DNA from: Rhodococcus yunnanensis NBRC 103083
GTDB lineage: Bacteria; Actinomycetota; Actinomycetes; Mycobacteriales; Mycobacteriaceae
Length of the DNA: 64,000 nt
Direction: 5' to 3'
NCBI RefSeq assembly: GCF_001895005.1
Contig: NZ_BCXH01000018.1
Span: 1 to 64,000, forward strand
Position 1 is the stretch's first letter; each line of letters opens with the position of its first letter. Made by a program: the position numbers and the translations under genes. Below are positions 1 to 64,000 of this stretch, in pieces. The notes under the pieces were generated by a model that was not told where the DNA came from, did no database searches, and saw only the letters and a program-made list of their open reading frames with translations.

Positions 1-272
1 AGTTCGGGGCGGTCCTTGTTTCCGCTAGTGGCCGTGATCGCGCGTGGGGAGAAGTGGGCATGCCGGAGGGGCGGCCGCGAACGACGTATGACCCCTGCAA
101 ACATCGAACGATAGTGGCATGGCGGTGTCGCGAGGACAGTCGTTCGGACAGAGTGCAAACGCGTCGCCCGACAGTGTTGTCGGTTGTTCGACCGATAGCG
201 GCAGGGTCTTCGGGGTGGCACCGTTGTCCGGTGCTCTCGTCGAAGCGCATCTGGTGAGAGTAGGGAGATTTC

Positions 273-938
273 ATGAACGCACCCGGACCGTACGGCCAAT
301 ACCCCTATCGGCCGCCTGTCGTACCGAATATTCCACCTGCACCGGGACGTCCGATTCCTCCGGGTCCTCAGTACCCCGCGAATACCGGCTACCCGCCGAA
401 TGCATTTCACCAACACAGCGGACCACCTTCGAACATTCCTCGTCCACCCGCACCAGGCGGAGGCAGGAATGCGGCAGTGATCATCGCGATCGTCGCCGCA
501 GTGATACTTGTGCTCGGTGCTCTCGGCGTCGGCGGCTGGTTCCTACTTCAGAACAATTCGTCCGACGAGGCGACACAGACTTCGACAATGGCGAGTCGGA
601 CACGCGAACCTTCTGCCCAATCGACCCCGAGTGCGGCGGCACCGTCCGGGGCGTCAAGGCCCGCCGTCGTGACGTTGCCCCCGAACGCGCAGGCATGCCC
701 AGCCGCGTTCGGGCCGGCGGGCGAATACGTATCGTCCGCGGCGGGAACGACGATCACGTCCTGCCCGTTCGCAGAGGCAGTCCGAGTTGCGTACGCGGGC
801 AGCGGACAAGCCGGTGCGGCTCGAGTCGTCAATGCGACAAGTCCGGTCACCGGTAAGTCGTATGCGATGAACTGTTCTGCGGTAGGAGGTCTGGTGACGT
901 GCACCGGCGGGGACAACGCGGTCGTCTATGTCTACTAG
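273..938 (+). CDS. Proline-rich single-pass membrane protein
   Basis: The protein has 221 residues. Residues 1-65 form a cytoplasmic-type tail very rich in Pro, Gly and Tyr. One strong membrane helix follows (about 67-92, AAVIIAIVAAVILVLGALGV), then a Ser/Thr/Ala-rich linker and a small extracytoplasmic domain of about 80 residues with four Cys that may pair. This build is common in actinobacterial envelope proteins of unknown function. The start is supported by AGGGAG six bases before ATG. Its end overlaps the next gene by 11 bases, so the two are probably co-expressed. No enzymatic motif is seen. Confidence 0.75.
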   Translation: MNAPGPYGQYPYRPPVVPNIPPAPGRPIPPGPQYPANTGYPPNAFHQHSGPPSNIPRPPAPGGGRNAAVIIAIVAAVILVLGALGVGGWFLLQNNSSDEATQTSTMASRTREPSAQSTPSAAAPSGASRPAVVTLPPNAQACPAAFGPAGEYVSSAAGTTITSCPFAEAVRVAYAGSGQAGAARVVNATSPVTGKSYAMNCSAVGGLVTCTGGDNAVVYVY

Positions 939-1836
939 CCGTCGGCCTCTGCTAGGCGTTCTTGCAACCGTCGTTGTGATATCGCTGTCTGGGTGCACAA
1001 TCCCAACCGACAGGGAAGACGGCAACGCCGTCGCAGAGAGCGCAACGGAATCGACTCTCGAACCGCTACCCCCTGTGGTTCCGGTCGATCCCAGCGTCGA
1101 GGCTCCTCTTCCTCCTAGCGGCGCGAATACAGTCCGTGAGGGATTCGCCTCCCTGGCAGAGTCCTATGCTGGACAGCTCGGTCTGGCGTACATGCCGGTC
1201 GGGGGAGGGCAGGTTCAGGTTCTCGGCGATTGGTCGACTGGAGTTGCGTGGTCCACCATCAAGGTGCCGCTCGCTGTCGCAGCAATGAGAGCCACCGGAT
1301 CAGCCGAATTGCCCTCGGCAACTTCGGCAATCATCAACTCGGATAACGGAGCAGCCGAAGAACTGTGGGCTGGTCTCGGTGATCCATCAGCCGCGGCGGC
1401 AGCCGTCGAGCAGGTTCTGCTCGACGGCGGGGATACTTCCACGAACGTTCAGCCTGAGCGAATCCGCCCCGGCTACACACCATTCGGTCAAACAGAGTGG
1501 TCACTGGCTCAGCAAGCACAATTTTCTTCCGAGCTGCAGTGTGTGGACACCGGCTCCGCCGTAGTGGATCTGATGCGCCAGATTTCTTCGGACCAGTCCT
1601 GGGGTCTCGGCCGCATACCTGATTCCGCTTTCAAAGGTGGATGGGGACCCGACGAGAATGGTGGTTATCTGGTGCGTCAACTCGGGATCATCGAGGTCGC
1701 CGACGGGTTCACCGCGGTAGCCGTCGCTGCAGAACCCGATTCCGGATCGTTCTACGACGGAACCGTCATGCTCGACGCAATAGCCGAGATGCTGGGTAGA
1801 AATACTGATTCTCTCCCTTACGGGACGTGCGGATGA
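928..1836 (+). CDS. Serine-hydrolase lipoprotein of beta-lactamase/PBP fold
   Basis: The protein has 302 residues. A lipoprotein signal ends in LSGC (Cys23) and a Pro/Ser-rich linker follows. The catalytic domain shows the three hallmarks of the penicillin-binding/class A beta-lactamase fold in order and at sensible spacing: S-T-I-K at 109-112 (nucleophile Ser and Lys), S-D-N at 138-140, and K-G-G at 236-238 in place of KTG/KSG. It should be membrane-anchored outside the cell. Whether it hydrolyses beta-lactams, trims peptidoglycan or has lost activity cannot be told. It starts inside the 3' end of the proline-rich membrane protein gene, so the two form one operon. Confidence 0.75.
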   Translation: MSTSRRPLLGVLATVVVISLSGCTIPTDREDGNAVAESATESTLEPLPPVVPVDPSVEAPLPPSGANTVREGFASLAESYAGQLGLAYMPVGGGQVQVLGDWSTGVAWSTIKVPLAVAAMRATGSAELPSATSAIINSDNGAAEELWAGLGDPSAAAAAVEQVLLDGGDTSTNVQPERIRPGYTPFGQTEWSLAQQAQFSSELQCVDTGSAVVDLMRQISSDQSWGLGRIPDSAFKGGWGPDENGGYLVRQLGIIEVADGFTAVAVAAEPDSGSFYDGTVMLDAIAEMLGRNTDSLPYGTCG

Positions 1837-2001
1837 CCACCCCGCAGCATCCTCGCCGGTCGAAACAAGCAAGGGACACAGGACTCTATCGGACGACAGC
1901 AACCACCAACGGTGGCACGAACCGTCGGACAGTGCTTTTTCGCTCAGACGAGACCACCTTCGGGCGAGGAGCGGTGACAACTCTGTCCATGGTGCTGCTC
2001 A

Positions 2002-2268
2002 TCAGCGGCGTCTCCAATCGAATCGGTTGAGCGCGAAAGAAATCAGGGAGGTCGAGTCCAGGGCGATGGCCGCCACGATGAGGATGCCGGCGTACATGTC
2101 GGCTATGTCGAATCCGTCGTAGCGAGCGAGATGAAGTGCGGCCGTGGGACTGGCCAGCACGTCCTCGGAACGCGGACGCGGTGGATCGATGTCCACCTCG
2201 TGGAGGAAACGGCCTGGCCGCGCGCTCATCACGAGAACGCTATCGGACAGCAAAGTTGGAGCCGGCAC
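2002..2268 (-). pseudogene. Remnant of a nitrate/sulfonate/taurine-type ABC transporter
   Basis: An 88-codon open frame joins two unrelated tails. Its first half (LSDSVLVMSARPGR, then EVDIDPPRPRSEDVL) matches the C-terminal end of SsuB/TauB-type ATPases. Its second half (MYAGILIVAAIALDS, ending in DWRRR) looks like the last membrane helix and basic tail of the partner permease. No Walker A, signature or Walker B motif is present. The simplest reading is a deletion that fused the ATPase tail to the permease tail, leaving a non-functional scrap. Confidence 0.5.
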
Positions 2269-2432
2269 GGGCGGTGTTCGTGCCGTCGGACGCCGCTGTG
2301 CGCGAGGCCGAGGAACTGTTGGCCGATCTGGGTCGAGCGAGCTCGGGCGTAGCGGTCGACAGCAAGGGGTTCCTGATCGACGAGGCCGTGGCCCGAACCG
2401 CTCGGCGGGTGGTGGAGCGAGCCCCTAGTTGA
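2256..2432 (+). pseudogene. C-terminal scrap of a CitE/HpcH-type CoA-ester lyase
   Basis: About 58 codons (from AVFVPSDAAVREAEELLADL to ARTARRVVERA) resemble the last helix-turn segment of citrate lyase beta/HpcH family enzymes, including the typical S-K-G-F-L-I-D-E-A-V-A run before the end. The TIM-barrel body with its metal and CoA sites is absent. It abuts the ABC-transporter scrap on the other strand, so both look like debris from one deletion. The 165 bases before this debris, after the serine-hydrolase gene, show no gene. Confidence 0.45.
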
Positions 2433-2437
2433 GTGCG

Positions 2438-3418
2438 TCAGTTGAGTGCGTCGGCGATTCTCGGTGCGAGGTTGTCGAGTGCGTAGGGGATCGAGAGGAC
2501 CGAGTTGTAGGTGATCGCGCCGCGCTGGTCGAGGCTCGCTGCGATGATCGCGCCGTTGCGTCCGGCGGTCGTGTTCGCGAAAGCTGGGTTCAGCGCGACG
2601 ATGTCGAAGTTCTCGTCCGGCCCGAGTACGAGCATGACGTCGGCGTCGAGGAGGTTCACATTCTCCGCGGAGACCTCGACGTAGAAGGTGTCGCCGGTGT
2701 CCCTGCTGGTGATCTCCTCGGGGATCTGGAAGCCGAGCGAGGTCAGGAACTGTCCGCGGCCGTCTCCCGGTAGGAAGCCAGCGAAGACACCGCTGTAGGA
2801 CAGGATTGCGACTCCCGTCTTGTCTGCGAACTGCGGATACTTCGCGACGGTGTCCGCGATCAGTTGATCGGTCTTCGTATTCAGTTCGTCCCCTTCGCCG
2901 GGGACACCGAGGGCGGTGGCGATGGTCTCCGTCACCTGGGCGCGAGGAACCGCATAGGCAGCGGTGCCCGCTGGCCGGGCAATGGTGGGCGCGATCTCGC
3001 TGAGCTTGGTGTACGTCGCCACGTCGAATCCTGCGGTCACCCCGAGAATCAGATCAGGAGCAAGACCTGCGATCTGCTCGAAATTCGGTTCGGAATCCGA
3101 CTCGATGAGAGTGAGATCGGCGTCCCCGACCTGCTCCTCGGTCCACGGTCCCAATCCTGTTTCGTAGAAGGCGAATCCGGTGTTTCCGACGGGTACCTGG
3201 CCGAGGGCGAGGACGACGTCGGCATCGGTCACGCCGAGCGTGACGATGCGTTCGGGCTTGGCCGACACCGTGGTGCTGCCGTACGCGTGCTCGATTGTGA
3301 CCGGGAAGGCGCCCGACGATTCGGACTCCTCCGACGAATCTGTGTCCGAACCCGAGCACCCTGCCGCCAGCATCACACTGAGCAGAAGTGCTCCCAATTT
3401 CCATGAACGAACTCGCAC
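2438..3418 (-). CDS. Iron-siderophore ABC transporter substrate-binding lipoprotein
   Basis: The protein has 326 residues. The signal peptide ends in LAAGC (Cys21), so it should be lipid-anchored outside the membrane. The body has the FecB/FepB/FhuD (class III, cluster A-II) pattern: a conserved beta strand with KPERIVTLGVTDADVVLALG, then a helix backbone and a second lobe with LLDADVMLVLGPDENFD. It would capture a ferric siderophore and hand it to a FecCD-type permease, but no permease or ATPase lies next to it. Expression is probably iron-repressed through the iron box 22 bases before the start. Confidence 0.85.
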   Translation of the reverse strand: MRVRSWKLGALLLSVMLAAGCSGSDTDSSEESESSGAFPVTIEHAYGSTTVSAKPERIVTLGVTDADVVLALGQVPVGNTGFAFYETGLGPWTEEQVGDADLTLIESDSEPNFEQIAGLAPDLILGVTAGFDVATYTKLSEIAPTIARPAGTAAYAVPRAQVTETIATALGVPGEGDELNTKTDQLIADTVAKYPQFADKTGVAILSYSGVFAGFLPGDGRGQFLTSLGFQIPEEITSRDTGDTFYVEVSAENVNLLDADVMLVLGPDENFDIVALNPAFANTTAGRNGAIIAASLDQRGAITYNSVLSIPYALDNLAPRIADALN

Positions 3419-3439
3419 TGCCTTCTCCGACCTAGTAGA

Positions 3440-3458
3440 TATGGTGAGGTAAACCTAA
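3440..3458 (-). promoter_or_regulatory. IdeR/DmdR-type iron box
   Basis: On the minus strand the 19-mer TTAGGTTTACCTCACCATA matches the actinobacterial iron-box pattern TWAGGTTAGSCTWACCTWA at about 15 of 19 positions, with the TTAGGTT and ACC half-sites intact. It sits directly upstream of the siderophore-binding lipoprotein gene, where an iron-dependent repressor would block transcription. Confidence 0.7.
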
Positions 3459-3503
3459 CCAACATAGGTGGCGTAGTGCAAAACGAAGCCGTGCGCGGAT
3501 CTC

Positions 3504-4883
3504 TCAGTTCGGCAGCGGCGCCAGCTGCGCGAGTGTCGATCCGGACTGCAGTAAGAAGGTCCCATCGCCCCCGCCGACGTAGGTGTCCACCGACGACGAC
3601 TCCTCGGGCAGCATCTTGCTGTACTCGGCCGACCAAAGTTTCTCGCCGGTGCGGACGTCGACGGCAATCAGGCTCCCGCCGCTCGTGGTCAGGACCGCAT
3701 CACCATCGCGGGCGATGGTCGACCACACTTCGTCGGCCTGCCACCGCTGCTCGCCGGAGCGAAGATCGATCGCGACTGTGCGCTCATCGAGTTGCAGCAG
3801 ACCGATGTCTCCCACCACGGCCACCAGAGTGCCGCGCGTGCGCGCTTCGTTCCACTCGTCGGCCTCCTGATCGAGTACCAGTAGGCCGCTGCGCCAGAGC
3901 TCGTCGCCGGTTGTGCGGTCGAATGCTTTGTCGCCCAAGACGATCGGCACGGTTACGTCGGTTGGTTCGTCGATGGACAGATAGTGCTGTGCCGGGCTCG
4001 ACGAGGTGGCGAGTACGTCGCCGTCCCGGGTGAACGCAATGGTTCCGGTGACATCGGACGAGCTCGCATCGCAATCGAAGGTGGAGCCGACGGCGAGATC
4101 TCCGGCTGTTCGATACTGCGAGATCAGGCAGTCGTCGAGAATATCCGTTGTCCATATTTCGGCACCCGATTGCGCGTGGAAGGTGGCGAAGTCACCACCG
4201 AGGTCGAAGTAGCCGACGTCGGATCCGACCTTCAGCTGATCTGCATACTGATCTTCCCAGCCGGCCGAGACGGGCAGCGAGGTGCTCCAGTCTGCGTCGT
4301 AATCATCCAGGGTTCCGCGATGAAGTTGCACGTCCGCATCTTCGAGGTCGCCTTCGGCCACGTAGAGGCGCTCGTTCGCAACCGTTGCGGCGAACATGTA
4401 TGGCGCAGTGTCGAAATGGCGCGATTGACCGGTCTCGACGTCGAACGTGACCAACCCTGGATTCTCGCCGTACGACGGTACCGAGCAGACCAGGTTACCG
4501 TCCAGGGTTTGCTCGGAGCATGCGTCGAAATCGCCCGCAGGCGAAGTCCACTTCACTTCGCCGGTATCGGAGTCGATTCCGAGCATCACTGCATCGGAGT
4601 TGGGACCGTCGCCGTCAGGGACGACGGCGAGCGTCAGAAGTACGTCTTCGACGCGAATGACGCCGACGCCCCACGGGTAGATCGACCCGGTTCGGGGGTC
4701 GGAGAACGTCGCACCGTCGAGCCCGCTCGCGGAAGCCTCAGTGGCCCAGGCCAACCCCGGGGCGCCGGGGGACGCGTCGGTGATCCGTTTGATCGTGGTC
4801 GTACGGTCCTGCGCGAGTACGACGGCAGCTGCTGACACCGTGACAACGGCAACGACGCCTGCGATCACGAGCTGAGTTTTCAC
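3504..4883 (-). CDS. Membrane-anchored PQQ-like beta-propeller protein
   Basis: The protein has 459 residues. An N-terminal hydrophobic segment (about 4-24) without a lipobox should act as signal or anchor. The rest contains repeated blades with the sequence style of PQQ/YVTN-like propellers, such as IDSDTGEVKWTSPAG, FDVETGQSRHF, DLRSGEQRWQADE and VDVRTGEKLWSAEYS. A few Cys in the middle may form disulfides. This is a scaffold fold, and nothing shows bound PQQ or dehydrogenase activity. Its ATG overlaps the stop of the upstream gene in an ATGA, so it is translationally coupled to that membrane protein, a likely partner. Confidence 0.75.
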   Translation of the reverse strand: MKTQLVIAGVVAVVTVSAAAVVLAQDRTTTIKRITDASPGAPGLAWATEASASGLDGATFSDPRTGSIYPWGVGVIRVEDVLLTLAVVPDGDGPNSDAVMLGIDSDTGEVKWTSPAGDFDACSEQTLDGNLVCSVPSYGENPGLVTFDVETGQSRHFDTAPYMFAATVANERLYVAEGDLEDADVQLHRGTLDDYDADWSTSLPVSAGWEDQYADQLKVGSDVGYFDLGGDFATFHAQSGAEIWTTDILDDCLISQYRTAGDLAVGSTFDCDASSSDVTGTIAFTRDGDVLATSSSPAQHYLSIDEPTDVTVPIVLGDKAFDRTTGDELWRSGLLVLDQEADEWNEARTRGTLVAVVGDIGLLQLDERTVAIDLRSGEQRWQADEVWSTIARDGDAVLTTSGGSLIAVDVRTGEKLWSAEYSKMLPEESSSVDTYVGGGDGTFLLQSGSTLAQLAPLPN

Positions 4884-6073
4884 GGCAGATCCAATCCCGG
4901 CGTCAGGGCCACACGCTCCAAGGCGGCGGGATCCCAGGGGTTTTCAGTGACGATCGTGATACCAAGACCCGATGGAGTGGCGACGGACGCGAAGCCGCCC
5001 GACCCAAACAGGCCAGGATCGGACGCGGCACCGCGATCGATGGCGATCGTCAACGGCCCTGCAGCGCTGTTCACCACCTGGCACAGGCCACCTCCCCATG
5101 TGCTCGTGCGCAGTGCACCGAGCGGGGGTGAGGGCAGTAGCGCGCCGGTATCTGCGCGTAACAAAGCAGAATCGAGAGCTTCGATCTCGGCGACGGTGAA
5201 AGGCTGTGTCTCTCCCGATGACTGGCTACTCGAGAACGCCGATGCAGAGCCGCATTCCGCCGAGTTTCCCGGTGTCCCCGGCGGCGGCGCCACCGAGGTC
5301 GCCAACGCCGGATCTGTGACGACCCGGACGAGTTCATCCAGGGTCAACGGCAGGGCATCCTCGTCGCCGGGAGCGGAACTGTACGCCGATACCCACGACC
5401 CGTCCGTTCGGTATGCCGTTGCGCTTCGAGTCGAGGTACGTTCGTCGTTCACTTCCCGCCACGAATCGTCCGTGTCGACGACGGTACCGTCGGGCAGAGT
5501 GGTTCTCTCGTCGAGTGTGCCGGCGACACAGCTGGGAACACCTTCGTCTCGCTGGGAAACGCCGAGGCTGACAAATCCCGATTTCCCTTCCCGCGAGAGG
5601 GTGGCCAACGCGCTCGTCGATTCGATCGACGGCTGCCCGGCTGTGTCGTCGTAGACGGGGATGGGGTCGAAGTACGGAATCTGCCCATCCTCGAACTCGA
5701 CGTCCGAGGGGAGCGCCGCGGACAACGCCGTCGACATGAGCTGGGCCTTGGGACCGCTGAACCACGGAGCGGCAGGATTGTCGTAACTGGCCGAACCGTC
5801 TCCGATGAAGGAGAAGTATCGGTCTTCGATCGGTTCCTCGACGGAATCGCACCCGGGGATGGTGCTGGGATAGTCGACCTCCGGGGTCACGACGACGTAC
5901 TCCTCCTGCGCAGGGGGAGGAGCTTCGGTCGAGGTCGCCGGCTGCACTGTCAGCTCGGGTTCTTCCGGGGTGGCGGTGAGACCGGCGACCACGATTCCGG
6001 CCGCAACGATCGAGGTGATGACGAACACCGTCATCAGCGTGTCGTGCGACCGCGGCGGTGCATGCTCGTCCAT
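4880..6073 (-). CDS. Single-pass membrane protein of unknown function
   Basis: The protein has 397 residues. A short basic N-terminus precedes one membrane helix (about 12-33, TLMTVFVITSIVAAGIVVAGL), a Pro/Thr/Glu linker and a large extracytoplasmic domain rich in Ser, Asp and Gly, with scattered Cys. I recognise no family. It is the first gene of a two-gene unit with the propeller protein (4-base overlap), so the two probably act together at the outer face of the membrane. A downstream Met in the same frame lies next to the helix and could be the true start. Confidence 0.65.
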   Translation of the reverse strand: MDEHAPPRSHDTLMTVFVITSIVAAGIVVAGLTATPEEPELTVQPATSTEAPPPAQEEYVVVTPEVDYPSTIPGCDSVEEPIEDRYFSFIGDGSASYDNPAAPWFSGPKAQLMSTALSAALPSDVEFEDGQIPYFDPIPVYDDTAGQPSIESTSALATLSREGKSGFVSLGVSQRDEGVPSCVAGTLDERTTLPDGTVVDTDDSWREVNDERTSTRSATAYRTDGSWVSAYSSAPGDEDALPLTLDELVRVVTDPALATSVAPPPGTPGNSAECGSASAFSSSQSSGETQPFTVAEIEALDSALLRADTGALLPSPPLGALRTSTWGGGLCQVVNSAAGPLTIAIDRGAASDPGLFGSGGFASVATPSGLGITIVTENPWDPAALERVALTPGLDLP

Positions 6074-6122
6074 GCACCATTAGTACCATTCGTCTTGTTA
6101 ACGACCGGACAGGCGAACGGGT

Positions 6123-7016
6123 TCAGCGGAAGTAGGAACCACTGGCCAGGTCGTCGGCCAGGGTCGGTCCCGTCGGCGTCCATTCGAGGAGCTTCTGCGT
6201 CATGGTGCTGGACGACGACAGATCCATTGCGAAGAAGTTGCCGATGAATCCGAAGTGGTCGAAAGCCTCCTCCGCCGGAATGGACGCGGTAGGCAATCCG
6301 AGTCCGCGCCCGATGGATTCGGCGATCTCCTTGGACGACACGCTTTCCTCGCCGACGGCGTGTAACCGAGCTCCCGCCGGAGCCGTTTCCAGCCCGAGCC
6401 GGATCATCTCGGCCGCGTCCGAACGGTGAACCGCGGCCCATCCTGTCGAACCGTCTCCTACGTACCCTGAGACCCCCTTGGCGCGGGCCGCGGCAACGAT
6501 GAGGGAGATGAAGCCGTGGTCACCATCGCCGTGGGTCGTCGGCGAGAAGCGCAACGCGATCGGCTTGACGCCCTTGTCCGCATATCCGAGGGCGAGATTC
6601 TCCGCTCCGCCGCGCGGTGCGTCGGGACCGATGAACGGCGACGCGTCGTCCTCGGTGCTCGGGCGTCCCTGCGCCAAACCGGCGACGCCGGACGCGAACA
6701 GGAACGGCCGGTTCGAGCCGCTCAACACCTCACAGATCGTCTCGACGGCAGTGCGCTCGGCGCGATTGGACTCGGCGGGGTTGCTCCAGTCGTGTTTGTT
6801 CGCGAGGTGGATGACGGCCTCGGCATCGGACGAGCCCTCGCGCAGGCTATCGAGATCGTCGAGGCCTCCGCGTAGAACGGTGGCACCCTTGGCTTGTAGG
6901 GCTTTCGCCGACGCATCGGACCTGGCGAGGCCGGTGACCTCGTACCCAGCGGCGAGCAGAGTGTCGACGGTGGCCGAGCCGATCCAACCGGAGGCGCCGG
7001 TGACAAAAATGCTCAT
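6123..7016 (-). CDS. NAD(P)-dependent epimerase/dehydratase-type SDR
   Basis: The protein has 297 residues of the extended/atypical SDR type. The N-terminus reads FVTGASGWIGSATVDTLLAAG, a Rossmann dinucleotide-binding motif. Next come the conserved AVIHLAN strand and a central SNRPFLFASGVAGL segment in the place of the catalytic region. The active-site Tyr-x3-Lys is not in its usual form. It would act on a small or nucleotide-sugar-like substrate in the cytoplasm. It is divergent from a TetR gene with a large inverted repeat between them, which suggests direct repression by that regulator. Confidence 0.8.
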   Translation of the reverse strand: MSIFVTGASGWIGSATVDTLLAAGYEVTGLARSDASAKALQAKGATVLRGGLDDLDSLREGSSDAEAVIHLANKHDWSNPAESNRAERTAVETICEVLSGSNRPFLFASGVAGLAQGRPSTEDDASPFIGPDAPRGGAENLALGYADKGVKPIALRFSPTTHGDGDHGFISLIVAAARAKGVSGYVGDGSTGWAAVHRSDAAEMIRLGLETAPAGARLHAVGEESVSSKEIAESIGRGLGLPTASIPAEEAFDHFGFIGNFFAMDLSSSSTMTQKLLEWTPTGPTLADDLASGSYFR

Positions 7017-7046
7017 GCTATTTCCCCTTCTTCGATGGCTGTCGGG

Positions 7047-7097
7047 TGATGACAGCTCCTGACATCAGGGTACGCCCGACGTCAGGAACTGTCATCA
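7047..7097. promoter_or_regulatory. Inverted-repeat operator between SDR and TetR genes
   Basis: Two 17-base arms, TGATGACAGCTCCTGAC (7047-7063) and GTCAGGAACTGTCATCA (7081-7097), are inverted copies with one mismatch. Smaller palindromes centred on GACATC and GACGTC lie between and at their inner edges. The layout fits binding of one or two TetR dimers over both divergent promoters. Confidence 0.65.
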
Positions 7098-7110
7098 CTA
7101 AGATGGCCGC

Positions 7111-7683
7111 ATGGCCAGATGGAAGCCGGGCGCGAAAGATCGACTGCATGCAGCAGCGTTGGAGCTGTACGCCGAGCGCGGCTTCGAACAGACGACGGTG
7201 ACCGACATCGCCCAGGCTGCCGGGCTGACAGAGCGCACGTTCTTCCGTCACTTCACCGATAAGCGTGAGGTCCTCTTCGGCGGCCAGGATCAACTTCGGC
7301 AAGTCTTCGTGGACGGCGTGGCCGCGGCACCGGAGCCCGCCCCGGCGGTCGACGTCGTCGCCAATGCACTTCAGGCCGCTGCATCGTATTTTCCCGATGA
7401 ACGACGGCAGAGCTCACGCACACGACAAACCGTCATCGACGCGAATCCGGGTTTGCAGGAACGCGAATTGCTCAAATTGGCGTCGCTCACACAGAGCATC
7501 GCAGTTGCGGTCGGTGAGCGTGGTGTGCCCGAGCCCCAGGCGACTCTGGCCGCACACACCGCAGTGACAGTGTTCGGCGTCGCGTTCGTGCAATGGATCG
7601 AAGACGGTGAACAGCGGTCGTTCGGAGACATCGCGCACGAAATCTTCGAAGAGTTACGATCCCTGACGAGCCCGCCTCTCTGA
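7111..7683 (+). CDS. TetR-family transcriptional regulator
   Basis: The protein has 190 residues. The N-terminal HTH is clear: a helix with AALELYAERGFEQTTVTDIAQAAGLTER, then TFFRHFTDKREVLF, the TetR signature, at about residues 10-57. The C-terminal helical domain would bind an effector and dimerise. It is divergent from the SDR gene across the inverted repeat and is followed four bases later by an MFS transporter gene. It probably represses itself, the SDR and the transporter, perhaps responding to a compound the SDR or transporter handles. Confidence 0.88.
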   Translation: MARWKPGAKDRLHAAALELYAERGFEQTTVTDIAQAAGLTERTFFRHFTDKREVLFGGQDQLRQVFVDGVAAAPEPAPAVDVVANALQAAASYFPDERRQSSRTRQTVIDANPGLQERELLKLASLTQSIAVAVGERGVPEPQATLAAHTAVTVFGVAFVQWIEDGEQRSFGDIAHEIFEELRSLTSPPL

Positions 7684-7687
7684 CACT

Positions 7688-9313
7688 ATGTCGGGCATGA
7701 CGATCGCGCTGCGCCCAGCGTCGTTCACCGCCGGGACTCTCACGCTGCTGGGTGCATTGTATTTTGCCCAAGGACTGCCCTTCGGGTTCTTCACTCAGGC
7801 ACTGCCGGTGGTTCTGCGTGAGTCGGGATACTCGTTGGTGCAGATCAGCGCAACCGGGGTTCTGTTTCTCCCGTGGGCTCTGAAATTTCTGTGGGCGCCC
7901 TACGTCGATCGCTACGGGACGCGGCGGCGATGGTTGCTCGGCTTGCAGTGCGGGGCTGCCGCGGTGGCCCTCGGATTGTCCGCGCTCGATCTGTCCTCGA
8001 CACTTCGCTGGTTGTTCGTCGGCATCTTCGTCGTCAATGTGTTCTCCGCGACGCAGGATATCGCTACCGACGGCATCGCCGTGCGGCTGCTGACGCCTCG
8101 ACTGCTCGGGCCGGGTAACGGAATTCAGGTCGGCGCCTACCGAATCGGAATGGTGTGTGGCGGCGGGCTTCTGCTGTGGTTCTTCACGTTCGCGGGGTGG
8201 CGAGCGCTGTTCGTCGCGATGGCGGCCCTGCTGTTGCTGACGACTCTTCCGGTGCTGCTGATGCGTGATCAGTTGAACGCCGCGGACGATGGACGTGGCG
8301 GCGGTGAAGGTGGCGGTGATGGACGTGGCGGCGAGCCGGATTCGCCTGTGCGCCTTGCGCTCGGCTGGTGGTCTCGGCTGCGTCGCCCCGGGATTGTCAC
8401 GCTGATTCTGCTGATAGCCGGTTTCAAGTTCGGTAACTCGATGGGCTCAGCGCTCGTCGGCCCCTTCATGTCCGACGAGGGCCTGACTCTGAGCCAGATC
8501 GCGTTGGTGGAAGGCGGTGTGTCCTCGGTTTCTGCACTCGGGGGAGCGGCACTGGGCGCATGGCTTTCTTTCCGATTCGGCCGAATGCGAGCGCTGCTCT
8601 TCGGCGGCATCAGTCAAACCCTCAGTCTCGGTTTGTACTTGGTGGCCTCGTTCGGAATAGGCGGCTTTCCGCTACTGGTGACGGCAACGGTGACCGAGCA
8701 CGTCCTCGGCGGCGCGGCAACAGTTGCGGTGTTTGCGCTGATGATGGATGCCGCCGAGAAACGTTTCGCCGGAGCAGATTACACGTTGCTCGCGTGCGCA
8801 GTAGTTTTTGCGCAGGGTGCCGCGGGCATCACCGCAGGGATTGTCGGAGACCTCTTCGGATACTCGGTGATGTTCGGCTCAGCGCTTGTTCTATCCGGCA
8901 TCGGGTGTGCAGTGTTGGTGATCGCACTCGGCCGCGGTGCGGGTCCGAAAAGTTTGAAGGAACCCGTGTTGCCGAGTGCGGCAAGAGCTGGTCAGCGACT
9001 GATCGGAACCAATCGACTCGGCGTTGCGTCTAAATCTACGACGGACGGCGACGGGGGGATCGGGTGCGGAAGTGGGTACCTGCATGTGTGGCCGCGATCG
9101 CCCTGCTCAGCGGGTGTGCCGACGGTGTGGAGCCTCATGCCGTCGGTGAGCCGACCAGATGGGATCCGTGCAGCATCACGCCAGAGGCAATCGGGGCGAC
9201 CGGGTTGGACCCTGGTTACCGAGACGAAGGGTGGGGCGATGGCATCGTCGTACCGGATTGGGCGATTTGTTCGTTCAAGTCGCCAGGCGTCGATATTGCC
9301 TACTTTTTCGTAG
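7688..9313 (+). CDS. MFS transporter of AmpG/SLC33-like type with run-on C-terminus
   Basis: About 430 residues carry 12 membrane segments of the AmpG/acetyl-CoA-transporter branch of the MFS: ALYFAQGLPFGFFTQALPVV at the start, then PWALKFLWAPYVDRYGTRRRW (the loop 2-3 motif). A Gly/Arg-rich cytoplasmic loop lies near residue 200. After about residue 440 the frame runs out of membrane sequence and continues through the beginning of the next gene in another frame to a stop at 9313. That tail is probably an artefact of the native 3' end being lost where the lipoprotein array begins near 9004. The gene follows tetR in one operon. Confidence 0.8.
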   Translation: MSGMTIALRPASFTAGTLTLLGALYFAQGLPFGFFTQALPVVLRESGYSLVQISATGVLFLPWALKFLWAPYVDRYGTRRRWLLGLQCGAAAVALGLSALDLSSTLRWLFVGIFVVNVFSATQDIATDGIAVRLLTPRLLGPGNGIQVGAYRIGMVCGGGLLLWFFTFAGWRALFVAMAALLLLTTLPVLLMRDQLNAADDGRGGGEGGGDGRGGEPDSPVRLALGWWSRLRRPGIVTLILLIAGFKFGNSMGSALVGPFMSDEGLTLSQIALVEGGVSSVSALGGAALGAWLSFRFGRMRALLFGGISQTLSLGLYLVASFGIGGFPLLVTATVTEHVLGGAATVAVFALMMDAAEKRFAGADYTLLACAVVFAQGAAGITAGIVGDLFGYSVMFGSALVLSGIGCAVLVIALGRGAGPKSLKEPVLPSAARAGQRLIGTNRLGVASKSTTDGDGGIGCGSGYLHVWPRSPCSAGVPTVWSLMPSVSRPDGIRAASRQRQSGRPGWTLVTETKGGAMASSYRIGRFVRSSRQASILPTFS

Positions 9314-9579
9314 TGATGTCATCGGTCACCCACACTGTCGAAGACCTCCGCCGAGACACGTCGAATATCAATGGACGGGATCTCGACCTGGACGGCCGCG
9401 ATCTGTTTCTGTACGAGACAGAGGCGACGAGGTCGATCGACGACTGTAACATCGCAGTCGGTCTTGCACGCGGCATCGCTGTATTCACGGTCAACTATAT
9501 GAATGTCGGCGATGGCGTCGATCCTTGCGAACTGGTGCTCGGGCACCTCGCCGACCTCGAATTCGCCTTGCCCCAGTGA
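9064..9579 (+). CDS. Array unit 1: DUF3558-like lipoprotein
   Basis: The protein has 171 residues with a GTG start six bases after GGGGGG. The signal peptide ends in LLSGC (Cys18). The mature part begins with the conserved TRWDPCSITPEAIGATGLDP segment typical of DUF3558 lipoproteins of Nocardia, Rhodococcus and mycobacteria. Cys residues near 36, 71 and later in the chain suggest a disulfide-bonded extracytoplasmic domain. Residues 1-66 are shared almost exactly with units 2-4; the remainder differs. The partner gene begins 15 bases downstream. Its 5' end overlaps the run-on of the MFS frame. Function is unknown. Confidence 0.85.
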   Translation: MRKWVPACVAAIALLSGCADGVEPHAVGEPTRWDPCSITPEAIGATGLDPGYRDEGWGDGIVVPDWAICSFKSPGVDIAYFFVVMSSVTHTVEDLRRDTSNINGRDLDLDGRDLFLYETEATRSIDDCNIAVGLARGIAVFTVNYMNVGDGVDPCELVLGHLADLEFALPQ

Positions 9580-9594
9580 GATTTGGAGATAATA

Positions 9595-9975
9595 GTGACC
9601 AACTTTGGCGAACCGCTCACGTACTGGCAGTCTTTGTCGTTGGCAGTGGACCATGGCGACTTGTACCTCGACGCGACCGTGGCGCAGGCGTGCAGTACCG
9701 CATGCGACGAGTACCTAGTCAAACTGCGCGCTCACCAATCCGCGGCGAAAATGTTGGGCCGCGTCACGGGTCTTGGTGAGTTCGACTCCGGCAAGGATCT
9801 GCGACGAATATTCTCCGAGAAGGCCGTTGGCGGTGAGAACAACCTGGTCGACGTGTTGCAGAGCCACATCGACGTCGTCGAGAAGATGAAGATCGTCTTT
9901 CAGAAGCTCATCGTGGACACCGAGGGTCAGGATCGCGAGAACGCCGTTGGTCTTGGCCTCGCGGGGCCGAAGTGA
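9595..9975 (+). CDS. Array unit 1: small helical partner protein
   Basis: The protein has 126 residues, no signal peptide and no membrane segment, and is predicted almost all helical. It has a GTG start after TTGGAG. A motif near the N-terminus (EPLTYWQSLSLAVDHGDLYL) is followed by a CxxxC pair (ACSTACDEY) and a second half (GLGEFDSGKDLRRIF to the end) that is nearly identical in units 1-3. The size and central W recall WXG100-type partners, but no WxG turn or YxxxD/E export signal is seen, so that link is only a guess. I do not recognise the family. Confidence 0.75.
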   Translation: MTNFGEPLTYWQSLSLAVDHGDLYLDATVAQACSTACDEYLVKLRAHQSAAKMLGRVTGLGEFDSGKDLRRIFSEKAVGGENNLVDVLQSHIDVVEKMKIVFQKLIVDTEGQDRENAVGLGLAGPK

Positions 9976-10360
9976 ACTGCGTGCCCGCTGGGCTGAATTG
10001 CATCGCGGTTGTGTGGTGAGGACGTCCCGCGGTTCGTCGGCCTAGGTTCTCGGCGCCTTCAGTGACTTCGCGAGATCGTTGTCGATTTCAGGGCAGGAGA
10101 CGGAACCAGCCGCGTTGCCTGTGCGTCTAAGTTGACGACGGACGGCGACGAGGGGGATCGGGTGCGGAAGTGGGTACCTGCATGTGTGGCCGTGGTCGCC
10201 CTGCTCAGCGGATGTGGCGACGGTGTGGAGCCTCATGCCGTCGGTGAGCCGACCAGATGGGATCCGTGCAGCATCACGCCAGAGGCAATCGGGGCGACCG
10301 GGTTGGACCCTGGTTACCGAGACGAAGGGTGGGGCGATGGCATCGTCGTACCGGATTGGG
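9775..10360 (+). repeat. 586-bp direct repeat, copy R1
   Basis: The repeat runs from the 3' half of one partner gene, through the intergenic segment, into the 5' half of the next lipoprotein gene. Copies at 10873-11458 and 11975-12560 have exactly the same length and differ by only a few single bases. A partial, more worn copy of its second half starts near 9004 at the end of the MFS gene. Homologous recombination between copies would swap whole variable modules. Confidence 0.9.
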
Positions 10361-10674
10361 CGATTTGTTCGTTCAAGTCGCCAGGCGTCGATATTTCTTA
10401 CTTCCTCGTTGTGAAGTCGTCGTCGACTCATACGATCGAAGAAGCTCGTCAGGACCCGTTGAACGTTTCGGGACGTGGTTTCGTCTTGGACGGTCGTGAC
10501 GCGTTCCAGTTCGAGACCGAGATCGCGAGATCGATCGACGACTGCAATGTCGCTGTCGGCCTGCCACACGGCGTCGCGGTCTTCACGGTGAACTACATGG
10601 ATGTCGGCGATGGTGTCGATCCTTGTGGACTCCTGCTTGGACACCTCGCCGATCTCAAATCTGCTTTGCCTTGA
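10162..10674 (+). CDS. Array unit 2: DUF3558-like lipoprotein
   Basis: The protein has 170 residues with a GTG start after GAGGGGG. The signal ends in LLSGC, and residues 1-66 match units 1, 3 and 4 almost exactly. The variable part (from AICSFKSPGVDISYFLV) is closest to unit 1, sharing the RSIDDCN, VAVFTVNYM and GDGVDPC segments. It should be lipid-anchored outside the membrane. It is followed by its own partner gene 18 bases downstream. Confidence 0.85.
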   Translation: MRKWVPACVAVVALLSGCGDGVEPHAVGEPTRWDPCSITPEAIGATGLDPGYRDEGWGDGIVVPDWAICSFKSPGVDISYFLVVKSSSTHTIEEARQDPLNVSGRGFVLDGRDAFQFETEIARSIDDCNVAVGLPHGVAVFTVNYMDVGDGVDPCGLLLGHLADLKSALP

Positions 10675-10692
10675 TGAAGTTGGGAGCTCGTG

Positions 10693-11073
10693 ATGGCTGA
10701 CCCTGGCGAACCGCTCACGTACTGGCAGTCGCTCGCACTCGCAGTGGACGAGGGAAACTTGTATCTCGATTCGGCTGTTGCGCGTGCGTGCAGTAATGCT
10801 TGCGATGTCTACCTCGCAAAACTCGAGGTGCACAGGTCCAAAGCCAAGGAGTTAGCCAACGTAAGAGGCCTCGGTGAGTTCGACTCCGGCAAGGACCTGC
10901 GACGAATATTCTCCGAGAAGGCCGTTGGCGGTGAGAACAACCTGGTCGACGTGTTGCAGAGCCACATCGACGTCGTCGAGAAGATGAAGATCGTCTTTCA
11001 GAAGCTCATCGTGGACACCGAGGGTCAGGATCGCGAGAACGCTGCTGGTCTTGGCCTCGCGGGGCCGAAGTGA
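10693..11073 (+). CDS. Array unit 2: small helical partner protein
   Basis: The protein has 126 residues, the same length as the other intact partners. ATG at 10693 is preceded by GTG at 10690 and by GGGAGCTC. Residues 1-58 differ from the other units but keep the EPLTYWQSLALAVDEGNLYL block and the ACSNACDVY Cys pair. From GLGEFDSGKDL to the end it is nearly identical to units 1 and 3. It is cytosolic by prediction, or exported by an unrecognised route. Its strict pairing with the lipoprotein gene suggests the two products interact. Confidence 0.75.
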   Translation: MADPGEPLTYWQSLALAVDEGNLYLDSAVARACSNACDVYLAKLEVHRSKAKELANVRGLGEFDSGKDLRRIFSEKAVGGENNLVDVLQSHIDVVEKMKIVFQKLIVDTEGQDRENAAGLGLAGPK

Positions 11074-11458
11074 ACTGCGTGCCCGCTGGGCTGAATTGCA
11101 TCGCGGTTGTGTGGTGAGGACGTCCCGCGGTTCGTCGGCCTAGGTTCTCGGCGCCTTCAGTGACGTCGCGAGATCGTTGTCGATTTCAGGGCAGGAGACG
11201 GAACCAGCCGCGTTGCCTGTGCGTCTAAGTTGACGACGGACGGCGACGAGGGGGATCGGGTGCGGAAGTGGGTACCTGCATGTGTGGCCGTGGTCGCCCT
11301 GCTCAGCGGATGTGGCGACGGTGTGGAGCCTCATGCCGTCGGTGAGCCGACCAGATGGGATCCGTGCAGCATCACGCCAGAGGCAATCGGGGCGACCGGG
11401 TTGGACCCTGGTTACCGAGACGAAGGGTGGGGCGATGGCATCGTCGTACCGGATTGGG
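10873..11458 (+). repeat. 586-bp direct repeat, copy R2
   Basis: This is the second copy of the partner-3'/intergenic/lipoprotein-5' repeat, 1098 bases after R1. Differences from R1 are single bases, for example in the ALGLAGPK-coding 3' end of the partner gene and in the spacer (CTTCGCG against CGTCGCG). Confidence 0.9.
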
Positions 11459-11784
11459 CGATTTGTTCGTTCCGAATTTCTGGTGTCGATATCCCGTACG
11501 TTCTCGTTGTGAAGTCGTCGCTGACCCACACTGTGGGCGAAGCTCGCGCAGACACACGGAATATCGATGGACGCGACATTGCACTCGGTGACCACGGCGC
11601 GTTCGAGTACAAACTTCATGTCGGGAAGACCGGCCGGTCTTGTGAAATCGCGGTAGACGTACCACCTGGAATCGTGGTGTTCTCGGTGATCGATATGGAC
11701 CGTCTGACGGACGACAGACTGTGCGGGCTGGTCGAGCAACATGCGCATGATCTACAGGATTCACTACCAAATGCAATGAAGTAG
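11260..11784 (+). CDS. Array unit 3: DUF3558-like lipoprotein
   Basis: The protein has 174 residues with a GTG start. The constant region 1-66 includes the LLSGC lipobox and TRWDPCSITPEAIGATGLDP. The variable region (from AICSFRISGVDIPYVLV) is of the same type as unit 4, with GKTGRSCEIAV and VVFSVIDMD, rather than units 1 and 2. The array therefore carries at least two variable-region lineages behind one constant leader. The partner gene starts 10 bases downstream. Confidence 0.85.
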   Translation: MRKWVPACVAVVALLSGCGDGVEPHAVGEPTRWDPCSITPEAIGATGLDPGYRDEGWGDGIVVPDWAICSFRISGVDIPYVLVVKSSLTHTVGEARADTRNIDGRDIALGDHGAFEYKLHVGKTGRSCEIAVDVPPGIVVFSVIDMDRLTDDRLCGLVEQHAHDLQDSLPNAMK

Positions 11785-11794
11785 GAGGTCTGTG

Positions 11795-12175
11795 GTGAGT
11801 ACCGATGGTGAACCAGTCACGTATTGGCAATCGCTGGCCTTCGCGGTGGATCAGGGTGACCTGTATCTGAATCCTGCAGCTGCACAAGCATGTAGCGATG
11901 CGTGCAGTGACTACATCTCGAAGTTGATCGAGCATCGCACGAACGCTTACGTTTTGGCCGACGTCACAGGCCTCGGTGAGTTCGACTCCGGCAAGGATCT
12001 GCGACGAATATTCTCCGAGAAGGCTGTTGGCGGTGAGAACAACCTGGTCGACGTGTTGCAGAGCCACATCGACGTCGTCGAGAAGATGAAGATCGTCTTT
12101 CGGAAGCTCATCGTGGACACCGAGGGTCAGGATCGCGAGAACGCTGCTGGTCTTGGCCTCGCGGGGCCGAAGTGA
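11795..12175 (+). CDS. Array unit 3: small helical partner protein
   Basis: The protein has 126 residues. Two consecutive GTG codons (11792, 11795) follow GTAGGAGG; the second gives the length shared by the other partners. The N-terminal half reads EPVTYWQSLAFAVDQGDLYLN, then PAAAQACSDACSDYISKL. The C-terminal half is the shared GLGEFDSGKDL block. DNA from the middle of this gene also survives in the broken unit 4 partner, showing that units 3 and 4 are the closest pair. Confidence 0.75.
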   Translation: MSTDGEPVTYWQSLAFAVDQGDLYLNPAAAQACSDACSDYISKLIEHRTNAYVLADVTGLGEFDSGKDLRRIFSEKAVGGENNLVDVLQSHIDVVEKMKIVFRKLIVDTEGQDRENAAGLGLAGPK

Positions 12176-12560
12176 ACTGCGTGCCCGCTGGGCTGAATTG
12201 CATCGCGGTTGTGTGGTGAGGACGTCCCGCGGTTCGTCGGCCTAGGTTCTCGGCGCCTTCAGTGACGTCGCGAGATCGTTGTCGATTTCAGGGCAGGAGA
12301 CGGAACCAGCCGCGTTGCCTGTGCGTCTAAGTTGACGACGGACGGCGGCGAGGGGGATCGGGTGCGGAAGTGGGTACCTGCATGTGTGGCCGTGGTCGCC
12401 CTGCTCAGCGGGTGTGGCGACGGTGTGGAGCCTCATGCCGTCGGTGAGCCGACCAGATGGGATCCGTGCAGCATCACGCCAGAGGCAATCGGGGCGACCG
12501 GGTTGGACCCTGGTTACCGAGACGAAGGGTGGGGCGATGGCATCGTCGTACCGGATTGGG
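11975..12560 (+). repeat. 586-bp direct repeat, copy R3
   Basis: This is the third copy of the repeat, 1102 bases after R2. It ends in the unit 4 lipoprotein gene at the same codon (PDW) as the other copies, after which the coding sequence diverges abruptly. Confidence 0.9.
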
Positions 12561-12883
12561 GTCGCTGTTCCTTCAAACCTCCTGGGTTGGATGTCAAGTA
12601 CTTCCTCAGTGTCGAGGTGTCGCTTTCTCACACTCTCGCAGAAACTCGTGCAGATCAGTCGAGGATCGATGGACAGGACATCACAATCGGGGATCGCGAC
12701 GCGTTCGAGTACAAGACTCGTGTTGGGAAGACGGGCCGGACCTGCGACATTGCCGTTGAGGTAGAACCGGGTGTCGTGGTGTTCTCGGTGATCGATATGG
12801 ATGACCTGGCGGACGCAGAATTGTGTGAAATGGTTCTGCGGCACACCCAGGATCTAGAAGACTCGCTGCCAGCACCAGTCTGA
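12362..12883 (+). CDS. Array unit 4: DUF3558-like lipoprotein
   Basis: The protein has 173 residues with a GTG start after GAGGGGG. It has the same constant leader and N-terminal domain as units 1-3, then a variable region (GRCSFKPPGLDVKYFLSVEV) related to that of unit 3 through FEYKTRVGKTGRTCDIAV and VVFSVIDMDDLADAELC. The gene is intact, but its partner has been destroyed: partner-derived sequence begins one base before this gene's stop codon. If the lipoprotein needs a partner it must borrow one from another unit. Confidence 0.82.
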   Translation: MRKWVPACVAVVALLSGCGDGVEPHAVGEPTRWDPCSITPEAIGATGLDPGYRDEGWGDGIVVPDWGRCSFKPPGLDVKYFLSVEVSLSHTLAETRADQSRIDGQDITIGDRDAFEYKTRVGKTGRTCDIAVEVEPGVVVFSVIDMDDLADAELCEMVLRHTQDLEDSLPAPV

Positions 12884-12996
12884 ATCCTGCAGCCGCACAA
12901 GAGTGTAGCGACGCGTGCAGCAATTACATCCTGAAGTTGCATGGACGCCGTCCCATCGAGGGCGGTACAGGCAAGGCTCTTTGGGCAATCAGCTGA
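12880..12996 (+). pseudogene. Array unit 4: truncated partner gene
   Basis: A 38-codon frame overlapping the lipoprotein stop reads LNPAAAQECSDACSNYILKL, closely matching the middle of the unit 3 partner in both protein and DNA. It then runs into GTGKALWAIS, reminiscent of the SGKALREIFS block, and stops. The start, RBS and first 24 or so codons are deleted, as is most of the C-terminal half. Confidence 0.75.
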
Positions 12997-13321
12997 AGCC
13001 GGCTGCTTCGGTTCGACAATGAAGAACGGCTTGCAGGTTCCCGAAATGTCCGGCTGGCGCCTCGGTCTGTTCGTGATTGTTCTCGGTGATCGGTTGAGTA
13101 TCCGACTTTGAACAACTTTGCTTATCTCGCCGCCAATTCGAATTATTCGAGCGGTACAAGGCGAATCGTACGTAGGCGGCACCGGCCGACCAACGCTTGC
13201 GTGTGGTGCCGTCAGGATTGCCGCCGCATAGAGCGAGAGGGGAGATGGATCGAACTCCGGTCATTAGGTCACGGCAGTTCGTTGGAACGCTGATGCGCAT
13301 TCAATGATGTATTGCCAGTAA
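12997..13321. other. Gene-free stretch between the two subfamilies of the array
   Basis: These 325 bases hold short open frames on both strands, but none has an RBS, a recognisable domain or coding-like third-position bias. The stretch contains locally AT-richer sequence than its surroundings (for example around 13128-13150). It separates units 1-4 from units 5-6 and is probably decayed DNA. Confidence 0.5.
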
Positions 13322-13606
13322 TTCCCCAGAATATCCGAGGATGTCATCGCGCATGTCCCTACCGAAGTCTCGTCAGCCCGTCGTCAGCGCACCGATGACA
13401 TCGGACGGGCTGCGGCCCTGTGGCTCGGCGGCGTCGAGTCGTCAGTGGCGACGGCTGTACTGGACGCAGCGACCGTGGGGCGTTCGGTGATCCTGGTGGA
13501 GATCTACCGCAGTGGGAGTGGGCGGCGTTTCCGTGCGGTCGGGCAAGGCTACGACGACGGTTGGGCGGAGCTGGCAGAGCGCTACGGCGTCGAGGTCGAC
13601 GAATAG
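13322..13606 (+). pseudogene. C-terminal fragment of a TerD-domain protein, copy 1
   Basis: A 94-codon frame without a start codon runs from an upstream TAA to TAG. Its second half (VILVEIYRSGSGRRFRAVGQ, then GYDDGWAELAERYGVEVDE) matches the end of TerD/TerZ stress proteins, whose usual ending is ELYRxxGxWKFRAVGQGY, then GLAxLAxxFGV. The calcium-binding N-terminal part is missing. It lies upstream of the unit 5 lipoprotein and is repeated 1049 bases later. Confidence 0.65.
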
Positions 13607-13855
13607 TCAGGCGATCTGGGGAACCGGATCGTACTCTGGTGCGTCCAATCCATCGAAGGACGCTACCGAGGGGGATGTGTGCGCACGAGTGTGACGGTTG
13701 TGATCGTCGGTACCGCTCTTCTCGGAGGGTGCAGCGGATCAGGCGACGAGATCGGAGTCGCAACACCTGCACCACCACGATGGGACCCCTGCAGCATCAG
13801 TGCCGAGGCAATCGAGGCGACGGGCCTCGATCCCACGTACAGGCAAATTGGTTGG
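13400..13855 (+). repeat. 456-bp direct repeat, copy 1
   Basis: The repeat spans the TerD fragment, a short spacer and the first 59 codons of the unit 5 lipoprotein gene. It recurs at 14449-14904 with the same length and a handful of base changes. Like the 586-bp repeat, it ends inside the lipoprotein gene where the constant part turns variable. Confidence 0.88.
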
Positions 13856-14212
13856 GGTGAAGGCATCACAGTTCCCGATTGGTCGTTGTGCATCTTCCGT
13901 GGGCCCGATGCGAAACCGTCGTACTTTCTCAACGTCAAGTCCTCCGATATACATACGATCGAGGATGCTCGCGAAAATCAATCCAATCTCGCAGCCGTCG
14001 AATTGCAGGTCGGCGGCCGAAATGCGTACCAGTTCAACACCGCCAAGTCTCGGTCCATCACGGACTGCAACGTCGCCGTGAGTGCGGCATCGGGAGTGGT
14101 TGTCTTCACGGTGAACTCCATGGGAACCGATGCGATAGCCGGGGATCCATGCGACATCGTGATCTCGCATACAGCGGATCTGGTTCTTCTGTTACCACCG
14201 GTCGAGAAGTAA
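13679..14212 (+). CDS. Array unit 5: DUF3558-like lipoprotein, second subfamily
   Basis: The protein has 177 residues with a GTG start after GAGGGGG. The signal peptide ends in LLGGC (Cys18). The mature start PRWDPCSISAEAIEATGLDP is clearly homologous to units 1-4, but leader and linker differ, so units 5 and 6 form a second subfamily. The variable part (from GEGITVPDWSLCIFRGPDA) keeps the DCNVAVS, VVVFTVNSM and DPCDIV segments. The downstream partner gene is broken. Confidence 0.82.
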   Translation: MRTSVTVVIVGTALLGGCSGSGDEIGVATPAPPRWDPCSISAEAIEATGLDPTYRQIGWGEGITVPDWSLCIFRGPDAKPSYFLNVKSSDIHTIEDARENQSNLAAVELQVGGRNAYQFNTAKSRSITDCNVAVSAASGVVVFTVNSMGTDAIAGDPCDIVISHTADLVLLLPPVEK

Positions 14213-14224
14213 GGAATCCACTTC

Positions 14225-14394
14225 ATGTCCGATTCTGAGAGCTCGATCGGTTACTGGCAGGCTCTCGCGCTTGCTGCAGACCAGGGCTGATTTTTTTTCG
14301 AGCCTGGCGCAGCGGCTGCTTGTATCCAAGCGTGTGAGCAGTTCGTCGCCGGACCGTTGGTTCATCAAACACGCGCGCAGGAGCTCACCGATGT
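14225..14394 (+). pseudogene. Array unit 5: partner gene with nonsense codon and lost 3' half
   Basis: ATG at 14225 starts a frame reading SIGYWQALALAADQG that hits TGA at 14288 just before a run of eight T. In the same frame the homology continues (FFFEPGAAAACIQACEQFVA, on to LTDVNG). At that point the sequence switches to a piece of the acyl-CoA dehydrogenase gene end. The conserved C-terminal half is absent, so no functional product is expected. Confidence 0.75.
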
Positions 14395-14448
14395 GAACGG
14401 ACGAGCCTTCAGAAGAACGCGCCGTCCCGGCGGTGCCTCCCCGCTGAT
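14395..14448. repeat. Displaced copy of the acyl-CoA dehydrogenase gene 3' end
   Basis: About 54 bases match 15675-15727 (the last codons and downstream flank of the minus-strand dehydrogenase gene) with four or so changes, including a one-base indel. Here the piece sits between the broken unit 5 partner and the second 456-bp repeat. It marks a recombination junction. Confidence 0.75.
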
Positions 14449-14655
14449 ATCGGACGGGCTGCGGCCCTGTGGCTCGGCGGCGTCGAGTCGTCAGTGGCGA
14501 CGGCTGTACTGGACGCAGCGACCGTGGGGCGTTCGGTGATCCTGGTGGAGATCTACCGCAGGGGGAGTGGGCGGCGTTTCCGCGCGGTCGGGCAAGGTTA
14601 CGACGACGGTTTGGTGGAGCTGGCAGAGCGCTACGGCGTCGAGGTCGACGAATAG
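14449..14655 (+). pseudogene. C-terminal fragment of a TerD-domain protein, copy 2
   Basis: This is a shorter duplicate of the TerD fragment, from IGRAAALWLGGVE to GVEVDE and TAG. Like the first copy it lacks an N-terminal domain and a start codon, and it is carried passively inside the 456-bp repeat. Confidence 0.6.
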
Positions 14656-14904
14656 TCAGGCGATCCGGGGAACCGGATCGTACTCTGGTGCGTCCAATCC
14701 ATCGAAGGACGCTACCGAGGGGGATGTGTGCGCACGAGTGTGGCGGTCGTGATCGTCGGTACCGCTCTTCTCGGAGGGTGCAGCGGATCAGGCGACGAGA
14801 TCGGAGTCGCAACACCTGCACCACCACGATGGGACCCCTGCAGCATCAGTGCCGAGGCAATCGAGGCGACGGGCCTCGATCCCACGTACCGGCAAATTGG
14901 TTGG
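14449..14904 (+). repeat. 456-bp direct repeat, copy 2
   Basis: This is the second copy of the TerD-fragment/lipoprotein-5' repeat, offset by exactly 1049 bases from the first at both ends. It carries small substitutions such as a TGG to TTG change in the TerD part. Confidence 0.88.
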
Positions 14905-15261
14905 CCGTCGGGGATCGTGGTCGATGATTGGTCTCTGTGCAAATTTCGAGCGACGCCGGAGGATCAGTCCTACTTTTTGAATGTCCTGTCGTCGGACGTG
15001 CACACTCTGGCGACGCTTCGACAGGACGACTCCAACCTGCACGCAGTCGATTCGACGATCGGAGGGCGTGATGCGTATCAATACGAAACCAGCGTCTCGC
15101 GGGCGGTAACAGACTGCAATGTTGCAACCGAGGTCACGGGCGGCATTGTTGTCTTCACCGTCGATTTTGTGGGAGGGACCGACCCCGCCTCGGATCCGTG
15201 CGAGTTGGCGCAGGCCCACGCAATCGACTTGGAGCCGCTGCTACCACCATCCGAGAGGTAG
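14728..15261 (+). CDS. Array unit 6: DUF3558-like lipoprotein, second subfamily
   Basis: The protein has 177 residues with a GTG start and a lipobox LLGGC. Residues 1-59 are almost identical to unit 5; the rest diverges (PSGIVVDDWSLCKFRATPED and on) while keeping the paired Cys positions (SLC, DCN, DPC). It is the last unit, is followed eight bases later by an intact partner, and is probably the functional member of this subfamily. Confidence 0.85.
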   Translation: MRTSVAVVIVGTALLGGCSGSGDEIGVATPAPPRWDPCSISAEAIEATGLDPTYRQIGWPSGIVVDDWSLCKFRATPEDQSYFLNVLSSDVHTLATLRQDDSNLHAVDSTIGGRDAYQYETSVSRAVTDCNVATEVTGGIVVFTVDFVGGTDPASDPCELAQAHAIDLEPLLPPSER

Positions 15262-15269
15262 GAGAGACG

Positions 15270-15650
15270 ATGAGCGAGCCCGAGAATCCGACGACATATT
15301 GGCAGTCACTTGCGCAGGCCGCCGACCAAGGGCATTTGTTCTTGAACTCCGAAGCTGCCGCAGCGTGCAGTCGTGCTTGCGACACCTACATCGACAAGCT
15401 CATCGCCCATCAGGACGCGGCCAAACTGTTGACTACCGCGAACGGCCTCGGCGAGTTCGAGTCCGGCAAGGCTCTTCGGGAGATTTTCTCGGCCAAAGCT
15501 GCTGGAGGTCCGAACAACCTTGTCGACGTGCTGCAGAGCCGCATCGATGTGGTCCGGAAGATGCAGGTCGTGTTCGACAAGTTCTTCGAGACGACAGTGG
15601 CCGACGACCAGGAGAATGCTGCGGCAATTGGACAGAATGGGCCGAACTAG
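15270..15650 (+). CDS. Array unit 6: small helical partner protein
   Basis: The protein has 126 residues with ATG after GTAGGAGAG. It contains TTYWQSLAQAADQGHLFLN, the ACSRACDTYIDKL Cys pair, and the C-terminal half GLGEFESGKALREIFSAKAA, then NNLVDVLQSRIDVV. This half is clearly homologous to units 1-3 but no longer identical, showing which residues are kept by selection rather than by recent recombination. No signal peptide or membrane segment is seen. The family is unrecognised. Confidence 0.78.
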   Translation: MSEPENPTTYWQSLAQAADQGHLFLNSEAAAACSRACDTYIDKLIAHQDAAKLLTTANGLGEFESGKALREIFSAKAAGGPNNLVDVLQSRIDVVRKMQVVFDKFFETTVADDQENAAAIGQNGPN

Positions 15651-15663
15651 GCGCCCCCGAGGT

Positions 15664-15679
15664 CGTTCGGCGGCGAACG
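15664..15679. terminator. Weak hairpin between convergent genes
   Basis: CGTTCG and CGAACG pair around a GCGG loop in the gap between the array's last gene and the dehydrogenase gene that reads toward it. There is no T-run, so intrinsic termination is uncertain. Confidence 0.3.
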
Positions 15680-15688
15680 GACGAGCCT

Positions 15689-16912
15689 TCAGAAGAACGC
15701 GCCGTTCGGCAGTGCCTCCCCGCTGATCTCGTAGGCGCCGATGGCCTTGGCCTTGTACGTCCGCGGGTTGTGTGCGGCCAGGGTGCGGATGTTGCGCCAG
15801 TGCCGATCGAGGTGAGAGCTCTGCCGGGCCGCAGTACCGCCTCCGACGTCGAAGAGATCACTTGCCGCCTTCAACGCGATCTCGTCGACGACTACCTTTG
15901 CCTTCGCCGCACGTAGCGCGGCGCGCTGCGACAGCTCGAGCTCTCGGTCGGTGCCGTGCGCGGCGTAGGCGTCGGCCAATGCATCTGCGGCATGCAGGAC
16001 CAGAGCCTCGGCCGCGTACGCCTGGCTGGCGAGCAGTCCGACCGATTGTTGCAGAATCGGATCCTCCACCGGCGATTCCGACGCAGCGTGGTAGAACGTG
16101 CGCTGTTTGGTTCGGACCAGTTCGGCGGCATCGCGGGTGACGCGCCGCAGAATTCCGGCGATCACGGCCGTGAGGTAGAGCTGCGGAAATGTTGCAGCAT
16201 AGGAGGTCTCGCCGTAGGCGCCAGTGCCGAAGAACTCCGGGAGCTCGACCGCCACATTGTCGAACCGGGTTGTGCCACTTCCGGTGAAGCGTTGACCGAT
16301 GCCGTCCCAGTCGTGCTCGATGGACACCCCGTCGCGGTCCGCGGGAACGATGACGCGGACCGATCCGCTGCCGGGCCCCTGCGCTCGCACGAGTAGGAAG
16401 TCCGCATACAGATTCCCGGTGCTGTAGAACTTGGTTCCGTTCAAACGCAAACCCTCGGGACCGTCGGTGATCGCTGTCTCGTACGGCTGGTCACGGCCAC
16501 CGGCGAACGCGCGGTTCAGTTCGGTCGACGCCAATCCGAACAGCTGCCCGGCCTCGATATGCGCAAACCACTGCTCGTCGGCGTCGATGTGTCGCTTCAG
16601 CAGTGTCTCGACAAAGCTGAAATGGTTCCGAAGACTGTGCGCGACATTGGGATCCACCTCCCCGATGTCGATGACTACCTCGAACAGCTCGGTCAGGGTT
16701 GCCCCACCGCCCCTTCCGCCGGGCAGCCGTAGCGCACCGAGGCGTGAGCTCCGCACAGCCTCGAACTCCTGAAACGGATGCCGGTGTGCGTCGTCCCGGT
16801 CGATCACCCCGGCATCGATATGCGCGAGAAGCGCTGCCAATTCGGGTGATCCAGCAGAGACAGGGCCATCGAAGCTCGAATCGATCCCGGCGCCGGGCAG
16901 AAGTGCAGTCAT
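15689..16912 (-). CDS. Acyl-CoA dehydrogenase-fold flavoprotein, DszC/SfnB-like
   Basis: The protein has 407 residues. ATG at 16912 follows GGAG. It has the acyl-CoA dehydrogenase layout: an N-terminal helical domain, a central beta domain (LNGTKFYSTGNLYADFLLVRAQ, a typical substrate-lid strand pattern) and a C-terminal helical domain with DLFDVGGGTAARQSSHLDRHWRNIRTL. The last motif is typical of the DszC/SfnB/flavin-dependent monooxygenase branch rather than beta-oxidation dehydrogenases. With the nearby LLM monooxygenase and SDR it may oxidise a sulfur- or nitrogen-containing compound. It is the second gene after the SDR. A copy of its 3' end is found in the lipoprotein array. Confidence 0.78.
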   Translation of the reverse strand: MTALLPGAGIDSSFDGPVSAGSPELAALLAHIDAGVIDRDDAHRHPFQEFEAVRSSRLGALRLPGGRGGGATLTELFEVVIDIGEVDPNVAHSLRNHFSFVETLLKRHIDADEQWFAHIEAGQLFGLASTELNRAFAGGRDQPYETAITDGPEGLRLNGTKFYSTGNLYADFLLVRAQGPGSGSVRVIVPADRDGVSIEHDWDGIGQRFTGSGTTRFDNVAVELPEFFGTGAYGETSYAATFPQLYLTAVIAGILRRVTRDAAELVRTKQRTFYHAASESPVEDPILQQSVGLLASQAYAAEALVLHAADALADAYAAHGTDRELELSQRAALRAAKAKVVVDEIALKAASDLFDVGGGTAARQSSHLDRHWRNIRTLAAHNPRTYKAKAIGAYEISGEALPNGAFF

Positions 16913-16949
16913 GCGACAAGCTCCTTGGCTCGCGTGCGAAAGGTAGTGG

Positions 16950-17708
16950 TCAGTAGTAGATCGAGTCGGGCACGCCGCCGCCTGCGAAGATCCCGTCACC
17001 GGTGATCGCCACACTGCGAGGTGACGCCAGGAATGCGACGACCCACGCCACCTCCTCGGGTTCGATGACCCGCCCCAGGATGTTCGACGGCGTGACGTCG
17101 CCGCGCTTCTCGAGCTCGATGTAGCGCTCGGTGCGCGTCGGGCCGGGATTGACGACGGTGACGTTGATGCCGTGTGGGCCGAGCTCGTCGGCGATGTTCT
17201 TGGTCAGTGCCGTGACCGACGCATTGCGTACCGAACCGATGACCGATGCCGTCCGACGCGATGCGGTGCCACCGATGTTGACGATGCGTCCCCACTTGTT
17301 CTCGATGAGATGCGGTGCAACCGCCCGGATGGTGCGTAGATATCCGATGACCTTGACGTTGATCTGCCGCTGGAACCAGTCGTCGTCGGCGTCGAGATAA
17401 CTGGATCCGTGCTGTGCCGGTTGCTCGGCTGCGTTGTTGACGAGAATGTCGATGCCACCGAACTCCGCCACCACCCGTTCGACGAGCGACTGCACGGATG
17501 CGTCGTCCCCGGTGTCGGCGGTGACGGCGAGGACCTTGCTACCGGAGTCCGCGGAGATGCGCTCGGCCGCGGCCTCGAGCACGTCCTGTCGACGCGATGT
17601 GATGGCAACGGATACGCCGTTGCGCGCGAGCTCCAGTGCGATCGCGTAGCCGATACCCGTGCCACCACCGGTGACGATCGCGCGCTTGCCGTCCAGTTCG
17701 AGAGTCAT
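16950..17708 (-). CDS. Short-chain dehydrogenase/reductase lacking the YxxxK pair
   Basis: The protein has 252 residues of classical SDR length. TGGGTGIG (about 12-19) binds NAD(P), NNAA (about 91-94) is the structural motif, and PGPTRT is the cofactor loop. In the active-site helix the usual Tyr-x3-Lys is replaced: the run before TALTKNIADEL reads GSVRN, putting Gly and Asn at those positions. Catalysis must differ from standard SDRs, or the protein is not a reductase. It is first in an operon with the DszC-like flavoprotein and divergent from the LLM monooxygenase. Confidence 0.8.
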   Translation of the reverse strand: MTLELDGKRAIVTGGGTGIGYAIALELARNGVSVAITSRRQDVLEAAAERISADSGSKVLAVTADTGDDASVQSLVERVVAEFGGIDILVNNAAEQPAQHGSSYLDADDDWFQRQINVKVIGYLRTIRAVAPHLIENKWGRIVNIGGTASRRTASVIGSVRNASVTALTKNIADELGPHGINVTVVNPGPTRTERYIELEKRGDVTPSNILGRVIEPEEVAWVVAFLASPRSVAITGDGIFAGGGVPDSIYY

Positions 17709-17837
17709 ACGCCAATCGTGATCCGTATCAGGGTCACTCGCAATGTTTACGATCGACGAGAATTATTCCCGGTCCGCTACCGGTAGTGCGCGAGGTGTTC
17801 GCATCACCGTGATCGCAACCCTTCGCGGAGGACGAGA

Positions 17838-19253
17838 ATGGTTCTACCGTGTGGCAGTCACCCGATTGCGCACAGAACCAGGAACCGAATGCCCCGTCCC
17901 GATCCGTCCGTCTTCTTCGTCTCGTCCGAGTTCTACTTCGCGGACCGTTTCCCACGATGGAAACAGGACGGGTACGTCTCCGACACCGGCGAGCAGAGAA
18001 GTAACAAGGCGGCATTCGCGCGGGAGCTGGAGCACATCGGGTTCGACGCCATCTTCATCGCCGACTTCGCCGGGTTGAATCGGACGCAGATCAAGTACCG
18101 CGGATCTCGGTCGTTCGAACCGGTGACACAGGCCGCGTTCCTGGCCGCGCACACCGAACGCATCGGATTGGTCATCACGCTGTCCACGCAGTTCAGTGAG
18201 CCGTACACGGTGGCAAGGGAATTGACCTCGTTGGACCGCCTGTCCGACGGGCGAGCAGGGTGGAACGTCGTCACCTCCTTCAACGGGGAGACCAACTACG
18301 GCTACGACAGGATCCCGCCCCCGCAGGACCGCTATCGGCGAGCGCGTGAATTCCTGAATGTCACCAGGGCGCTGTGGCATTCGTGGAAGCCGGATGCGAT
18401 CGTCAAGGATCGCGAAGCGGAGATCAACGTCGACATCGACAAAGTCGTCGACATCGAGTGGCGCGGTGAGTTCTTCTCGGTGCACCAAGCGCTCGACCTG
18501 CCACCTTCGCCGCAGACCTTCCCGGTGTTGGCGCAGGCGGGTGCATCCGACATCGGTATCGAATTCGCCGCCGAGTCGGCCGAGGTCGTGTTCGTCGCGA
18601 CACCCGACATCGGCGCCGGACGTGCGTACTACCAGCAGCTCAAAGCTGCCGTCGTCGCCAACGGCCGCAACGCCGACGATCTAAAGGTGCTCCCCGGCAT
18701 ACGCATCTACCTCGGTGACACCGAAGAGCATGCGCGCGAGCAGTATCGCGGCGAACTGACCGATCTCGATCTCGACCGGGCACGCGAGGCGATCCGCTAC
18801 GAGGTGCCGGATCTCGATCTGTCCGATCTCGGCCTCGACGATCTCATTCCGCCGGAACGGTTTCCGACTCAGGCCGAGATCGAGAAGAACGGTCGACGCA
18901 TCAGCCGGGCCCTGATCTACCGGGACTGGGTGGTATCGGGTGAGTACGCCACCGTTCGGGACTTCCTGCTGCGACAGGCGACGTCGTTCGGGCATTTTCA
19001 GATCGTCGGAACCGCGGAGTCGGCAGCACGGATCATCGAGACGTGGATCGAGGAGAAAGCGTCGGACGGCTTCATCCTGCTCGGTGGGTCGAGCTTCGAC
19101 CGAATTCAACACGACTTGATCCCGCTGCTCCGAGACCGCGGAATCTTCCGAGAGGCCGGATCCGATCAGCCGACGACATTGCGTCGGCGGCTCGGAACCA
19201 ACACCCCAGGCCTCGGTGACGACGCCGACCGCAGTGACCGCCTGCTCGCGTGA
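17838..19253 (+). CDS. LLM-class FMN-dependent monooxygenase, NtaA/SnaA/DszA-like
   Basis: The protein has 471 residues from ATG at 17838, which has a strong GGAGG six bases upstream. A second ATG at 17889 (MPRPDPSVFFVSSEF) starts where homology is expected and could also be used. Family signatures are present: LTSLDRLSDGRAGWNVVTSF, then GETNYGYDR, a later PVLAQAGASDIGIEFAAESAE, and a C-terminal YATVRDFLLRQATSFGHFQIVGT. Such enzymes use FMNH2 from a separate reductase to open or desulfurise substrates. It is divergent from the SDR/DszC-like operon, with an ATCACCGTGAT palindrome in the gap (17803-17813). Confidence 0.82.
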   Translation: MVLPCGSHPIAHRTRNRMPRPDPSVFFVSSEFYFADRFPRWKQDGYVSDTGEQRSNKAAFARELEHIGFDAIFIADFAGLNRTQIKYRGSRSFEPVTQAAFLAAHTERIGLVITLSTQFSEPYTVARELTSLDRLSDGRAGWNVVTSFNGETNYGYDRIPPPQDRYRRAREFLNVTRALWHSWKPDAIVKDREAEINVDIDKVVDIEWRGEFFSVHQALDLPPSPQTFPVLAQAGASDIGIEFAAESAEVVFVATPDIGAGRAYYQQLKAAVVANGRNADDLKVLPGIRIYLGDTEEHAREQYRGELTDLDLDRAREAIRYEVPDLDLSDLGLDDLIPPERFPTQAEIEKNGRRISRALIYRDWVVSGEYATVRDFLLRQATSFGHFQIVGTAESAARIIETWIEEKASDGFILLGGSSFDRIQHDLIPLLRDRGIFREAGSDQPTTLRRRLGTNTPGLGDDADRSDRLLA

Positions 19254-19268
19254 CGTACGTTTGATGGC

Positions 19269-19667
19269 ATGACACGATCGGATACAGCGCTGCAACGGCT
19301 GGGCGACGAGGCTTTCGTCTCGCTCACCACTTTCCGCCGATCGGGCGAGCCGGTTTCGACACCCGTGTGGATTGCGCGCGACGGCGAGGATCTCGTTGTG
19401 ATCACTCCGACCGAGAGCGGGAAGGTCAAGCGCATCCGCAATTCGAGCCGCGTCGAGCTCCGGCCGTGCTCGAGGCGAGGGCAGGTGCCCGACGGTGCAC
19501 CGGTGGTATCGGCTCGGGCGAGCATCGACGCCGGCGACTCCGCGGCCCGCGCTACCGGTGTGATCAAGAAGAAGTACGGCGCCGAGTTCCGAGTCGTCAT
19601 GTTCGTCGAACTGCTGCTCGCGCGGCGCAAGAAGCCACGGGTGATTCTGCGGCTCGCCGGCATCTAG
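19269..19667 (+). CDS. PPOX-class F420-dependent oxidoreductase-like protein
   Basis: The protein has 132 residues of the split beta-barrel pyridoxamine 5'-phosphate oxidase-like fold. Typical features are LTTFRRSGEPVSTPVWIARD, then LVVITPTESGKVKRIRNSSRVEL, and ARRKKPRVILRL near the end. Actinobacterial relatives of this length bind F420 or flavin and reduce unsaturated or nitro compounds. The substrate is unknown. It lies 15 bases after the LLM gene and one base before the next gene, so all three are probably co-transcribed. Confidence 0.8.
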   Translation: MTRSDTALQRLGDEAFVSLTTFRRSGEPVSTPVWIARDGEDLVVITPTESGKVKRIRNSSRVELRPCSRRGQVPDGAPVVSARASIDAGDSAARATGVIKKKYGAEFRVVMFVELLLARRKKPRVILRLAGI

Positions 19668-19668
19668 C

Positions 19669-20331
19669 GTGAAGCACACCCGACGTCGCACGTTCTTCCG
19701 TGTGGTCGGTGCCCTTCTCGGTGTCGTACTCGCAGTCGTGCTCGGATCTGCGGCCTGGATTGCGGCAATGTCCTACGGCCGCGTACACGACGTCGCAGAC
19801 GCACCCGAAGCGCCGGTCGTCGTCGTGCTCGGATCGCAGGTGCGCGAGGGCAAGCCGATGAAATTTCTCTCCGGACGGCTGGATGCCGCGATCGCACTGA
19901 TCGAATCCGGTCGCGCGCATGCGATTCTGGTGTCCGGGGACGCGAACGGCAACTCCGGCAACGAAATTGCCGCGATGACCGACTACCTGGTCGACGCAGG
20001 CATCGACCGAAGCAGGATCGTCGGCGACGACTACGGACTCGACACCTACGACACGTGCGCCCGGGCGGCGACCACGTTCGGGGTCACCAAGGCGCTCGTG
20101 GTGAGTCAGGGATTGCACGTGTCGCGGGCGGTTGCTCTGTGCCGCGACGCAGGCATCGACGCCCACGGTGTGGACGCCGAATGCGAATGCAACTGGTTGG
20201 CCGTGGTGCGGAACTTCGGTCGGGAGTGGTTGGCCCGGCCCAAAGCGGTACTGGACCTGATGTCGGGGCGGCCACCTGCTGTCGTCAGCGAGGTGGACGG
20301 CGCGCTCACTGCTGCCACCGAGGGCGGGTGA
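19669..20331 (+). CDS. DUF218/SanA-YdcF-like membrane protein
   Basis: The protein has 220 residues with a GTG start one base after the upstream stop. The N-terminal membrane helix (about 9-33) anchors a DUF218 domain: VVVLGSQVREGKPMKFLSGRLD, ILVSGDANGN, EIAAMTDYLVDAGI, then DTYDTCARAA and LVVSQGLHVSRAVALC. These match the SanA/YdcF family linked to envelope integrity and vancomycin sensitivity in enterobacteria. The biochemical role is undefined. Confidence 0.82.
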   Translation: MKHTRRRTFFRVVGALLGVVLAVVLGSAAWIAAMSYGRVHDVADAPEAPVVVVLGSQVREGKPMKFLSGRLDAAIALIESGRAHAILVSGDANGNSGNEIAAMTDYLVDAGIDRSRIVGDDYGLDTYDTCARAATTFGVTKALVVSQGLHVSRAVALCRDAGIDAHGVDAECECNWLAVVRNFGREWLARPKAVLDLMSGRPPAVVSEVDGALTAATEGG

Positions 20332-20342
20332 TGGCGCCCGGT

Positions 20343-20380
20343 GCGCGCGAGGTGGCACAGGAACGTATCTGCTCGCGCGC
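20343..20380. terminator. GC-rich hairpin between convergent genes
   Basis: GCGCGCGAG (20343-20351) and CTCGCGCGC (20372-20380) are perfect 9-base inverted copies around a 20-base loop. They lie between the DUF218 gene and the acyl-CoA synthetase gene, which converge. No T-run follows. Confidence 0.4.
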
Positions 20381-20396
20381 GGGCGGCGCAGCCGCA

Positions 20397-22019
20397 TCAC
20401 AACTCGACGACGTCCAATTCGCCGGCGGCATGCGAGCTGCGCAGGCGTTTCTTGTCGTACTTGCCGACGCTGGTCTTGGGCACCTCGTCGATGAACGTCC
20501 ATCGTTCGGGTAGCTGCCAGTGCGCGATTCGGGGCTCGAGGAAGCCGCGTAGCTCAGCAGCGGACACCGTGGCGCCGTCGCGGACGACCACGGCGACCAG
20601 CGGCCGTTCGTCCCACTTCGCATCGGGAACACCGATGACCGCTGCCTCACGGACAGCAGGATGCTCCATCATGTGGTTCTCCAGTTCCACCGACGAAATC
20701 CATTCGCCGCCGGACTTGATGATGTCCTTCGCGCGATCGGTCAGCCGCAGATACCCGCCGGACGAGATGGTGCCCACATCGCCGGTCCTGAGCCACCCGT
20801 CGTCGAACTTGTCCGGTGCATCGTTGCGGTAATAGCTACCGGTGATCCATGGACCGCGAACCTCGACCTCACCGACGTGCTCCCCGTCCCAGGGCAACTC
20901 CTTGCCGTCGTCGTCGACGAGTCGGGCCCGAACCCCGGCGACGAACCGGCCCTGCGTGCACCGAAGATCGAACTCCTCCTCGGCTGAAAGTCCGACGTCC
21001 GGACGACCCGAGGTGCCCAGCGGCGAGGTCTCGGTCATTCCCCACGCCTGGGAGATGTGGACGCCGTAGTCGTTGTGGAATGCGCGCATCAGACTCGGCG
21101 GACAGGCGCTTCCCCCGACCAGCACATCGCGTAGACACGACAGATCCACCGGATGCTCGGCGAGATGCGCGTGCAGGGCCTGCCAGATCGTCGGCACTGC
21201 CGCGGCGGCCGTGGGGCGCAGCGTCGCGATCATCTCGGCAAGAGGTGCAGGCTGAAGATACCTGTCCGGCATGATCAGCGACGCGCCGACCATCAGCGCC
21301 GCATACGGCAGACCCCACGACATAGCGTGGAACATCGGAACGATCGCGAGGACCGTGTCCGACTGAGCCAGCGCCATGGCGTCCGTCATGCACGCCTGCA
21401 TCGAGTGCAACCAGATCGAACGATGCGAGTACACGACGCCTTTCGGGTCGCCCGTCGTGCCGGACGTGTAACACATTGCGGCGGCTGATCGTTCGTCGAG
21501 CTCGGGCCAGTCGAACTCCTGCGGCTTGCCCGCCAGCAGCTCCTCGTAGTCGTGCACCTCGATGCCTGCCGGTGCCTGCACGTCCGACGGATGCGCGCCG
21601 ACCACCACCAGGTGACGCACCGTGGTCATCGCAGGAAGCAGCGGTGCGAGCAGGGGCAGCAGGCTCGCGTCGGCGAGGATCACCCGATCCTCGGCATGCT
21701 CGGCGATGTAGGTGAGTTGCTCGGGGAACAGCCTGATGTTGAGGGTGTGCAGCACAGCTCCCATGGCCGGCACTGCCATGTAGGCCTCCATGTGCGCGGC
21801 GTTGTTCCACATGAACGTGGCAACTCGTTGATCACCGTCGATACCGAGGGATCGAAGTCCGTGCGCGAGTTGGGCCGCTCGTCTCCCCAAGTCGGCGAAA
21901 GTGACGGTCGAGGGACCGGACTGTCCCCATGTGATGACCTCGGCAGTGGGGTGAATCGTGGTCCCGAACCGAACGAGCTGGCCGATCGACAACGGGGTGT
22001 CCTGCATGGTGCTCTTCAT
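20397..22019 (-). CDS. Long/medium-chain fatty-acid acyl-CoA synthetase
   Basis: The protein has 540 residues. ATG at 22019 follows GAGGAG. The ANL-superfamily motifs are complete: MCYTSGTTGDPKGVVYSHRS (ATP-binding loop), QAWGMTETSPLG, and the C-terminal hinge and lysine regions with GWLRTGDVGTI, DRAKDIIKSGGEWISS and KTSVGKYDKKRL. It activates a carboxylate to acyl-AMP and then acyl-CoA; overall similarity is to medium/long-chain fatty-acid ligases. It stands alone between the DUF218 gene and the zinc transporter ATPase. Confidence 0.88.
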   Translation of the reverse strand: MKSTMQDTPLSIGQLVRFGTTIHPTAEVITWGQSGPSTVTFADLGRRAAQLAHGLRSLGIDGDQRVATFMWNNAAHMEAYMAVPAMGAVLHTLNIRLFPEQLTYIAEHAEDRVILADASLLPLLAPLLPAMTTVRHLVVVGAHPSDVQAPAGIEVHDYEELLAGKPQEFDWPELDERSAAAMCYTSGTTGDPKGVVYSHRSIWLHSMQACMTDAMALAQSDTVLAIVPMFHAMSWGLPYAALMVGASLIMPDRYLQPAPLAEMIATLRPTAAAAVPTIWQALHAHLAEHPVDLSCLRDVLVGGSACPPSLMRAFHNDYGVHISQAWGMTETSPLGTSGRPDVGLSAEEEFDLRCTQGRFVAGVRARLVDDDGKELPWDGEHVGEVEVRGPWITGSYYRNDAPDKFDDGWLRTGDVGTISSGGYLRLTDRAKDIIKSGGEWISSVELENHMMEHPAVREAAVIGVPDAKWDERPLVAVVVRDGATVSAAELRGFLEPRIAHWQLPERWTFIDEVPKTSVGKYDKKRLRSSHAAGELDVVEL

Positions 22020-22062
22020 GAACGTCCCACTCCTCGAATCTCGACGCGACCTGTGCCGCACG

Positions 22063-22755
22063 TCACAGCGGCGACTGTACCCAGTCGGTCGGATCCGGGA
22101 GCGGCATTGCACGGTGAACCGTCATGATCTCGCCGCGCCCGAGGGTGATGGTCGAATGCGCCCTGCGTGCGTCGTCGGCGTCATGCGTGGCGAGCACGAC
22201 GACGGCTCCACGGGCTGCCTCCTCGTCGACGACCGTGCCGATGATCGCGCGCGCTTCGGCGTCGAGGCCGGTGGTGGGCTCGTCGAGCAGAACCAGATCA
22301 CCGTTCTCGACGAGCGCTTGGGCCAATAGGGCACGCTGACGTTGGCCACCGGACAGTGCGGACAGTTTTCGGGAGGTCAGCTCGGTGAGCTGCATGCGGT
22401 CGATCGCATCGGCGATGGCGCCGCGGTCCTCCCGCGTGGCGCGGCCGAGGATCCCGCGCCTGGGCCAGGTGCCCATCGCGACGACCTCGCCGACGGTCAG
22501 CGTCATGCGAGCATTGACATCACTGCGCTGCGGGACGTAACTGACGCGTCGGGCATGCGTGTCGAGTGCACCCGAGCTGGGTTCGACGACGCCTGCAAGT
22601 GCTTGCAGCAGTGTGGATTTTCCCGAACCGTTGTGCCCGACGAGCGCTGTGACGGTGCCGGGCTCGAAGTGCGCCGATACTTCGTGGAGTGCGACGGTCG
22701 ATCCGTACCGGACGGACAAGGACTTGACGATCACCGATTCGCTCACGACAATCAT
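22063..22755 (-). CDS. aztA: Zinc ABC transporter ATP-binding protein, AztA-like
   Basis: The protein has 230 residues. Walker A is GHNGSGKST, the Q-loop region is YVPQRSDV, the signature is LSGGQRQR and Walker B is LVLLDEPTTGLD, with the H-loop in LATHDAD. Short ATPases of this type serve Zn/Mn cluster A-I transporters. It is divergent from the permease gene by only 21 bases and shares the zinc locus with AztC- and AztD-like genes. The assigned ATG lies inside a Zur-like palindrome, so the true start may be the GTG nine bases further in. Confidence 0.82.
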   Translation of the reverse strand: MIVVSESVIVKSLSVRYGSTVALHEVSAHFEPGTVTALVGHNGSGKSTLLQALAGVVEPSSGALDTHARRVSYVPQRSDVNARMTLTVGEVVAMGTWPRRGILGRATREDRGAIADAIDRMQLTELTSRKLSALSGGQRQRALLAQALVENGDLVLLDEPTTGLDAEARAIIGTVVDEEAARGAVVVLATHDADDARRAHSTITLGRGEIMTVHRAMPLPDPTDWVQSPL

Positions 22756-22760
22756 TATCG
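22746..22760. promoter_or_regulatory. Zur-like palindrome between aztA and aztB
   Basis: CGACAATCATTATCG is a near-perfect palindrome with the AT-rich ATCATT core of actinobacterial zinc-repressor sites. It overlaps the annotated start of aztA and lies 17 bases before the aztB start, placed to control both directions. It resembles the site upstream of the first aztD gene. Confidence 0.6.
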
Positions 22761-22776
22761 CATAGGGTTCTCAGCT

Positions 22777-23652
22777 GTGGACTGGCTACTCGACCCCTTC
22801 GCCGTATCGTTCGTGCAACGCGCCCTGTGGGCGGGCATGCTCGTATCGATACTGTGCGCCCTCGTCGGAACATGGGTGGTGCTGCGCGGCATGGCATTTC
22901 TGAGCGACGCCATCTCTCACGGCATGCTCCCCGGAGTCGCGATCGCCTACCTGACGAGCGTCAACCTGCTCATCGGCGCGGCCGTCAGCGCGGTGATCAT
23001 GATCGGGGGAGTGGCCTGGGTATCGCGACACTCTCGATTGTCGGAGGACACCGGCATCGGTTTGCTGTTCGTCGGCATGCTCGCACTCGGCGTCGTGATC
23101 GTCTCACGGGCACGCTCGTTCGCCGTCGATCTGACGGCATTTCTGTTCGGAGACGTATTGTCCGCGACGTACTCGGACCTGGTGTTTCTCGGTGTGGCGA
23201 CTGTGCTCTCGCTCGTGGTGTCGGTGCTCGCGTACCGTCCGTTCGTCGCATTGATCTTCGACGAACGCAAGGCCCACACCTTCGGTTTTCGACCGCGACT
23301 CGCGCACGTGGTGCTGTTGGCCCTGGTGGTCCTCGCGGTCGTGGCGTCGTTCCGGATCGTCGGGACACTGCTGGTGTTCGGACTGCTCGTCGCGCCATCG
23401 GCCACGGCCTATCTGTTCGGCCGATCGATCGTGGTCTCGATGATCATCGCCACGGCATGTGGTTGGTCGGCAACCGTCGTCGGTCTCCTCGTGTCCTGGC
23501 ATGCAAACACCGCCGCCGGTGCCACCATCGCCGGGCTCGCGGTCCTTCAGTTCTTCGTCGTCGCGGGCGTGAAATCCCTGTGCGGCAGGTGGGTTCGCGG
23601 GGTTCGGGGTGTTCGGGGTGAGCGAATGTCGCCTTCGCTCACTCTGGGGTGA
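22777..23652 (+). CDS. aztB: Zinc ABC transporter permease, AztB-like
   Basis: The protein has 291 residues with a GTG start and no clear RBS. It is of the ZnuB/MntB type with eight or more membrane helices. Motifs include LCALVGTWVVLRGMAFLSDA, ISHGMLPGVAIAYL, LAYRPFVALIFDERKAHTFGF and FRIVGTLLVFGLLVAPSATA. The last residues (GERMSPSLTLG) are encoded by the first unit of the downstream 31-bp repeat array, so the repeat has replaced or extended the native C-terminus. It works with the divergent ATPase and the AztC-like binding protein. Confidence 0.85.
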   Translation: MDWLLDPFAVSFVQRALWAGMLVSILCALVGTWVVLRGMAFLSDAISHGMLPGVAIAYLTSVNLLIGAAVSAVIMIGGVAWVSRHSRLSEDTGIGLLFVGMLALGVVIVSRARSFAVDLTAFLFGDVLSATYSDLVFLGVATVLSLVVSVLAYRPFVALIFDERKAHTFGFRPRLAHVVLLALVVLAVVASFRIVGTLLVFGLLVAPSATAYLFGRSIVVSMIIATACGWSATVVGLLVSWHANTAAGATIAGLAVLQFFVVAGVKSLCGRWVRGVRGVRGERMSPSLTLG

Positions 23653-24012
23653 CCGAATGTCGCCTTCGCTCACTCTGGGGTGACCGAATGTGACATTCGC
23701 TCAGCGAAAGGTGACCGAATGTCGCCTTCGCTCACCGTGAAGTTACTGGATGTCGCCTTCGCTCACCGTGAAGTGACTGAATGTGACATTCGCTCACCGT
23801 GAAGTGACTGAATGTGACATTCGCTCACCGTGAAGTGACTGAATGTGACATTCGCTCAGCGAAAGGTGACCGAATGTCGCCTTCGCTCAGCGAAAGGTGA
23901 CTGAATGTCGTCTTCGCTCACTCTGAGTGACTGAATGTCGCCCTCGCTCACCGTGAAGTGACTGAATGTGACATTCGCTCAGCGAAAGGTGACCGAATGT
24001 GACATTCGGTCA
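23618..24012. repeat. 13-unit, 31-bp palindromic minisatellite
   Basis: Thirteen 24-base cores start every 31 bases (one interval of 30). Each core is an imperfect palindrome: arms GTGAcCGAATGT and a TTCGgTCA-type end around a centre that is GACA or CGCC (once CGTC). The 7-base linkers come in three repeating types: CTCTGGG, GCGAAAG and CCGTGAA. The array begins in the last codons of aztB and ends 84 bases before aztD. It could form a ladder of RNA or DNA hairpins and should vary in copy number between strains. Confidence 0.92.
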
Positions 24013-24061
24013 CCCCACCCACCCCAGCGAACCCACACCCACTCGACCATAGGCTAATGTG

Positions 24062-24080
24062 AACGACAATCGTTGTCATT
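24062..24080. promoter_or_regulatory. Zur-like palindrome upstream of aztD
   Basis: AACGACAATCGTTGTCATT is an inverted repeat (seven of nine arm positions pair) 16 bases before the GTG start of the first aztD-like gene. With the similar site at aztA/aztB it suggests common zinc control of the locus. Confidence 0.65.
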
Positions 24081-24095
24081 TGAGAGTGGAGTTTC

Positions 24096-25313
24096 GTGTT
24101 CGCGTGCAAGAGTGTTCTGGTGGTCGGTGTGATTGCCCTGGTGGTCGCAGGGTGTAGCAGCGCGGAGACCGCTGACGGCCCGGTGGTCGAGGGCTCGGGT
24201 ACCGCCAGGCCCGGTAGTGACCTGGCTGCCGAGGACGGATCCACCGAGGTCGAAGGGCCTGAGCCCCGGCTTGTCGTCGCCGACGCAGACTCCGGCCGCA
24301 TCGAGGTCCTCGATCTCGCGACGGAGGGAACGCTGGCATCGTTCGAGTTCGACGAGGCGTCGCGCATCACGACGATCAACGGCCGATACGTCATAGCCAC
24401 GGGCGCCCACCAGGCGCATGTCGTCGATCCTGGGTCCTGGACCATCGACCACGGTGACCACTCCCACTCCTATGTCAAGGATCCTGTCGCGATCGGGACA
24501 CTCGACGGCGACGAGCCTGCTCACGTCATCGCAGGTGACCGGAAAGTGGCCGTGTTCTTCGATGGCACAGGTACCGTCGATGTTGTCGACTTCGATTCGC
24601 TGAGCAAGGGTGAGTCCGCGATTGCCACCACGTTCGACGCCGATCCGCACCACGGGATTGCAGTGCCGTTGTCGGATCACTTCGTCGTATCCACCGGTGG
24701 TACTGAGGAGGGTCTGCCCGACGGACTCGAACTACGTGACGGCGCAGGAGAACTCGTTCGCGCTCTCGACGTGCAGTGCCCCGAGATGCACGGTGAAGCG
24801 GTGTTCTCGAACTACTTTCTCGTCGCCTGCCGCGACGGAGTGTTGAAAGTAGATGCTGCACAAAATTTTTCGACGACCATCTGGCCGTACCCGACGCCCG
24901 GTAAACGTGCGTGGGCCTTCGAGCAGGCACCCAAGGGTGCTCTCGTCGCCTCGTCGACCGAGCGCGGTGTGCTCGTCCTCGACAGCCGGTCGGGGGAGTG
25001 GGTGCGCGCGAACACCGCTGACGAATCGTTGGCCTCGGGCGTCTCCCGCGATGGCAAGACGGTGTTCTCGGTGCAGGCCGATGGAACCTTTCGGACCTTC
25101 GACGCGGCGACGGGAGCAGAACTGTCGTCGACGCCTGTGCTCGACGGACGTAATGACGTCGTGCCCGCGATAGTGGTCGGCGGTACCCGCGCGTACGTGA
25201 GCGACCCGGCGGCGAAGACGGTCACCGAGATCGACTACCGGGACGGTGGCCGCGTCGCGCGTACCTTCGACTTCGACTTCTCCCCGGCGTCGATAGCAGT
25301 GGTAGGAGCATGA
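24096..25313 (+). CDS. aztD: AztD-like zinc metallochaperone lipoprotein
   Basis: The protein has 405 residues with a GTG start after GGAG. The signal ends in VVAGC (Cys20). It is a beta-propeller-type protein with probable metal ligands in three conserved places: HGDHSHSY (His119, 122, 124), PHHG (His185, 186) and CPEMHGEA (Cys228, His232). AztD proteins of Paracoccus and relatives bind zinc outside the membrane and pass it to AztC. The stop overlaps the aztC start in ATGA, supporting direct partnership. A Zur-like palindrome lies in its promoter. Confidence 0.8.
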   Translation: MFACKSVLVVGVIALVVAGCSSAETADGPVVEGSGTARPGSDLAAEDGSTEVEGPEPRLVVADADSGRIEVLDLATEGTLASFEFDEASRITTINGRYVIATGAHQAHVVDPGSWTIDHGDHSHSYVKDPVAIGTLDGDEPAHVIAGDRKVAVFFDGTGTVDVVDFDSLSKGESAIATTFDADPHHGIAVPLSDHFVVSTGGTEEGLPDGLELRDGAGELVRALDVQCPEMHGEAVFSNYFLVACRDGVLKVDAAQNFSTTIWPYPTPGKRAWAFEQAPKGALVASSTERGVLVLDSRSGEWVRANTADESLASGVSRDGKTVFSVQADGTFRTFDAATGAELSSTPVLDGRNDVVPAIVVGGTRAYVSDPAAKTVTEIDYRDGGRVARTFDFDFSPASIAVVGA

Positions 25314-26191
25314 AAAGAACTGTCCTGCTGATACTTCCGTTACTGGCCGTTCTTGCGGGATGCGCCGACGCCGGCGCATCGGGCAAGCCCACGATCGTGG
25401 TGACGACGAACATCCTCGGCGACATCGCGTCGAACATCGTCGGCGACAAGGCGGACGTCGTGGTCCTGATGCCGCCGAATTCCGACCCGCACTCGTTCGA
25501 GATCTCGGCTTCCGAGGCGGCGCGAGTCGAGTCCGCCGACCTGTTGATCGCCAACGGACTCGGGCTGGAGGAGGGTGTGACCAAGACCATCGAGGCGGCT
25601 AGGTCGAACGGAACCGAGATTCTCGAGATAGGTCCCGGGGTGGATCCGATTCGGTACGAGGGCGGGCAATCGAGCGGTGCGGACGATCCGCACATCTGGA
25701 CGGATCCGCAACGAATGCGCACTGCGGCCCTGATGATCCGCAATGCACTCGATTCGATGGATGTGGATGCCGCTGCAGCCGAATACGATTCGAAGCTCGT
25801 TGCGCTCGACGGGCGCCTGCGGGAGAGGTTCGCGCCGATCGAGAATCGAAAGTTGGTGACCAATCATCACGTCTTCGGCTACCTCGCCGACCGCTATGGC
25901 TTCGAGGTGGTCGGTGCGGTGATTCCGAGCGGGACCACGTTGGCGTCGCCCAGTGCCTCGGACCTCGCGGATCTGGCGAGCACGGTCCGGGACGCGGGGG
26001 TCCGAACGATCTTCGTCGACTCCTCGCAACCCGACCGCTTGGCCCAGGTCATGGCGTCGGAAGCGGGTGTGAGCATCGACGTGGTGAAACTGTTCACCGA
26101 ATCGCTCGGTGACGAGAATTCCGAGGCTTCGACGTACCTGGACATGATGGAGTTCAACTCGAAGGCCATTGCGGCGGGCTTGGTGCGGTGA
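25310..26191 (+). CDS. aztC: Zinc ABC transporter substrate-binding lipoprotein, AztC-like
   Basis: The protein has 293 residues with a lipobox LAGC (Cys18). Cluster A-I fold: VVTTNILGDIASNIVGDKADV, PPNSDPHSFEIS (His ligand), DDPHIWTDP (His ligand), NHHVFGYLADRYGFEVVG (His ligand) and TIFVDSSQPDRLAQ (acidic ligand region). The long His-rich flexible loop of ZnuA is absent, as in AztC proteins. It receives zinc from solution or from AztD and delivers it to the AztB permease. It overlaps aztD by four bases. Confidence 0.87.
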   Translation: MKRTVLLILPLLAVLAGCADAGASGKPTIVVTTNILGDIASNIVGDKADVVVLMPPNSDPHSFEISASEAARVESADLLIANGLGLEEGVTKTIEAARSNGTEILEIGPGVDPIRYEGGQSSGADDPHIWTDPQRMRTAALMIRNALDSMDVDAAAAEYDSKLVALDGRLRERFAPIENRKLVTNHHVFGYLADRYGFEVVGAVIPSGTTLASPSASDLADLASTVRDAGVRTIFVDSSQPDRLAQVMASEAGVSIDVVKLFTESLGDENSEASTYLDMMEFNSKAIAAGLVR

Positions 26192-26254
26192 TCATCCACA
26201 GGCCGTACAGCGCCAAATCCGCTGTCTCACATGCATTTGTACGCACTACAAGCT

Positions 26255-26284
26255 TTGACAGACGTTTGCCGCTACCTGTACTTC
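26255..26284 (+). promoter_or_regulatory. Putative promoter of the second aztD-like gene
   Basis: TTGACA at 26255-26260 and a TACTTC -10-like hexamer at 26279-26284, 18 bases apart, place transcription start at or beside the ATG at 26292. No RBS precedes that ATG, so a leaderless transcript is likely. Confidence 0.4.
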
Positions 26285-26291
26285 TTTGTGC

Positions 26292-27509
26292 ATGAAATCG
26301 ATTCGATCGTCCAGAAGGCTCGGCGCTGCTCTCGCGCTTGGCACTTCGGTTGTACTACTGGCCTCATGCTCCGCCGAGACCGAGGCCGAGGCCGAAGGTG
26401 CAGCTGCGCAGACCAATCCGTCCGCAACGTCACGCTTGGCCGTCAGTTACGACGGCGGTGCCCTGATTCTCGACGCCGACACTCTCGACACCGTCGACGA
26501 CATCTCCGGCATCAAGGGCTTCACGCGCCTCAACCCGGCAGGGGATGGGCGGCACGTCTTCGTCAGCGGTACAGGGGCATTCACGGCATTGGATGTCGGA
26601 ACCTGGACCGAGGGTGCCGAGCACTACACGTCGACTCCCGCTCTGACGAACATCGCCTTCGACGCCACCACCCCCGGTCATGTAGTCCGCCACGACGGTA
26701 AGACCGTGTTGTTCGACGACGGGACAGGTCTGGTTCAGATCTTCGAGTCGGCCGCGCTTCTAGGCGGCAGCACACCGGAAACCGAGACCTATACGACGCC
26801 GGAAGCACATCACGGTGTCGCAGTGGAACTCTCCGATGGATCGCTGCTGACGACCATCGGCAACGAGGACGAGCGCACCGGTATCGTCGTGCTCGACGCC
26901 GAACGCAACGAGATCGTTCGAAACGAGGAGTGCCCGGGCGTGCACGGCGAAGCGGTGGCTGCGAACGAGACGGTGGTCGTCGGTTGCCAGGACGGTCTTC
27001 TCCTCTATCGCGGCGGTACGATCACCAAGGTACAGAGCCCGGATGCGTACGGGCGCATCGGTAATCAGGCGGGCGACGAGAACTCGACGATTCTCCTCGG
27101 TGACTACAAAGTCGATCCCGACGCCGAACTCGAGCGTCCGACGCGTGTGTCGCTCACCGACACGGTCTCCGGTCAACTTTCACTCGTCGATCTCGGCACC
27201 AGCTACACCTTCCGTTCGCTCGGCCGGGGACCCGATGGTGAGGCCATCGTGCTCGGTACCGATGGCGCACTTCATGTCATCGACGTCGACACCAAGGCCG
27301 TCACGCAGACCATCCCCGTCGTCGGCGCGTGGGAGGAGCCGGTCGAGTGGCAGGAGCCGCGTCCGGCGTTGTTCGTGCAGGACGGCACCGCGTACGTCTC
27401 GGAACCGGCTACCCGCGAGATTCATGCTGTCGATCTGTCCACCGGGGCGGTGACTGCGTCCGCTGAACTCCCGCAGACGCCCAACGAGCTCACAGGCGTC
27501 ACCGGGTAG
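26292..27509 (+). CDS. Second AztD-like propeller lipoprotein
   Basis: The protein has 405 residues with a lipobox LLASC (Cys26). It is a paralogue of the preceding aztD gene and keeps AHHG (His173, 174) and CPGVHGEA (Cys214, His218), with the same order of propeller blades. The His-rich HGDHSHSY loop of the first copy is reduced to GAEHYTST, so one proposed metal site is weakened. It may bind zinc differently or serve another partner. It lies 100 bases after aztC with its own possible promoter and no Zur-like palindrome that I can see. Confidence 0.75.
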   Translation: MKSIRSSRRLGAALALGTSVVLLASCSAETEAEAEGAAAQTNPSATSRLAVSYDGGALILDADTLDTVDDISGIKGFTRLNPAGDGRHVFVSGTGAFTALDVGTWTEGAEHYTSTPALTNIAFDATTPGHVVRHDGKTVLFDDGTGLVQIFESAALLGGSTPETETYTTPEAHHGVAVELSDGSLLTTIGNEDERTGIVVLDAERNEIVRNEECPGVHGEAVAANETVVVGCQDGLLLYRGGTITKVQSPDAYGRIGNQAGDENSTILLGDYKVDPDAELERPTRVSLTDTVSGQLSLVDLGTSYTFRSLGRGPDGEAIVLGTDGALHVIDVDTKAVTQTIPVVGAWEEPVEWQEPRPALFVQDGTAYVSEPATREIHAVDLSTGAVTASAELPQTPNELTGVTG

Positions 27510-27526
27510 GTGCGCCTGCCCGTCCG

Positions 27527-27556
27527 CGCGCAGTGACGTCCAGCTGTCACTGCGCG
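27527..27556. terminator. Bidirectional terminator-like hairpin
   Basis: CGCGCAGTGAC and GTCACTGCGCG form a perfect 11-base stem with an 8-base loop between the convergent second aztD-like gene and the sigma-factor gene. It is stable, but no clear T-run follows in either direction. Confidence 0.6.
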
Positions 27557-27569
27557 TGCACGTGCGCTC

Positions 27570-28817
27570 TCACAGTGCGGCAGCCTTGGCCTCGAGGAAT
27601 GCCCGCTCGCGTTCGTTACCTGCCAATCGTGCCGCGTCGAGAAGCTCCGCTCGCGCCTCGTCGACGCGGCCGAGCTGTGCAAGGAGGTTTCCTCGCACGC
27701 TGGGGAGCAGATGATAGTTCGACAGTGTTCCGGCGGCGACCAGACGGTCCACGAACTCCAGGCCCTTGGCGGGACCATAGGCCATCGATACCGCCGCGGC
27801 ATGGTTGAGTGCAACCACATCGGACGGTGCGAGCTCCTGTAAAGCCTCGTACAGCAGCACTATTCGCTTCCAGTCCGTATCGGCGAACACCGCTGCCCTG
27901 GCATGACATTCGGCGATGGCCGCCTGCAGGCCGTACGGACCTCGCCCTCGGCCGATCCGGTCGGCGCGGTCGAGGGCCGCGAGACCGCGCGTGATCTGTC
28001 CACGATCCCACCGCGTTCGGTCCTGCTCCGGCAGCAGAATGGGAGTACCCGACGCATCGGTACGGGCCCCGAATCTCGACGCGTTCAACTCCATCAGCGC
28101 GACGAGGCCGTGCACCTCGGGCTCCTGCGGGACCAGTTCGGCGAGGATTCTGCCGAGCCGCAGCGCTTCGGCGCTGAGATCTGCGCGCATCCACTCAGTG
28201 CCCGAACTCGCCGAGTATCCCTCGTTGAAGATGAGATACAGCACGCTGAGCACTCCGCCGAGCCGGGACGCGAACTCCTCGCGTCCGGGAACCACGAACG
28301 GCACGTGTGCGGCCGTGAGCGACTTCTTCGCTCGCACCACACGTTGTTGCACGGTGGCGACCGGAGTCAGGAACGCCGCGGCAATCTGCTCACTGCTCAG
28401 GCCGCCGACCACTCGAAGGGTCAACGCCACCTGGCTTCGTCGATTCAGTACCGGATGGCACGCGACGAAGATCAGCCGTAGGACGTCGTCGTCGATATGG
28501 TCGGGATCCCAGCTCTCGTCCTCGAAGTTCGACGGGTTCGACGCCATGTCACGAGCGATGTGCGCGTACCGCTCGTCGAGTCGTTCGCTGCGACGCCAGC
28601 CGTCGATCGCACGCTTGCGTGCCACCGACGTCAACCATGCGGCAGGATTTCGGGGTATGCCGGAATCGGGCCACTGCGCGACGGCTTCGAGCAATGCCCC
28701 ACTGGCCAGATCCTCGGCCAGATCGAGATCGCCGACGGTGCGGGCAATCGTCGCGATGATCTTGGCGGACTCCATCCGCCACACCAGATCGACCGCCCGT
28801 CGGACGTCCTCGGACAT
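27570..28817 (-). CDS. ECF sigma factor with C-terminal extension, ECF42-like
   Basis: The protein has 415 residues, much longer than ordinary ECF sigma factors. Region 2 (about 20-75, DLAEDLASGALLEAVAQWPD to KRAIDGWRR) and region 4 (SQVALTLRVVGGLSSEQIAA, then VATVQQRVVRAKKSL) are followed by about 220 residues of helical, TPR-like repeats. These include LYLIFNEGYSAS, which marks the ECF42 type. It is encoded three bases after a DGPF/YCII protein, the characteristic companion of this group. No anti-sigma factor is nearby; the C-terminal extension is thought to control activity in this group. Confidence 0.87.
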   Translation of the reverse strand: MSEDVRRAVDLVWRMESAKIIATIARTVGDLDLAEDLASGALLEAVAQWPDSGIPRNPAAWLTSVARKRAIDGWRRSERLDERYAHIARDMASNPSNFEDESWDPDHIDDDVLRLIFVACHPVLNRRSQVALTLRVVGGLSSEQIAAAFLTPVATVQQRVVRAKKSLTAAHVPFVVPGREEFASRLGGVLSVLYLIFNEGYSASSGTEWMRADLSAEALRLGRILAELVPQEPEVHGLVALMELNASRFGARTDASGTPILLPEQDRTRWDRGQITRGLAALDRADRIGRGRGPYGLQAAIAECHARAAVFADTDWKRIVLLYEALQELAPSDVVALNHAAAVSMAYGPAKGLEFVDRLVAAGTLSNYHLLPSVRGNLLAQLGRVDEARAELLDAARLAGNERERAFLEAKAAAL

Positions 28818-28820
28818 GAT

Positions 28821-29252
28821 CTACGAGGTGACCGGGCGATCCGCGCCCGCGTCCTCGCGCCAGCCCGCTTCCTTCTGGATCCACTCGTTGCTCTGATCGA
28901 AGTCTTCCAGCTCGGTGACGCGCCGGACCTCCAGCTTGGTGCCCGGGCCGAGCGGGCAGCGCTTGGCCCACTCCACGGCCTCGTCCTTCGACTTCGTCTG
29001 GATGATCCAGAAGCCGGAGAACAGCTCCTTCGTCTCCCCGTACGGGCCGTCGGACACGATCGGGGTCTCGGCGTCGAAGTCGACGATGAAGCCTTCCTCC
29101 GGCCCGGCAAGTCCGTCGCCGGCGAGAAGAACGCCTGCCTTGATGAGGCTTTCGTTGTACTGGCCCATCGCGGCGATGATGTCGTCGAAGTTCAGATCCT
29201 TCGATGCCTCGATGGCCTCGTCGGTGGTGCGCATGATCAGCATGTACTTCAT
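28821..29252 (-). CDS. YCII-related DGPF-motif protein
   Basis: The protein has 143 residues with ATG after GGAGGG. It starts MKYMLIMRTTDEA, contains the namesake SDGPYGETKELFSGFWI and ends the domain with EWAKRCPLGPGTKLEVRR, as in the YCII/DGPF family. It is transcribed first, followed by the ECF42-like sigma factor gene three bases later. Members accompany these sigma factors widely in actinobacteria, both as partners and as targets; the molecular role is not settled. Confidence 0.87.
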   Translation of the reverse strand: MKYMLIMRTTDEAIEASKDLNFDDIIAAMGQYNESLIKAGVLLAGDGLAGPEEGFIVDFDAETPIVSDGPYGETKELFSGFWIIQTKSKDEAVEWAKRCPLGPGTKLEVRRVTELEDFDQSNEWIQKEAGWREDAGADRPVTS

Positions 29253-29440
29253 GGGGTTTCCCTCCGTCTCGGGACTTCCTGGTCCGTCCCTCTGCATACT
29301 CGTCGAACGGGCCTCGCGCGGATCGACACCCGGCGAAAAGAAATCTACCGAACCTCTCCGGCGATGCCACCGGTCTTCACTGCGCGGCCGCGCCGCATAC
29401 AGTGGACGTTCACACCCGACCACATCCCAGGAGTATTTCC

Positions 29441-31036
<1,596 letters not shown>

Positions 31037-31045
31037 TGCGTCCGG

Positions 31046-31858
31046 TCAGTCCTTGTAATAGACCACCTGGTGACTCGTGGCCAACAAGACTCCGTCGGTG
31101 CCCCACAGTTCCGCCGACTGGTCGAAGTAACCACGGTGAAAGCGTCGGGCCTGCGCCGTGCCGAGAAGGAAATCCTCGGACTGGGTCGCGAGGTCGTCGG
31201 CGGTGGCGAAGTAGTGAATCGTCATGGTGACGGTCCCTGCGGGCACGTACTTGCCGCGGCGTTGGAACACGCGCGGGTAGAACGCGTCGCACATCGACGT
31301 CAACGACGCGAAGTCGAGGGGACGCGGGGGCGTGTCTCGAATCCACAGTGCCGTAGCCGAATTCGGTGATTCGGTCTCGCTGAGTTGGCCCGAGGCGAAT
31401 CGCATGTCGTAATTGCGCGCCCACGCGATGAACTCGGGGAAACCACCGGCGTCGAGATCGGTGGGCGACGGCACCGCCGGGGGTGATGCTTCGTCGTCGT
31501 CCCAGGTCCGACGCCGCGTGCCGAACAGTGCGGTTGCTGTGGTGACGATCTCGCCGTTCTGGCTCAGTTCGAGGTACCAGTGCTGGTTGGAGCGGTTGGT
31601 CCGTACCGGGCGGGCAACGACCTCGAATTCACCCTCGGCCACCGGTCCGGCGAAATTGATCGTCAGCGAGATCGGATCCCCGAGGCGCTCGGGGTGAAGC
31701 TGGACGGCGCGCACGAGCGTCGCGGCAGTGAGTCCGCCGAACGGGCCGACCATGTTGTTGTACGCCGCGGACGTCCGGCCCACGTAGCTTCCGGCGCTCA
31801 GACGTTCGAGTTCGAGTGCATCGTCGAACGGGTGGGTCGTGGTCGTGGATTCGGTCAT
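31046..31858 (-). CDS. Acyl-CoA thioesterase, double hotdog family
   Basis: The protein has 270 residues. Two hotdog halves are visible: the first with AAYNNMVGPFGGLTAATLVRAVQ, then LTINFAGPVAEGEFEVVARPVR and the QHWYLELSQNGEIVTTATALFG strand. The second has PRPLDFASLTSMCDAFYPRVF, then VTMTIHYFA and SAELWGTDGVLLATSHQVVYY. This is the thioesterase-superfamily (TesB-like) arrangement; it hydrolyses acyl-CoA in the cytoplasm, chain preference unknown. It converges with the ABC-F gene nine bases away and stands alone otherwise. Confidence 0.82.
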   Translation of the reverse strand: MTESTTTTHPFDDALELERLSAGSYVGRTSAAYNNMVGPFGGLTAATLVRAVQLHPERLGDPISLTINFAGPVAEGEFEVVARPVRTNRSNQHWYLELSQNGEIVTTATALFGTRRRTWDDDEASPPAVPSPTDLDAGGFPEFIAWARNYDMRFASGQLSETESPNSATALWIRDTPPRPLDFASLTSMCDAFYPRVFQRRGKYVPAGTVTMTIHYFATADDLATQSEDFLLGTAQARRFHRGYFDQSAELWGTDGVLLATSHQVVYYKD

Positions 31859-31927
31859 GTCTCTCCCCGCGGTATCCGGCCAAAGCTATGCTGCGGATCA
31901 TAATATGAGGCCGATCGAGGGACTCGT

Positions 31928-33325
31928 TCACCGTGCGTACGACGTGTCTCCCTCGGGGAGAAACAGGGCCGCCACGAGCCCGATCAAGCCGATGACAGCA
32001 AGAACGGTGAGCGCCAACGCGTACGAGCGGTCGGGTGTCGCCAACCCGGCGACGAGCAAGGTGCCTGCAACGGCAGTACCCAGGGACGAGCCGAGGTTCG
32101 ATACGCACCGCGACAATCCGGAGATTTCGCCCTGCTTGTCTTCCGGGAACGCCGATTGCACGACGTTGACCGACGGAGTCAGCATCGCGCCGAGACCGAC
32201 ACCGACGAGCAGCAACCCTGGCACGAATGCCCACGCGCTCGTCCACTTCGGCACCAGGACGAGAAGGATCACGATGCCGGCGAACGTGGTGGCGAACCCC
32301 GCCATGATCAACGAACGCTGGGCGAAGCGAGCGGTCAACCGCTCGGCGATCAGAGATGCCCCCAGAATCCCTGCGGTGGCGGCAGTGAAGACCACCCCGG
32401 TCTGGATCGCGTTGTAGCCTCGCACGACCTGGAGGAAAGCCGAGACCACGAATGCGACACCCATCAGCAGCAGCCACTGGATGTTCTGTGTGACCAAGGC
32501 GAGATTGGACGTGCGATCGGCGAACAATCCGACCGAGAGAAGGGGCTCGTCGCCGCCGTGCTCTCGTGCGCGCGCGTACAGAAAGAAGCTGGCAAGAAAC
32601 ATCGCTCCACCGATGATCAGCACCACAGTCGTCTTGATGTTGTTGTCCGCCTGCAGAATTCCCATGACCAAGCAGACGAGCCCCGCGGCGGACAACAACG
32701 CGCCGACCCAGTCGAACGGGATGGAGGGATCGGCCGGCACCGGGTCCTCGATCCGTCTGCTGAGCACCACGATGGCAGCGACGATCAGCGTCTGGAACAC
32801 GAAGGCTGCACGCCAATCGATCGCAGTTGTGATCAGCCCGCCGATCAGTGGGCCTGCGGCGGCGCCGATGCCACCCATCCCGGTGATCAATCCGAAGGCG
32901 CGGGCGCGCGAAGTCATGTCGCTGAACAGCATGGTGGTGAGGATGTACACCGGCGGGATGAGCAACGCGGTGCCGACACCCTGGAGGATCGAGTTGCCGA
33001 GAAGGAGAATTCCGAGATTCGGCGCGAGGGCGCTCGCCAGCGTGCCGATGCCGTAGATCACCAGGCCGAGAACGAAGCATCGCTTGCGGCCCCACAGGTC
33101 GGTCAGCTTGCCTCCCGGAATCATCAGCGCGGCCATCACCAGCAGAAACGCGGTGATGACGGTCTGGACTCCCTGCACTGTCGTATCCAGGTCGATGCTG
33201 ATGTCGGTGATCATCACATTCATGTTCGAGCCCGCGAAGCTGCAGATGAACTGCGCTAGAGCGAGCGGAATCAGCATCCGCCGAACCGCGGCGGCCGGCC
33301 GTGACGAGCCGGGTCTGTCTGTCAT
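31928..33325 (-). CDS. MFS drug exporter, DHA2 (14-helix) type
   Basis: The protein has 465 residues and about 14 membrane helices. The DHA2 hallmarks are a first helix with ALAQFICSFAGSNMNVMITDIS, VITAFLLVMAALMIPGGKLTDLWGRKR (motif A) and LLGNSILQGVGTALLIPPVY (motif B region). It is a proton-driven exporter of hydrophobic compounds or dyes. No regulator is adjacent; the next gene on the other strand is a glycosidase. Confidence 0.87.
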   Translation of the reverse strand: MTDRPGSSRPAAAVRRMLIPLALAQFICSFAGSNMNVMITDISIDLDTTVQGVQTVITAFLLVMAALMIPGGKLTDLWGRKRCFVLGLVIYGIGTLASALAPNLGILLLGNSILQGVGTALLIPPVYILTTMLFSDMTSRARAFGLITGMGGIGAAAGPLIGGLITTAIDWRAAFVFQTLIVAAIVVLSRRIEDPVPADPSIPFDWVGALLSAAGLVCLVMGILQADNNIKTTVVLIIGGAMFLASFFLYARAREHGGDEPLLSVGLFADRTSNLALVTQNIQWLLLMGVAFVVSAFLQVVRGYNAIQTGVVFTAATAGILGASLIAERLTARFAQRSLIMAGFATTFAGIVILLVLVPKWTSAWAFVPGLLLVGVGLGAMLTPSVNVVQSAFPEDKQGEISGLSRCVSNLGSSLGTAVAGTLLVAGLATPDRSYALALTVLAVIGLIGLVAALFLPEGDTSYAR

Positions 33326-33442
33326 CTCGCCCCCAGACGAGTGTTCCTGTCATCTGCACTGTGGACCATTGTGCTCCCGGACGTGTGCTCGATGGGCCGA
33401 ATCCTGGGCCTTGACCTCTCAGGGCGATGGGGAGCACCATCG

Positions 33443-35245
33443 ATGAAAACCGCACCGATGCACGGGGGTGTCGCGGCCATGCGTATCGAGGACTACGGCT
33501 TCATCGGTGATCTGCAGACATCCGCGTTGGTCGGGCGCGACGGTTCGGTCGACTGGCTGTGCCTGCCGAGTTTCGATTCCGCGTCGTGCTTCGCTGCATT
33601 GCTGGGCGACTCCGAACACGGCCGTTGGCTGCTCGCGCCCGCCGCGGACATCACCGGCGTCACGCGTCGGTATCAACCGGGGACGCTGGTGCTGGAGACG
33701 GACATCGACACCGCCGACGGCTCAGTTCGCCTGATCGATTTCATGCCCCGACGCGGATCGGGCCCGCCGCGTCTGGTCCGGATCGTCGAAGGTCTGCGTG
33801 GACGCGTTCCGATGCGCTCGAGCCTGTCGGTGCGGCCCGACTATGCCTCGATCACACCGTGGATCGACATCGTTCCCGACGGCGCACTCGCCACTGCAGG
33901 CCCGTCGTCGTTCCACTTCTGCACGATGCTCCCGCTGCATGTCGAGTCGGGAACGATCGAAGCGGACTTCACCACCGAGCCGGGTGGCAGGCACCATTTC
34001 ACACTCGGCTGGCACGCGTCGTTCGAGCATGCTCCGCTCGTCGAGGACGCCGAGTCCGCGCTGGCCAGGACGGTCAAGTGGTGGCGCGACTGGACCGGCC
34101 GGTGCACCTACGAGGGCGCATTTCGAGACGAGGTCACCACGTCGCTCACGGTGCTCAAAGCGATGACCGACGAGACGACGGGTGCCATCGTCGCCGCGCC
34201 GACGACCTCGCTACCCGAAGCGCTCGGAGGCGTCCGGAACTGGGACTATCGTTACTGTTGGTTGCGTGATTCGGTGCTCGCACTCGAGGCTTTGCTCGCG
34301 GGCGGCTACACCGAGGAGGCAATCGCCTTCCGGGACTTCATGCTTCGTGTCGGCACCGGCGATCCCGCGAAGCTGCAGATCATGTACGGCATCCGCGGTG
34401 AGCGCAGGCTCACCGAGTTCGAGCTGGGACACCTGCCCGGTTACGAGGGATCGCGCCCGGTACGTGTGGGTAACGCTGCGTCGGAACAGTTCCAACTCGA
34501 CGTCTACGGTGAGGTTCTCGGTGTCGCGCACAAGGGTGCCGAAGCCGTCGGGAAGATCGACAAGCACCTGTGGCCGCGCTGGCGAGCCGTCATCGAACAT
34601 ACCGAGACCATCTGGAGCTCGCCCGACGACGGGATCTGGGAAACACGGGGTCCGAGACAACATTTCACGCAGTCGAAAGTGATGGCGTGGGTGGTGTTCG
34701 ATCGGGCGATCCGGCTCGCCGAGCAGTTCGATCTCGATGCTCCCGTCGAGCGGTGGCGGCAAACGCGTGATCTCATCCACCGTGAAGTCTGCGAGCGTGG
34801 ATACGACTCGGAGAGGGGGACTTTCACGCAGTACTACGGATCTGCCGAGCTGGACTCCAGCGTGCTCCTGATCCCGATCGTCGGATTCCTTCCGCCGTCC
34901 GACGACCGGGTCACCTCCACGATCGACGCCATTCGCCGCGAACTGGGCCGCGACGGCTTCGTGTCTCGATACTCCACAGCGCTCACCGACGACGGTCTCC
35001 CCGGCGACGAGGGCCAGTTCCTCGCGTGCTCGTTCTGGCTCGTGAGCGCGTTGGCCCTGAACGGCCGTGTCGGCGAGGCACGCACGCTCTTCGAGCGGCT
35101 ACTCGGTTTGACCAACGATCTCGGATTGCTCGCCGAGGAGTACGACGTCGCGCATCAGCGACAGGTCGGCAACTTCCCGCAGGCGTTCAGCCATCTCACC
35201 TTGGTCGGTGCCGCCTGTGCGATCACCGCTGCAGAATCGGCATAG
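33443..35245 (+). CDS. Glycoside hydrolase family 15 (trehalase/glucoamylase-type)
   Basis: The protein has 600 residues. ATG at 33443 has GGGGAG upstream; a later ATG at 33479 (MRIEDYGFIGDLQTSALVGR) is where most homologues begin. It has the N-terminal beta-sandwich start GSVDWLCLPSFDSAS and the catalytic (alpha/alpha)6 barrel with GGVRNWDYRYCWLRDSVLAL, GLPGDEGQFLACSFWLVSAL and a late HRQVGNFPQAFSHLTLV. Mycobacterial relatives of this type hydrolyse trehalose, others alpha-glucans. No signal peptide is seen, so it is cytoplasmic. Confidence 0.87.
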   Translation: MKTAPMHGGVAAMRIEDYGFIGDLQTSALVGRDGSVDWLCLPSFDSASCFAALLGDSEHGRWLLAPAADITGVTRRYQPGTLVLETDIDTADGSVRLIDFMPRRGSGPPRLVRIVEGLRGRVPMRSSLSVRPDYASITPWIDIVPDGALATAGPSSFHFCTMLPLHVESGTIEADFTTEPGGRHHFTLGWHASFEHAPLVEDAESALARTVKWWRDWTGRCTYEGAFRDEVTTSLTVLKAMTDETTGAIVAAPTTSLPEALGGVRNWDYRYCWLRDSVLALEALLAGGYTEEAIAFRDFMLRVGTGDPAKLQIMYGIRGERRLTEFELGHLPGYEGSRPVRVGNAASEQFQLDVYGEVLGVAHKGAEAVGKIDKHLWPRWRAVIEHTETIWSSPDDGIWETRGPRQHFTQSKVMAWVVFDRAIRLAEQFDLDAPVERWRQTRDLIHREVCERGYDSERGTFTQYYGSAELDSSVLLIPIVGFLPPSDDRVTSTIDAIRRELGRDGFVSRYSTALTDDGLPGDEGQFLACSFWLVSALALNGRVGEARTLFERLLGLTNDLGLLAEEYDVAHQRQVGNFPQAFSHLTLVGAACAITAAESA

Positions 35246-35294
35246 GGCCCAGGCGGCACAACCGTCGGTGTGTTCTACGCGAGATACCCGCAGC

Positions 35295-36356
35295 TCAACC
35301 GAGTGCGGTCTCGACCGCTGCGAGAATGTCGCCCCAGATCTCGGACGTCGGATCGATGACGTGGAAGTGCCCGCCCGGTCCTTCGACCATGCTGACCGAA
35401 TCGGGTCCACCGGAAGCAGCGGCGTAGTACTCACGGCTGATCTCGAGAAGATTGGGGTCGTCGGACACCGCGCAGGCCACCACGTGCGGAACGCCGATGG
35501 GAAGCCGTGCGATGGGCGAGGATTCGTCGTACGCGGCATGCATGTCGAGATATCGGCCACCGATCGCGGCCGATACGGCACCCTCGCCGAGCCAACGTTC
35601 GTCGCCGAGTTGGAGGTTCAGAACTCCGGCGAGGCTGACGGCGACGGCGGGGCACACGGTCTTCCCGACCGAATCGGCCGCGAGTCGAAGCGCGAGCTGG
35701 CCTCCGGCGGAATGACCGAGTACGACGACGCGTCCCAGATCCAGATCCAGATTCGCGTTCGCAGTCCCCAGTGCCGCGAGTGCGGAGGCGACGTCGCTCG
35801 TCATGACATCCCAGCCGTGCTCGTCCGGGCGCCGGTACTCGACGTTCCATGTTGCGTAACCGCGCTTCGTGAGATCGACGGCCATCGCGTCCATCAGGTC
35901 GAATTCCCAACGCGAGCGCCAGTATCCGCCGTGCACGAGAACTGCGACGGGGAACGGGCCGTCGCCGTCGGGCAGCCGCAGTTCCACGCGCTGCTCGCGG
36001 TGCTCTCCGTATTCGACGATGGTGCCGGGGTGAAAGCGGTGGAAGTAGACGCTGTCGATCGCGAATCGGAGCCCGTCGAGCCCACGGCCACGGATGTGCG
36101 TGCGAATACCGCTCGAACGGTCCGGCGGGCATTGCCCGAGGTCGACACGGACGACACCGTCGTACCCGGCCGCGTCGAATTCGGCTCCGGTGCCGGGGAC
36201 CACGATGACCTCACCGGGACCGGTCGGAGCATCGACGATGCCGCCGGTGAGGCCTCGGGCCGACAGGGCTGCGGCGATCAGCTCGTCGGCAGTCGTTCTG
36301 TCCGCGAACACATTCGGTCCGACCAGGATGTCGACGTGGGTCGAGCGCTCCGTCAC
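35295..36356 (-). CDS. AroQ-like domain fused to HGGYW-type alpha/beta hydrolase
   Basis: The protein has 353 residues from GTG, overlapping the upstream stop in GTGA. Residues 110-353 are an alpha/beta hydrolase of the kynurenine-formamidase-like branch: oxyanion motif HGGYW (142-146), nucleophile elbow GHSAG (Ser216) and a C-terminal GGHFH. Residues 1-105 look like a shrunken type II dehydroquinase (AroQ) domain: VDILVGPNV, TTADELIAAAL, and a last helix GRGLDGLRFAI, but the catalytic HIS region reads VDLG. It is last in the peptide-transporter operon. It may hydrolyse amides or esters; formamidase activity is possible but unproven. Confidence 0.72.
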   Translation of the reverse strand: MTERSTHVDILVGPNVFADRTTADELIAAALSARGLTGGIVDAPTGPGEVIVVPGTGAEFDAAGYDGVVRVDLGQCPPDRSSGIRTHIRGRGLDGLRFAIDSVYFHRFHPGTIVEYGEHREQRVELRLPDGDGPFPVAVLVHGGYWRSRWEFDLMDAMAVDLTKRGYATWNVEYRRPDEHGWDVMTSDVASALAALGTANANLDLDLGRVVVLGHSAGGQLALRLAADSVGKTVCPAVAVSLAGVLNLQLGDERWLGEGAVSAAIGGRYLDMHAAYDESSPIARLPIGVPHVVACAVSDDPNLLEISREYYAAASGGPDSVSMVEGPGGHFHVIDPTSEIWGDILAAVETALG

Positions 36357-37381
36357 AGTGTTACCGCTCGTCTCGCGGGCGCAAGCAGCGGCAGGACGTG
36401 TTCACCGAGAACCTCGATGCCACGGTCGTCCGTCAGTCCCTGCGGAGTTCCGAAGTCGATGCGGTGCACGCCTGCGTCGATCAGCTTCTGCGCCTGTGCA
36501 GCCACCTGTTCGGGGTTGCCGGAGAAGGCGAACAGATCGAGGAGGTCGTCCGGGATCAACCTGCCTGCTGCGTCGTGATCACCGTCGGCGACAAGCGCTT
36601 TCACACGGTCGAGCAGATCGGTCGGAATCTCGACGGTGGGGTCGAGTTCGGCTACGACGGCCAGGTACATGGCGACCTCGCGACGTGCCTTCGACCGTGC
36701 CGCCGGTCCATCGAGATCGACGACGGTGACGGCACCGAGCACGATGCGCGTGGCACCCGGTTCCCGGCCCGCTCGGAGTTCACCGGGCGCGAGGCGTTCA
36801 CGCATCACCGACACCATGGCCGGATTCGCCGTGCCTCCGATCTTGATCTCGTCGGCGATACTGCCCGCCAACGCCGATGCCTTCGGACCCCACACGCCCA
36901 TGAGCAGGGGAGGACGTGCGCGTTCGATCGGGAAACGAGGAACGACCCCTGGCGCGAGGCGGAAGTGCTTGCCTTCGAATCCGCGGCCGTCGGCGGCGAG
37001 CAGGCGGTAGACGTACTCGACCACCTCGGACAGATATCCGAGTGGGGCAGGCTGCGCCAATCCGACGTCGCCGAGCCAGGTGCCACGGGCGAGGCCGAAG
37101 TACGCACGGCCGTGCGAGGCGAGATCGAGCGCAGCGAGCTGACCGGCGATTTCGTACGGGTGCATGGAGTACGGGTTCCAACACGCAGGACCGAGCCTGA
37201 CCCGTGTGGTCGCTGCAGCCATTTCCAGCAACGGGAAGATGGGCGGCGAGAACATCAGGTCGGAGAAGACGCTGACGACGTCGAAGTCGTAGCGTTCGGC
37301 AATGGATGCGAGTCGACCGTATTCACCGGCCGGTTTGTCGCCCTGGATGCCGAGGCCGAATTCGACTGGGGGAAGACTCAT
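36353..37381 (-). CDS. LLM-class flavin/F420-dependent oxidoreductase
   Basis: The protein has 342 residues. ATG at 37381 follows GGAGG and overlaps the upstream stop in ATGA. It has a luciferase-like TIM barrel: GEYGRLASIAERYDFDVVSVFSDL, RVRLGPACWNPYSMHPYEIAG, SHGRAYFGLARGTW, PLLMGVWGPKASALAG and a closing GNPEQVAAQAQKLIDAGVHRIDFG. The pattern is closest to F420-dependent reductases and dehydrogenases of the LLM family. It is coupled on both sides (4-base overlaps) to an unknown small protein and to the fused hydrolase, suggesting a short catabolic path for the imported compound. Confidence 0.83.
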   Translation of the reverse strand: MSLPPVEFGLGIQGDKPAGEYGRLASIAERYDFDVVSVFSDLMFSPPIFPLLEMAAATTRVRLGPACWNPYSMHPYEIAGQLAALDLASHGRAYFGLARGTWLGDVGLAQPAPLGYLSEVVEYVYRLLAADGRGFEGKHFRLAPGVVPRFPIERARPPLLMGVWGPKASALAGSIADEIKIGGTANPAMVSVMRERLAPGELRAGREPGATRIVLGAVTVVDLDGPAARSKARREVAMYLAVVAELDPTVEIPTDLLDRVKALVADGDHDAAGRLIPDDLLDLFAFSGNPEQVAAQAQKLIDAGVHRIDFGTPQGLTDDRGIEVLGEHVLPLLAPARRAVTL

Positions 37382-37734
37382 GTCAGGTCCTCCGACCGCA
37401 ACTGGCACTTGCCGGTGCGTTCGATACGCATGATCAACCGTTCTTCTGGATCGGGGCAGGCGACGAGCGAATCCTTGTTCATCCAGTCGTCTGCGGGGAG
37501 GTCACGTTGTTTGGCCGACAGCATCGGCAGGACGGCAGCAAAGGCGTACATGCAGAAGTGCTTGCCCTCGGGCAGTCGCATCTCGTTGGAGCGGACGATG
37601 TCGATGTAGTCGTCGACCATCATTCCGCAGACCGATCGTCCTTCGATCCGGTCCACATGGATGCGCAGGTCGTAGAGCTCCATGTCCGTGCCCGGTTCCG
37701 AGGCGGGGCCAGGCTCGTTGTTCACGGTGGTCAT
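37378..37734 (-). CDS. Small conserved Cys-containing protein, TIGR04076-like
   Basis: The protein has 118 residues. A disordered start is followed by MELYDLRIHVDRIEGRSVCG, then LPEGKHFCMYAFAAVLPML, and a C-terminal strand SLVACPDPEERLIMRIERTG. Four Cys, including those in SVCG, HFCMY and VACP, could bind metal or a cluster. The style matches small proteins of the TIGR04076 type; this is a tentative match. It sits between the transporter genes and the LLM enzyme, overlapping the latter, so it may act as a subunit or accessory factor of that enzyme. Confidence 0.6.
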   Translation of the reverse strand: MTTVNNEPGPASEPGTDMELYDLRIHVDRIEGRSVCGMMVDDYIDIVRSNEMRLPEGKHFCMYAFAAVLPMLSAKQRDLPADDWMNKDSLVACPDPEERLIMRIERTGKCQLRSEDLT

Positions 37735-37768
37735 AGGCGTTGATTCCTCGAATTCGGTAGCCGGAACG

Positions 37769-38722
37769 TCAGTGGGTGGTAGCGAGCGCGGGTCGATCGG
37801 TGAGCCAGCAGGCCACCTGGCCGGGGCCGTCGATCAACAAGCTCGGTTCGGTGGTGCACGAGGAGAACGCGTGCGAGCACCGCGGTGCGAAACTGCATCC
37901 GCTGGGTCGATTGCTGGGGTCGGGGACCTCGCCCGCGAGTGTCTGCGGTAGCCCGACGCCTGCCTCGACGCGGGGAATGGCTGCGATCAGTGCCCGGGTG
38001 TAGGGGTGCTTGGGATCGGTCCAGAGCCGTTCCGTCGGTGCAGCTTCCACGACTTTGCCGAGGTACATGACGGCCGTGACATCGGCGATGTGCCGAACGA
38101 GGGACAGGTCGTGCGAGATGAACAACATCCCGACGCCCAGTTCCTTGACCAACTCGGTCAGCGTGTTGACCACCTGCACCTGGGACGACGCATCCAGCGC
38201 GGTGACGGGCTCGTCGGCGATGAGAACCGACGGCTCGGCGACGAGTGCCCGTGCGATCGCGATTCGCTGCAGTTGCCCGCCCGAGAACTGATGTGGGTAG
38301 CGGCTCACCGCCGAGCTCGGCATTCCGACTCGGTTCAGTTGCGCCACAGCACGATCACGGCGTGCACTGCCGCGTACGTCGGCGGGCACTCCGTCCATCA
38401 ACTGCTCGCCGACGCGTCGCCGCGGGTTGAGCGAGGAGTACGGATTCTGGAACACCATCTGCAGTCCGAGCTGCGCAGCGGACCGCCGGCGCCACCCGAG
38501 CGGGCGGACGCGATCTCCCGACAGGGTCACCGTCCCGGCGGCAGGCTCGATCAGCCCGGACGCCACTCGCGCCAACGATGATTTGCCACAACCGGATTCG
38601 CCGACGAGTCCGACGATCTGACCGGGTTCGACGGTCAACGAGACACCGTCGACCGCGCGGACGACGGTGCCCGAGTTCGACTTGTACTCGACGGCGACGT
38701 CGTTCATCTGCAATGCGGTCAC
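37769..38722 (-). CDS. Peptide/nickel-type ABC transporter ATPase, DppF-like
   Basis: The protein has 317 residues. GTG directly follows the stop of the DppD-like gene. Walker A GESGCGKSS, signature FSGGQLQR, Walker B LIADEPVTALD and the oligopeptide-transporter C-terminal tail (TLAGEVPDPSNRPSGCSFAP, RCSHAF) are all present. It pairs with the DppD-like ATPase to drive the two permeases encoded upstream. The substrate is set by the binding protein and is unknown. Confidence 0.88.
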   Translation of the reverse strand: MTALQMNDVAVEYKSNSGTVVRAVDGVSLTVEPGQIVGLVGESGCGKSSLARVASGLIEPAAGTVTLSGDRVRPLGWRRRSAAQLGLQMVFQNPYSSLNPRRRVGEQLMDGVPADVRGSARRDRAVAQLNRVGMPSSAVSRYPHQFSGGQLQRIAIARALVAEPSVLIADEPVTALDASSQVQVVNTLTELVKELGVGMLFISHDLSLVRHIADVTAVMYLGKVVEAAPTERLWTDPKHPYTRALIAAIPRVEAGVGLPQTLAGEVPDPSNRPSGCSFAPRCSHAFSSCTTEPSLLIDGPGQVACWLTDRPALATTH

Positions 38723-39796
38723 TTACGACTCCTTCGAAACAGCGCCGGCCGGACTGTGCACCACGCATGCGGCGAGATGACGAGTACTCGGCATGTCGAG
38801 GTCCTCGATTATCGGTACCCGAACGAGTGCTGGGACGAGCCCGGTGCACGCGTCCTGGGCGTCGTCGCACCGGGGAGCGAACGGGCAGCCTTCGGGCGCA
38901 GTCGATGCGGTGACGGGTTGTCCCTTGATCGGCGTCAGTTCCGACCGCACGCCGTCGACGTCCGAGGTTTCCGGTCGTGCCTTGAGCAGCGCGCTGGTGT
39001 ACGGATGCCGCGGGTTGCGCAGCAGTTCCTCGGTGGGCGCCGTTTCGAGCACCCGGCCCGCATAGAACACGTAGGTCCGCTCTGCCAGTGCGGCAAGCAC
39101 TCCCAGATCGTGCGTGATGAACATGACGCTGAGGTCCATCTCGCTGCTCAACCGGTGGAACAGTTGCAGGATCCCGGCCTGGACGGTGACATCCAGAGCG
39201 GTGGTCGGCTCGTCGGCGATGACCAGTTTGGGTTCCGCGGCGAGGGCGATCGCGATGGCGATACGTTGACGCATGCCGCCGGAGAACTGGTGAGGATAGT
39301 TCTTCAGCGCGTTCTTCGGGTCTGGGATGCGTACCTGGTCGAGCAGCTCGACCGCGCGGGCTTTCGCAGCGGACTTGCTCAGACCCAGATGTACGCGCAT
39401 GTGTTCGGTCAGTTGCGAGCCGACGGTGAGCATCGGGTGCAGTGCCGCAGTGGGATCCTGGAACACCATCGCGATCTCGCCGCCGCGCAGCTTCTGCCAC
39501 CCTTTCCGGTCGAGGGAGGACAGCGTGGTTCCGTCGAACTCGATGGTGCCGCGGGTGGATGCGCCGTCGGGGAGAAGGTTGAGCAGAGCGCGTCCGGTCA
39601 TGCTCTTGCCCGAGCCGGACTCGCCTGCGATACCGATGATCTCACCGCGACCGACGGTGAGATCGACATCGGCGAGTACGTCGAACGGACCGTCGACGCT
39701 GGGCAGGCTCACGCCGAGTCCGTCGAGTGTCAGCAGTGGTGATTGCACAACAGGTGTGTCCGTCGGTGTCGGTGTGGCGAATGTGGAGCCGATCAT
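38723..39796 (-). CDS. Peptide/nickel-type ABC transporter ATPase, DppD-like
   Basis: The protein has 357 residues. ATG at 39796 has GGAGG upstream and lies one base after the permease stop. Walker A GESGSGKSM, signature FSGGMRQR, Walker B VIADEPTTALD and C-terminal oligopeptide domain (TPIKGQPVTASTAPEGCPFA, PRCDDA) identify the first of the paired ATPases. Frame usage and spacing show one operon from the binding protein to the fused hydrolase. Confidence 0.88.
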   Translation of the reverse strand: MIGSTFATPTPTDTPVVQSPLLTLDGLGVSLPSVDGPFDVLADVDLTVGRGEIIGIAGESGSGKSMTGRALLNLLPDGASTRGTIEFDGTTLSSLDRKGWQKLRGGEIAMVFQDPTAALHPMLTVGSQLTEHMRVHLGLSKSAAKARAVELLDQVRIPDPKNALKNYPHQFSGGMRQRIAIAIALAAEPKLVIADEPTTALDVTVQAGILQLFHRLSSEMDLSVMFITHDLGVLAALAERTYVFYAGRVLETAPTEELLRNPRHPYTSALLKARPETSDVDGVRSELTPIKGQPVTASTAPEGCPFAPRCDDAQDACTGLVPALVRVPIIEDLDMPSTRHLAACVVHSPAGAVSKES

Positions 39797-39797
39797 G

Positions 39798-40712
39798 TCA
39801 GCGACCTCCGAGAGAATGCGGATCGAGTCGGTCACGAAGTGCGTCTCCGATGACGTTGCACGCGAGAACGACCGTCAGAATTGCCAGGCCGGGGAACACG
39901 CTGACCCACCACCGGCTGATGTCGTTCGTGCCGAGAGCGATCATCGCGCCCCACTCCGGTGCTGGCGGTCTCGGACCGAGCCCCAGGAACGACAGCGCGG
40001 CGAGCAACAGGATGGCGTTGCCGACCTCGAGAGTGGCGAGCACGATGGCAGGCCCGACACTGTTGGGCAGGACGTCGCGGCGCAGTGCCGTGACGGGCCC
40101 GACGCCGAGCATGCGCGAGACGTTGAGGTAATCCTCGCTTCGGGTGCTCAGTACGGCGCCGCGGATGACGCGGGCATACACCGGCCACGACACGATGACC
40201 AGCGCCAGCACCGCGTTCTGGGTACTCGGGCCGAACGCCGCGGTCACTGCCATCGCCAGAATGATCTGGGGAAAGGCGAACACGAGATCGGTGAGTCGCA
40301 TGATCGACTCGTCGACGAACCGTCCGATGTATCCCGCGATCATGCCCAGAAGACCACCGACCACCAGCGAGGCCGCGACGATCGACAACGCGAGCGGAAT
40401 GGACAGTCGTGCACCGAAGATGACACGTGAGAGCACGTCGCGACCGAGCTCGTCGGTCCCGAAGAGATGCTCCCCGCTGGGGCTCGCGTAGATGTTCGAG
40501 GTCTGCTCGAGGGGGCCGTACGGCGCCAACAGCGGTGCGAACGCTGCGATGAACGCCCATCCGGCGGCGATGACCAGCGCAGCGACGACCACCGGCTGCC
40601 GCCAGATCTTGCTGGCCTCGGTCTTCTTCGGCCACCACCGACGTGGTGTGCGGCCCTTGCGGATACGCACCGAAGGCGTGCCGGCGTCGGCTCTGGTGTC
40701 TGTCAGTGTCAT
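39798..40712 (-). CDS. Peptide/nickel-type ABC transporter permease, DppC-like
   Basis: The protein has 304 residues; the ATG overlaps the DppB-like stop in ATGA. A cytoplasmic basic start (RKGRTPRRWWPKKTE) and first helix are followed by the OppC N-terminal-type segment HLFGTDELGRDVLSRVIFGA. The EAA loop region (YARVIRGAVLSTRSEDYLNV, AALRR) and GPRPPAPEWGAMI near the last helices are typical. It forms the membrane channel with the DppB-like permease. Confidence 0.9.
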   Translation of the reverse strand: MTLTDTRADAGTPSVRIRKGRTPRRWWPKKTEASKIWRQPVVVAALVIAAGWAFIAAFAPLLAPYGPLEQTSNIYASPSGEHLFGTDELGRDVLSRVIFGARLSIPLALSIVAASLVVGGLLGMIAGYIGRFVDESIMRLTDLVFAFPQIILAMAVTAAFGPSTQNAVLALVIVSWPVYARVIRGAVLSTRSEDYLNVSRMLGVGPVTALRRDVLPNSVGPAIVLATLEVGNAILLLAALSFLGLGPRPPAPEWGAMIALGTNDISRWWVSVFPGLAILTVVLACNVIGDALRDRLDPHSLGGR

Positions 40713-41812
40713 GTCAGTCGCACTCTCGGATCGGCCAACCCGTACAGCAGGTCGACAACCAGGTTGAGGAGTAGGTACACCGCCGCGACGAACAAGGTGA
40801 CACCGAGGATCGCGGGACGGTCGAGGGCGGAGGCGCTCTGGTACGCGTATTGACCGAGTCCCGGCCACGAGAAGATGCTCTCCACGAGTACCGTGCCCGA
40901 CAACAAGGTTGCGAAGCTGATTCCGATGACCGTGATGATCGGGACGATGCCCGCACGCATCAGGTGTTTGATCAACACCGTCCGAGTGGACAAGCCCTTG
41001 GCGTACGCCGCGGAGATGTAGTCCTTGCGCAGCACCTCGAGCAGCGCCGACCGCACGAAGCGGGTCAGCATCGCGACGGTCACCGACGTCAGAACCAGGA
41101 TCGGCAGGATGGTGTGTTGTGCTGCGTCCCAGGCGACGTCGAACTGGCCGCCGATCAGCGCGTCGACGGTGTACATCCCCGTGACGTGGTCGGGCGGCGA
41201 GAACTGAGGGCTGAGCCGTCCGCCGTTGGGGGATACACCGAGGACGAAGAAGAACAGATACAGCGCGAGGATGGCGAGCCAGAACGGCGGAGTCGACAGA
41301 CCGAGGAGCGAGACGACACGGACCGCCTGATCGGCCGTCTTGCCGTGCCGGACCGCGGCCAGCAGGCCGAGTGCGCCGCCGATCAGGATCGAGAGAAACA
41401 ATGTCGGAATGGCGATCTCGAGGGTCGTGGGGACGTAGTCGAGCAGATCGGTCAGTACCGGCCGTCCTGTCTGCTGCGAGGTACCGAGGTCACCCTGCAG
41501 GAGATTTCCGAGATAGGTGAAGTACTGCACGATCAGTGGCCGATCCAAGCCCCACTTGGCCTCGAACGCGGCGACCGCTTCGGGGTTTCCGAGTGCCGCG
41601 TCGGAAAGATTGGCGGAGACCGGATCTCCTGGTACGGCTTGGACCAGGATGAACCCGACCACCGTCGCACCCCACAACAGCCCGATCGTGGTCAGCAGTC
41701 GTCGTAGCAGATACCGCAGAAGCGGCCGATTCTTGCGTTGCTTCCGATCCGCGACATCGGCCGAGACTTCGGCATCCGTCGCCGTCGAAGCGGACAGTTG
41801 TGGAGTGGACAT
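40709..41812 (-). CDS. Peptide/nickel-type ABC transporter permease, DppB-like
   Basis: The protein has 367 residues with ATG at 41812. It has about six membrane helices. The first carries RYLLRRLLTTIGLLWGATVV, followed by the conserved PGDP and the periplasmic loop WGLDRPLIVQYFTYLGNLLQ with GDLGTS. The coupling loop reads FVRSALLEVLRKDYISAAYA with KGLS, and FSWPGLGQYAYQSA lies near the end. The N-terminal 40 residues are a low-complexity cytoplasmic extension. It sits between the binding protein and the DppC-like gene in the operon. Confidence 0.9.
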   Translation of the reverse strand: MSTPQLSASTATDAEVSADVADRKQRKNRPLLRYLLRRLLTTIGLLWGATVVGFILVQAVPGDPVSANLSDAALGNPEAVAAFEAKWGLDRPLIVQYFTYLGNLLQGDLGTSQQTGRPVLTDLLDYVPTTLEIAIPTLFLSILIGGALGLLAAVRHGKTADQAVRVVSLLGLSTPPFWLAILALYLFFFVLGVSPNGGRLSPQFSPPDHVTGMYTVDALIGGQFDVAWDAAQHTILPILVLTSVTVAMLTRFVRSALLEVLRKDYISAAYAKGLSTRTVLIKHLMRAGIVPIITVIGISFATLLSGTVLVESIFSWPGLGQYAYQSASALDRPAILGVTLFVAAVYLLLNLVVDLLYGLADPRVRLT

Positions 41813-41814
41813 GA

Positions 41815-43449
41815 TCAGGCGGCTTTCACGGAGGCGAGATCGACGATCCACGCAGCGGGGGTGTAGTCGGCGCCGGTGACCGCCGAAGTGGAGACGACGC
41901 AACCGGAGTTGACCGCGAGCGGAATGAACGGTGAGTCCGTCGCCATGACGCGCTGCCAGTCCTGCACTTTCTCGGCACGTCCCTCGTCGGAGTAGTCGTC
42001 GAGGAAGGCCTGTGCGGTCGCAATGGCAGCGGGACTCGCGTTGGCATCGGTCCATCCGGCGCGGGCGGAGTTGACGCCGCCGGGCTTCATGAGCTGAACC
42101 AGATTCTCGGCGCGTGGGTAGGTCAACGCCTGGGGGCTCATGCCCATCGGCGCTTCACCGGCGCGGTTGCGTTCGAGGAAGGCGGCAAGTGGGAGCGGAG
42201 TGAGCTGCAGATCGATTCCGGCCTTGGCGACATCACCCTGGATCTTGGTGGCGACGGTACCGAGATCGACGCCGCGGTAGGTGATGGCGGGATAGATGTA
42301 CTCGACAGGCTTGCCGGACAGTCCGGCCTGCTCGACCAGTGCGGACGCACGTTCGAGATCCTGCACCGGCCCGTCTTCCTTCGGAAGTGATCCGGGATAT
42401 GCCGGCGCGATGAATCCACCGAGAGTGTCGCCGCCTCGGCCGTACAGGTCGGCGATTCCCTGGTAGTCGAGCGCTGCCTTGAACGCGGTGGCGAACGCCG
42501 GGTTGCTCGTCACCTCGGACACGGCGGGATTGGTGTTGGCGTACGCGTAGTACATGGTGTCCTGGAGCTCGGACACGGTCAGCGTGTCCGGAAGGCCCTC
42601 GAGGAGGTTGCCGGTGAGGTCCAGCGACAGCTCGGGCGAGGTCGACCGTGTCATCGTGAGCTTCTGATTCTGAATGTCGCTGTTGCGGATGACCACTCGC
42701 GTGTACTCGGGCTTGTCGCCCCAGTAGTTCTCGTTCGCGGTCAGGACGATCTCGTTGCCCGGATCGTTGCGGTCGACGACGTACGGCCCGCTACCTGCGG
42801 ATTCCTGATCCAGGAACGTCTGCGCGGTGTCCGCGGTCGAGGCGTCGGCTGCATCGCTTGCGCCGTTGGCCTGCGCCACCTCGGAATTGACGATGGATGC
42901 CGCGGGCATGGCGAGCAGGGTCACGAGCGTCGGGCGGGGGATTTCGCTGGTGATGGTCACGGTGCGCTCGTCCGGCGCTGCGAAGGTGAGACCGGCGAAG
43001 AAGCCGGATGCGCTTCCCTTGATGTTCAGCATCCGGTTGAAGGAGAACAGCACGTCCTCGGATGTGACAGGAGAGCCGTCGGAGAACACGGCGTTCTCGC
43101 GCAGCGTGAACGTGAAGGCGGAGTTGTCCTCGTTGGCCTCGAAGCTCTCCGCGAGGTCGGGTACGGGAGTGGTGATGTCCGAGCCCTCGAACGTCAGCAG
43201 TGTCGAGTACAGCGAATGAACGCTGAGGTACCCGGTCTGCTCGTACGCCCTGGCCGGGTCGAGTGTCTTGTACACGAACGATGTGTTGACGACGAGGGTG
43301 TCGTCGGCGCCGCTCGAAGAGCCTCCGGCGGAACAGCCTGCGGCCGCGGTGAGTGCCACCGCAGCAAGGGCGACGGCGGTCTTGGTGCCGCGGCCGACAC
43401 GTGACGCCGTCACGCTGCCTCGACGCCTGGACGATGGATGCGCGAACAT
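41815..43449 (-). CDS. Peptide/nickel-type ABC transporter substrate-binding lipoprotein
   Basis: The protein has 544 residues. An Arg-rich start leads into a signal ending TAAAGC (Cys39). Family 5 features are YKTLDPARAYEQTGYLSVHS, PVPDLAESFEANEDNSAFTF, TLRENAVFSDGSPVTSEDVL and a late RAENLVQLMKPGG. It would bind a peptide or similar amino-containing solute outside the membrane. It is the first gene of an eight-gene operon, divergent from an XRE-cupin regulator across 182 bases that contain a GTTTA-N7-TAAAC inverted repeat. Confidence 0.88.
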   Translation of the reverse strand: MFAHPSSRRRGSVTASRVGRGTKTAVALAAVALTAAAGCSAGGSSSGADDTLVVNTSFVYKTLDPARAYEQTGYLSVHSLYSTLLTFEGSDITTPVPDLAESFEANEDNSAFTFTLRENAVFSDGSPVTSEDVLFSFNRMLNIKGSASGFFAGLTFAAPDERTVTITSEIPRPTLVTLLAMPAASIVNSEVAQANGASDAADASTADTAQTFLDQESAGSGPYVVDRNDPGNEIVLTANENYWGDKPEYTRVVIRNSDIQNQKLTMTRSTSPELSLDLTGNLLEGLPDTLTVSELQDTMYYAYANTNPAVSEVTSNPAFATAFKAALDYQGIADLYGRGGDTLGGFIAPAYPGSLPKEDGPVQDLERASALVEQAGLSGKPVEYIYPAITYRGVDLGTVATKIQGDVAKAGIDLQLTPLPLAAFLERNRAGEAPMGMSPQALTYPRAENLVQLMKPGGVNSARAGWTDANASPAAIATAQAFLDDYSDEGRAEKVQDWQRVMATDSPFIPLAVNSGCVVSTSAVTGADYTPAAWIVDLASVKAA

Positions 43450-43549
43450 GACTCTCCTTGCGGAAGTGCTTGAAGGGGAAACCCGACGGAAATGTCGAAG
43501 GTCGATGACATCAATCTACGGATCGTTTGTAAAGTAGCAGTGCATGTCT

Positions 43550-43566
43550 GTTTAATCTGTGTAAAC
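43550..43566. promoter_or_regulatory. Candidate operator between transporter operon and XRE-cupin gene
   Basis: GTTTAATCTGTGTAAAC is an inverted repeat (GTTTA and TAAAC, 7-base spacer). It lies 65 bases before the regulator's GTG and about 100 bases before the transporter's first gene. A related GTGTAAAT occurs before the amidohydrolase operon. Confidence 0.45.
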
Positions 43567-43631
43567 GCTCTATCTTTTCGACACGATCACGGGTGAAACT
43601 TGGGTCCGGCATCGATCAAAGGAGCAAAAAC

Positions 43632-44168
43632 GTGTTGCAAGAACAAGTTCGGAGGCTGCGCAAGGAGCGTGGGATGTCGCTCCGGCAGCTTGCGGACGCT
43701 GCGGGCGTATCCGCAGGTCTGCTCAGCCAGATCGAGCGTGGCAACACCGACCCGAGTCTCAGCACCATTCGCAAGCTCGCGACGGTGTTCGGGGCGGATC
43801 TGTCGACGCTGTTCGCCGAGGGTGCGCCTCCCGCCGTGCACGTGAGCAGTCCGGGTAAGCGACCCAAGCTTTCCGGCGCCGACGGAGACATCGCCTACGA
43901 GCGGCTCACCCCGGGTCGAACCGATCTCGAGGTACTGCACGGACGGATGGAGCCGGGCGAGAGCACATCCGACGAGCCATGGTGTCATCCGTCGACCGAA
44001 TGCGCTGTCGTGGTGGTGGGTTCGATGACGGCAGAGATCGGCGGGGTGCGATACGAATTGGTGATCGGTGAGAGTGTCACGTTCGACTCGCGCCTGCCGC
44101 ATCGTTACTTCAACGATTCCGGTGCTCCCGCAGAATTCCTGCTGTCGGTCACCCCGCCGAACCCCTGA
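43632..44168 (+). CDS. XRE-family HTH regulator with cupin sensor domain
   Basis: The protein has 178 residues. GTG at 43632 has AAAGGAG seven bases upstream. Residues 1-60 are an XRE HTH (LRKERGMSLRQLADAAGVSA, GLLSQIERGNTDPSLSTIRK). Residues 75-178 are a cupin with HPSTECAVVVVGSMTAEIGG and VTFDSRLPHRYFNDSG. This PuuR-like build usually controls amino-acid, polyamine or peptide use with the cupin sensing a ligand. It is divergent from the peptide-type transporter and faces the amidohydrolase operon, both likely targets. Confidence 0.87.
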   Translation: MLQEQVRRLRKERGMSLRQLADAAGVSAGLLSQIERGNTDPSLSTIRKLATVFGADLSTLFAEGAPPAVHVSSPGKRPKLSGADGDIAYERLTPGRTDLEVLHGRMEPGESTSDEPWCHPSTECAVVVVGSMTAEIGGVRYELVIGESVTFDSRLPHRYFNDSGAPAEFLLSVTPPNP

Positions 44169-44179
44169 GCGACCGACCC

Positions 44180-44575
44180 TCAGGTACTCGGAACGGGCGC
44201 AAGCCGTTCCGAGTGCCGGTGGACGATTCGCCATCGAGTTCCGTTCCAGCGGAACGCCTCCGTCACACGTGACCGGCGTTCCGCCGCGGTCTCCGCATCG
44301 ATTCCGACCAGTAGGTAGCGGGCCAACGCCGTGTCGCCCCACGCATCGACCACCAGATCGGTTGCGCCGAAACTCGACAACGACGGCGGGCTCGCCCGGC
44401 TTGCCCGATGGGCGTCCAGTTCCGATGTGCCGCGGATCATGTCGGGTAGATGCGACTCCCAGGCGGTCACCGACGGATCGAGATGGACGTTGAACCGCAC
44501 CCAGTCTCGATGCTGGAACGCGTCGTACATGTCGTCGAGCGCGCTCTGGATCTGTTCTTTCGCAACGGCGTTCAT
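44180..44575 (-). CDS. SnoaL/NTF2-like protein
   Basis: The protein has 131 residues; the ATG overlaps the amidohydrolase stop in ATGA. A cone-shaped NTF2-like fold is suggested by MYDAFQHRDWVRFNVHLDPS, VTAWESHLPDMIRG, TDLVVDAWGDTALARYLLVG and FRWNGTRWRIVHRHSERL. Members are small enzymes, isomerases or ligand-binding proteins. As the last gene of the amidohydrolase operon it may act on the same metabolite. A strong hairpin lies in its final codons. Confidence 0.75.
   Translation of the reverse strand: MNAVAKEQIQSALDDMYDAFQHRDWVRFNVHLDPSVTAWESHLPDMIRGTSELDAHRASRASPPSLSSFGATDLVVDAWGDTALARYLLVGIDAETAAERRSRVTEAFRWNGTRWRIVHRHSERLAPVPST
44186..44214. terminator. Strong hairpin between convergent operons
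   Basis: ACTCGGAACGG and CCGTTCCGAGT form a perfect 11-base stem with a 7-base loop. It lies just after the XRE-cupin stop and inside the last codons of the SnoaL-like gene, placed to end transcription from both sides. Confidence 0.55.
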
Positions 44576-45822
44576 GCTGGAGCGTCCTGCGGTTCGAACA
44601 CCGCGCTCAGGTCGTCGCGCACGACGACGCCGTCCTTGACCACGACCGAGAGGCTGCGATACGTCGCGGTGTCGAGCGACGGGTCGCCCTCGGTCACGAT
44701 GAGATCGGCGTACTTGCCAGTCTCGACGGTGCCCAGCTTGTCGTCCGCGCGGAGCCACTGTGCGGGAACGATCGTCGCGGCAGCCAACGCGGCCTTGGGC
44801 CCGAGAGCTCCGTCGGACATGTGCTCGAGTTCGCGGACGGCCGCGCTTGTGCCCTCGAAATCCCAGAACGGGGGCATGTCGCTGCCGAGCATGACCGTCA
44901 CTCCTGCGTCGACTGCGCTCCGAAAGCTTTGCATGTGACGCTCACCGGCACCGAGCGATCGCTGCTGCATCCACTCGGGCACACCGAGTTCGTCGAAGAA
45001 CGACTTGCACCGAGTGACGACGAGAGTGGGTACGAGTGCACACCCCTTCTCGGCCATGGCTGCGGTGACCTCGTCGGTCAGCTCGTAACCGTGCTCGACA
45101 CAATCGAGTCCCAGCTCGACGGCCTCGGCGATGACCGGCGCAGGTCCGGCGTGTGCGGTGATCTTGCGGCCCCACTCGTGTGCTGTGCTGATCGCCGCTT
45201 CGAGTTCGCCGCGTGTGACCTGCCGGGTGTCGATCTTCTCGTGCTGTCCCGAAATGCCACCGGAAATCATGACTTTGATGAAATCGGCGCCCGCTCGGAT
45301 CTGCTGGCGCACGCCCTGGCGGAACCCGGTTTCGCCGTCGCATTCCAAACCACCGGACGAACCGTGGCCGTGGCCTCCGGTGCAGCAGATCGGACGGCCT
45401 GCGGTGAACATGCGAGGGCCGCGCAACTTTCCGGACTCGATCGACGCCTTGAGCGGAAAATCGGCGTGATCCTTCTCGCCGACACACCTGATGGTGGTCA
45501 CCCCGCACTGCAGGGTGCGGGCTGCGCCGTCGGCCATGTGCAGCACCAGCTGAGGCGCCGACATCGCTTTGACCTCGGCGCCGCGCGGGCCGGGGAGGGA
45601 AAGAGACAAGTGCGTGTGCATGTTGATCAGACCGGGGGAGACGAACCGTCCACCGAGATCCATGACTCGGTGACGCCGGTTCCCGAGGGCGTCGCGAACC
45701 TCGCGTTCGGTTCCGACTGCGGCGATGGTGTTGCCGCTGATCCACACGGCAGCTCCGGTCAGAGCCTCCGTACGGGTAGCGTCGACGACGCTGCAGTTGT
45801 GCAGCAGTAGTTCGGTGGTCAT
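44572..45822 (-). CDS. Amidohydrolase, prolidase/imidazolonepropionase-like
   Basis: The protein has 416 residues. The metal-dependent TIM-barrel signs are complete: SPGLINMHTHLSL (HxH), a Lys in GADFIKVMISGG likely to be carboxylated, KITAHAGP, CVEHGYELT and MLGSDMPP (catalytic Asp). The N- and C-terminal beta-sandwich has GKYADLIVTEGDPS. It resembles the Xaa-Pro/Xaa-Arg dipeptidase-like (Sgx9260) group of amidohydrolases, which would suit a peptide-type importer next door. The start overlaps the preceding gene's stop (TGATG). Confidence 0.83.
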   Translation of the reverse strand: MTTELLLHNCSVVDATRTEALTGAAVWISGNTIAAVGTEREVRDALGNRRHRVMDLGGRFVSPGLINMHTHLSLSLPGPRGAEVKAMSAPQLVLHMADGAARTLQCGVTTIRCVGEKDHADFPLKASIESGKLRGPRMFTAGRPICCTGGHGHGSSGGLECDGETGFRQGVRQQIRAGADFIKVMISGGISGQHEKIDTRQVTRGELEAAISTAHEWGRKITAHAGPAPVIAEAVELGLDCVEHGYELTDEVTAAMAEKGCALVPTLVVTRCKSFFDELGVPEWMQQRSLGAGERHMQSFRSAVDAGVTVMLGSDMPPFWDFEGTSAAVRELEHMSDGALGPKAALAAATIVPAQWLRADDKLGTVETGKYADLIVTEGDPSLDTATYRSLSVVVKDGVVVRDDLSAVFEPQDAPA

Positions 45823-47426
45823 CAGTGCGTCCTTTGTGCTCTGGGAACTGTGTTTTCGGAGTTGTCGTCCAGCACGATCCGGCCGTCGATGGCCACCCAC
45901 TCGGGTGAGAGCTCGGACCAGCTGGCGGGTGCGATCGACAGCGGGTCGGTGGGCCAGCAGACGAGATCGGCGATGGAATCGATGGCAAGCGTCCCGAGAT
46001 CGGGCAGGCCTAGATAATCGCCGGCGTCGCGGGTGTACATCTCGAATGCCGTGCGGGGATCGAGGGCCTCGTGCGCGCCGATGCTCGAACCGTCCCATGC
46101 TTGCCGGGTCACCGCTATCTGTGCGCCGATCATCGGATCGGCAGGATGGGTATCGGAACCGGCGGCGAACCGAAATCCGAGCGCGGCCATCGACGCCAGT
46201 GGCATCGTTCGTGCCGCGAGAGGTCCCCAGGCCGAACGCATCTCGTCGCTGTAGACGAAGGCGAGCGGAGGATTGACGGAGATCCGGATGCCGAGCTCGG
46301 CACACCCCTGGATGTCGAGCACGTCCAGATGGAACGCGTGCGCGATGCTGATGTGATGTGGCCTGCGATCACCGAGACTGCGCACCGCGTCGATGATCGC
46401 GCCGATCGCGCCCCCGCCCATGGCGTGAATGCAGATCGGCCAGTCGCGATCCGCACACAGCTTCAGTGTCTCTCGGAGCTCGTCGGTGCTGTAGTGCGGA
46501 TGAGCGTGCTCCGCCTCGCCCTCGCGCATCCAGGCGTTGACGAACTCGCCGTCGAGCAGGATCTTCAGCGACCACGCCTGCAACCGATCGTCGCCGGCAC
46601 CGGGAAGCACGGCACTGCCCAGTACGCGGCTCATCTCGGCAGCGAAGGGAGCTCGCCAGTCGAAGCGGTTCATCAAGCGAATGCGTTGCGGCAAACGGCC
46701 TTCGGCTCGGAGCTCGGTGTACAGCTGCCATGCGGAGTCGAAGGCGCCCGCGAGTCCGGGGTCGGCGACCGAGGTGATGCCCATCGTCAACAGCTTCTGG
46801 CATGCCTCGGCCAGGATGTCGAGACGGTATCTCTGATCGCTCATGCCGAGAACGTAGATGGCGTCGTTGACCACGCGCACCGCGGGACCACGGAGGTATC
46901 CGGACACTCGATCGTAGGAGTCGGCGTCGAGTCCGAGGAGAATGTCGGACATGGCCGCTGCACCGGCAGAGTTGATCACCGCACGGTCGGGCCGTCGATA
47001 CAGGTACACCGGTACGTCGGAGCTGACGGCATCGAGTTCCGCGGCAGTCGGCAACCTCTGCTCGGCCAGGTTGTTCTCGTTCCACGCCGCGTTGTCGGCG
47101 AAGCACCGAATCCAACCACCGGGAGCGGTCTTCGGTGCACGTTCGGCGACCTGCTCGACGATCTCCGCGACGGATCGGGCGTGCTCGAGCCTCAGCATGG
47201 TGAACTCGTGCGATGCCTTCTCGAGATGCATGTGGGTGTCGATGAACCCTGGCCACACTGTCCGACCGCGTAGGTCGACTCGCTCGGTGTTCGGGCCGGC
47301 CATCGATTCGACATCGGCGACCGAACTTGCTGCCACCACACGGTTTCCGGAGATTCCGAGTGCATCGACGCGTCCGAGTACTGGGTCGAACGTGTCGATG
47401 GTCCCGTTGTGTATCAGCCAATCCAT
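45822..47426 (-). CDS. Amidohydrolase family protein, YtcJ-like
   Basis: The protein has 534 residues; ATG at 47426 is preferred over GTG at 47435, which has no RBS. It belongs to the large amidohydrolase_3 (YtcJ/NfdA-like) branch: VWPGFIDTHMHLEKASHEF (HxH), an internal LKILLDGEFVNAWMREGEAE, ICIHAMGGGAI, ISIAHAFHLD and FAAGSDTHPADP. Relatives remove N-formyl or other N-acyl groups or hydrolyse cyclic amides. It is the first gene of a three-gene operon with a second amidohydrolase and a SnoaL-like protein. Confidence 0.83.
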   Translation of the reverse strand: MDWLIHNGTIDTFDPVLGRVDALGISGNRVVAASSVADVESMAGPNTERVDLRGRTVWPGFIDTHMHLEKASHEFTMLRLEHARSVAEIVEQVAERAPKTAPGGWIRCFADNAAWNENNLAEQRLPTAAELDAVSSDVPVYLYRRPDRAVINSAGAAAMSDILLGLDADSYDRVSGYLRGPAVRVVNDAIYVLGMSDQRYRLDILAEACQKLLTMGITSVADPGLAGAFDSAWQLYTELRAEGRLPQRIRLMNRFDWRAPFAAEMSRVLGSAVLPGAGDDRLQAWSLKILLDGEFVNAWMREGEAEHAHPHYSTDELRETLKLCADRDWPICIHAMGGGAIGAIIDAVRSLGDRRPHHISIAHAFHLDVLDIQGCAELGIRISVNPPLAFVYSDEMRSAWGPLAARTMPLASMAALGFRFAAGSDTHPADPMIGAQIAVTRQAWDGSSIGAHEALDPRTAFEMYTRDAGDYLGLPDLGTLAIDSIADLVCWPTDPLSIAPASWSELSPEWVAIDGRIVLDDNSENTVPRAQRTH

Positions 47427-47456
47427 GTCGTCCACCTGGGTAGAGATTCACGCATG

Positions 47457-47495
47457 TGTATAACCCTGACATACAAATGTGTAGCTGGTGTAAAT
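47457..47495. promoter_or_regulatory. Candidate operator of the amidohydrolase operon
   Basis: The 86-base gap upstream of the amidohydrolase gene holds TGTAT-N9-ATACA (47457-47475) and GTGTAAAT (47488-47495). The latter repeats the GTGTAAAC half of the operator candidate at 43550-43566, so the XRE-cupin protein may bind both. Confidence 0.35.
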
Positions 47496-47512
47496 ATTCG
47501 TAACTTGATGCA

Positions 47513-49876
47513 TCACACGATCACCGACGAGCGTGGTGCCCAGCGCGCGTGCCTGGTGCCCTGTTCACCATCTCTGACCAGACTCAAGCGCGGAGGCGGT
47601 CCGTCGGTGCGACCGGTCGGCGGTCGACGGTTACCCGCGGCGAACTGAGCAGGCCACACGGCGCCCGGACCGGTGTATCCCTGCTCGGCGGCCGCATGCA
47701 GTGTCCACTGGGGGTCGTACAGATGAGTGCGCCCGATGGCAACGAGATCGGCTCTTCCGGCGAGCAGGACCGAGTTGACGTCGTCGTGCGAGGATATCGC
47801 CCCGACCGCGATGACAGCGGTTCCGTATTTCGTGCCCACCTCGTTGCGGATCCGATCGGCGAACGGTGTCTGATAGCTGCGGCCGAACTGCGGCTTCTCG
47901 CTGCTGACGACCTGGCCGGAGGAGACGTTGACGACGTCGACTCCGCGCTGTGCGAATGCGGCGGCAATGGCGACCGCGTCGTTGATGTCGTTGCCTCCCT
48001 CGGCCCAGTCGGTTGCGGAGATGCGTACGGACAGTGGGCGTTCGGCGGGCCACGCCGAACGGACCGCGTCGAATACCCGCAGCGGAAAGCGCAACCGGTT
48101 CTCGGACGACCCCCCGTACTCGTCGTCCCGGGTGTTGGTCAGTGGGGACAGGAACGAGGACAGCAGATAGCCGTGGGCGCAGTGCAGTTCGAGGATGTCG
48201 AAACCTGCCCGCGCGGCTGCTTCGGCGGCGGCGACGAACTCGGCTTCCACAGCGGCCATGCCTGCGGCGTCGAGTGCTGTCGGAGTCTGGTTTCGTGCCG
48301 AGTAGGGCAGCGGCGACGCGCTGACGAGCTCCCAGTTGTCCTCGTCGAGCGGTGCGTCGATTCCGTCCCACATCAGCTTGGTCGAGCCCTTGCGCCCCGA
48401 GTGGCCGAGCTGCACGCCGATCTTCGCCGACGAGTGCTCGTGCACGAAGTCGACGATGCGAGTCCAGGACTGCTCCTGCTCGTCTGTGTACAACCCGGTG
48501 CAACCAGGAGTGATGCGTCCGGCCGGGCTGACGCAGACCATCTCGGTCATGACCAGTGCGGGCCCGCCCATCGCCTTGGAGCCGAGATGGGTCAGGTGGA
48601 AGTCACCGGGGACACCGTCGACCGCGGAGTACATATCCATCGAGGAGACGACAATGCGGTTGTTCAGCTCGAGCGGACCGAGTCGAAACGGCTGAAACAT
48701 CGGCGGGCAGACTGCGTCGGTGCCGGCGAACCAAGCGTCGGTCTCGGCGACGAACTCCGGGTCGCGGAGCTTCAAGTTGTCGTAGGTGATCCGCCGACTC
48801 CGCGTCATGATGTTGAAGGTGAACTGCCGCGGATCCTGGTCCACGTACTGGGCGATGTTCTCGAACCATTCGAGGCTGGCCTGCGCGGCGCGCTGCACGG
48901 AGACGACGACCGGTGCGCGCTCGGACTCGTACGCGCCGAGTGCGGCCTCGACGCTCCCGTTCTCCTGCAGGCAGGCGGCCAGGGCGAGTGCGTCCTCCAT
49001 GGCGAGTTTGGTGCCCGAGCCGATAGAGAAGTGCGCGGTGTGGGCGGCGTCGCCGAGGATGACGACGTTGCCACTGTGCCAGCGTTCGTTTCGAACGGTG
49101 GTGAAATTGATCCACCGTGAGTTGTTGGTCAGGATCGTGTGCTCGCCGAGGACGTCCGCGAACATCTCTCGCACCACGGCGATGGAGTCCTCGTCGCTCT
49201 CGCCGGGTCGGAAGTCTCGATCGCGGCTACGGTCGAATCCTGCACGCTTCCACACATCTTCGTGCATCTCGACGATGAACGTGCTGCCGTCGTCGCCGTA
49301 CGGGTAACCGTGGATCTGCATGACGCCGTGCGGGGTCTCGGCGATGTAGAACTTGAAGGCCTCGAAGATCTTGTCGGTGCCGAGCCACATGTACTTGCTG
49401 CGCCGGACATCGAGTGTGGGTTCGAAGGTCTCGGCGTAGCGGGTGCGCACCGCGGAGTTGAGTCCGTCTGCAGCGATCACGAGGTCGTGGCTGCGGCGTA
49501 GTTCGTCGACGTCGGGTGCGAGCGTGCTGAAGTGCACGTCGACGTTCAGCTCGACCGCACGCTCCTGCAGGATCTGCAACAGCACAGCGCGCGACATCGC
49601 GGCGAATCCCTGGCCGCCTGCGGTGTGGACGGTGCCGCGGTAGTGGACGTCGATGTCGTCCCAGCGCGCGAAGTGGCGAGCCATGCGGTCGTAGATCACG
49701 GGGTCGGCGTTCTCGATCGCTCCGAGTGTCTCGTCGCTGAAGACGACACCGAAGCCGAAGGTGTCATCGGCTGCGTTGCGCTCCCACACGGTGATCTCGT
49801 GTGCCGGGTCGAGTTGCTTGGCGAGGGCGGCGAAGTACAACCCGCCGGGGCCGCCGCCTACTACTGCGATTCGCAT
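47513..49876 (-). CDS. FAD monooxygenase/OYE fusion (2-aminobenzoyl-CoA or salicylyl-CoA type)
   Basis: The protein has 787 residues. The N-terminal half (1 to about 385) is a group A FAD monooxygenase: GGGPGG (7-12), the DLVIAADGLNSAVRTRY motif and GDAAHTAHFSIGSGTKLAME. The C-terminal half (about 393-760) is an Old Yellow Enzyme-type FMN barrel with PFRLGPLELNNRIVVSSMDM, GVQLGHSGRKG, LHCAHGYLLSSFLSPLTNTR and RADLVAIGR. This fusion defines 2-aminobenzoyl-CoA monooxygenase/reductase and salicylyl-CoA 5-hydroxylase. With the ligase upstream and kynureninase nearby, anthraniloyl-CoA is the likely substrate. A 74-base gap with an AGCGTATAT site precedes it. Confidence 0.87.
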   Translation of the reverse strand: MRIAVVGGGPGGLYFAALAKQLDPAHEITVWERNAADDTFGFGVVFSDETLGAIENADPVIYDRMARHFARWDDIDVHYRGTVHTAGGQGFAAMSRAVLLQILQERAVELNVDVHFSTLAPDVDELRRSHDLVIAADGLNSAVRTRYAETFEPTLDVRRSKYMWLGTDKIFEAFKFYIAETPHGVMQIHGYPYGDDGSTFIVEMHEDVWKRAGFDRSRDRDFRPGESDEDSIAVVREMFADVLGEHTILTNNSRWINFTTVRNERWHSGNVVILGDAAHTAHFSIGSGTKLAMEDALALAACLQENGSVEAALGAYESERAPVVVSVQRAAQASLEWFENIAQYVDQDPRQFTFNIMTRSRRITYDNLKLRDPEFVAETDAWFAGTDAVCPPMFQPFRLGPLELNNRIVVSSMDMYSAVDGVPGDFHLTHLGSKAMGGPALVMTEMVCVSPAGRITPGCTGLYTDEQEQSWTRIVDFVHEHSSAKIGVQLGHSGRKGSTKLMWDGIDAPLDEDNWELVSASPLPYSARNQTPTALDAAGMAAVEAEFVAAAEAAARAGFDILELHCAHGYLLSSFLSPLTNTRDDEYGGSSENRLRFPLRVFDAVRSAWPAERPLSVRISATDWAEGGNDINDAVAIAAAFAQRGVDVVNVSSGQVVSSEKPQFGRSYQTPFADRIRNEVGTKYGTAVIAVGAISSHDDVNSVLLAGRADLVAIGRTHLYDPQWTLHAAAEQGYTGPGAVWPAQFAAGNRRPPTGRTDGPPPRLSLVRDGEQGTRHARWAPRSSVIV

Positions 49877-49929
49877 TGTGTTCCTTACGGTTTGGCAGCA
49901 TCGATCTACGTCGTGGCTCTAGTTCAAAT

Positions 49930-49944
49930 ATAGCGTATATGCGA
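49930..49944. promoter_or_regulatory. Cluster motif upstream of the monooxygenase/reductase gene
   Basis: ATAGCGTATATGCGA contains the imperfect palindrome GCGTATATGC and, on the minus strand, ATATACGCTA. It matches the (T/A)AATACGCT-like element near other promoters of the cluster and lies about 55 bases upstream of the monooxygenase/reductase start. A second GCGCTATAT lies at 49960-49968 in the end of the thioesterase gene. Confidence 0.45.
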
Positions 49945-49950
49945 CGGACG

Positions 49951-50355
49951 TCAATTCTGCGCTATATCGATCGACAGTGCGCGACGGACCTCGGGCGGCC
50001 ACGGCGCCGCGCCTTCCGAGGATGTGCTGGTGTGTACGACGGTCATGGTTCCGTCGGCGACCGGCCCCTCCGGCCCGGTGACGACGAACCGGTAGGTCAG
50101 GGAGCTGGCTCCCAGTCGAGCCACCGTGAGGACAACGGTGACGACGTCGCCGAACCACACCCGGCCTCGATAGTCGACGCTGTAGCTCACCCGTGGGATC
50201 ACCCCGAACAGATCGGCCCGTCCGATCGAGCGCAGCAGCTCCGCCTCGGCCGCCTCCACCCAGCGGATGACCGTCGAGTGATGGTAGTGCCCAGCGGCGT
50301 CGGTGTCGGACCACTCCACCCGTGAGGTGAGAGTGGCGCCGATCGAGGTCGTCAT
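49951..50355 (-). CDS. 4HBT-type hotdog thioesterase
   Basis: The protein has 134 residues; the ATG overlaps the ligase stop in ATGA. It has the 4-hydroxybenzoyl-CoA thioesterase (YbgC-like) pattern: VEWSDTDAAGHYHHSTVIRW, with the catalytic Asp in SDTDAAGH, then EAELLRSIG, YSVDYRGRVWFGDVVTVVLT and a closing strand VADGTMTVVH. It probably releases a hydroxylated aryl-CoA product or rescues dead-end CoA esters in the pathway of the adjacent ligase and monooxygenase. Confidence 0.82.
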   Translation of the reverse strand: MTTSIGATLTSRVEWSDTDAAGHYHHSTVIRWVEAAEAELLRSIGRADLFGVIPRVSYSVDYRGRVWFGDVVTVVLTVARLGASSLTYRFVVTGPEGPVADGTMTVVHTSTSSEGAAPWPPEVRRALSIDIAQN

Positions 50356-51971
50356 GCGCTGGCTCGGTCGTTCTCGTGCAGACGGAACCGCTGGAGCTTA
50401 CCGCTGTCGGTGCGCGGAAGTGAGTCGCGAAATTCGATACTTCGTGGGTACTTGTACGGCGCTGCAATGGATTTGACGAACCGCTGTATGTCCTCGATCA
50501 GCATGGCGTCGCCGATCATGCCCGGCTTCAGAACGATGGCGGCGTGTACGATCATGCCTCGCGCTTCGTCGGGGATGCCGATCACGGCGGATTCGGCGAC
50601 GGACGGGTGCTGGTCCACCGCGAATTCGACCTCGGGCGCGGCGATGTTGTAGCCCGAGCTGACGATCATGTCGTCGCTGCGGGCCTGGTACCAGAAGTAC
50701 CCGTCGGCGTCGCAGACGAACGTGTCCCCGGTGATGTTCCAGCCGTCGCGCACGTACTTCCCCTGCCGCTCGTCGGCCAGATAACGACATCCGGTGGGGC
50801 CCTTGACTGCGAGTAGCCCCGCCGTTCCCGGCAGAACCGGATTGCCCTCGGAGTCCTGAATGCGGGCAACGAATCCGGGGACTGCTCGTCCGGTTGCGCC
50901 CGGCCTGATGTCGTCGTCCGCGGCCGAGATGAACACGTGCAGCATCTCGGTGGCGCCGATTCCGTCGATCAGTTTGAGTCCGGTGCGTTCGTGGAACTGT
51001 TGCCACACCGCGACCGGAAGATGCTCTCCGGCGGAGACCCCGCGCCGCAGCGAAGCCAGGTCGGATTCGGCGCCTGCAGCCATGATGGCGCGATACGCGG
51101 TGGGTGCGGTGAACAACACCGTCACCGAATGATCGCGGACCAGCTCGGCGAGTTCGGTCGGAGTTGCCCGCTCGACGAGCAAGGTGGTCGCCCCCACTCG
51201 AAGCGGGAACACCACGAGGCCGCCCAAGCCGAACGTGAACGCGAGTGGGGGAGTGCCGGTGAAGACGTCGTCGCGCGTCGGTTTGAGTACGTGTTCGGAG
51301 AACGTGTCGGCGTTGGCGAGCACGTCGCGATGAAAGTGCATGGTGGCCTTGGGGACTCCGGTCGTTCCGGATGTCGGAGCCAGCAGCACCACGTCGTCGG
51401 CCGCGGTGTCGACGTTGGCGAAGTCGGTGGCCTTCCCCGCGCTGCGCACCGTCAGGTCCTGGCCGGTGTCGGAGCCGTACACGAGAGTGGTCGCGGTGGT
51501 CTCGACCGCGGTGAGTTCCGCCGCGAACCGGTGATCGCACAACATGATCGACGGCGAAGTGATGTCGACGATCTTGGTGATCTCGGGTGCGCGAAGCATC
51601 GGCATGGTGGTGACGACGACTCCGCCTGCCTTCACTACCGCGAACCAACATGCGACGAGCCAGGGATTGTTGGGTCCGCGGAGCAGAACGCGCTGGCCGG
51701 GCTCGAGTCCGAGATCCTCGGTAAGGACACGGGCGACCTGATTCGATCGCGCCAGCAGTTCGCCGTACGTCCACACCGATGACGGCGAGAGCAGGCACGG
51801 TTTGTCGGAGCCGACGATGGCGACCATGTCGTCGAGCAGAACGGCGGCGCAGTTCAGGCGTTCCGGATACTGGAGCGAGGGCAGCTCGAACTGGAACTCC
51901 GGCCACGAGGACTCGGGGGGAAGATTGTCTCGGCAGAAGGTGTCGACGTGCGCCGACGGTGACAGGGGCAT
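50352..51971 (-). CDS. Aryl-CoA ligase, 2-aminobenzoate-CoA ligase-like
   Basis: The protein has 539 residues with ATG at 51971. ANL motifs: LLAPTSGTTGVPKATMHFHR, IDGIGATEMLHVFISA, GWNITGDTFVCDADGYFWYQ, ARSDDMIVSSGYNIAAPEVE and PRTDSGKLQRFRL (catalytic Lys). The benzoate-CoA-ligase-like GATEMLHVF and ITGDTF segments point to an aromatic acid. Position ahead of the monooxygenase/reductase fusion makes anthranilate the best guess, salicylate the main alternative. It is first in the minus-strand operon and divergent from a PaaX-type regulator. Confidence 0.83.
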   Translation of the reverse strand: MPLSPSAHVDTFCRDNLPPESSWPEFQFELPSLQYPERLNCAAVLLDDMVAIVGSDKPCLLSPSSVWTYGELLARSNQVARVLTEDLGLEPGQRVLLRGPNNPWLVACWFAVVKAGGVVVTTMPMLRAPEITKIVDITSPSIMLCDHRFAAELTAVETTATTLVYGSDTGQDLTVRSAGKATDFANVDTAADDVVLLAPTSGTTGVPKATMHFHRDVLANADTFSEHVLKPTRDDVFTGTPPLAFTFGLGGLVVFPLRVGATTLLVERATPTELAELVRDHSVTVLFTAPTAYRAIMAAGAESDLASLRRGVSAGEHLPVAVWQQFHERTGLKLIDGIGATEMLHVFISAADDDIRPGATGRAVPGFVARIQDSEGNPVLPGTAGLLAVKGPTGCRYLADERQGKYVRDGWNITGDTFVCDADGYFWYQARSDDMIVSSGYNIAAPEVEFAVDQHPSVAESAVIGIPDEARGMIVHAAIVLKPGMIGDAMLIEDIQRFVKSIAAPYKYPRSIEFRDSLPRTDSGKLQRFRLHENDRASA

Positions 51972-52029
51972 GTCCGTGCCTTTCGAGTTCTGTGCGGTGA
52001 AACCAGTATGCACAGTCTGTGACGACAAA

Positions 52030-52063
52030 ACGCTAGGCGACATAGATAGTTAACCTGATGGTT
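52030..52063. promoter_or_regulatory. Intergenic control region between ligase and PaaX genes
   Basis: The gap holds ACGCTAG (52030-52036), one occurrence of the cluster motif, and AACC-TGAT-GGTT (52052-52063), a small palindrome close to the regulator's start. It should contain both divergent promoters. Confidence 0.4.
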
Positions 52064-52103
52064 GCAATACGCCGCAGGGGAATCGCTGGATTACGGTGTG
52101 CAT

Positions 52104-52955
52104 ATGTCGAGTGAGACCGAACAGGAGCCGTTGGATGCGTCCGTGGCGACGGAAATCCAGCCACGTCAGCTGATCGTCACGATCTTCGGTCTGTACGCGC
52201 GCGCCGAGAGCAACTGGCTGTCGGTGGCGTCGGTGGTGAAGTTGATGGCAGAACTCGACATCGACGGGCCGGCCGTTCGATCGTCGATTTCCCGGCTGAA
52301 GCGTCGGGATGTGTTGCTCAGCAGTCGATTCGACGGTGCAGCCGGCTATTCGCTGTCTCAGCGAAGCCTGGATGTGGTGAACGAGGGCGACACTCGCATC
52401 TTCGACAGGCGCCGAGCCACCCTCGACGACGGATGGCTTCTCGTGGTCTTCTCGGTGCCCGAATCCGAGCGAGAAAAGCGGCATTCGCTTCGGAGCGCAC
52501 TGACGACCCTCGGATTCGGGACGGCCGCCCCCGGCGTCTGGATCGCTCCGGGGAATCTCGAGCGCGAGACCCGCGACACACTCGACAAGCGGACGTTGTC
52601 CGCGTACGTCGACATCTTTCGGTCCGAACATCTCGCATACGGCGACCTACGGTCCAAGGTGCGCTCGTGGTGGAACCTCAACGAGTTGTCGGAGCTGTAC
52701 GGCGATTTCGTGCGGCGATACCGCAGTGTGTCGTCGGCTCTCGACGCCAACGGTGTCACGGCCTCGGTCGCGTTCGAGCAGTACGTGCCGATGTTGACCG
52801 AATGGCGACGGCTTCCCTACCTCGATCCTGGCCTACCGCTGACGTTGCTGCCTCAGGGGTGGACCGGGGTCACGGCCGAAGCGTTGTTCGCGGACCTGAA
52901 CAGCCGATTGAGCGGTCCGGCCCGTGAACATGCGCTGTCGGTCATTCATCGGTGA
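52104..52955 (+). CDS. PaaX-family transcriptional repressor 1
   Basis: The protein has 283 residues from ATG at 52104. It has the PaaX layout: an N-terminal winged helix (QPRQLIVTIFGLYARAESNW, AVRSSISRLKRRDVLLSS), a central domain with DDGWLLVVFSVPESEREKRH, LGFGTAAPGVWIAP, and a C-terminal domain with EWRRLPYLDPGLP. PaaX proteins repress CoA-ester pathways for aromatic acids and are released by an aryl-CoA. Here the inducer may be anthraniloyl-CoA. It is divergent from the ligase gene and separate from a second PaaX gene 5 kb away. Confidence 0.87.
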   Translation: MSSETEQEPLDASVATEIQPRQLIVTIFGLYARAESNWLSVASVVKLMAELDIDGPAVRSSISRLKRRDVLLSSRFDGAAGYSLSQRSLDVVNEGDTRIFDRRRATLDDGWLLVVFSVPESEREKRHSLRSALTTLGFGTAAPGVWIAPGNLERETRDTLDKRTLSAYVDIFRSEHLAYGDLRSKVRSWWNLNELSELYGDFVRRYRSVSSALDANGVTASVAFEQYVPMLTEWRRLPYLDPGLPLTLLPQGWTGVTAEALFADLNSRLSGPAREHALSVIHR

Positions 52956-52965
52956 TCGATCGAAT

Positions 52966-53355
52966 TCAGAGGTGGGCGACTGCCTGAATCTCGATCAATG
53001 CCTCGGGCTGCCACAGTGACGTGACCCCGATGCCCGCCATCGCGGGATATTCCGTCCCCGCGAGCTCGCGCCAGATCTTGCCGATCTCACGTCCGTTCGC
53101 CTGGTAATCGGGGATATCGAGTAGGTAGATCGTGACGTCGACGAGGTTCTGCGGTGACCCGCCTGCGGCCTCGAGAGCGGTGAGCAGGTTGGTCATCGCC
53201 TGACGGAACTGCGTGAGAATTCCTCCCTCGACGATGTGGCCCGATGCGTCCAAGGCGGTCTGTCCCGCCAGATAGACGACGTTGTCCGCGCGGACCGCAT
53301 GGGAGAACCCGGACGGCTTTCCGAGGGTGGACGGGTTGATTCGCTCGATGGCCAT
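52966..53355 (-). CDS. RidA/YjgF-family enamine/imine deaminase
   Basis: The protein has 129 residues. RidA features: INPSTLGKPSGFSHAVRADN, VVYLAGQTALD, QFRQAMTNLLTALEAAGGSP, LVDVTIYLLD and YPAMAGIGVTSLWQPEALIE. It retains the acidic residue at the end (IEIQAV). It hydrolyses reactive 2-aminoacrylate-like or cyclic enamine/imine intermediates. In this cluster it fits removal of nitrogen from an amino-ring or ring-opened product of anthranilate. It is divergent from the FAH-family gene, sharing a 147-base control region. Confidence 0.85.
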   Translation of the reverse strand: MAIERINPSTLGKPSGFSHAVRADNVVYLAGQTALDASGHIVEGGILTQFRQAMTNLLTALEAAGGSPQNLVDVTIYLLDIPDYQANGREIGKIWRELAGTEYPAMAGIGVTSLWQPEALIEIQAVAHL

Positions 53356-53420
53356 GTGCGCCGGAGTCCCTTCGGTCGATGTTTCCTGACATCTCGAATA
53401 TATGGTGCTACATTCACCAC

Positions 53421-53437
53421 CGTAATCGAAACGCTAC
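53421..53437. promoter_or_regulatory. Cluster motif in the RidA/FAH divergent promoter
   Basis: CGTAATCGAAACGCTAC carries TAAT and ACGCTA, elements shared with sites near the monooxygenase, ligase/PaaX and TDO genes. It is about 65 bases before both start codons, a plausible repressor site for both directions. Confidence 0.4.
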
Positions 53438-53502
53438 AAAACAGCTACCGGGCGAGCCGATGGGCGCGCTCGACGCGCGTGGCGACCGAGGAGAGGCGAT
53501 CG

Positions 53503-54333
53503 ATGAAGCTGACAACCGTGCGTACCGGAAACGGTGCCACCAGTGCGGCAGTGCAGCGAGGTGACGTGTGGGAGTTGGTGGCGGCCGATGATGTCGGGGC
53601 ACTGCTGAACTCGCCTGAGCGGGACGAGATCCTGGCGCGCCCCACGGGATCGTTGCCACTCGGCGCAGCCGACTTCGCCCCAGTGGTGATCGCGCCGCGA
53701 AAGATACTGTGCTGCGGGCACAACTACCGGGCTCACATTGCCGAGATGGGCCGAGACGCACCCGAATTCCCGACACTGTTCGCAAAATTCGCCGACACAC
53801 TCGTCGGAGCCGCCGACGACATAGCGCTCGCACCGAGCGTGAGCGCACTGGACTGGGAAGCCGAGCTCGCTGTGGTCGTCGGATCGACTGTGCGGCATGC
53901 CGATCGCGACGAGGCAGCCGCGGCCATCGCCGGTTACACCGTGGCGAACGACATATCGGCGCGGGACTGGCAGAACCGCACTCCACAGTGGTTGCAGGGC
54001 AAAGCATTCGACGGGACGACGCCGCTGGGTCCGGTGATGGTGACCCCAGACGAGTTCGATCCGGCCGAGGGCGCACGGATCACCTGCTCGGTCAACGGTG
54101 TGCTGCGCCAGAGTGGTTCCACCGACGACCTGGTGTTCGACGCCGCGCACCTGCTCTCGTACATCAGCGAGTTCACCGCGCTGCGTCCCGGCGACATCGT
54201 GCTCACCGGTACCCCGAGCGGAGTCGGCGCGGCAGCGACACCGCCGACATTTCTCGGTGCAGGAGACGTCGTGGAAACAGCGGTCGAAGGAATCGGCATG
54301 CTGATCAACATCATTGGAAAGGATGCATCATGA
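53503..54333 (+). CDS. Fumarylacetoacetate hydrolase-family protein
   Basis: The protein has 276 residues with ATG at 53503 after GGAGAGG. The C-terminal FAH domain is complete: KILCCGHNYRAHIAEMGRDA, FAKFADTLVGAADDI, LDWEAELAVVVG (acidic metal ligands E-x-E), YTVANDISARDWQ, QWLQGKAFDGTTPLGPVMVT and PGDIVLTGTPSGVG. Members hydrolyse acylpyruvates or decarboxylate/isomerise ring-cleavage products. It likely handles a late intermediate of the aromatic pathway and is coupled by ATGA to the cupin gene. Confidence 0.87.
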   Translation: MKLTTVRTGNGATSAAVQRGDVWELVAADDVGALLNSPERDEILARPTGSLPLGAADFAPVVIAPRKILCCGHNYRAHIAEMGRDAPEFPTLFAKFADTLVGAADDIALAPSVSALDWEAELAVVVGSTVRHADRDEAAAAIAGYTVANDISARDWQNRTPQWLQGKAFDGTTPLGPVMVTPDEFDPAEGARITCSVNGVLRQSGSTDDLVFDAAHLLSYISEFTALRPGDIVLTGTPSGVGAAATPPTFLGAGDVVETAVEGIGMLINIIGKDAS

Positions 54334-54764
54334 CCACCGGTACCGACAAGGTTGTCCCGGTTGTGACCCGGAAGGGAAGCGAGGCCGCCGACACCGGCCA
54401 GTCGGGCGGGGCGGTGCGGATCTCCGGAGTCGGGGCCTCGCATACCCCTGCCACCAAGATCTGGTTCGGGAAGGTCAGCAACGAACCGGGATACCGGTCG
54501 CTGCCGCATCATCACGGCGAAGCCGAGACCGGCGGGTACGTCCTGACCGGAATCGCACGAATCTATTTCGGCGAGAACTACTCCGACTACGTCGACATGG
54601 CCGAAGGCGACTTCGTCTTCGTTCCGCCGTTCATGCCGCACGTCGAGGTCAACATGAGCACCACCGACGAGTTGGTGTGGCTGACCGCACGCACGCCCGA
54701 CAACATCGTCGTCAACCTCCCCGACGTCGACGACTCGATCCTGGAAGGGTACTCACGCCGATGA
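54330..54764 (+). CDS. Small single-domain cupin protein
   Basis: The protein has 144 residues. Cupin motif 1 (PHHHGEAETGGYVLTG) supplies His-x-His and Glu ligands; motif 2 (GDFVFVPPFMPHVEVN) supplies the last His. It should bind one divalent metal. At this size it is too short for a gentisate-type bicupin dioxygenase, so ring cleavage, isomerisation or a sensor role all remain possible. It overlaps both neighbours (ATGA with the FAH gene, 4 bases with the thioesterase gene), so the three proteins are made together. Confidence 0.78.
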   Translation: MTTGTDKVVPVVTRKGSEAADTGQSGGAVRISGVGASHTPATKIWFGKVSNEPGYRSLPHHHGEAETGGYVLTGIARIYFGENYSDYVDMAEGDFVFVPPFMPHVEVNMSTTDELVWLTARTPDNIVVNLPDVDDSILEGYSRR

Positions 54765-55624
54765 CCACCTCACTCAGTAGCGCCGAACTGTTGAAGTCGC
54801 TCGACCTCCGAGCCCGCGACGACTCCTCGTTCATCGCCCGCCATCAGGTGATCCCATCCGGGCGGGCCTACGGCGGGGAAGTGGTCGCGCAGGCAGTCGT
54901 GGCAACGATGAACTCCGTCGCGGACGACAGGTCCATCCACTCGTTCCACGGATATTTCCTTCGCCCGGGAGACGTGCACACCGAGACGGTGTGGACCGTC
55001 GACCGAGTCCGTGACGGACGCGGCTTCTCGGCGCGGGCAGTGACCGGATCACAGAACGGCAAGTCGATCTTCCAAGGTCAGGCATCGTTCCACGTCGAGG
55101 CGTCCGGGGTGGCGCACCACGAGCCCATGCCCGTCGATCTCCCCGAGCCCGAGGATCTTCCGACGGTTGCCGAGGTGCTCGGGGATGCGGATGTCCGCGA
55201 CGCACGCTACTGGGCAAACGAGCGCAACTTCGACATCAGGCACAGCCCCTCGCCGGTGTACGTCACCGCTGACGGAGAGCGGACCAGGCGTCAGGTCGTG
55301 TGGCTCAAGGCCTACGACCGGCTGCCGGACGACCCGAACATCCATCGAGCCACCCTTGCCTACCTGTGCGATTACACGCTGCTCGAGCCGGTGCTGCGCA
55401 ACAACGGCGTGGCGTGGTCCGACGACGGTCTGATGACGGCGAGCCTGGACCACGCGATGTGGTGGCACAACAACGGCCGCGTCGACGACTGGATCGCACT
55501 GGTCCAGGATTCGCCTGCCGCGTCAGGGGGTCTGGGTCTTGCCACCGGACGGATCTATTCGCGTGACGGCCTTCTGCTGGCCAGCGTTGCGCAGGAGGGG
55601 CTCGTCGACCTTCCTCGCGGCTAG
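54761..55624 (+). CDS. Acyl-CoA thioesterase II, TesB-like
   Basis: The protein has 287 residues. Double hotdog thioesterase II: GRAYGGEVVAQAVVATMNSV, SIHSFHGYFLRPGDVHTETV, VDRVRDGRGFSARAVTGSQN, and in the second half TLAYLCDYTLLEPVLRNNG with TASLDHAMWWHN (catalytic Asp) and ATGRIYSRDGLLLASVAQEG. It hydrolyses acyl-CoA esters and may free CoA from pathway intermediates. It ends just before a perfect AGCGTAA/TTACGCT palindrome that begins in its stop codon. Confidence 0.87.
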   Translation: MTTSLSSAELLKSLDLRARDDSSFIARHQVIPSGRAYGGEVVAQAVVATMNSVADDRSIHSFHGYFLRPGDVHTETVWTVDRVRDGRGFSARAVTGSQNGKSIFQGQASFHVEASGVAHHEPMPVDLPEPEDLPTVAEVLGDADVRDARYWANERNFDIRHSPSPVYVTADGERTRRQVVWLKAYDRLPDDPNIHRATLAYLCDYTLLEPVLRNNGVAWSDDGLMTASLDHAMWWHNNGRVDDWIALVQDSPAASGGLGLATGRIYSRDGLLLASVAQEGLVDLPRG

Positions 55625-55669
55625 CGTAATTACGCTTACCGAGCGGCCGCCAGGAAACTGTAATACGCT
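55623..55669. promoter_or_regulatory. Operator region of the tryptophan dioxygenase operon
   Basis: AGCGTAATTACGCT (55623-55636) is a perfect 14-base palindrome, and GTAATACGCT (55660-55669) repeats one half of it 33 bases from the TDO start. Both carry the TAATxACGCT-type element found elsewhere in the cluster. This is the best candidate for PaaX control. Confidence 0.6.
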
Positions 55670-55702
55670 GGTCGAAACAACCCATCGACTCGAGGACCAT
55701 CC

Positions 55703-56557
55703 ATGAGCGTCGAATCCAATACTCGGGCGATCGAGAAAGACATCGTCACCGATTTCAGCAAGCGGATGAGCTACGGGTCGTACCTGGATCTGGATACTCT
55801 GCTCAGTGCGCAGAATCCCGTCAGCACCCCCGAGCATCACGACGAACTGCTGTTCATCATCCAGCACCAGACGACAGAACTGTGGCTCAAGCTGGTGTTG
55901 CACGAAACTCTGGCGGCACGAGGGGCTTTCGACGCCGACGACATCGGGACGGCACTCAAGTGCGTGGCTCGGGTCAAACACATTCAGAAGACACTGACCG
56001 AGCAGTGGTCGGTTCTGGCAACCCTGACGCCCACCGAGTACTCGCAGTTCCGTGACTTTCTGGGCAACTCCTCGGGCTTTCAGTCCTATCAGTACCGCGC
56101 GGTGGAGTTCGTTCTCGGCAACAAGAACGAGGGCATGTTGGCGGTCTTCGAGTCCGACCCCGCGGCGCATCGGCTCCTGTCGGGACTGCTTCACGAACCG
56201 AGCCTGTACGACGCTTTCTGGCGATGCCTGGCCCGAAAGGGGTACGAGGTTCCCGATTCGGTACTGCAGCGCGATGTCAGTGCTGCATACACTTTCGACG
56301 CCAACCTGATGCCACTGATCAAGTTCGTCTACGAGAACCACACCGAGCACTGGGCCGTCTACGAAGCCTTCGAGGAGTTCGTCGATCTGGAGGAGAATTT
56401 TCAGCTCTGGCGATTCCGGCACATGCGTACCGTGATGCGCACGATCGGGATGAAAGCCGGAACAGGGGGGTCGAGTGGTGTCGGGTTCTTGCACAAGGCA
56501 TTGGAGTTGACCTTCTTTCCTGAATTGCTCGCCGTGCGCACCGAGATCGGACGATGA
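55703..56557 (+). CDS. kynA: Tryptophan 2,3-dioxygenase
   Basis: The protein has 284 residues, the usual bacterial length. Heme-dependent TDO signatures: SYGSYLDLDTLLSAQNP, HHDELLFIIQHQTTELWLKL, then QFRDFLGNSSGFQSYQYRAV, and near the end the proximal His region FRHMRTVMRTIGMKAGTGGS, SGVGFL. It oxidises L-tryptophan to N-formylkynurenine in the cytoplasm. It is first in an operon with kynureninase (4-base overlap) and a PaaX regulator. The following formamidase step has no gene in this operon. Confidence 0.93.
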   Translation: MSVESNTRAIEKDIVTDFSKRMSYGSYLDLDTLLSAQNPVSTPEHHDELLFIIQHQTTELWLKLVLHETLAARGAFDADDIGTALKCVARVKHIQKTLTEQWSVLATLTPTEYSQFRDFLGNSSGFQSYQYRAVEFVLGNKNEGMLAVFESDPAAHRLLSGLLHEPSLYDAFWRCLARKGYEVPDSVLQRDVSAAYTFDANLMPLIKFVYENHTEHWAVYEAFEEFVDLEENFQLWRFRHMRTVMRTIGMKAGTGGSSGVGFLHKALELTFFPELLAVRTEIGR

Positions 56558-57789
56558 TGACGCACACGCAGTCCCTCGCGCTGGAGAGGTCAGCAGAACT
56601 CGACGCGGCAGACCCGCTGCGGTCCTGTCGAGACTTGTTCCTCGGTACCGACGACGACTCCGTCTCCGCCTACCTCGACGGCAATTCGTTGGGTCGGCCG
56701 ACCAAGGCGAGCGTCGAACGCATCAATGCCTTCATGATCGAGTCATGGGGAGGGCGGCTCATTCGTGGATGGGACGAGCAGTGGTTCGACCTACCCATCA
56801 CGATCGGCGACGCGTTGGCCGCGGCCGCGCTCGGTGCGGCAGAGGGGCAGACCACGATCGGCGATTCCACGACGGTGTTGCTCTACAAGTTGGCGCGGGG
56901 CGCACTTGCGCTGAACCCGGAGCGCACCGAGATCGTACTGGACCGCGACAACTTCCCGACCGACCGATACTTGCTCGAAGCCATTGCAGGAGAGCTGAAT
57001 CTGACCCTGAGGTGGATCGAGACCGATCGGCGCGGCGGAGTGACAGGTGATCTGCTGGCCGATGCCGTGGGTGAGAACACCGCGCTCGTCGTGCTCAGCC
57101 ACGTCGCGTACCGGTCGGGATATCTGCTGGATGCAGCCGAGGCGGCTCGAATCACTCACGAGGCAGGCGGACTTCTGCTGCTGGATCTGTGTCACTCGGT
57201 GGGTTCGGTTCCGCTCGAACTCGATTCGTGGGGAGTGGATTTCGCGGTCGGATGTACCTACAAGTATCTCAACGGTGGACCGGGCTCTCCCGCTTTCGCG
57301 TATGTGCGTCACATCCACCTCGACGAGTTCGTGCAGCCCATCTGGGGATGGATGGGGCGGGCCGAACCGTTCGAGATGGCCCAGGGCTACGTCCCGGCGC
57401 AGGGTATTAGGCGGGTCATCAGCGGAACGCCGTCGGTATTCGGAATGATCGCCATGCAGGACACGATCGAGATGATCGCGGAGGTGGGCATCGACGCGGT
57501 TCGCGCCAAATCCATCGCACTGACCGAGTACGCCTTGGAACTGGTACGTGAGCTCCTCGTTCCGCTGGGGGTCGCCATCGCCTCACCCGAGGACTCGACC
57601 GTGCGAGGCGGGCACGTCACCATCGACCACCCCGATTTCAAGGCGGTCACCGCACGGCTGTGGGAGAAGGGCGTGATACCGGACTATCGCGCGCCGCACG
57701 GCATCCGGCTGGGCCTGAGCCCGTTGAGCACGTCGTTCGACGAGGTACGGGTCGGTATTCTGGCTATTCGTGACGACCTTCTCGGCTGA
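56554..57789 (+). CDS. kynU: Kynureninase
   Basis: The protein has 411 residues of PLP fold type I. Motifs: YLDGNSLGRPTKASVERINA, VVLSHVAYRSGYLLDAAEAA, LLLLDLCHSVGSVPLELDSW (PLP-binding Asp) and FAVGCTYKYLNGGPGSPAFA (Schiff-base Lys). A late GTPSVFGMIAMQDTIEM is also typical. It cleaves kynurenine to anthranilate and alanine. The anthranilate would feed the aryl-CoA ligase encoded on the other strand. Its 3' end overlaps the second PaaX gene by 20 bases. Confidence 0.93.
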   Translation: MMTHTQSLALERSAELDAADPLRSCRDLFLGTDDDSVSAYLDGNSLGRPTKASVERINAFMIESWGGRLIRGWDEQWFDLPITIGDALAAAALGAAEGQTTIGDSTTVLLYKLARGALALNPERTEIVLDRDNFPTDRYLLEAIAGELNLTLRWIETDRRGGVTGDLLADAVGENTALVVLSHVAYRSGYLLDAAEAARITHEAGGLLLLDLCHSVGSVPLELDSWGVDFAVGCTYKYLNGGPGSPAFAYVRHIHLDEFVQPIWGWMGRAEPFEMAQGYVPAQGIRRVISGTPSVFGMIAMQDTIEMIAEVGIDAVRAKSIALTEYALELVRELLVPLGVAIASPEDSTVRGGHVTIDHPDFKAVTARLWEKGVIPDYRAPHGIRLGLSPLSTSFDEVRVGILAIRDDLLG

Positions 57790-58612
57790 CACCGCCGGTG
57801 CGATCCTCGACGATTTCGATTCACGTCCGGGTAGCGCGACCTCACTCGTACGCACCGTGCTCGGTGCGTACGTGCGGCCGCTCGGCGGCTGGTTCGCAAT
57901 AGCCGACTTCGTGGTGTGGATGGATGCCGTCGGGGTACCGCCGGAGAGCACGAGGATCGCGGTCACTCGGTTGAAGAAGAAGGGAATCGTCCGCCCCGGT
58001 GTGCGTGACGGACGCGCAGGCTACGACATCACCGAGCAGGCCGACGCCATGTTCTCCCGCGGAGACGGCCGGATCTTCGGTGTCCGGCGGATGGCCGACA
58101 GCGATCCCTGGCGGCTGATCTCCTTCACCATTCCGGAATCCCAGCGGGCAGCTCGACACCAGCTGCGACGTCGCCTAACCGGGATCGGTTGCGGGACAGT
58201 GTCTCCAGGTCTGTGGATCGCGCCCGAGTACCTCGCGGCAGAGGCCGCCGACATCATCGAGGCGTTGGGTCTGTCGGAGTACGTGACCACGTTCGTGACC
58301 TCCGTCCTGTCTCCGCCCGGAACGCTGCGCGACGCCGCGGCGTCGTGGTGGGACCTGGACGGCATCGCCGGTCGACATCGAGAGTTCCTCCACCGGGCCA
58401 CCACATCGGACAAGGGCGCGGTCGGCGGCAGGGAGGCGTTCGTCAGATTTGTGCCGTTGCTCGACGAGTGGCGCATCGTTCCCTACGTGGATCCGGGCTT
58501 GCCGCCGAGCATGACGCCGGCGAACTGGCCGGGAGACCGCGCTGTCGCCGAGTTCGCGGCAGCCCGTGACCGCTACCTGGCACCGAGCAGGCAGTGGGTC
58601 GCACAGACGTGA
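57770..58612 (+). CDS. PaaX-family transcriptional repressor 2
   Basis: The protein has 280 residues from a GTG inside the kynureninase 3' end. PaaX architecture: TSLVRTVLGAYVRPLGGWFA, STRIAVTRLKKKGIVRPGVR (winged helix), DPWRLISFTIPESQRAARHQ, GCGTVSPGLWIAPEYL and WRIVPYVDPGLPPS. It is only loosely similar to the other PaaX in the cluster, so each may read a different CoA ester or control a different operon. Co-transcription with kynA and kynU suggests autoregulation of the upper pathway. Confidence 0.86.
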   Translation: MTTFSADTAGAILDDFDSRPGSATSLVRTVLGAYVRPLGGWFAIADFVVWMDAVGVPPESTRIAVTRLKKKGIVRPGVRDGRAGYDITEQADAMFSRGDGRIFGVRRMADSDPWRLISFTIPESQRAARHQLRRRLTGIGCGTVSPGLWIAPEYLAAEAADIIEALGLSEYVTTFVTSVLSPPGTLRDAAASWWDLDGIAGRHREFLHRATTSDKGAVGGREAFVRFVPLLDEWRIVPYVDPGLPPSMTPANWPGDRAVAEFAAARDRYLAPSRQWVAQT

Positions 58613-58649
58613 CCGGTCCGGTGATGCTTCCTCCGGAATGCGCCGGGTA

Positions 58650-59900
58650 CTAGCTCTTGGTCAACCCACGGAGCAGAAGGTTGCCGATGAACTCGGCGTT
58701 CTCCGCTGGTGTGACGTTGCGCCTGGTGAAGCATCGCATCAGCAAAGTGTTGGTGATTCCGGCCGCGAGGTCGACGGGCGATCCGATGAGCGAGAGAGTT
58801 CCGTTGTCCTGACCTTGCTGGATCACGGGTCCGATGATCGCCGGGATGTTGAGCGTGCGTTTCACCGAGAGCAGACCCTCGGGCTCGCCGTACGTGTCGT
58901 GCGCAACGGCGACCAACAACGCGTCCATGAACGCGCTCTCGTCGGCGGCGAGCTGCGCGCATCGCAGCAGAAAATTATCGATGATCGTGATCTCGTCCAG
59001 GCCGATCAACAGGTCGTCGGCGACACTTTCACGCAACGCGTCGACCCTCGAGTGCAACGCGGCGACCAGGACGTGGGGTTTGGTCGGAAACAGCTTCTTC
59101 ACCGCGGTCCGCGACACACCGGCGTTGTCGGCGATGTCGTCCATGCGTGTCATGAAGTACCCCCGTTTGCCCAGTTCGGTACGAGCTGCAGCGATGATGG
59201 CGGCGCGCGGATCAGGGGGAAGCGGCTTGTCGACGACGGGGGATTCGATCGGTCCGACCAGGTCGTCGAGATGTTGATGCAGACCCGACGTGTCGACGAC
59301 GGCGCCCAACAACGCGAGTAATGCATCTGCGACGAGTGTGGCTGTGACGGAACTGGGGTCGATACGGGCGCGAGTGCGGAAGCCGTCGAGCAGTGCGGTG
59401 ACGGTGGTGGCGAACGATCGGGCGGTGAACGGGCGTCGCAGTGCGGCATCGCTCCGGATGAACAGGGCTTCGTAGGCGGTGAGGACCAATCGGTCTCGGT
59501 GTGCGTACTGATTCTTCATCGCGTAGGGACTGCCGAACACATGCGCGAGAAACTCGGTGGCCGTCGAGGTTCCATCGACCAACGCCGGAAACGCCGTAGT
59601 CACCAGAGCGATTACGGTCGGTCCGAGTGAATCCTCGTTCCTCTGCAGCTGGTCACCGACGGTGCGCCGGACCTCGTCCTCGGAACTCGGCTGCGAACCC
59701 GAGAGCGCGCCGACGACCGCGTCCACGAAGTCAGCTTTCGTGGCGAACTTTCGGAAGAACGTGGCCTGTGAGGCACCAGCCTGGTTGACGATGTCCTCGC
59801 TTCGCAGTCCTCGTTCGAGCACCGCACGAGGGTCGGCGAGCAGGGCGCGAACTCCCGCATCGATGAACTGGTCCGATATTGCATCGTGTCCGGTCAACAT
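58650..59900 (-). CDS. Tandem double-TetR regulator
   Basis: The protein has 416 residues, twice the usual TetR length. A first HTH lies at about 28-60 (LRSEDIVNQAGASQATFFRK) with its helical domain to about 215. A second HTH follows at about 234-282 (AAARTELGKRGYFMTRMDDI, ADNAGVSRTAVKKLFPTKPH) with its own C-terminal domain. Such a chain can act as a single-chain pseudo-dimer or bind two operators. It converges with the PaaX gene and has no obvious target beside it. Confidence 0.83.
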   Translation of the reverse strand: MLTGHDAISDQFIDAGVRALLADPRAVLERGLRSEDIVNQAGASQATFFRKFATKADFVDAVVGALSGSQPSSEDEVRRTVGDQLQRNEDSLGPTVIALVTTAFPALVDGTSTATEFLAHVFGSPYAMKNQYAHRDRLVLTAYEALFIRSDAALRRPFTARSFATTVTALLDGFRTRARIDPSSVTATLVADALLALLGAVVDTSGLHQHLDDLVGPIESPVVDKPLPPDPRAAIIAAARTELGKRGYFMTRMDDIADNAGVSRTAVKKLFPTKPHVLVAALHSRVDALRESVADDLLIGLDEITIIDNFLLRCAQLAADESAFMDALLVAVAHDTYGEPEGLLSVKRTLNIPAIIGPVIQQGQDNGTLSLIGSPVDLAAGITNTLLMRCFTRRNVTPAENAEFIGNLLLRGLTKS

Positions 59901-60101
59901 CTGCCCCCTGAGTGCGCGCGGAACGCCACTGTATCGACACGATCGACGTGCTCGCAGAGATTCTGAGAGTGGTCGCTGTCACTTGAGTGGCGGGACTCTC
60001 AGCGGGCGGAGTGCCTCCGAGACGATCGTGCGATTGCATGGAGTCGGATCGACGACTCGCGTCGACGATTCGTCGTGACCGCCCAAACGACAAGGACACC
60101 G

Positions 60102-60383
60102 ATGACCACCGCGATCTCCCTCCCCGACGCCCCCGTTCGCCGGTCCTCGAATCGAACGGATCCAGGTCTGAGTGCTCGCGAGATAGAGGTACTGATCACG
60201 TGGATCACGTGCGACACCAAAGACGGTGTCTCCGAGGCGTTGTTCATCGCACCGGGCACGGTCAACACACATCTCAGCCGGATACGCCTCAAATACCAGC
60301 AGGCGGGTCGGACGGCGTCGACCAAGGCTGCGTTGCTCGCTCGCGCAGTACAGGATGGCCTGATCAGGCTGGAGGACCTGTGA
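60102..60383 (+). CDS. LuxR-type HTH protein without receiver domain
   Basis: The protein has 93 residues from ATG at 60102 after AAGGA; an upstream GTG would add nine residues. Almost the whole protein is a LuxR/FixJ HTH: GLSAREIEVLITWITCDTKD, EALFIAPGTVNTHLSRIRLK, YQQAGRTASTKAALLARAVQ. There is no receiver or ligand domain, so it may bind DNA constitutively, pair with another regulator, or be the surviving end of a larger response regulator. Confidence 0.7.
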   Translation: MTTAISLPDAPVRRSSNRTDPGLSAREIEVLITWITCDTKDGVSEALFIAPGTVNTHLSRIRLKYQQAGRTASTKAALLARAVQDGLIRLEDL

Positions 60384-60448
60384 CACCGATAGTTCGGAGT
60401 CGGCGCTTACTCCGCACATGGACCACTGCGGGTGAGTAAAATCTCGGT

Positions 60449-60808
60449 ATGTCCAGAAATGAACATCACAGGTTGAACTATGTCGAGTTGTCGGTCACCG
60501 ATCTGGCCGCTGCGCAGGCGTTCTACTCCGCGGCGTTCGGGTGGGAGTTCACTGCGTACGGACCGACCTACGCCGGAATCAAGGGTGCCGACGGAGACGA
60601 AGTCGGCGGTCTCGCGCAGGTGTCCGAGCCTGCAGCCGCGGGCGGGCCGTTGGTTCTGCTGTATTCGGAGGACCTCGACGCCACCGTCGACGCGGTCACA
60701 GCCGCCGGGGGAGCTGTGGTGAACGGGCCGTACGAGTTCCCCGGCGGACGACGGCTCCACTTCACCGATCCGAGTGGCAACCAACTCGGGGTGTGGGCGG
60801 CGTCCTGA
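60449..60808 (+). CDS. VOC-family (glyoxalase-like) protein
   Basis: The protein has 119 residues with two beta-alpha-beta-beta-beta modules: HRLNYVELSVTDLAAAQAFY, SAAFGWEF, then VLLYSEDLDATVDAVTAAGG and GRRLHFTDPSGNQLGVWA. The glutamate and histidine positions typical of metal-binding VOC enzymes are partly kept. It could be a small isomerase, resistance protein or binding protein. It stands alone, reading toward the SRPBCC gene. Confidence 0.8.
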   Translation: MSRNEHHRLNYVELSVTDLAAAQAFYSAAFGWEFTAYGPTYAGIKGADGDEVGGLAQVSEPAAAGGPLVLLYSEDLDATVDAVTAAGGAVVNGPYEFPGGRRLHFTDPSGNQLGVWAAS

Positions 60809-60823
60809 CGCTGCGACGCCGCA

Positions 60824-61309
60824 CTACTCGGCGAGAATCGCGTCGATCTGGCCCATTGCCAGACCCATGCCTTCCTGCATGCCCATCTCGATCAGCTTCT
60901 GCATCTGTTCGGCGCTGACGAAGTTCGACGTCGTTGTCATGCGCGTGCGCCCGCCGATGTCCTGCAGTGTCACAACCATTTTCGTGATATCGAGATCGTC
61001 GATCGGATTCCAGTTGTCGTCGGCAAAGCCGTCGTCGAACGTGAGTCGGTGGGGTGCATCGATGGACGTGATGCGCCACCATCCTCGTGCTTTGTCGCCG
61101 TCGGGGCCCGTCATGTAATAGTGAGCCTTGCCGCCTACGACGAACTCGAGCGTGTCGAAGGTTGCAGGCCATGTCGGCGGCCCCCACCAGCGTTCGAGTT
61201 TCCGCGGATCCTGCCAGATCTGCCACACTCGCTCGATCTTCGCATCGAACTCGGCAACGATCGTGAAGTTCAAATCCTGCACATTCTTGTCGGTGCTGAT
61301 GACAGTCAT
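60824..61309 (-). CDS. SRPBCC/AHSA1-domain protein 1
   Basis: The protein has 161 residues with a helix-grip fold: FDAKIERVWQIWQDPRKLER, WWGPPTWPATFDTLEFVVGG, GWWRITSIDAPHRLTFDDGF and a last helix GMQEGMGLAMGQIDAILAE. Proteins of this activator-of-Hsp90-like group bind hydrophobic ligands. Its ATG overlaps the stop of an ArsR gene, the usual partner. The same gene pair recurs 1.7 kb further on. Confidence 0.83.
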   Translation of the reverse strand: MTVISTDKNVQDLNFTIVAEFDAKIERVWQIWQDPRKLERWWGPPTWPATFDTLEFVVGGKAHYYMTGPDGDKARGWWRITSIDAPHRLTFDDGFADDNWNPIDDLDITKMVVTLQDIGGRTRMTTTSNFVSAEQMQKLIEMGMQEGMGLAMGQIDAILAE

Positions 61310-61659
61310 GGTGTGTCTCCCTCTTCCTCGTCTTCGGCGAGAATGTCGGAAATCCGGTCGACGCGTCGCCGCCAGATCGATTCGTACTCGTCGAGCAGTC
61401 CGCGTGCGTCCCTGATGCCTTCCACACGAATTCGCACGATCTGCTCCCGTCCACGCCTCTCCTTGGTGACGACGGAGGCGCGTTCGAGAATCGCCACGTG
61501 CTTCTGCACGGCGGCGAAACTCATGGAGTAGTGAGCGGCCAGTCCCGAGACCGAGTGTTCGCCGGTGATGACTCGCGACACGATGTCCCGACGCGTCGAA
61601 TCGGCGAACGCCTGGAAGAGGCGGTCCATGTCGGCGTCAGTACTCTCATCTACAACCAT
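61306..61659 (-). CDS. ArsR-family regulator 1
   Basis: The protein has 117 residues. Winged helix: LFQAFADSTRRDIVSRVITG, EHSVSGLAAHYSMSFAAVQK, HVAILERASVVTKERRGREQ. No Cys metal site of the ArsR/SmtB type is seen, which is normal for members paired with SRPBCC proteins. It is translationally coupled to the SRPBCC gene and probably represses this two-gene operon. Confidence 0.85.
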   Translation of the reverse strand: MVVDESTDADMDRLFQAFADSTRRDIVSRVITGEHSVSGLAAHYSMSFAAVQKHVAILERASVVTKERRGREQIVRIRVEGIRDARGLLDEYESIWRRRVDRISDILAEDEEEGDTP

Positions 61660-61726
61660 TTGGTTGTACGTTACGACGGGATCGACGGCTCGTCAAGGCT
61701 CGGGCTTCGGTCTGCACGCACGCGGG

Positions 61727-62506
61727 TCAACCACCGAGCGAGTCGATGACCTGCGGGTCTGCGACGTCGGCCAGCGCACTCCACGGAACCGTCACGTCGA
61801 CGAGTCCGATGGCATGCGGCCCGACCTGATAGTCGCCGAACCGGATGTTCATGCCGCCGGCGCTGGGCGTCCAGTTGGCGAAATTATTCGGCGTGGGTGC
61901 AATTCCAGAGGGTTCGAAGCCCGGACCGGCGGCGGTGTCCGGCAGGAGAAGCGCCGATTGCTCCGACAGCCGCTGCAACCCGGCCTGCAGATCGGGAAAG
62001 AGGTCCTGCAGTGTCACCGGTTGTGCTGTCGCCGTGTCCACGGTGACCGTTGCGATGACGTATGTCGGATGTGCGCCAGGAGGATTCGCGTCCCACGAGG
62101 TATCGAGGACTGCACTGACGACGCCGGGACCGATGTAGGTCGGCCCGGGCCGCGCATCGGACAGGGTGAACCGTTGGTCGCCGAATCCGTCGATCTGATC
62201 CTGCAGTGCTGCACGCATCGACTCGTCGAACTCGGCGACGACGCGATCGTCCCCGCCCGTGAGCTGTGGGATGCTCACGTCGTATTCGACGCGGTCGGTG
62301 GATCCCACGATGCGAGTGGTTGTGAAGGCATATGTGGCCTGCTGCGGCGTGGTGGCCGTCGGGGTCGACGTGCCGGTGGCGCTAGCGCTGGGGGCCGAGT
62401 TGCTGGCCGGGGCGACGTCGTCGGATGCCGTCGGGGTCCCGTCCGTCGAGCAGGCTGCGGCAACCGATACCGCGGCGATGGCCGCGGCGACTCTCCACGT
62501 CTTCAT
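61727..62506 (-). CDS. DUF3298-like lipoprotein
   Basis: The protein has 259 residues. The signal ends in AAAC (Cys19), followed by a Thr/Ser/Pro/Ala linker. The C-terminal half has the DUF3298/RsiV-like pattern: PVTLQDLFPDLQAGLQRLSE, then NWTPSAGGMNIRFGDYQVGP, HAIGLVDVTVPWSAL. In other proteins this domain senses or binds cell-wall ligands such as lysozyme; in mycobacteria related secreted proteins have unknown roles. It lies between two ArsR/SRPBCC modules but faces the same way without overlap. Confidence 0.8.
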   Translation of the reverse strand: MKTWRVAAAIAAVSVAAACSTDGTPTASDDVAPASNSAPSASATGTSTPTATTPQQATYAFTTTRIVGSTDRVEYDVSIPQLTGGDDRVVAEFDESMRAALQDQIDGFGDQRFTLSDARPGPTYIGPGVVSAVLDTSWDANPPGAHPTYVIATVTVDTATAQPVTLQDLFPDLQAGLQRLSEQSALLLPDTAAGPGFEPSGIAPTPNNFANWTPSAGGMNIRFGDYQVGPHAIGLVDVTVPWSALADVADPQVIDSLGG

Positions 62507-62532
62507 GTCCCTCTGCTTACCACCGAACAGCG

Positions 62533-62997
62533 TCAGCTCTCGGTGAGTTCGGCCAATTGTCGTGTGACCGTACCCCAGCCGTCGTAGAACCCGAGTTCGT
62601 CGTGTTTCGCGGCATCGGCGGCGTCCTTGTGCATGACACGTGCGATGTATTCGGTGCCGTCAGGGTGGTCGGCGAAGGTGATGGTCGCGGTGATGAACGG
62701 GTTTTCGGCCGGTCGCCACCCGGCGACGAGGGCATTGGTGAACACGATCCGTTCCAGGTGATCCACTGCCAGGAAGCATCCTGCGATGTGGGGCTTGAAT
62801 TCGCCTCCGTCCTCGCTGATTTCGGTGAGGAACGAGCCGCCGGGCACCAGATCGAGGCTCACGACCTTCGCGCGAGCGGGGGAGGGGACCCACCACTGTT
62901 CGAATTGCGCGGGAGTGGTCCACGCTGCCCACACGGCGCTGCGGGGTGCCTTGATGATGCGCGTGATGGTCAGGTCGAGTTCGGCGGTCGGTGTCAT
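62533..62997 (-). CDS. SRPBCC/AHSA1-domain protein 2
   Basis: The protein has 154 residues. ATG at 62997 overlaps the ArsR stop. Helix-grip features: ITRIIKAPRSAVWAAWTTPA, QFEQWWVPSPARAKVVSLDL, VPGGSFLTEI, ITATITFADHPDGTEYIARV and DELGFYDGWGTVTRQLAEL. It forms a second ArsR/SRPBCC pair, clearly different in sequence from the first, so the two are not a recent duplication. Ligand unknown. Confidence 0.84.
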   Translation of the reverse strand: MTPTAELDLTITRIIKAPRSAVWAAWTTPAQFEQWWVPSPARAKVVSLDLVPGGSFLTEISEDGGEFKPHIAGCFLAVDHLERIVFTNALVAGWRPAENPFITATITFADHPDGTEYIARVMHKDAADAAKHDELGFYDGWGTVTRQLAELTES

Positions 62998-63329
62998 CGC
63001 GATTCCTCCTGTTGGGTGACGAACTGTTCGAGTCGATCGGTGTGTGCTTCCCAGATTTCCTGCTGCTCGTTCAGCCACTCTTCGACCACCCCGAAAGGCG
63101 CCGACTCGAGCGCGCACGTACGCACTCGGCCCTCCTTGTGGGTGCGGATCCAGCCGCCCTGCTCGAGAACGCCGACGTGCTTCATGAACGAGGGCAGCGC
63201 CATGTCGAACGGTTCGGCGAGCTCGCTCACGCTTGCCGGTCCCTGCCTCAATCTGCCGAGTACCGCGCGCCGGGTGGGGTCCGAGAGCGCATGAAAGATG
63301 CCGTCGAGCTGGTCGGAATGCTGAGCCAT
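62994..63329 (-). CDS. ArsR-family regulator 2
   Basis: The protein has 111 residues with ATG at 63329 in an AAGGAAAAG-poor context. Winged helix: IFHALSDPTRRAVLGRLRQG, PASVSELAEPFDMALPSFMK, HVGVLEQGGWIRTHKEGRVR. No metal-binding Cys cluster is present. Coupled by ATGA to the SRPBCC gene it probably controls that operon; it is divergent from the oxygenase gene, 94 bases away, which it might also affect. Confidence 0.85.
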   Translation of the reverse strand: MAQHSDQLDGIFHALSDPTRRAVLGRLRQGPASVSELAEPFDMALPSFMKHVGVLEQGGWIRTHKEGRVRTCALESAPFGVVEEWLNEQQEIWEAHTDRLEQFVTQQEESR

Positions 63330-63423
63330 AAGGAAAAGTAACATCGGAGAACAGTTAGTACAAGGGCTTAGTATTTTTCGGTGACGCTGGCCGGGATTGC
63401 CGGATGCGTCGATACTGGAGTGC

Positions 63424-64000
63424 ATGCTTCCTGTTCTGGACCTGACGCTGGCGCAGACCCACCCGGAGCGGTTTCGAGAGGAGTTGTTGTCGGCGGCGCA
63501 CGAGTCCGGGTTCTTCTACCTGGTGGGGCACGGTGTCGATTCCTCTCGTATCGCCGAGGTACTCGGTCTTGCGCGGGCCTTCTTCGCGTTGGACGCCGAA
63601 TCGAAGGACGAGATCTCCCAGCTGAAGAGTCCGCAGTTTCGGGGCTATTCACGGCTGGGCGGCGAGCTGACGAACGGCGCAGTCGATTGGCGAGAGCAGA
63701 TCGATATCGGCCCGGAGCGCCCGAGCATCGACGGAGCTCAGGGCTACTGGCACCTCCAGGGGCCCAATCTGTGGCCCTCGGCGCTGCCGCAGCTGAGGAG
63801 CGCTTTCGAGCACTGGGAACAGGAGTTGTCCGATGTCGGTCTGAGGCTGCTCAGGCACTGGGCGGTAGCGCTCGGAGCCGCCGAGGACATCTTCGACGAC
63901 GCGTTTGCCCACCATCCCGCCACGCTGATCAAGGTGGTCCGCTATCCCGGTAGTGCCGACAACCCGCAGGGTGTTGGCGCGCACAAGGATTCCGGGGTTC
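63424..64000 (+). CDS. 2-oxoglutarate/Fe(II) oxygenase, IPNS-like, cut by window end
   Basis: The first 192 codons of a longer gene are present. The N-terminal non-haem dioxygenase domain (LPVLDLTLAQTHPERFREEL, GFFYLVGHGVDSSRIAEVLG, FFALDAESKDEISQLKSPQF with RGYSRLG) and the start of the core (TLIKVVRYPG) lead to GAHKDSG, the His-x-Asp iron ligands. The second His and the 2-oxoglutarate-binding Arg lie beyond the window. Family members hydroxylate or oxidise small molecules; the substrate here is unknown. Confidence 0.85.
   Translation, partial: MLPVLDLTLAQTHPERFREELLSAAHESGFFYLVGHGVDSSRIAEVLGLARAFFALDAESKDEISQLKSPQFRGYSRLGGELTNGAVDWREQIDIGPERPSIDGAQGYWHLQGPNLWPSALPQLRSAFEHWEQELSDVGLRLLRHWAVALGAAEDIFDDAFAHHPATLIKVVRYPGSADNPQGVGAHKDSGV

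Follow-up and report, generated by a model that had tools for sequence, protein, structure and literature searches.

The window, i.e., the whole stretch of 64,000 nucleotides analysed here, carries at positions 9064–15650 six genes for DUF3558 lipoproteins (LPPs) in a row, each followed by a partner gene or by its remains, which confirms the layout given in a preliminary description of this DNA. The genes (units W1 to W6), the mosaic segments of W1 and a repeated spacer, all on the forward strand (+), are as follows.

9004..9273, +, W1 head arm: spacer end plus approximately the first 70 LPP codons, repeated
9064..9579, +, W1 LPP: DUF3558 lipoprotein, 171 aa, PF12079 48.5 bits
9274..9753, +, W1 core: LPP past approximately codon 70, junction and most of the first half of the partner; borders approximate
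9595..9975, +, W1 partner: intact, 126 aa, 15 bases past the LPP stop
9754..10053, +, W1 tail arm: second half of the partner plus 3′ flank, repeated
10162..10674, +, W2 LPP: 170 aa; structure model m0280856c3732
10693..11073, +, W2 partner: intact, 126 aa, 18-base gap; model ma9d0a043faab
11260..11784, +, W3 LPP: 174 aa, PF12079 42.1 bits
11795..12175, +, W3 partner: intact, 126 aa, 10 bases past the LPP stop
12362..12883, +, W4 LPP: 173 aa, PF12079 44.0 bits; intact despite the loss of its partner
12879..12966, +, W4 partner remnant: approximately residues 24–47 only; abuts the LPP stop
13377..13676, +, repeated spacer 5′ of W5, with a 95% copy at 14426–14725, 5′ of W6
13679..14212, +, W5 LPP: 177 aa, PF12079 57.0 bits; intact despite its broken partner
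14225..14404, +, W5 partner remnant: approximately residues 1–59, one in-frame TGA, tail absent
14728..15261, +, W6 LPP: 177 aa, PF12079 56.8 bits
15270..15650, +, W6 partner: intact, 126 aa, 8 bases past the LPP stop

All six LPP genes are intact, start with GTG and encode a lipobox-type cysteine at position 18; four of the six partners are intact and two are reduced to remains. The earlier statement that the partner follows 8–18 bases after the LPP and has 126 residues agrees with all four intact copies. The LPP start-to-start spacings from W1 to W6 are 1098, 1098, 1102, 1317 and 1049 bases, so that the period of 1.05–1.1 kb noted previously holds for four of the five intervals but not for that between W4 and W5. 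Since the repeat families of the array (D1–D5) reach lengths of 300 bases, this layout is not due to chance. In the list of open reading frames, the W1 partner has an alternative upstream TTG start at 9583, and the W5 remnant contains a run of eight T. The repeated spacer 5′ of W5 holds the C-terminal fragment of a putative TerD-like gene.

The window LPPs are members of PF12079 (DUF3558). The five that were scanned exceed the 34.1-bit cut-off, and the W2 protein is assigned to the family in a precomputed table (entry P0128, tied to W2 by length and contig); a genome-wide PF12079 search missed W2 and W3, both of which are found by the LPP profile. A signal sequence with a lipobox cysteine can be recognised by eye, and Cys18 is invariant in 56 aligned LPPs together with four further cysteines. 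The predicted model of the W2 LPP adopts a PsbP/Mog1 fold, like that of the immunity lipoprotein Tsi3 (PDB 4n80, 4n7s, 4luq, 3wa5). However, the Tse3/Tsi3 pair shows only 14–15% identity and belongs to another phylum and another delivery route (type VI); Tse3 is, by structure title, a muramidase effector, whereas the partner of the LPP is a small helical protein. Searching the PDB with the LPP profile gave weak unrelated matches only (best E 0.025), of four LPPs compared with NCBIfam, three matched weakly, in the signal region only, and one not at all, and PADLOC and PHROGs returned nothing informative for four window proteins. The Pfam description of the family gives no function; a literature search met the name DUF3558 only in unrelated work and PF12079 nowhere, with nothing on the family, and a search on the LPP-partner pair found nothing among the matches listed.

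As for the partner, the predicted W2 model is a WXG100/PE-like helical hairpin of approximately 100 residues, and two cysteines, four residues apart, are almost invariant (100 and 109 of 111 sequences). The partner profile found no match in the PDB up to E 10. When 36 members were compared with Pfam and NCBIfam, none exceeded a curated cut-off and the window member fell into no family; the weak matches to PE (one member, E 3.9e-4), EspC (one, 0.012) and WXG100 (four, best 0.02) stand among equally weak unrelated families. No toxin domain was seen in the family searches, and no signal peptide by eye. The hairpin turn of the window partners has GLGEF instead of WXG. The YxxxD/E export motif after the last helix is represented by Y/F with D/E in none of the 51 partners of the window's clade; of the 60 more distant members, 48 have it. 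The partner thus differs from WXG100, PE and EspC substrates in its profile matches, its turn and, in this clade, the export residue, and also in being strictly paired with a polymorphic lipoprotein. The genome encodes a single EccB and a single EccD. The EccB gene is on contig C19 and the arrays are on C18, C23 and C7, unlike the Firmicute-type layout in which an immunity array adjoins the type VII locus with its toxin. EccB occurs in 148 of 151 genomes of the family; one of the other three (G135) has eight partner matches, with neither EccB nor EccD found.

Besides the array described here, the genome to which the window belongs has another with seven LPPs and a cluster with three; its 16 LPPs of the window type are all intact, while seven partners are lost or damaged. 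The partner is present in 37 of 37 genomes of the genus and in 74 of the 151 genomes of the family. An LPP lies at most 300 bases upstream of 110 of the 115 partners examined, the regular adjacency expected of effector and immunity genes; the two genes are therefore not regularly apart elsewhere and form a real system. Relatives of five query genes stand near only 8 of 86 loci in the genus, where most of the closest downstream neighbours listed are genes of a different kind, and the idea that the pair always heads an ESX-substrate operon was rejected. In 16 genomes tallied by hand, the partner was lost beside an intact LPP 10 times and the reverse occurred once, as would be the case if immunity genes outlive their effectors. 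Array LPPs with a decayed partner would then be orphan immunity genes.

Beyond what was described before, the repetition is confined to the ends of the units and the middle is strongly diverged. Further copies of the W1 head arm lie near 10101–10371, 11199–11469 and 12301–12571, its spacer end being 76–78% like the other copies; the tail arm recurs at 10852–11151 and 11954–12253 (96–97%). At silent sites, pS is 0.55–0.88 for the W1 core versus 0.00–0.06 in the W1–W4 arms. Unit ends are alike within an array, and nearly identical in that of the window. In 20 of 20 arrays silent sites have diverged much further in the core, which spans the gene junction, than at the ends, and the contrast is also seen where the stretch examined at a locus contains one pair (groups A and B, 107 of 121 comparisons). 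In an array with reversed gene order (L075) the diverged core still straddles the junction, although there the variable parts are the partner beyond approximately residue 35 and, in the LPP, the initial half to two thirds. A fixed specificity domain made of the C-terminal part of the LPP and the N-half of the partner is therefore not secure; judging from this one array, only LPP residues 60–100 and partner residues 38–55, approximately, would vary in both gene orders.

Old cores are common to several species at fixed loci; their age is judged from the strong divergence at silent sites, and their dN/dS is 0.13–0.37. Between 8800 and 15900 the longest inverted repeat has 32 bases at 72%, and the only tandem repeat found consists of two copies of 8 bases, runs of 1–3 bases being outside the range of the tools. 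Phase variation, one of the possibilities raised previously, and hypermutation were dropped on these grounds.

Co-inheritance was assessed in 117 intact units, a match being at least 85% for the LPP core and at least 70% for the partner half. Matching LPP cores had matching partner halves in 30 of 30 cases, and the reverse was true in 32 of 32, with 15 of 186 in the control; such allele-matched inheritance is what effector and immunity genes would display. Unit heads and tails, on the other hand, part freely. Head and core of the LPP separate though they are neighbours in one gene, whereas the cores of the two genes do not. At the level of sequence, these counts show that, within this sample, an LPP's variable region is inherited and exchanged jointly with the variable half of the partner from the same unit, and they place the recombination breakpoints within the individual genes rather than between them. 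They supersede a partial correlation between core and partner half of 0.33 (0 of 1000 permutations). Residue covariation between the proteins was slightly higher than in 20 within-cluster shuffles (0.214 versus 0.205, sd 0.002; 161 units, effective 88). No LPP-partner interface is claimed, because a single residue pair exceeds the null maximum and the highest-ranking pairs seem to reflect clades.

The swapping of matching parts between genomes only as a pair points to an uncharacterised system by which these bacteria would recognise one another or compete. The array is best read as a set of cognate, polymorphic two-gene modules acting as effector/immunity or recognition pairs, a reading to which we give roughly an even chance. 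The competition or ligand/receptor role proposed earlier is supported, phase variation apart, by the co-inheritance of cores, the retention of LPPs past partner decay and, more weakly, the Tsi3-like fold. The LPP and partner products would bind each other with allele-specific fit. Less surely, the partner hairpin might be exported, in its original form via the single ESX/type VII system, and act on neighbouring cells at the cell envelope, the LPP anchored outside the membrane neutralising the matching partner. An array would then serve as a store of immunity against different types of partner. The conserved arms would allow new cores to come in, or to pass from one unit to another, through homologous recombination that leaves the cognate pair unsplit. 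More tentatively, the pair may be a self/non-self recognition system widespread in these actinobacteria, with a single-domain helical polymorphic ligand or effector that has no recognised enzymatic domain and a PsbP-fold LPP as cognate acceptor, their alleles forming one two-gene recombination module in either gene order; if true, bacteria would have their own equivalent of the allorecognition loci in which ligand and receptor are linked.

Recognition without killing, with the partner secreted as an identity signal that the LPP receives in kin recognition or contact sensing, seems unlikely. In its favour, linkage and mosaic structure demand specific pairing and not toxicity, and the partner has the two cysteines and shows no toxin domain. 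Rare types would be favoured, which would maintain diversity, and arrays would widen the range of signals heard. Yet the skewed loss of partners fits protection better than signalling, and orphan LPPs would be receptors deprived of their own ligand. Somewhat more doubtful is surface diversification, where phages or predators would target the exposed LPP, and the partner would help it to assemble or fold: core exchange would alter the surface, and the helper would have to match. Old cross-species cores at fixed loci and arrays do fit phage-driven diversifying selection, and PsbP/Mog1-like folds include the effector chaperones EagT6 and SciW; however, core dN/dS is low for this, and an LPP that has lost its helper should be of no use, yet the 16 LPPs of this type in the genome are all intact, with seven partners lost or damaged.

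Plain concerted evolution, already disfavoured, is improbable. Gene conversion would homogenise functionally constrained ends and produce pairing without specificity, and LPP heads and partner tails are indeed also the better conserved protein regions (identities of 0.50 and 0.60 versus 0.34 and 0.42 in the Rhodococcus set). Nevertheless, the contrast lies at silent sites, reverses with gene order in L075 and persists where the stretch examined holds one pair, and adjacent head and core part within one gene while the cores of two genes stay together. Least credible is a toxic LPP with a cytoplasmic immunity partner, as in SitA/SitI of myxobacteria: a multicopy lipoprotein with a conserved head and a variable end, followed by a second variable gene lacking a visible signal peptide, would fit and would need no type VII system (cf. 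G135), but immunity loss beside a kept toxin should kill, yet is the common kind of loss, and the LPP is predicted to have a compact PsbP/Mog1 fold. The relevant part of the SitA/SitI report (PMC5562445) likewise depicts a polymorphic lipoprotein and a neighbouring gene as a cassette, with the lipoprotein as toxin; here the second gene is usually the one lost, and the decay pattern points to the LPP as the protective part.

Another parallel is offered by the esaG and tipC type VII immunity arrays of Firmicutes, presented in the corresponding sections of Garrett 2022 (PMC9484751) as strings of non-identical paralogues with conserved blocks through which recombination occurs; in tipC, a variable centre is flanked on either side by conserved blocks, and the TipC protein probably carries a lipoprotein signal. 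The LPP-partner arrays share the strings of paralogues and the recombination via conserved blocks. In contrast, the arrays in those sections consist of immunity genes, with the variable centre inside one gene, whereas in this actinobacterial host whole pairs are repeated, the variable centre extends across a gene junction and the unit holds no large toxin gene. Found in all 37 genomes of the genus searched and in about half of the 151 family genomes, a cognate-pair system of this kind would extend type VII antagonism with immunity arrays beyond the Firmicutes, as far as those sections allow the comparison. DUF3558 gains a candidate function, and natural matched and mismatched pairs are at hand. 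Finally, the arm/core layout may serve as a sequence-only test for cognate pairing, in that cuts fall within the genes and spare the link between the specificity parts, and the pattern stays with the junction when the gene order is reversed.

The DUF3558 (PF12079) lipoproteins (LPPs) of the array and the 126-residue helical protein encoded 3′ of each (the partner) probably form specific cognates, a reading which is well supported by the comparison of sequences. A scan of genome contigs placed an LPP directly upstream of the partner in 27 of 27 matched loci. In a sample of 115 partners, some from overlapping loci (the window, L009–L010, L013–L054 and L065–L084), spanning nine genera, 110 had an LPP within 300 bases upstream, including two units of L075 whose upstream LPP belongs to the preceding unit. 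Reading the listing by eye, three of the five exceptions have the order partner-LPP (the first unit of L075, L081, and L084), while L022 lies at a contig edge and L016 is a fragment. At E 1e-5, every one of the 37 genus genomes had partner matches (2–13 per genome), with LPP copy numbers closely tracking those of the partner; at the family level, matches occurred in 74 of 151 genomes, belonging to 21 of 31 genera. Among the 163 partner relatives found, the named organisms in the 120 listed are Rhodococcus, Rhodococcoides or Nocardiaceae. Residues 33 and 37 of the partner, one helix turn apart, are near-invariant cysteines (100/111 and 109/111).

The draft genome G000 (6.37 Mb, 67 contigs; relatives bearing names are Rhodococcus/Rhodococcoides) holds several such loci. 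The window spans G000:C18:1-64000, and its array comprises six units (W1–W6) with six intact LPPs, all PF12079 members (W2 by separate evidence from the other five), four intact partners, in which a Pfam scan up to E 1 found no match, and two partner remnants. In the W5 remnant, a run of eight Ts lies at about 14290–14297, directly 3′ of an in-frame stop. A PF12079 profile search of G000 returned 17 places, missing W2 and W3. Contig C23 carries a second array, of seven LPPs whose partners are complete, damaged or absent, adjoined by two small PASTA-domain proteins (L009:13216-14068); three more LPPs cluster on C7. In total, 16 full-length LPPs are of the window type. Nine of the 16 have intact partners: W1, W2, W3 and W6 in the window, plus four units on C23 and a single one on C7. 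In the first unit of C23 the partner was counted as damaged, its start, middle and end deviating from the family (profile match 21–118); an alternative scoring that takes it as full gives 10. Contigs C12 and C24 also bear DUF3558 genes, which look like a different DUF3558 type, since a search for partner matches found none on either contig. The features concerned are:

from 7688, left neighbour of the array, placed from sequence, presumably an MFS-type gene
13358-13603, spacer before W5, copy of a C-terminal gene fragment which we take to be TerD-like
14401-14652, spacer before W6, second copy of that fragment
15689-17014, strand opposite to the array, right neighbour, placed from sequence, presumably an acyl-CoA-dehydrogenase-like gene
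G000:C12:147595-148583, adjacent DUF3558 gene pair
G000:C24:18367-19368, adjacent DUF3558 gene pair

The spacer DNA with the fragment has no third copy in G000, which hints that the W5/W6 part of the array may derive from another locus.

Within arrays, the units consist of alike ends (arms: LPP head and partner tail) and a diverged core across the gene junction. W2–W4 are 98–100% identical from 210 bases 5′ of the LPP to about codon 60; among W1–W4 identity then drops to 40–90% over the remaining LPP, across the junction and in the partner's first half (N-half), and for W1–W3 it returns to 95–100% in the tail of the partner and its 3′ flank. The C23 array shows the same layout with its own arms, although less sharply. 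Silent divergence (pS) in W1–W4 is 0.00–0.06 in heads and tails vs 0.51–0.88 in cores, and in W5/W6 0.15 in the head and 0.68 in the core, while core dN/dS is 0.13–0.37 where dS could be estimated (two comparisons gave no estimate). The cores are old and constrained and the arms recent. The heads of W5 and W6 share 89% protein identity, but their core identity is higher to other genomes (0.66 for W5, 0.59 for W6) than between the two (0.50); by listing, 7 of 16 G000 LPPs behave in this way. In 20 arrays, 27 pairs of neighbouring units were compared (broken-partner units excluded and L105 dropped as a duplicate of L026). Silent divergence was lower at the outer than at the inner end in 25 of 27 first genes and 27 of 27 second genes; all 20 arrays followed this rule (Wilcoxon p 1.9e-6). 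By plain DNA identity, with L105 kept, it held in 26 of 29. In L075 (genome G172), where the partner precedes the LPP, the variable core stays at the junction: the first ~35 codons of the partner and the last third to half of the LPP are 95–100% identical, and the remainder of both genes is variable. This one array suggests that the homogenised part would be set by position in the unit and not by protein domain.

Among the units compared, the two halves of the core are inherited together. We compared 117 unique intact genus units, a subset of loci from 35 of the 37 genomes (all but G028 and G029). In the 30 unit pairs sharing an LPP core at ≥85%, the partner N-half was ≥85% in 23, 70–85% in 7 and lower in none; matching the N-half first gave 32 of 32 (23 and 9). 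These 30 pairs form 16 groups, none inside one genome, and their N-half identity averages 0.90 vs 0.50 for other units of those genomes, in which controls reach 70% in 15/186 cases. The arms behave differently: of 57 unit pairs with a common LPP head the core was also common in 11 and <60% in 15, and for 179 with a common partner tail these values were 20 and 43. Mere DNA proximity does not account for the linked cores, since head and core part within one gene while the cores of two genes stay together. The units L144_11854 and L137_11769 have alike cores (0.95, 0.96), unlike heads (0.60) and different downstream genes. Each genome has two pairs ~4 kb apart, and the common core has moved between units, since it occupies the other of the two places.

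Similar behaviour is found at three fixed chromosomal positions, each defined by a common downstream gene; among the loci examined, pairs occur there in 11 (group A), 12 (group B) and 7 (group C). Fetched stretches of A and B contain one pair, and those of C two in L123, L127, L137 and L144. Mean silent divergence is 0.17–0.37 in the flanking gene, 0.36–0.48 in LPP heads, 0.38–0.50 in partner tails, 0.57–0.63 in LPP cores and 0.57–0.69 in N-halves. The core/N-half mean exceeds flank, head and tail in 123/142 comparisons (47/55, 60/66, 16/21). It lies below the flank in 7, where a near-same core sits in more diverged flanks (e.g., L145/L125: core 0.11, N-half 0.06, flank 0.25). Two smaller groups of three loci each behave likewise; another group, with a single usable member, was left out.

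Decay falls mainly on the partner. A tally by hand of 16 genus genomes with a best partner match below E 1e-45, setting aside three LPPs cut at contig ends, gave ten intact LPPs with a lost or broken partner (seven in G000, two in G018, one in G026), one intact partner without LPP (G029, L097) and three loci with both genes lost or damaged (G004, contig C58 of G019, G035). Weighted by gene length, this bias (at least 10/11) has p 0.0011; G000 alone (7/7) gives p 0.0023. The best single reading of the pair, to which we give an even chance, is an effector with a lipoprotein immunity protein. Polymorphic pairs and immunity arrays are already known from other bacteria; our literature search found no description of this family, of this host group or of a two-gene core.

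The partner may work like a type VII (ESX) substrate. Its fold, an export motif in its relatives, the presence of one EccB and EccD in G000 and of EccB in 148/151 family genomes support this link. On the other hand, the export Tyr is missing from partners of the window's clade, and a search of genome G135 found neither EccB nor EccD despite eight partner matches (L067, L107, L108); because of these two points we do not class the partner among type VII substrates. The six fetched G135 units have an LPP in 6/6 and a full-length partner in 5/6. Either this genome has lost its type VII locus, or the locus escaped the search, or the pair works without it. ESX-substrate-like neighbours, which speak for the link, occur at 8 of the 86 genus loci. 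They are either a ~94-aa weakly EspC-like gene with a 355-aa weakly WXG/PPE-like gene, both below cut-offs (L010, L014, L017, L052, L098, L128), or an 849-aa EspA-like gene accompanied by ~270-aa lipoproteins (L051, L052, L100) and, in two of these three, by a 102-aa gene; the EspA-like gene matches PF23275 (E 1.9e-46 in L015). One such stretch is:

L015:13636-19450 = L100:8505-14319, after a pair, 102-aa gene, 849-aa EspA-like gene (PF23275) and three tandem related ~270-aa lipoproteins

This stretch resembles a toxin gene distinct from the pair, followed by its own array of immunity genes.
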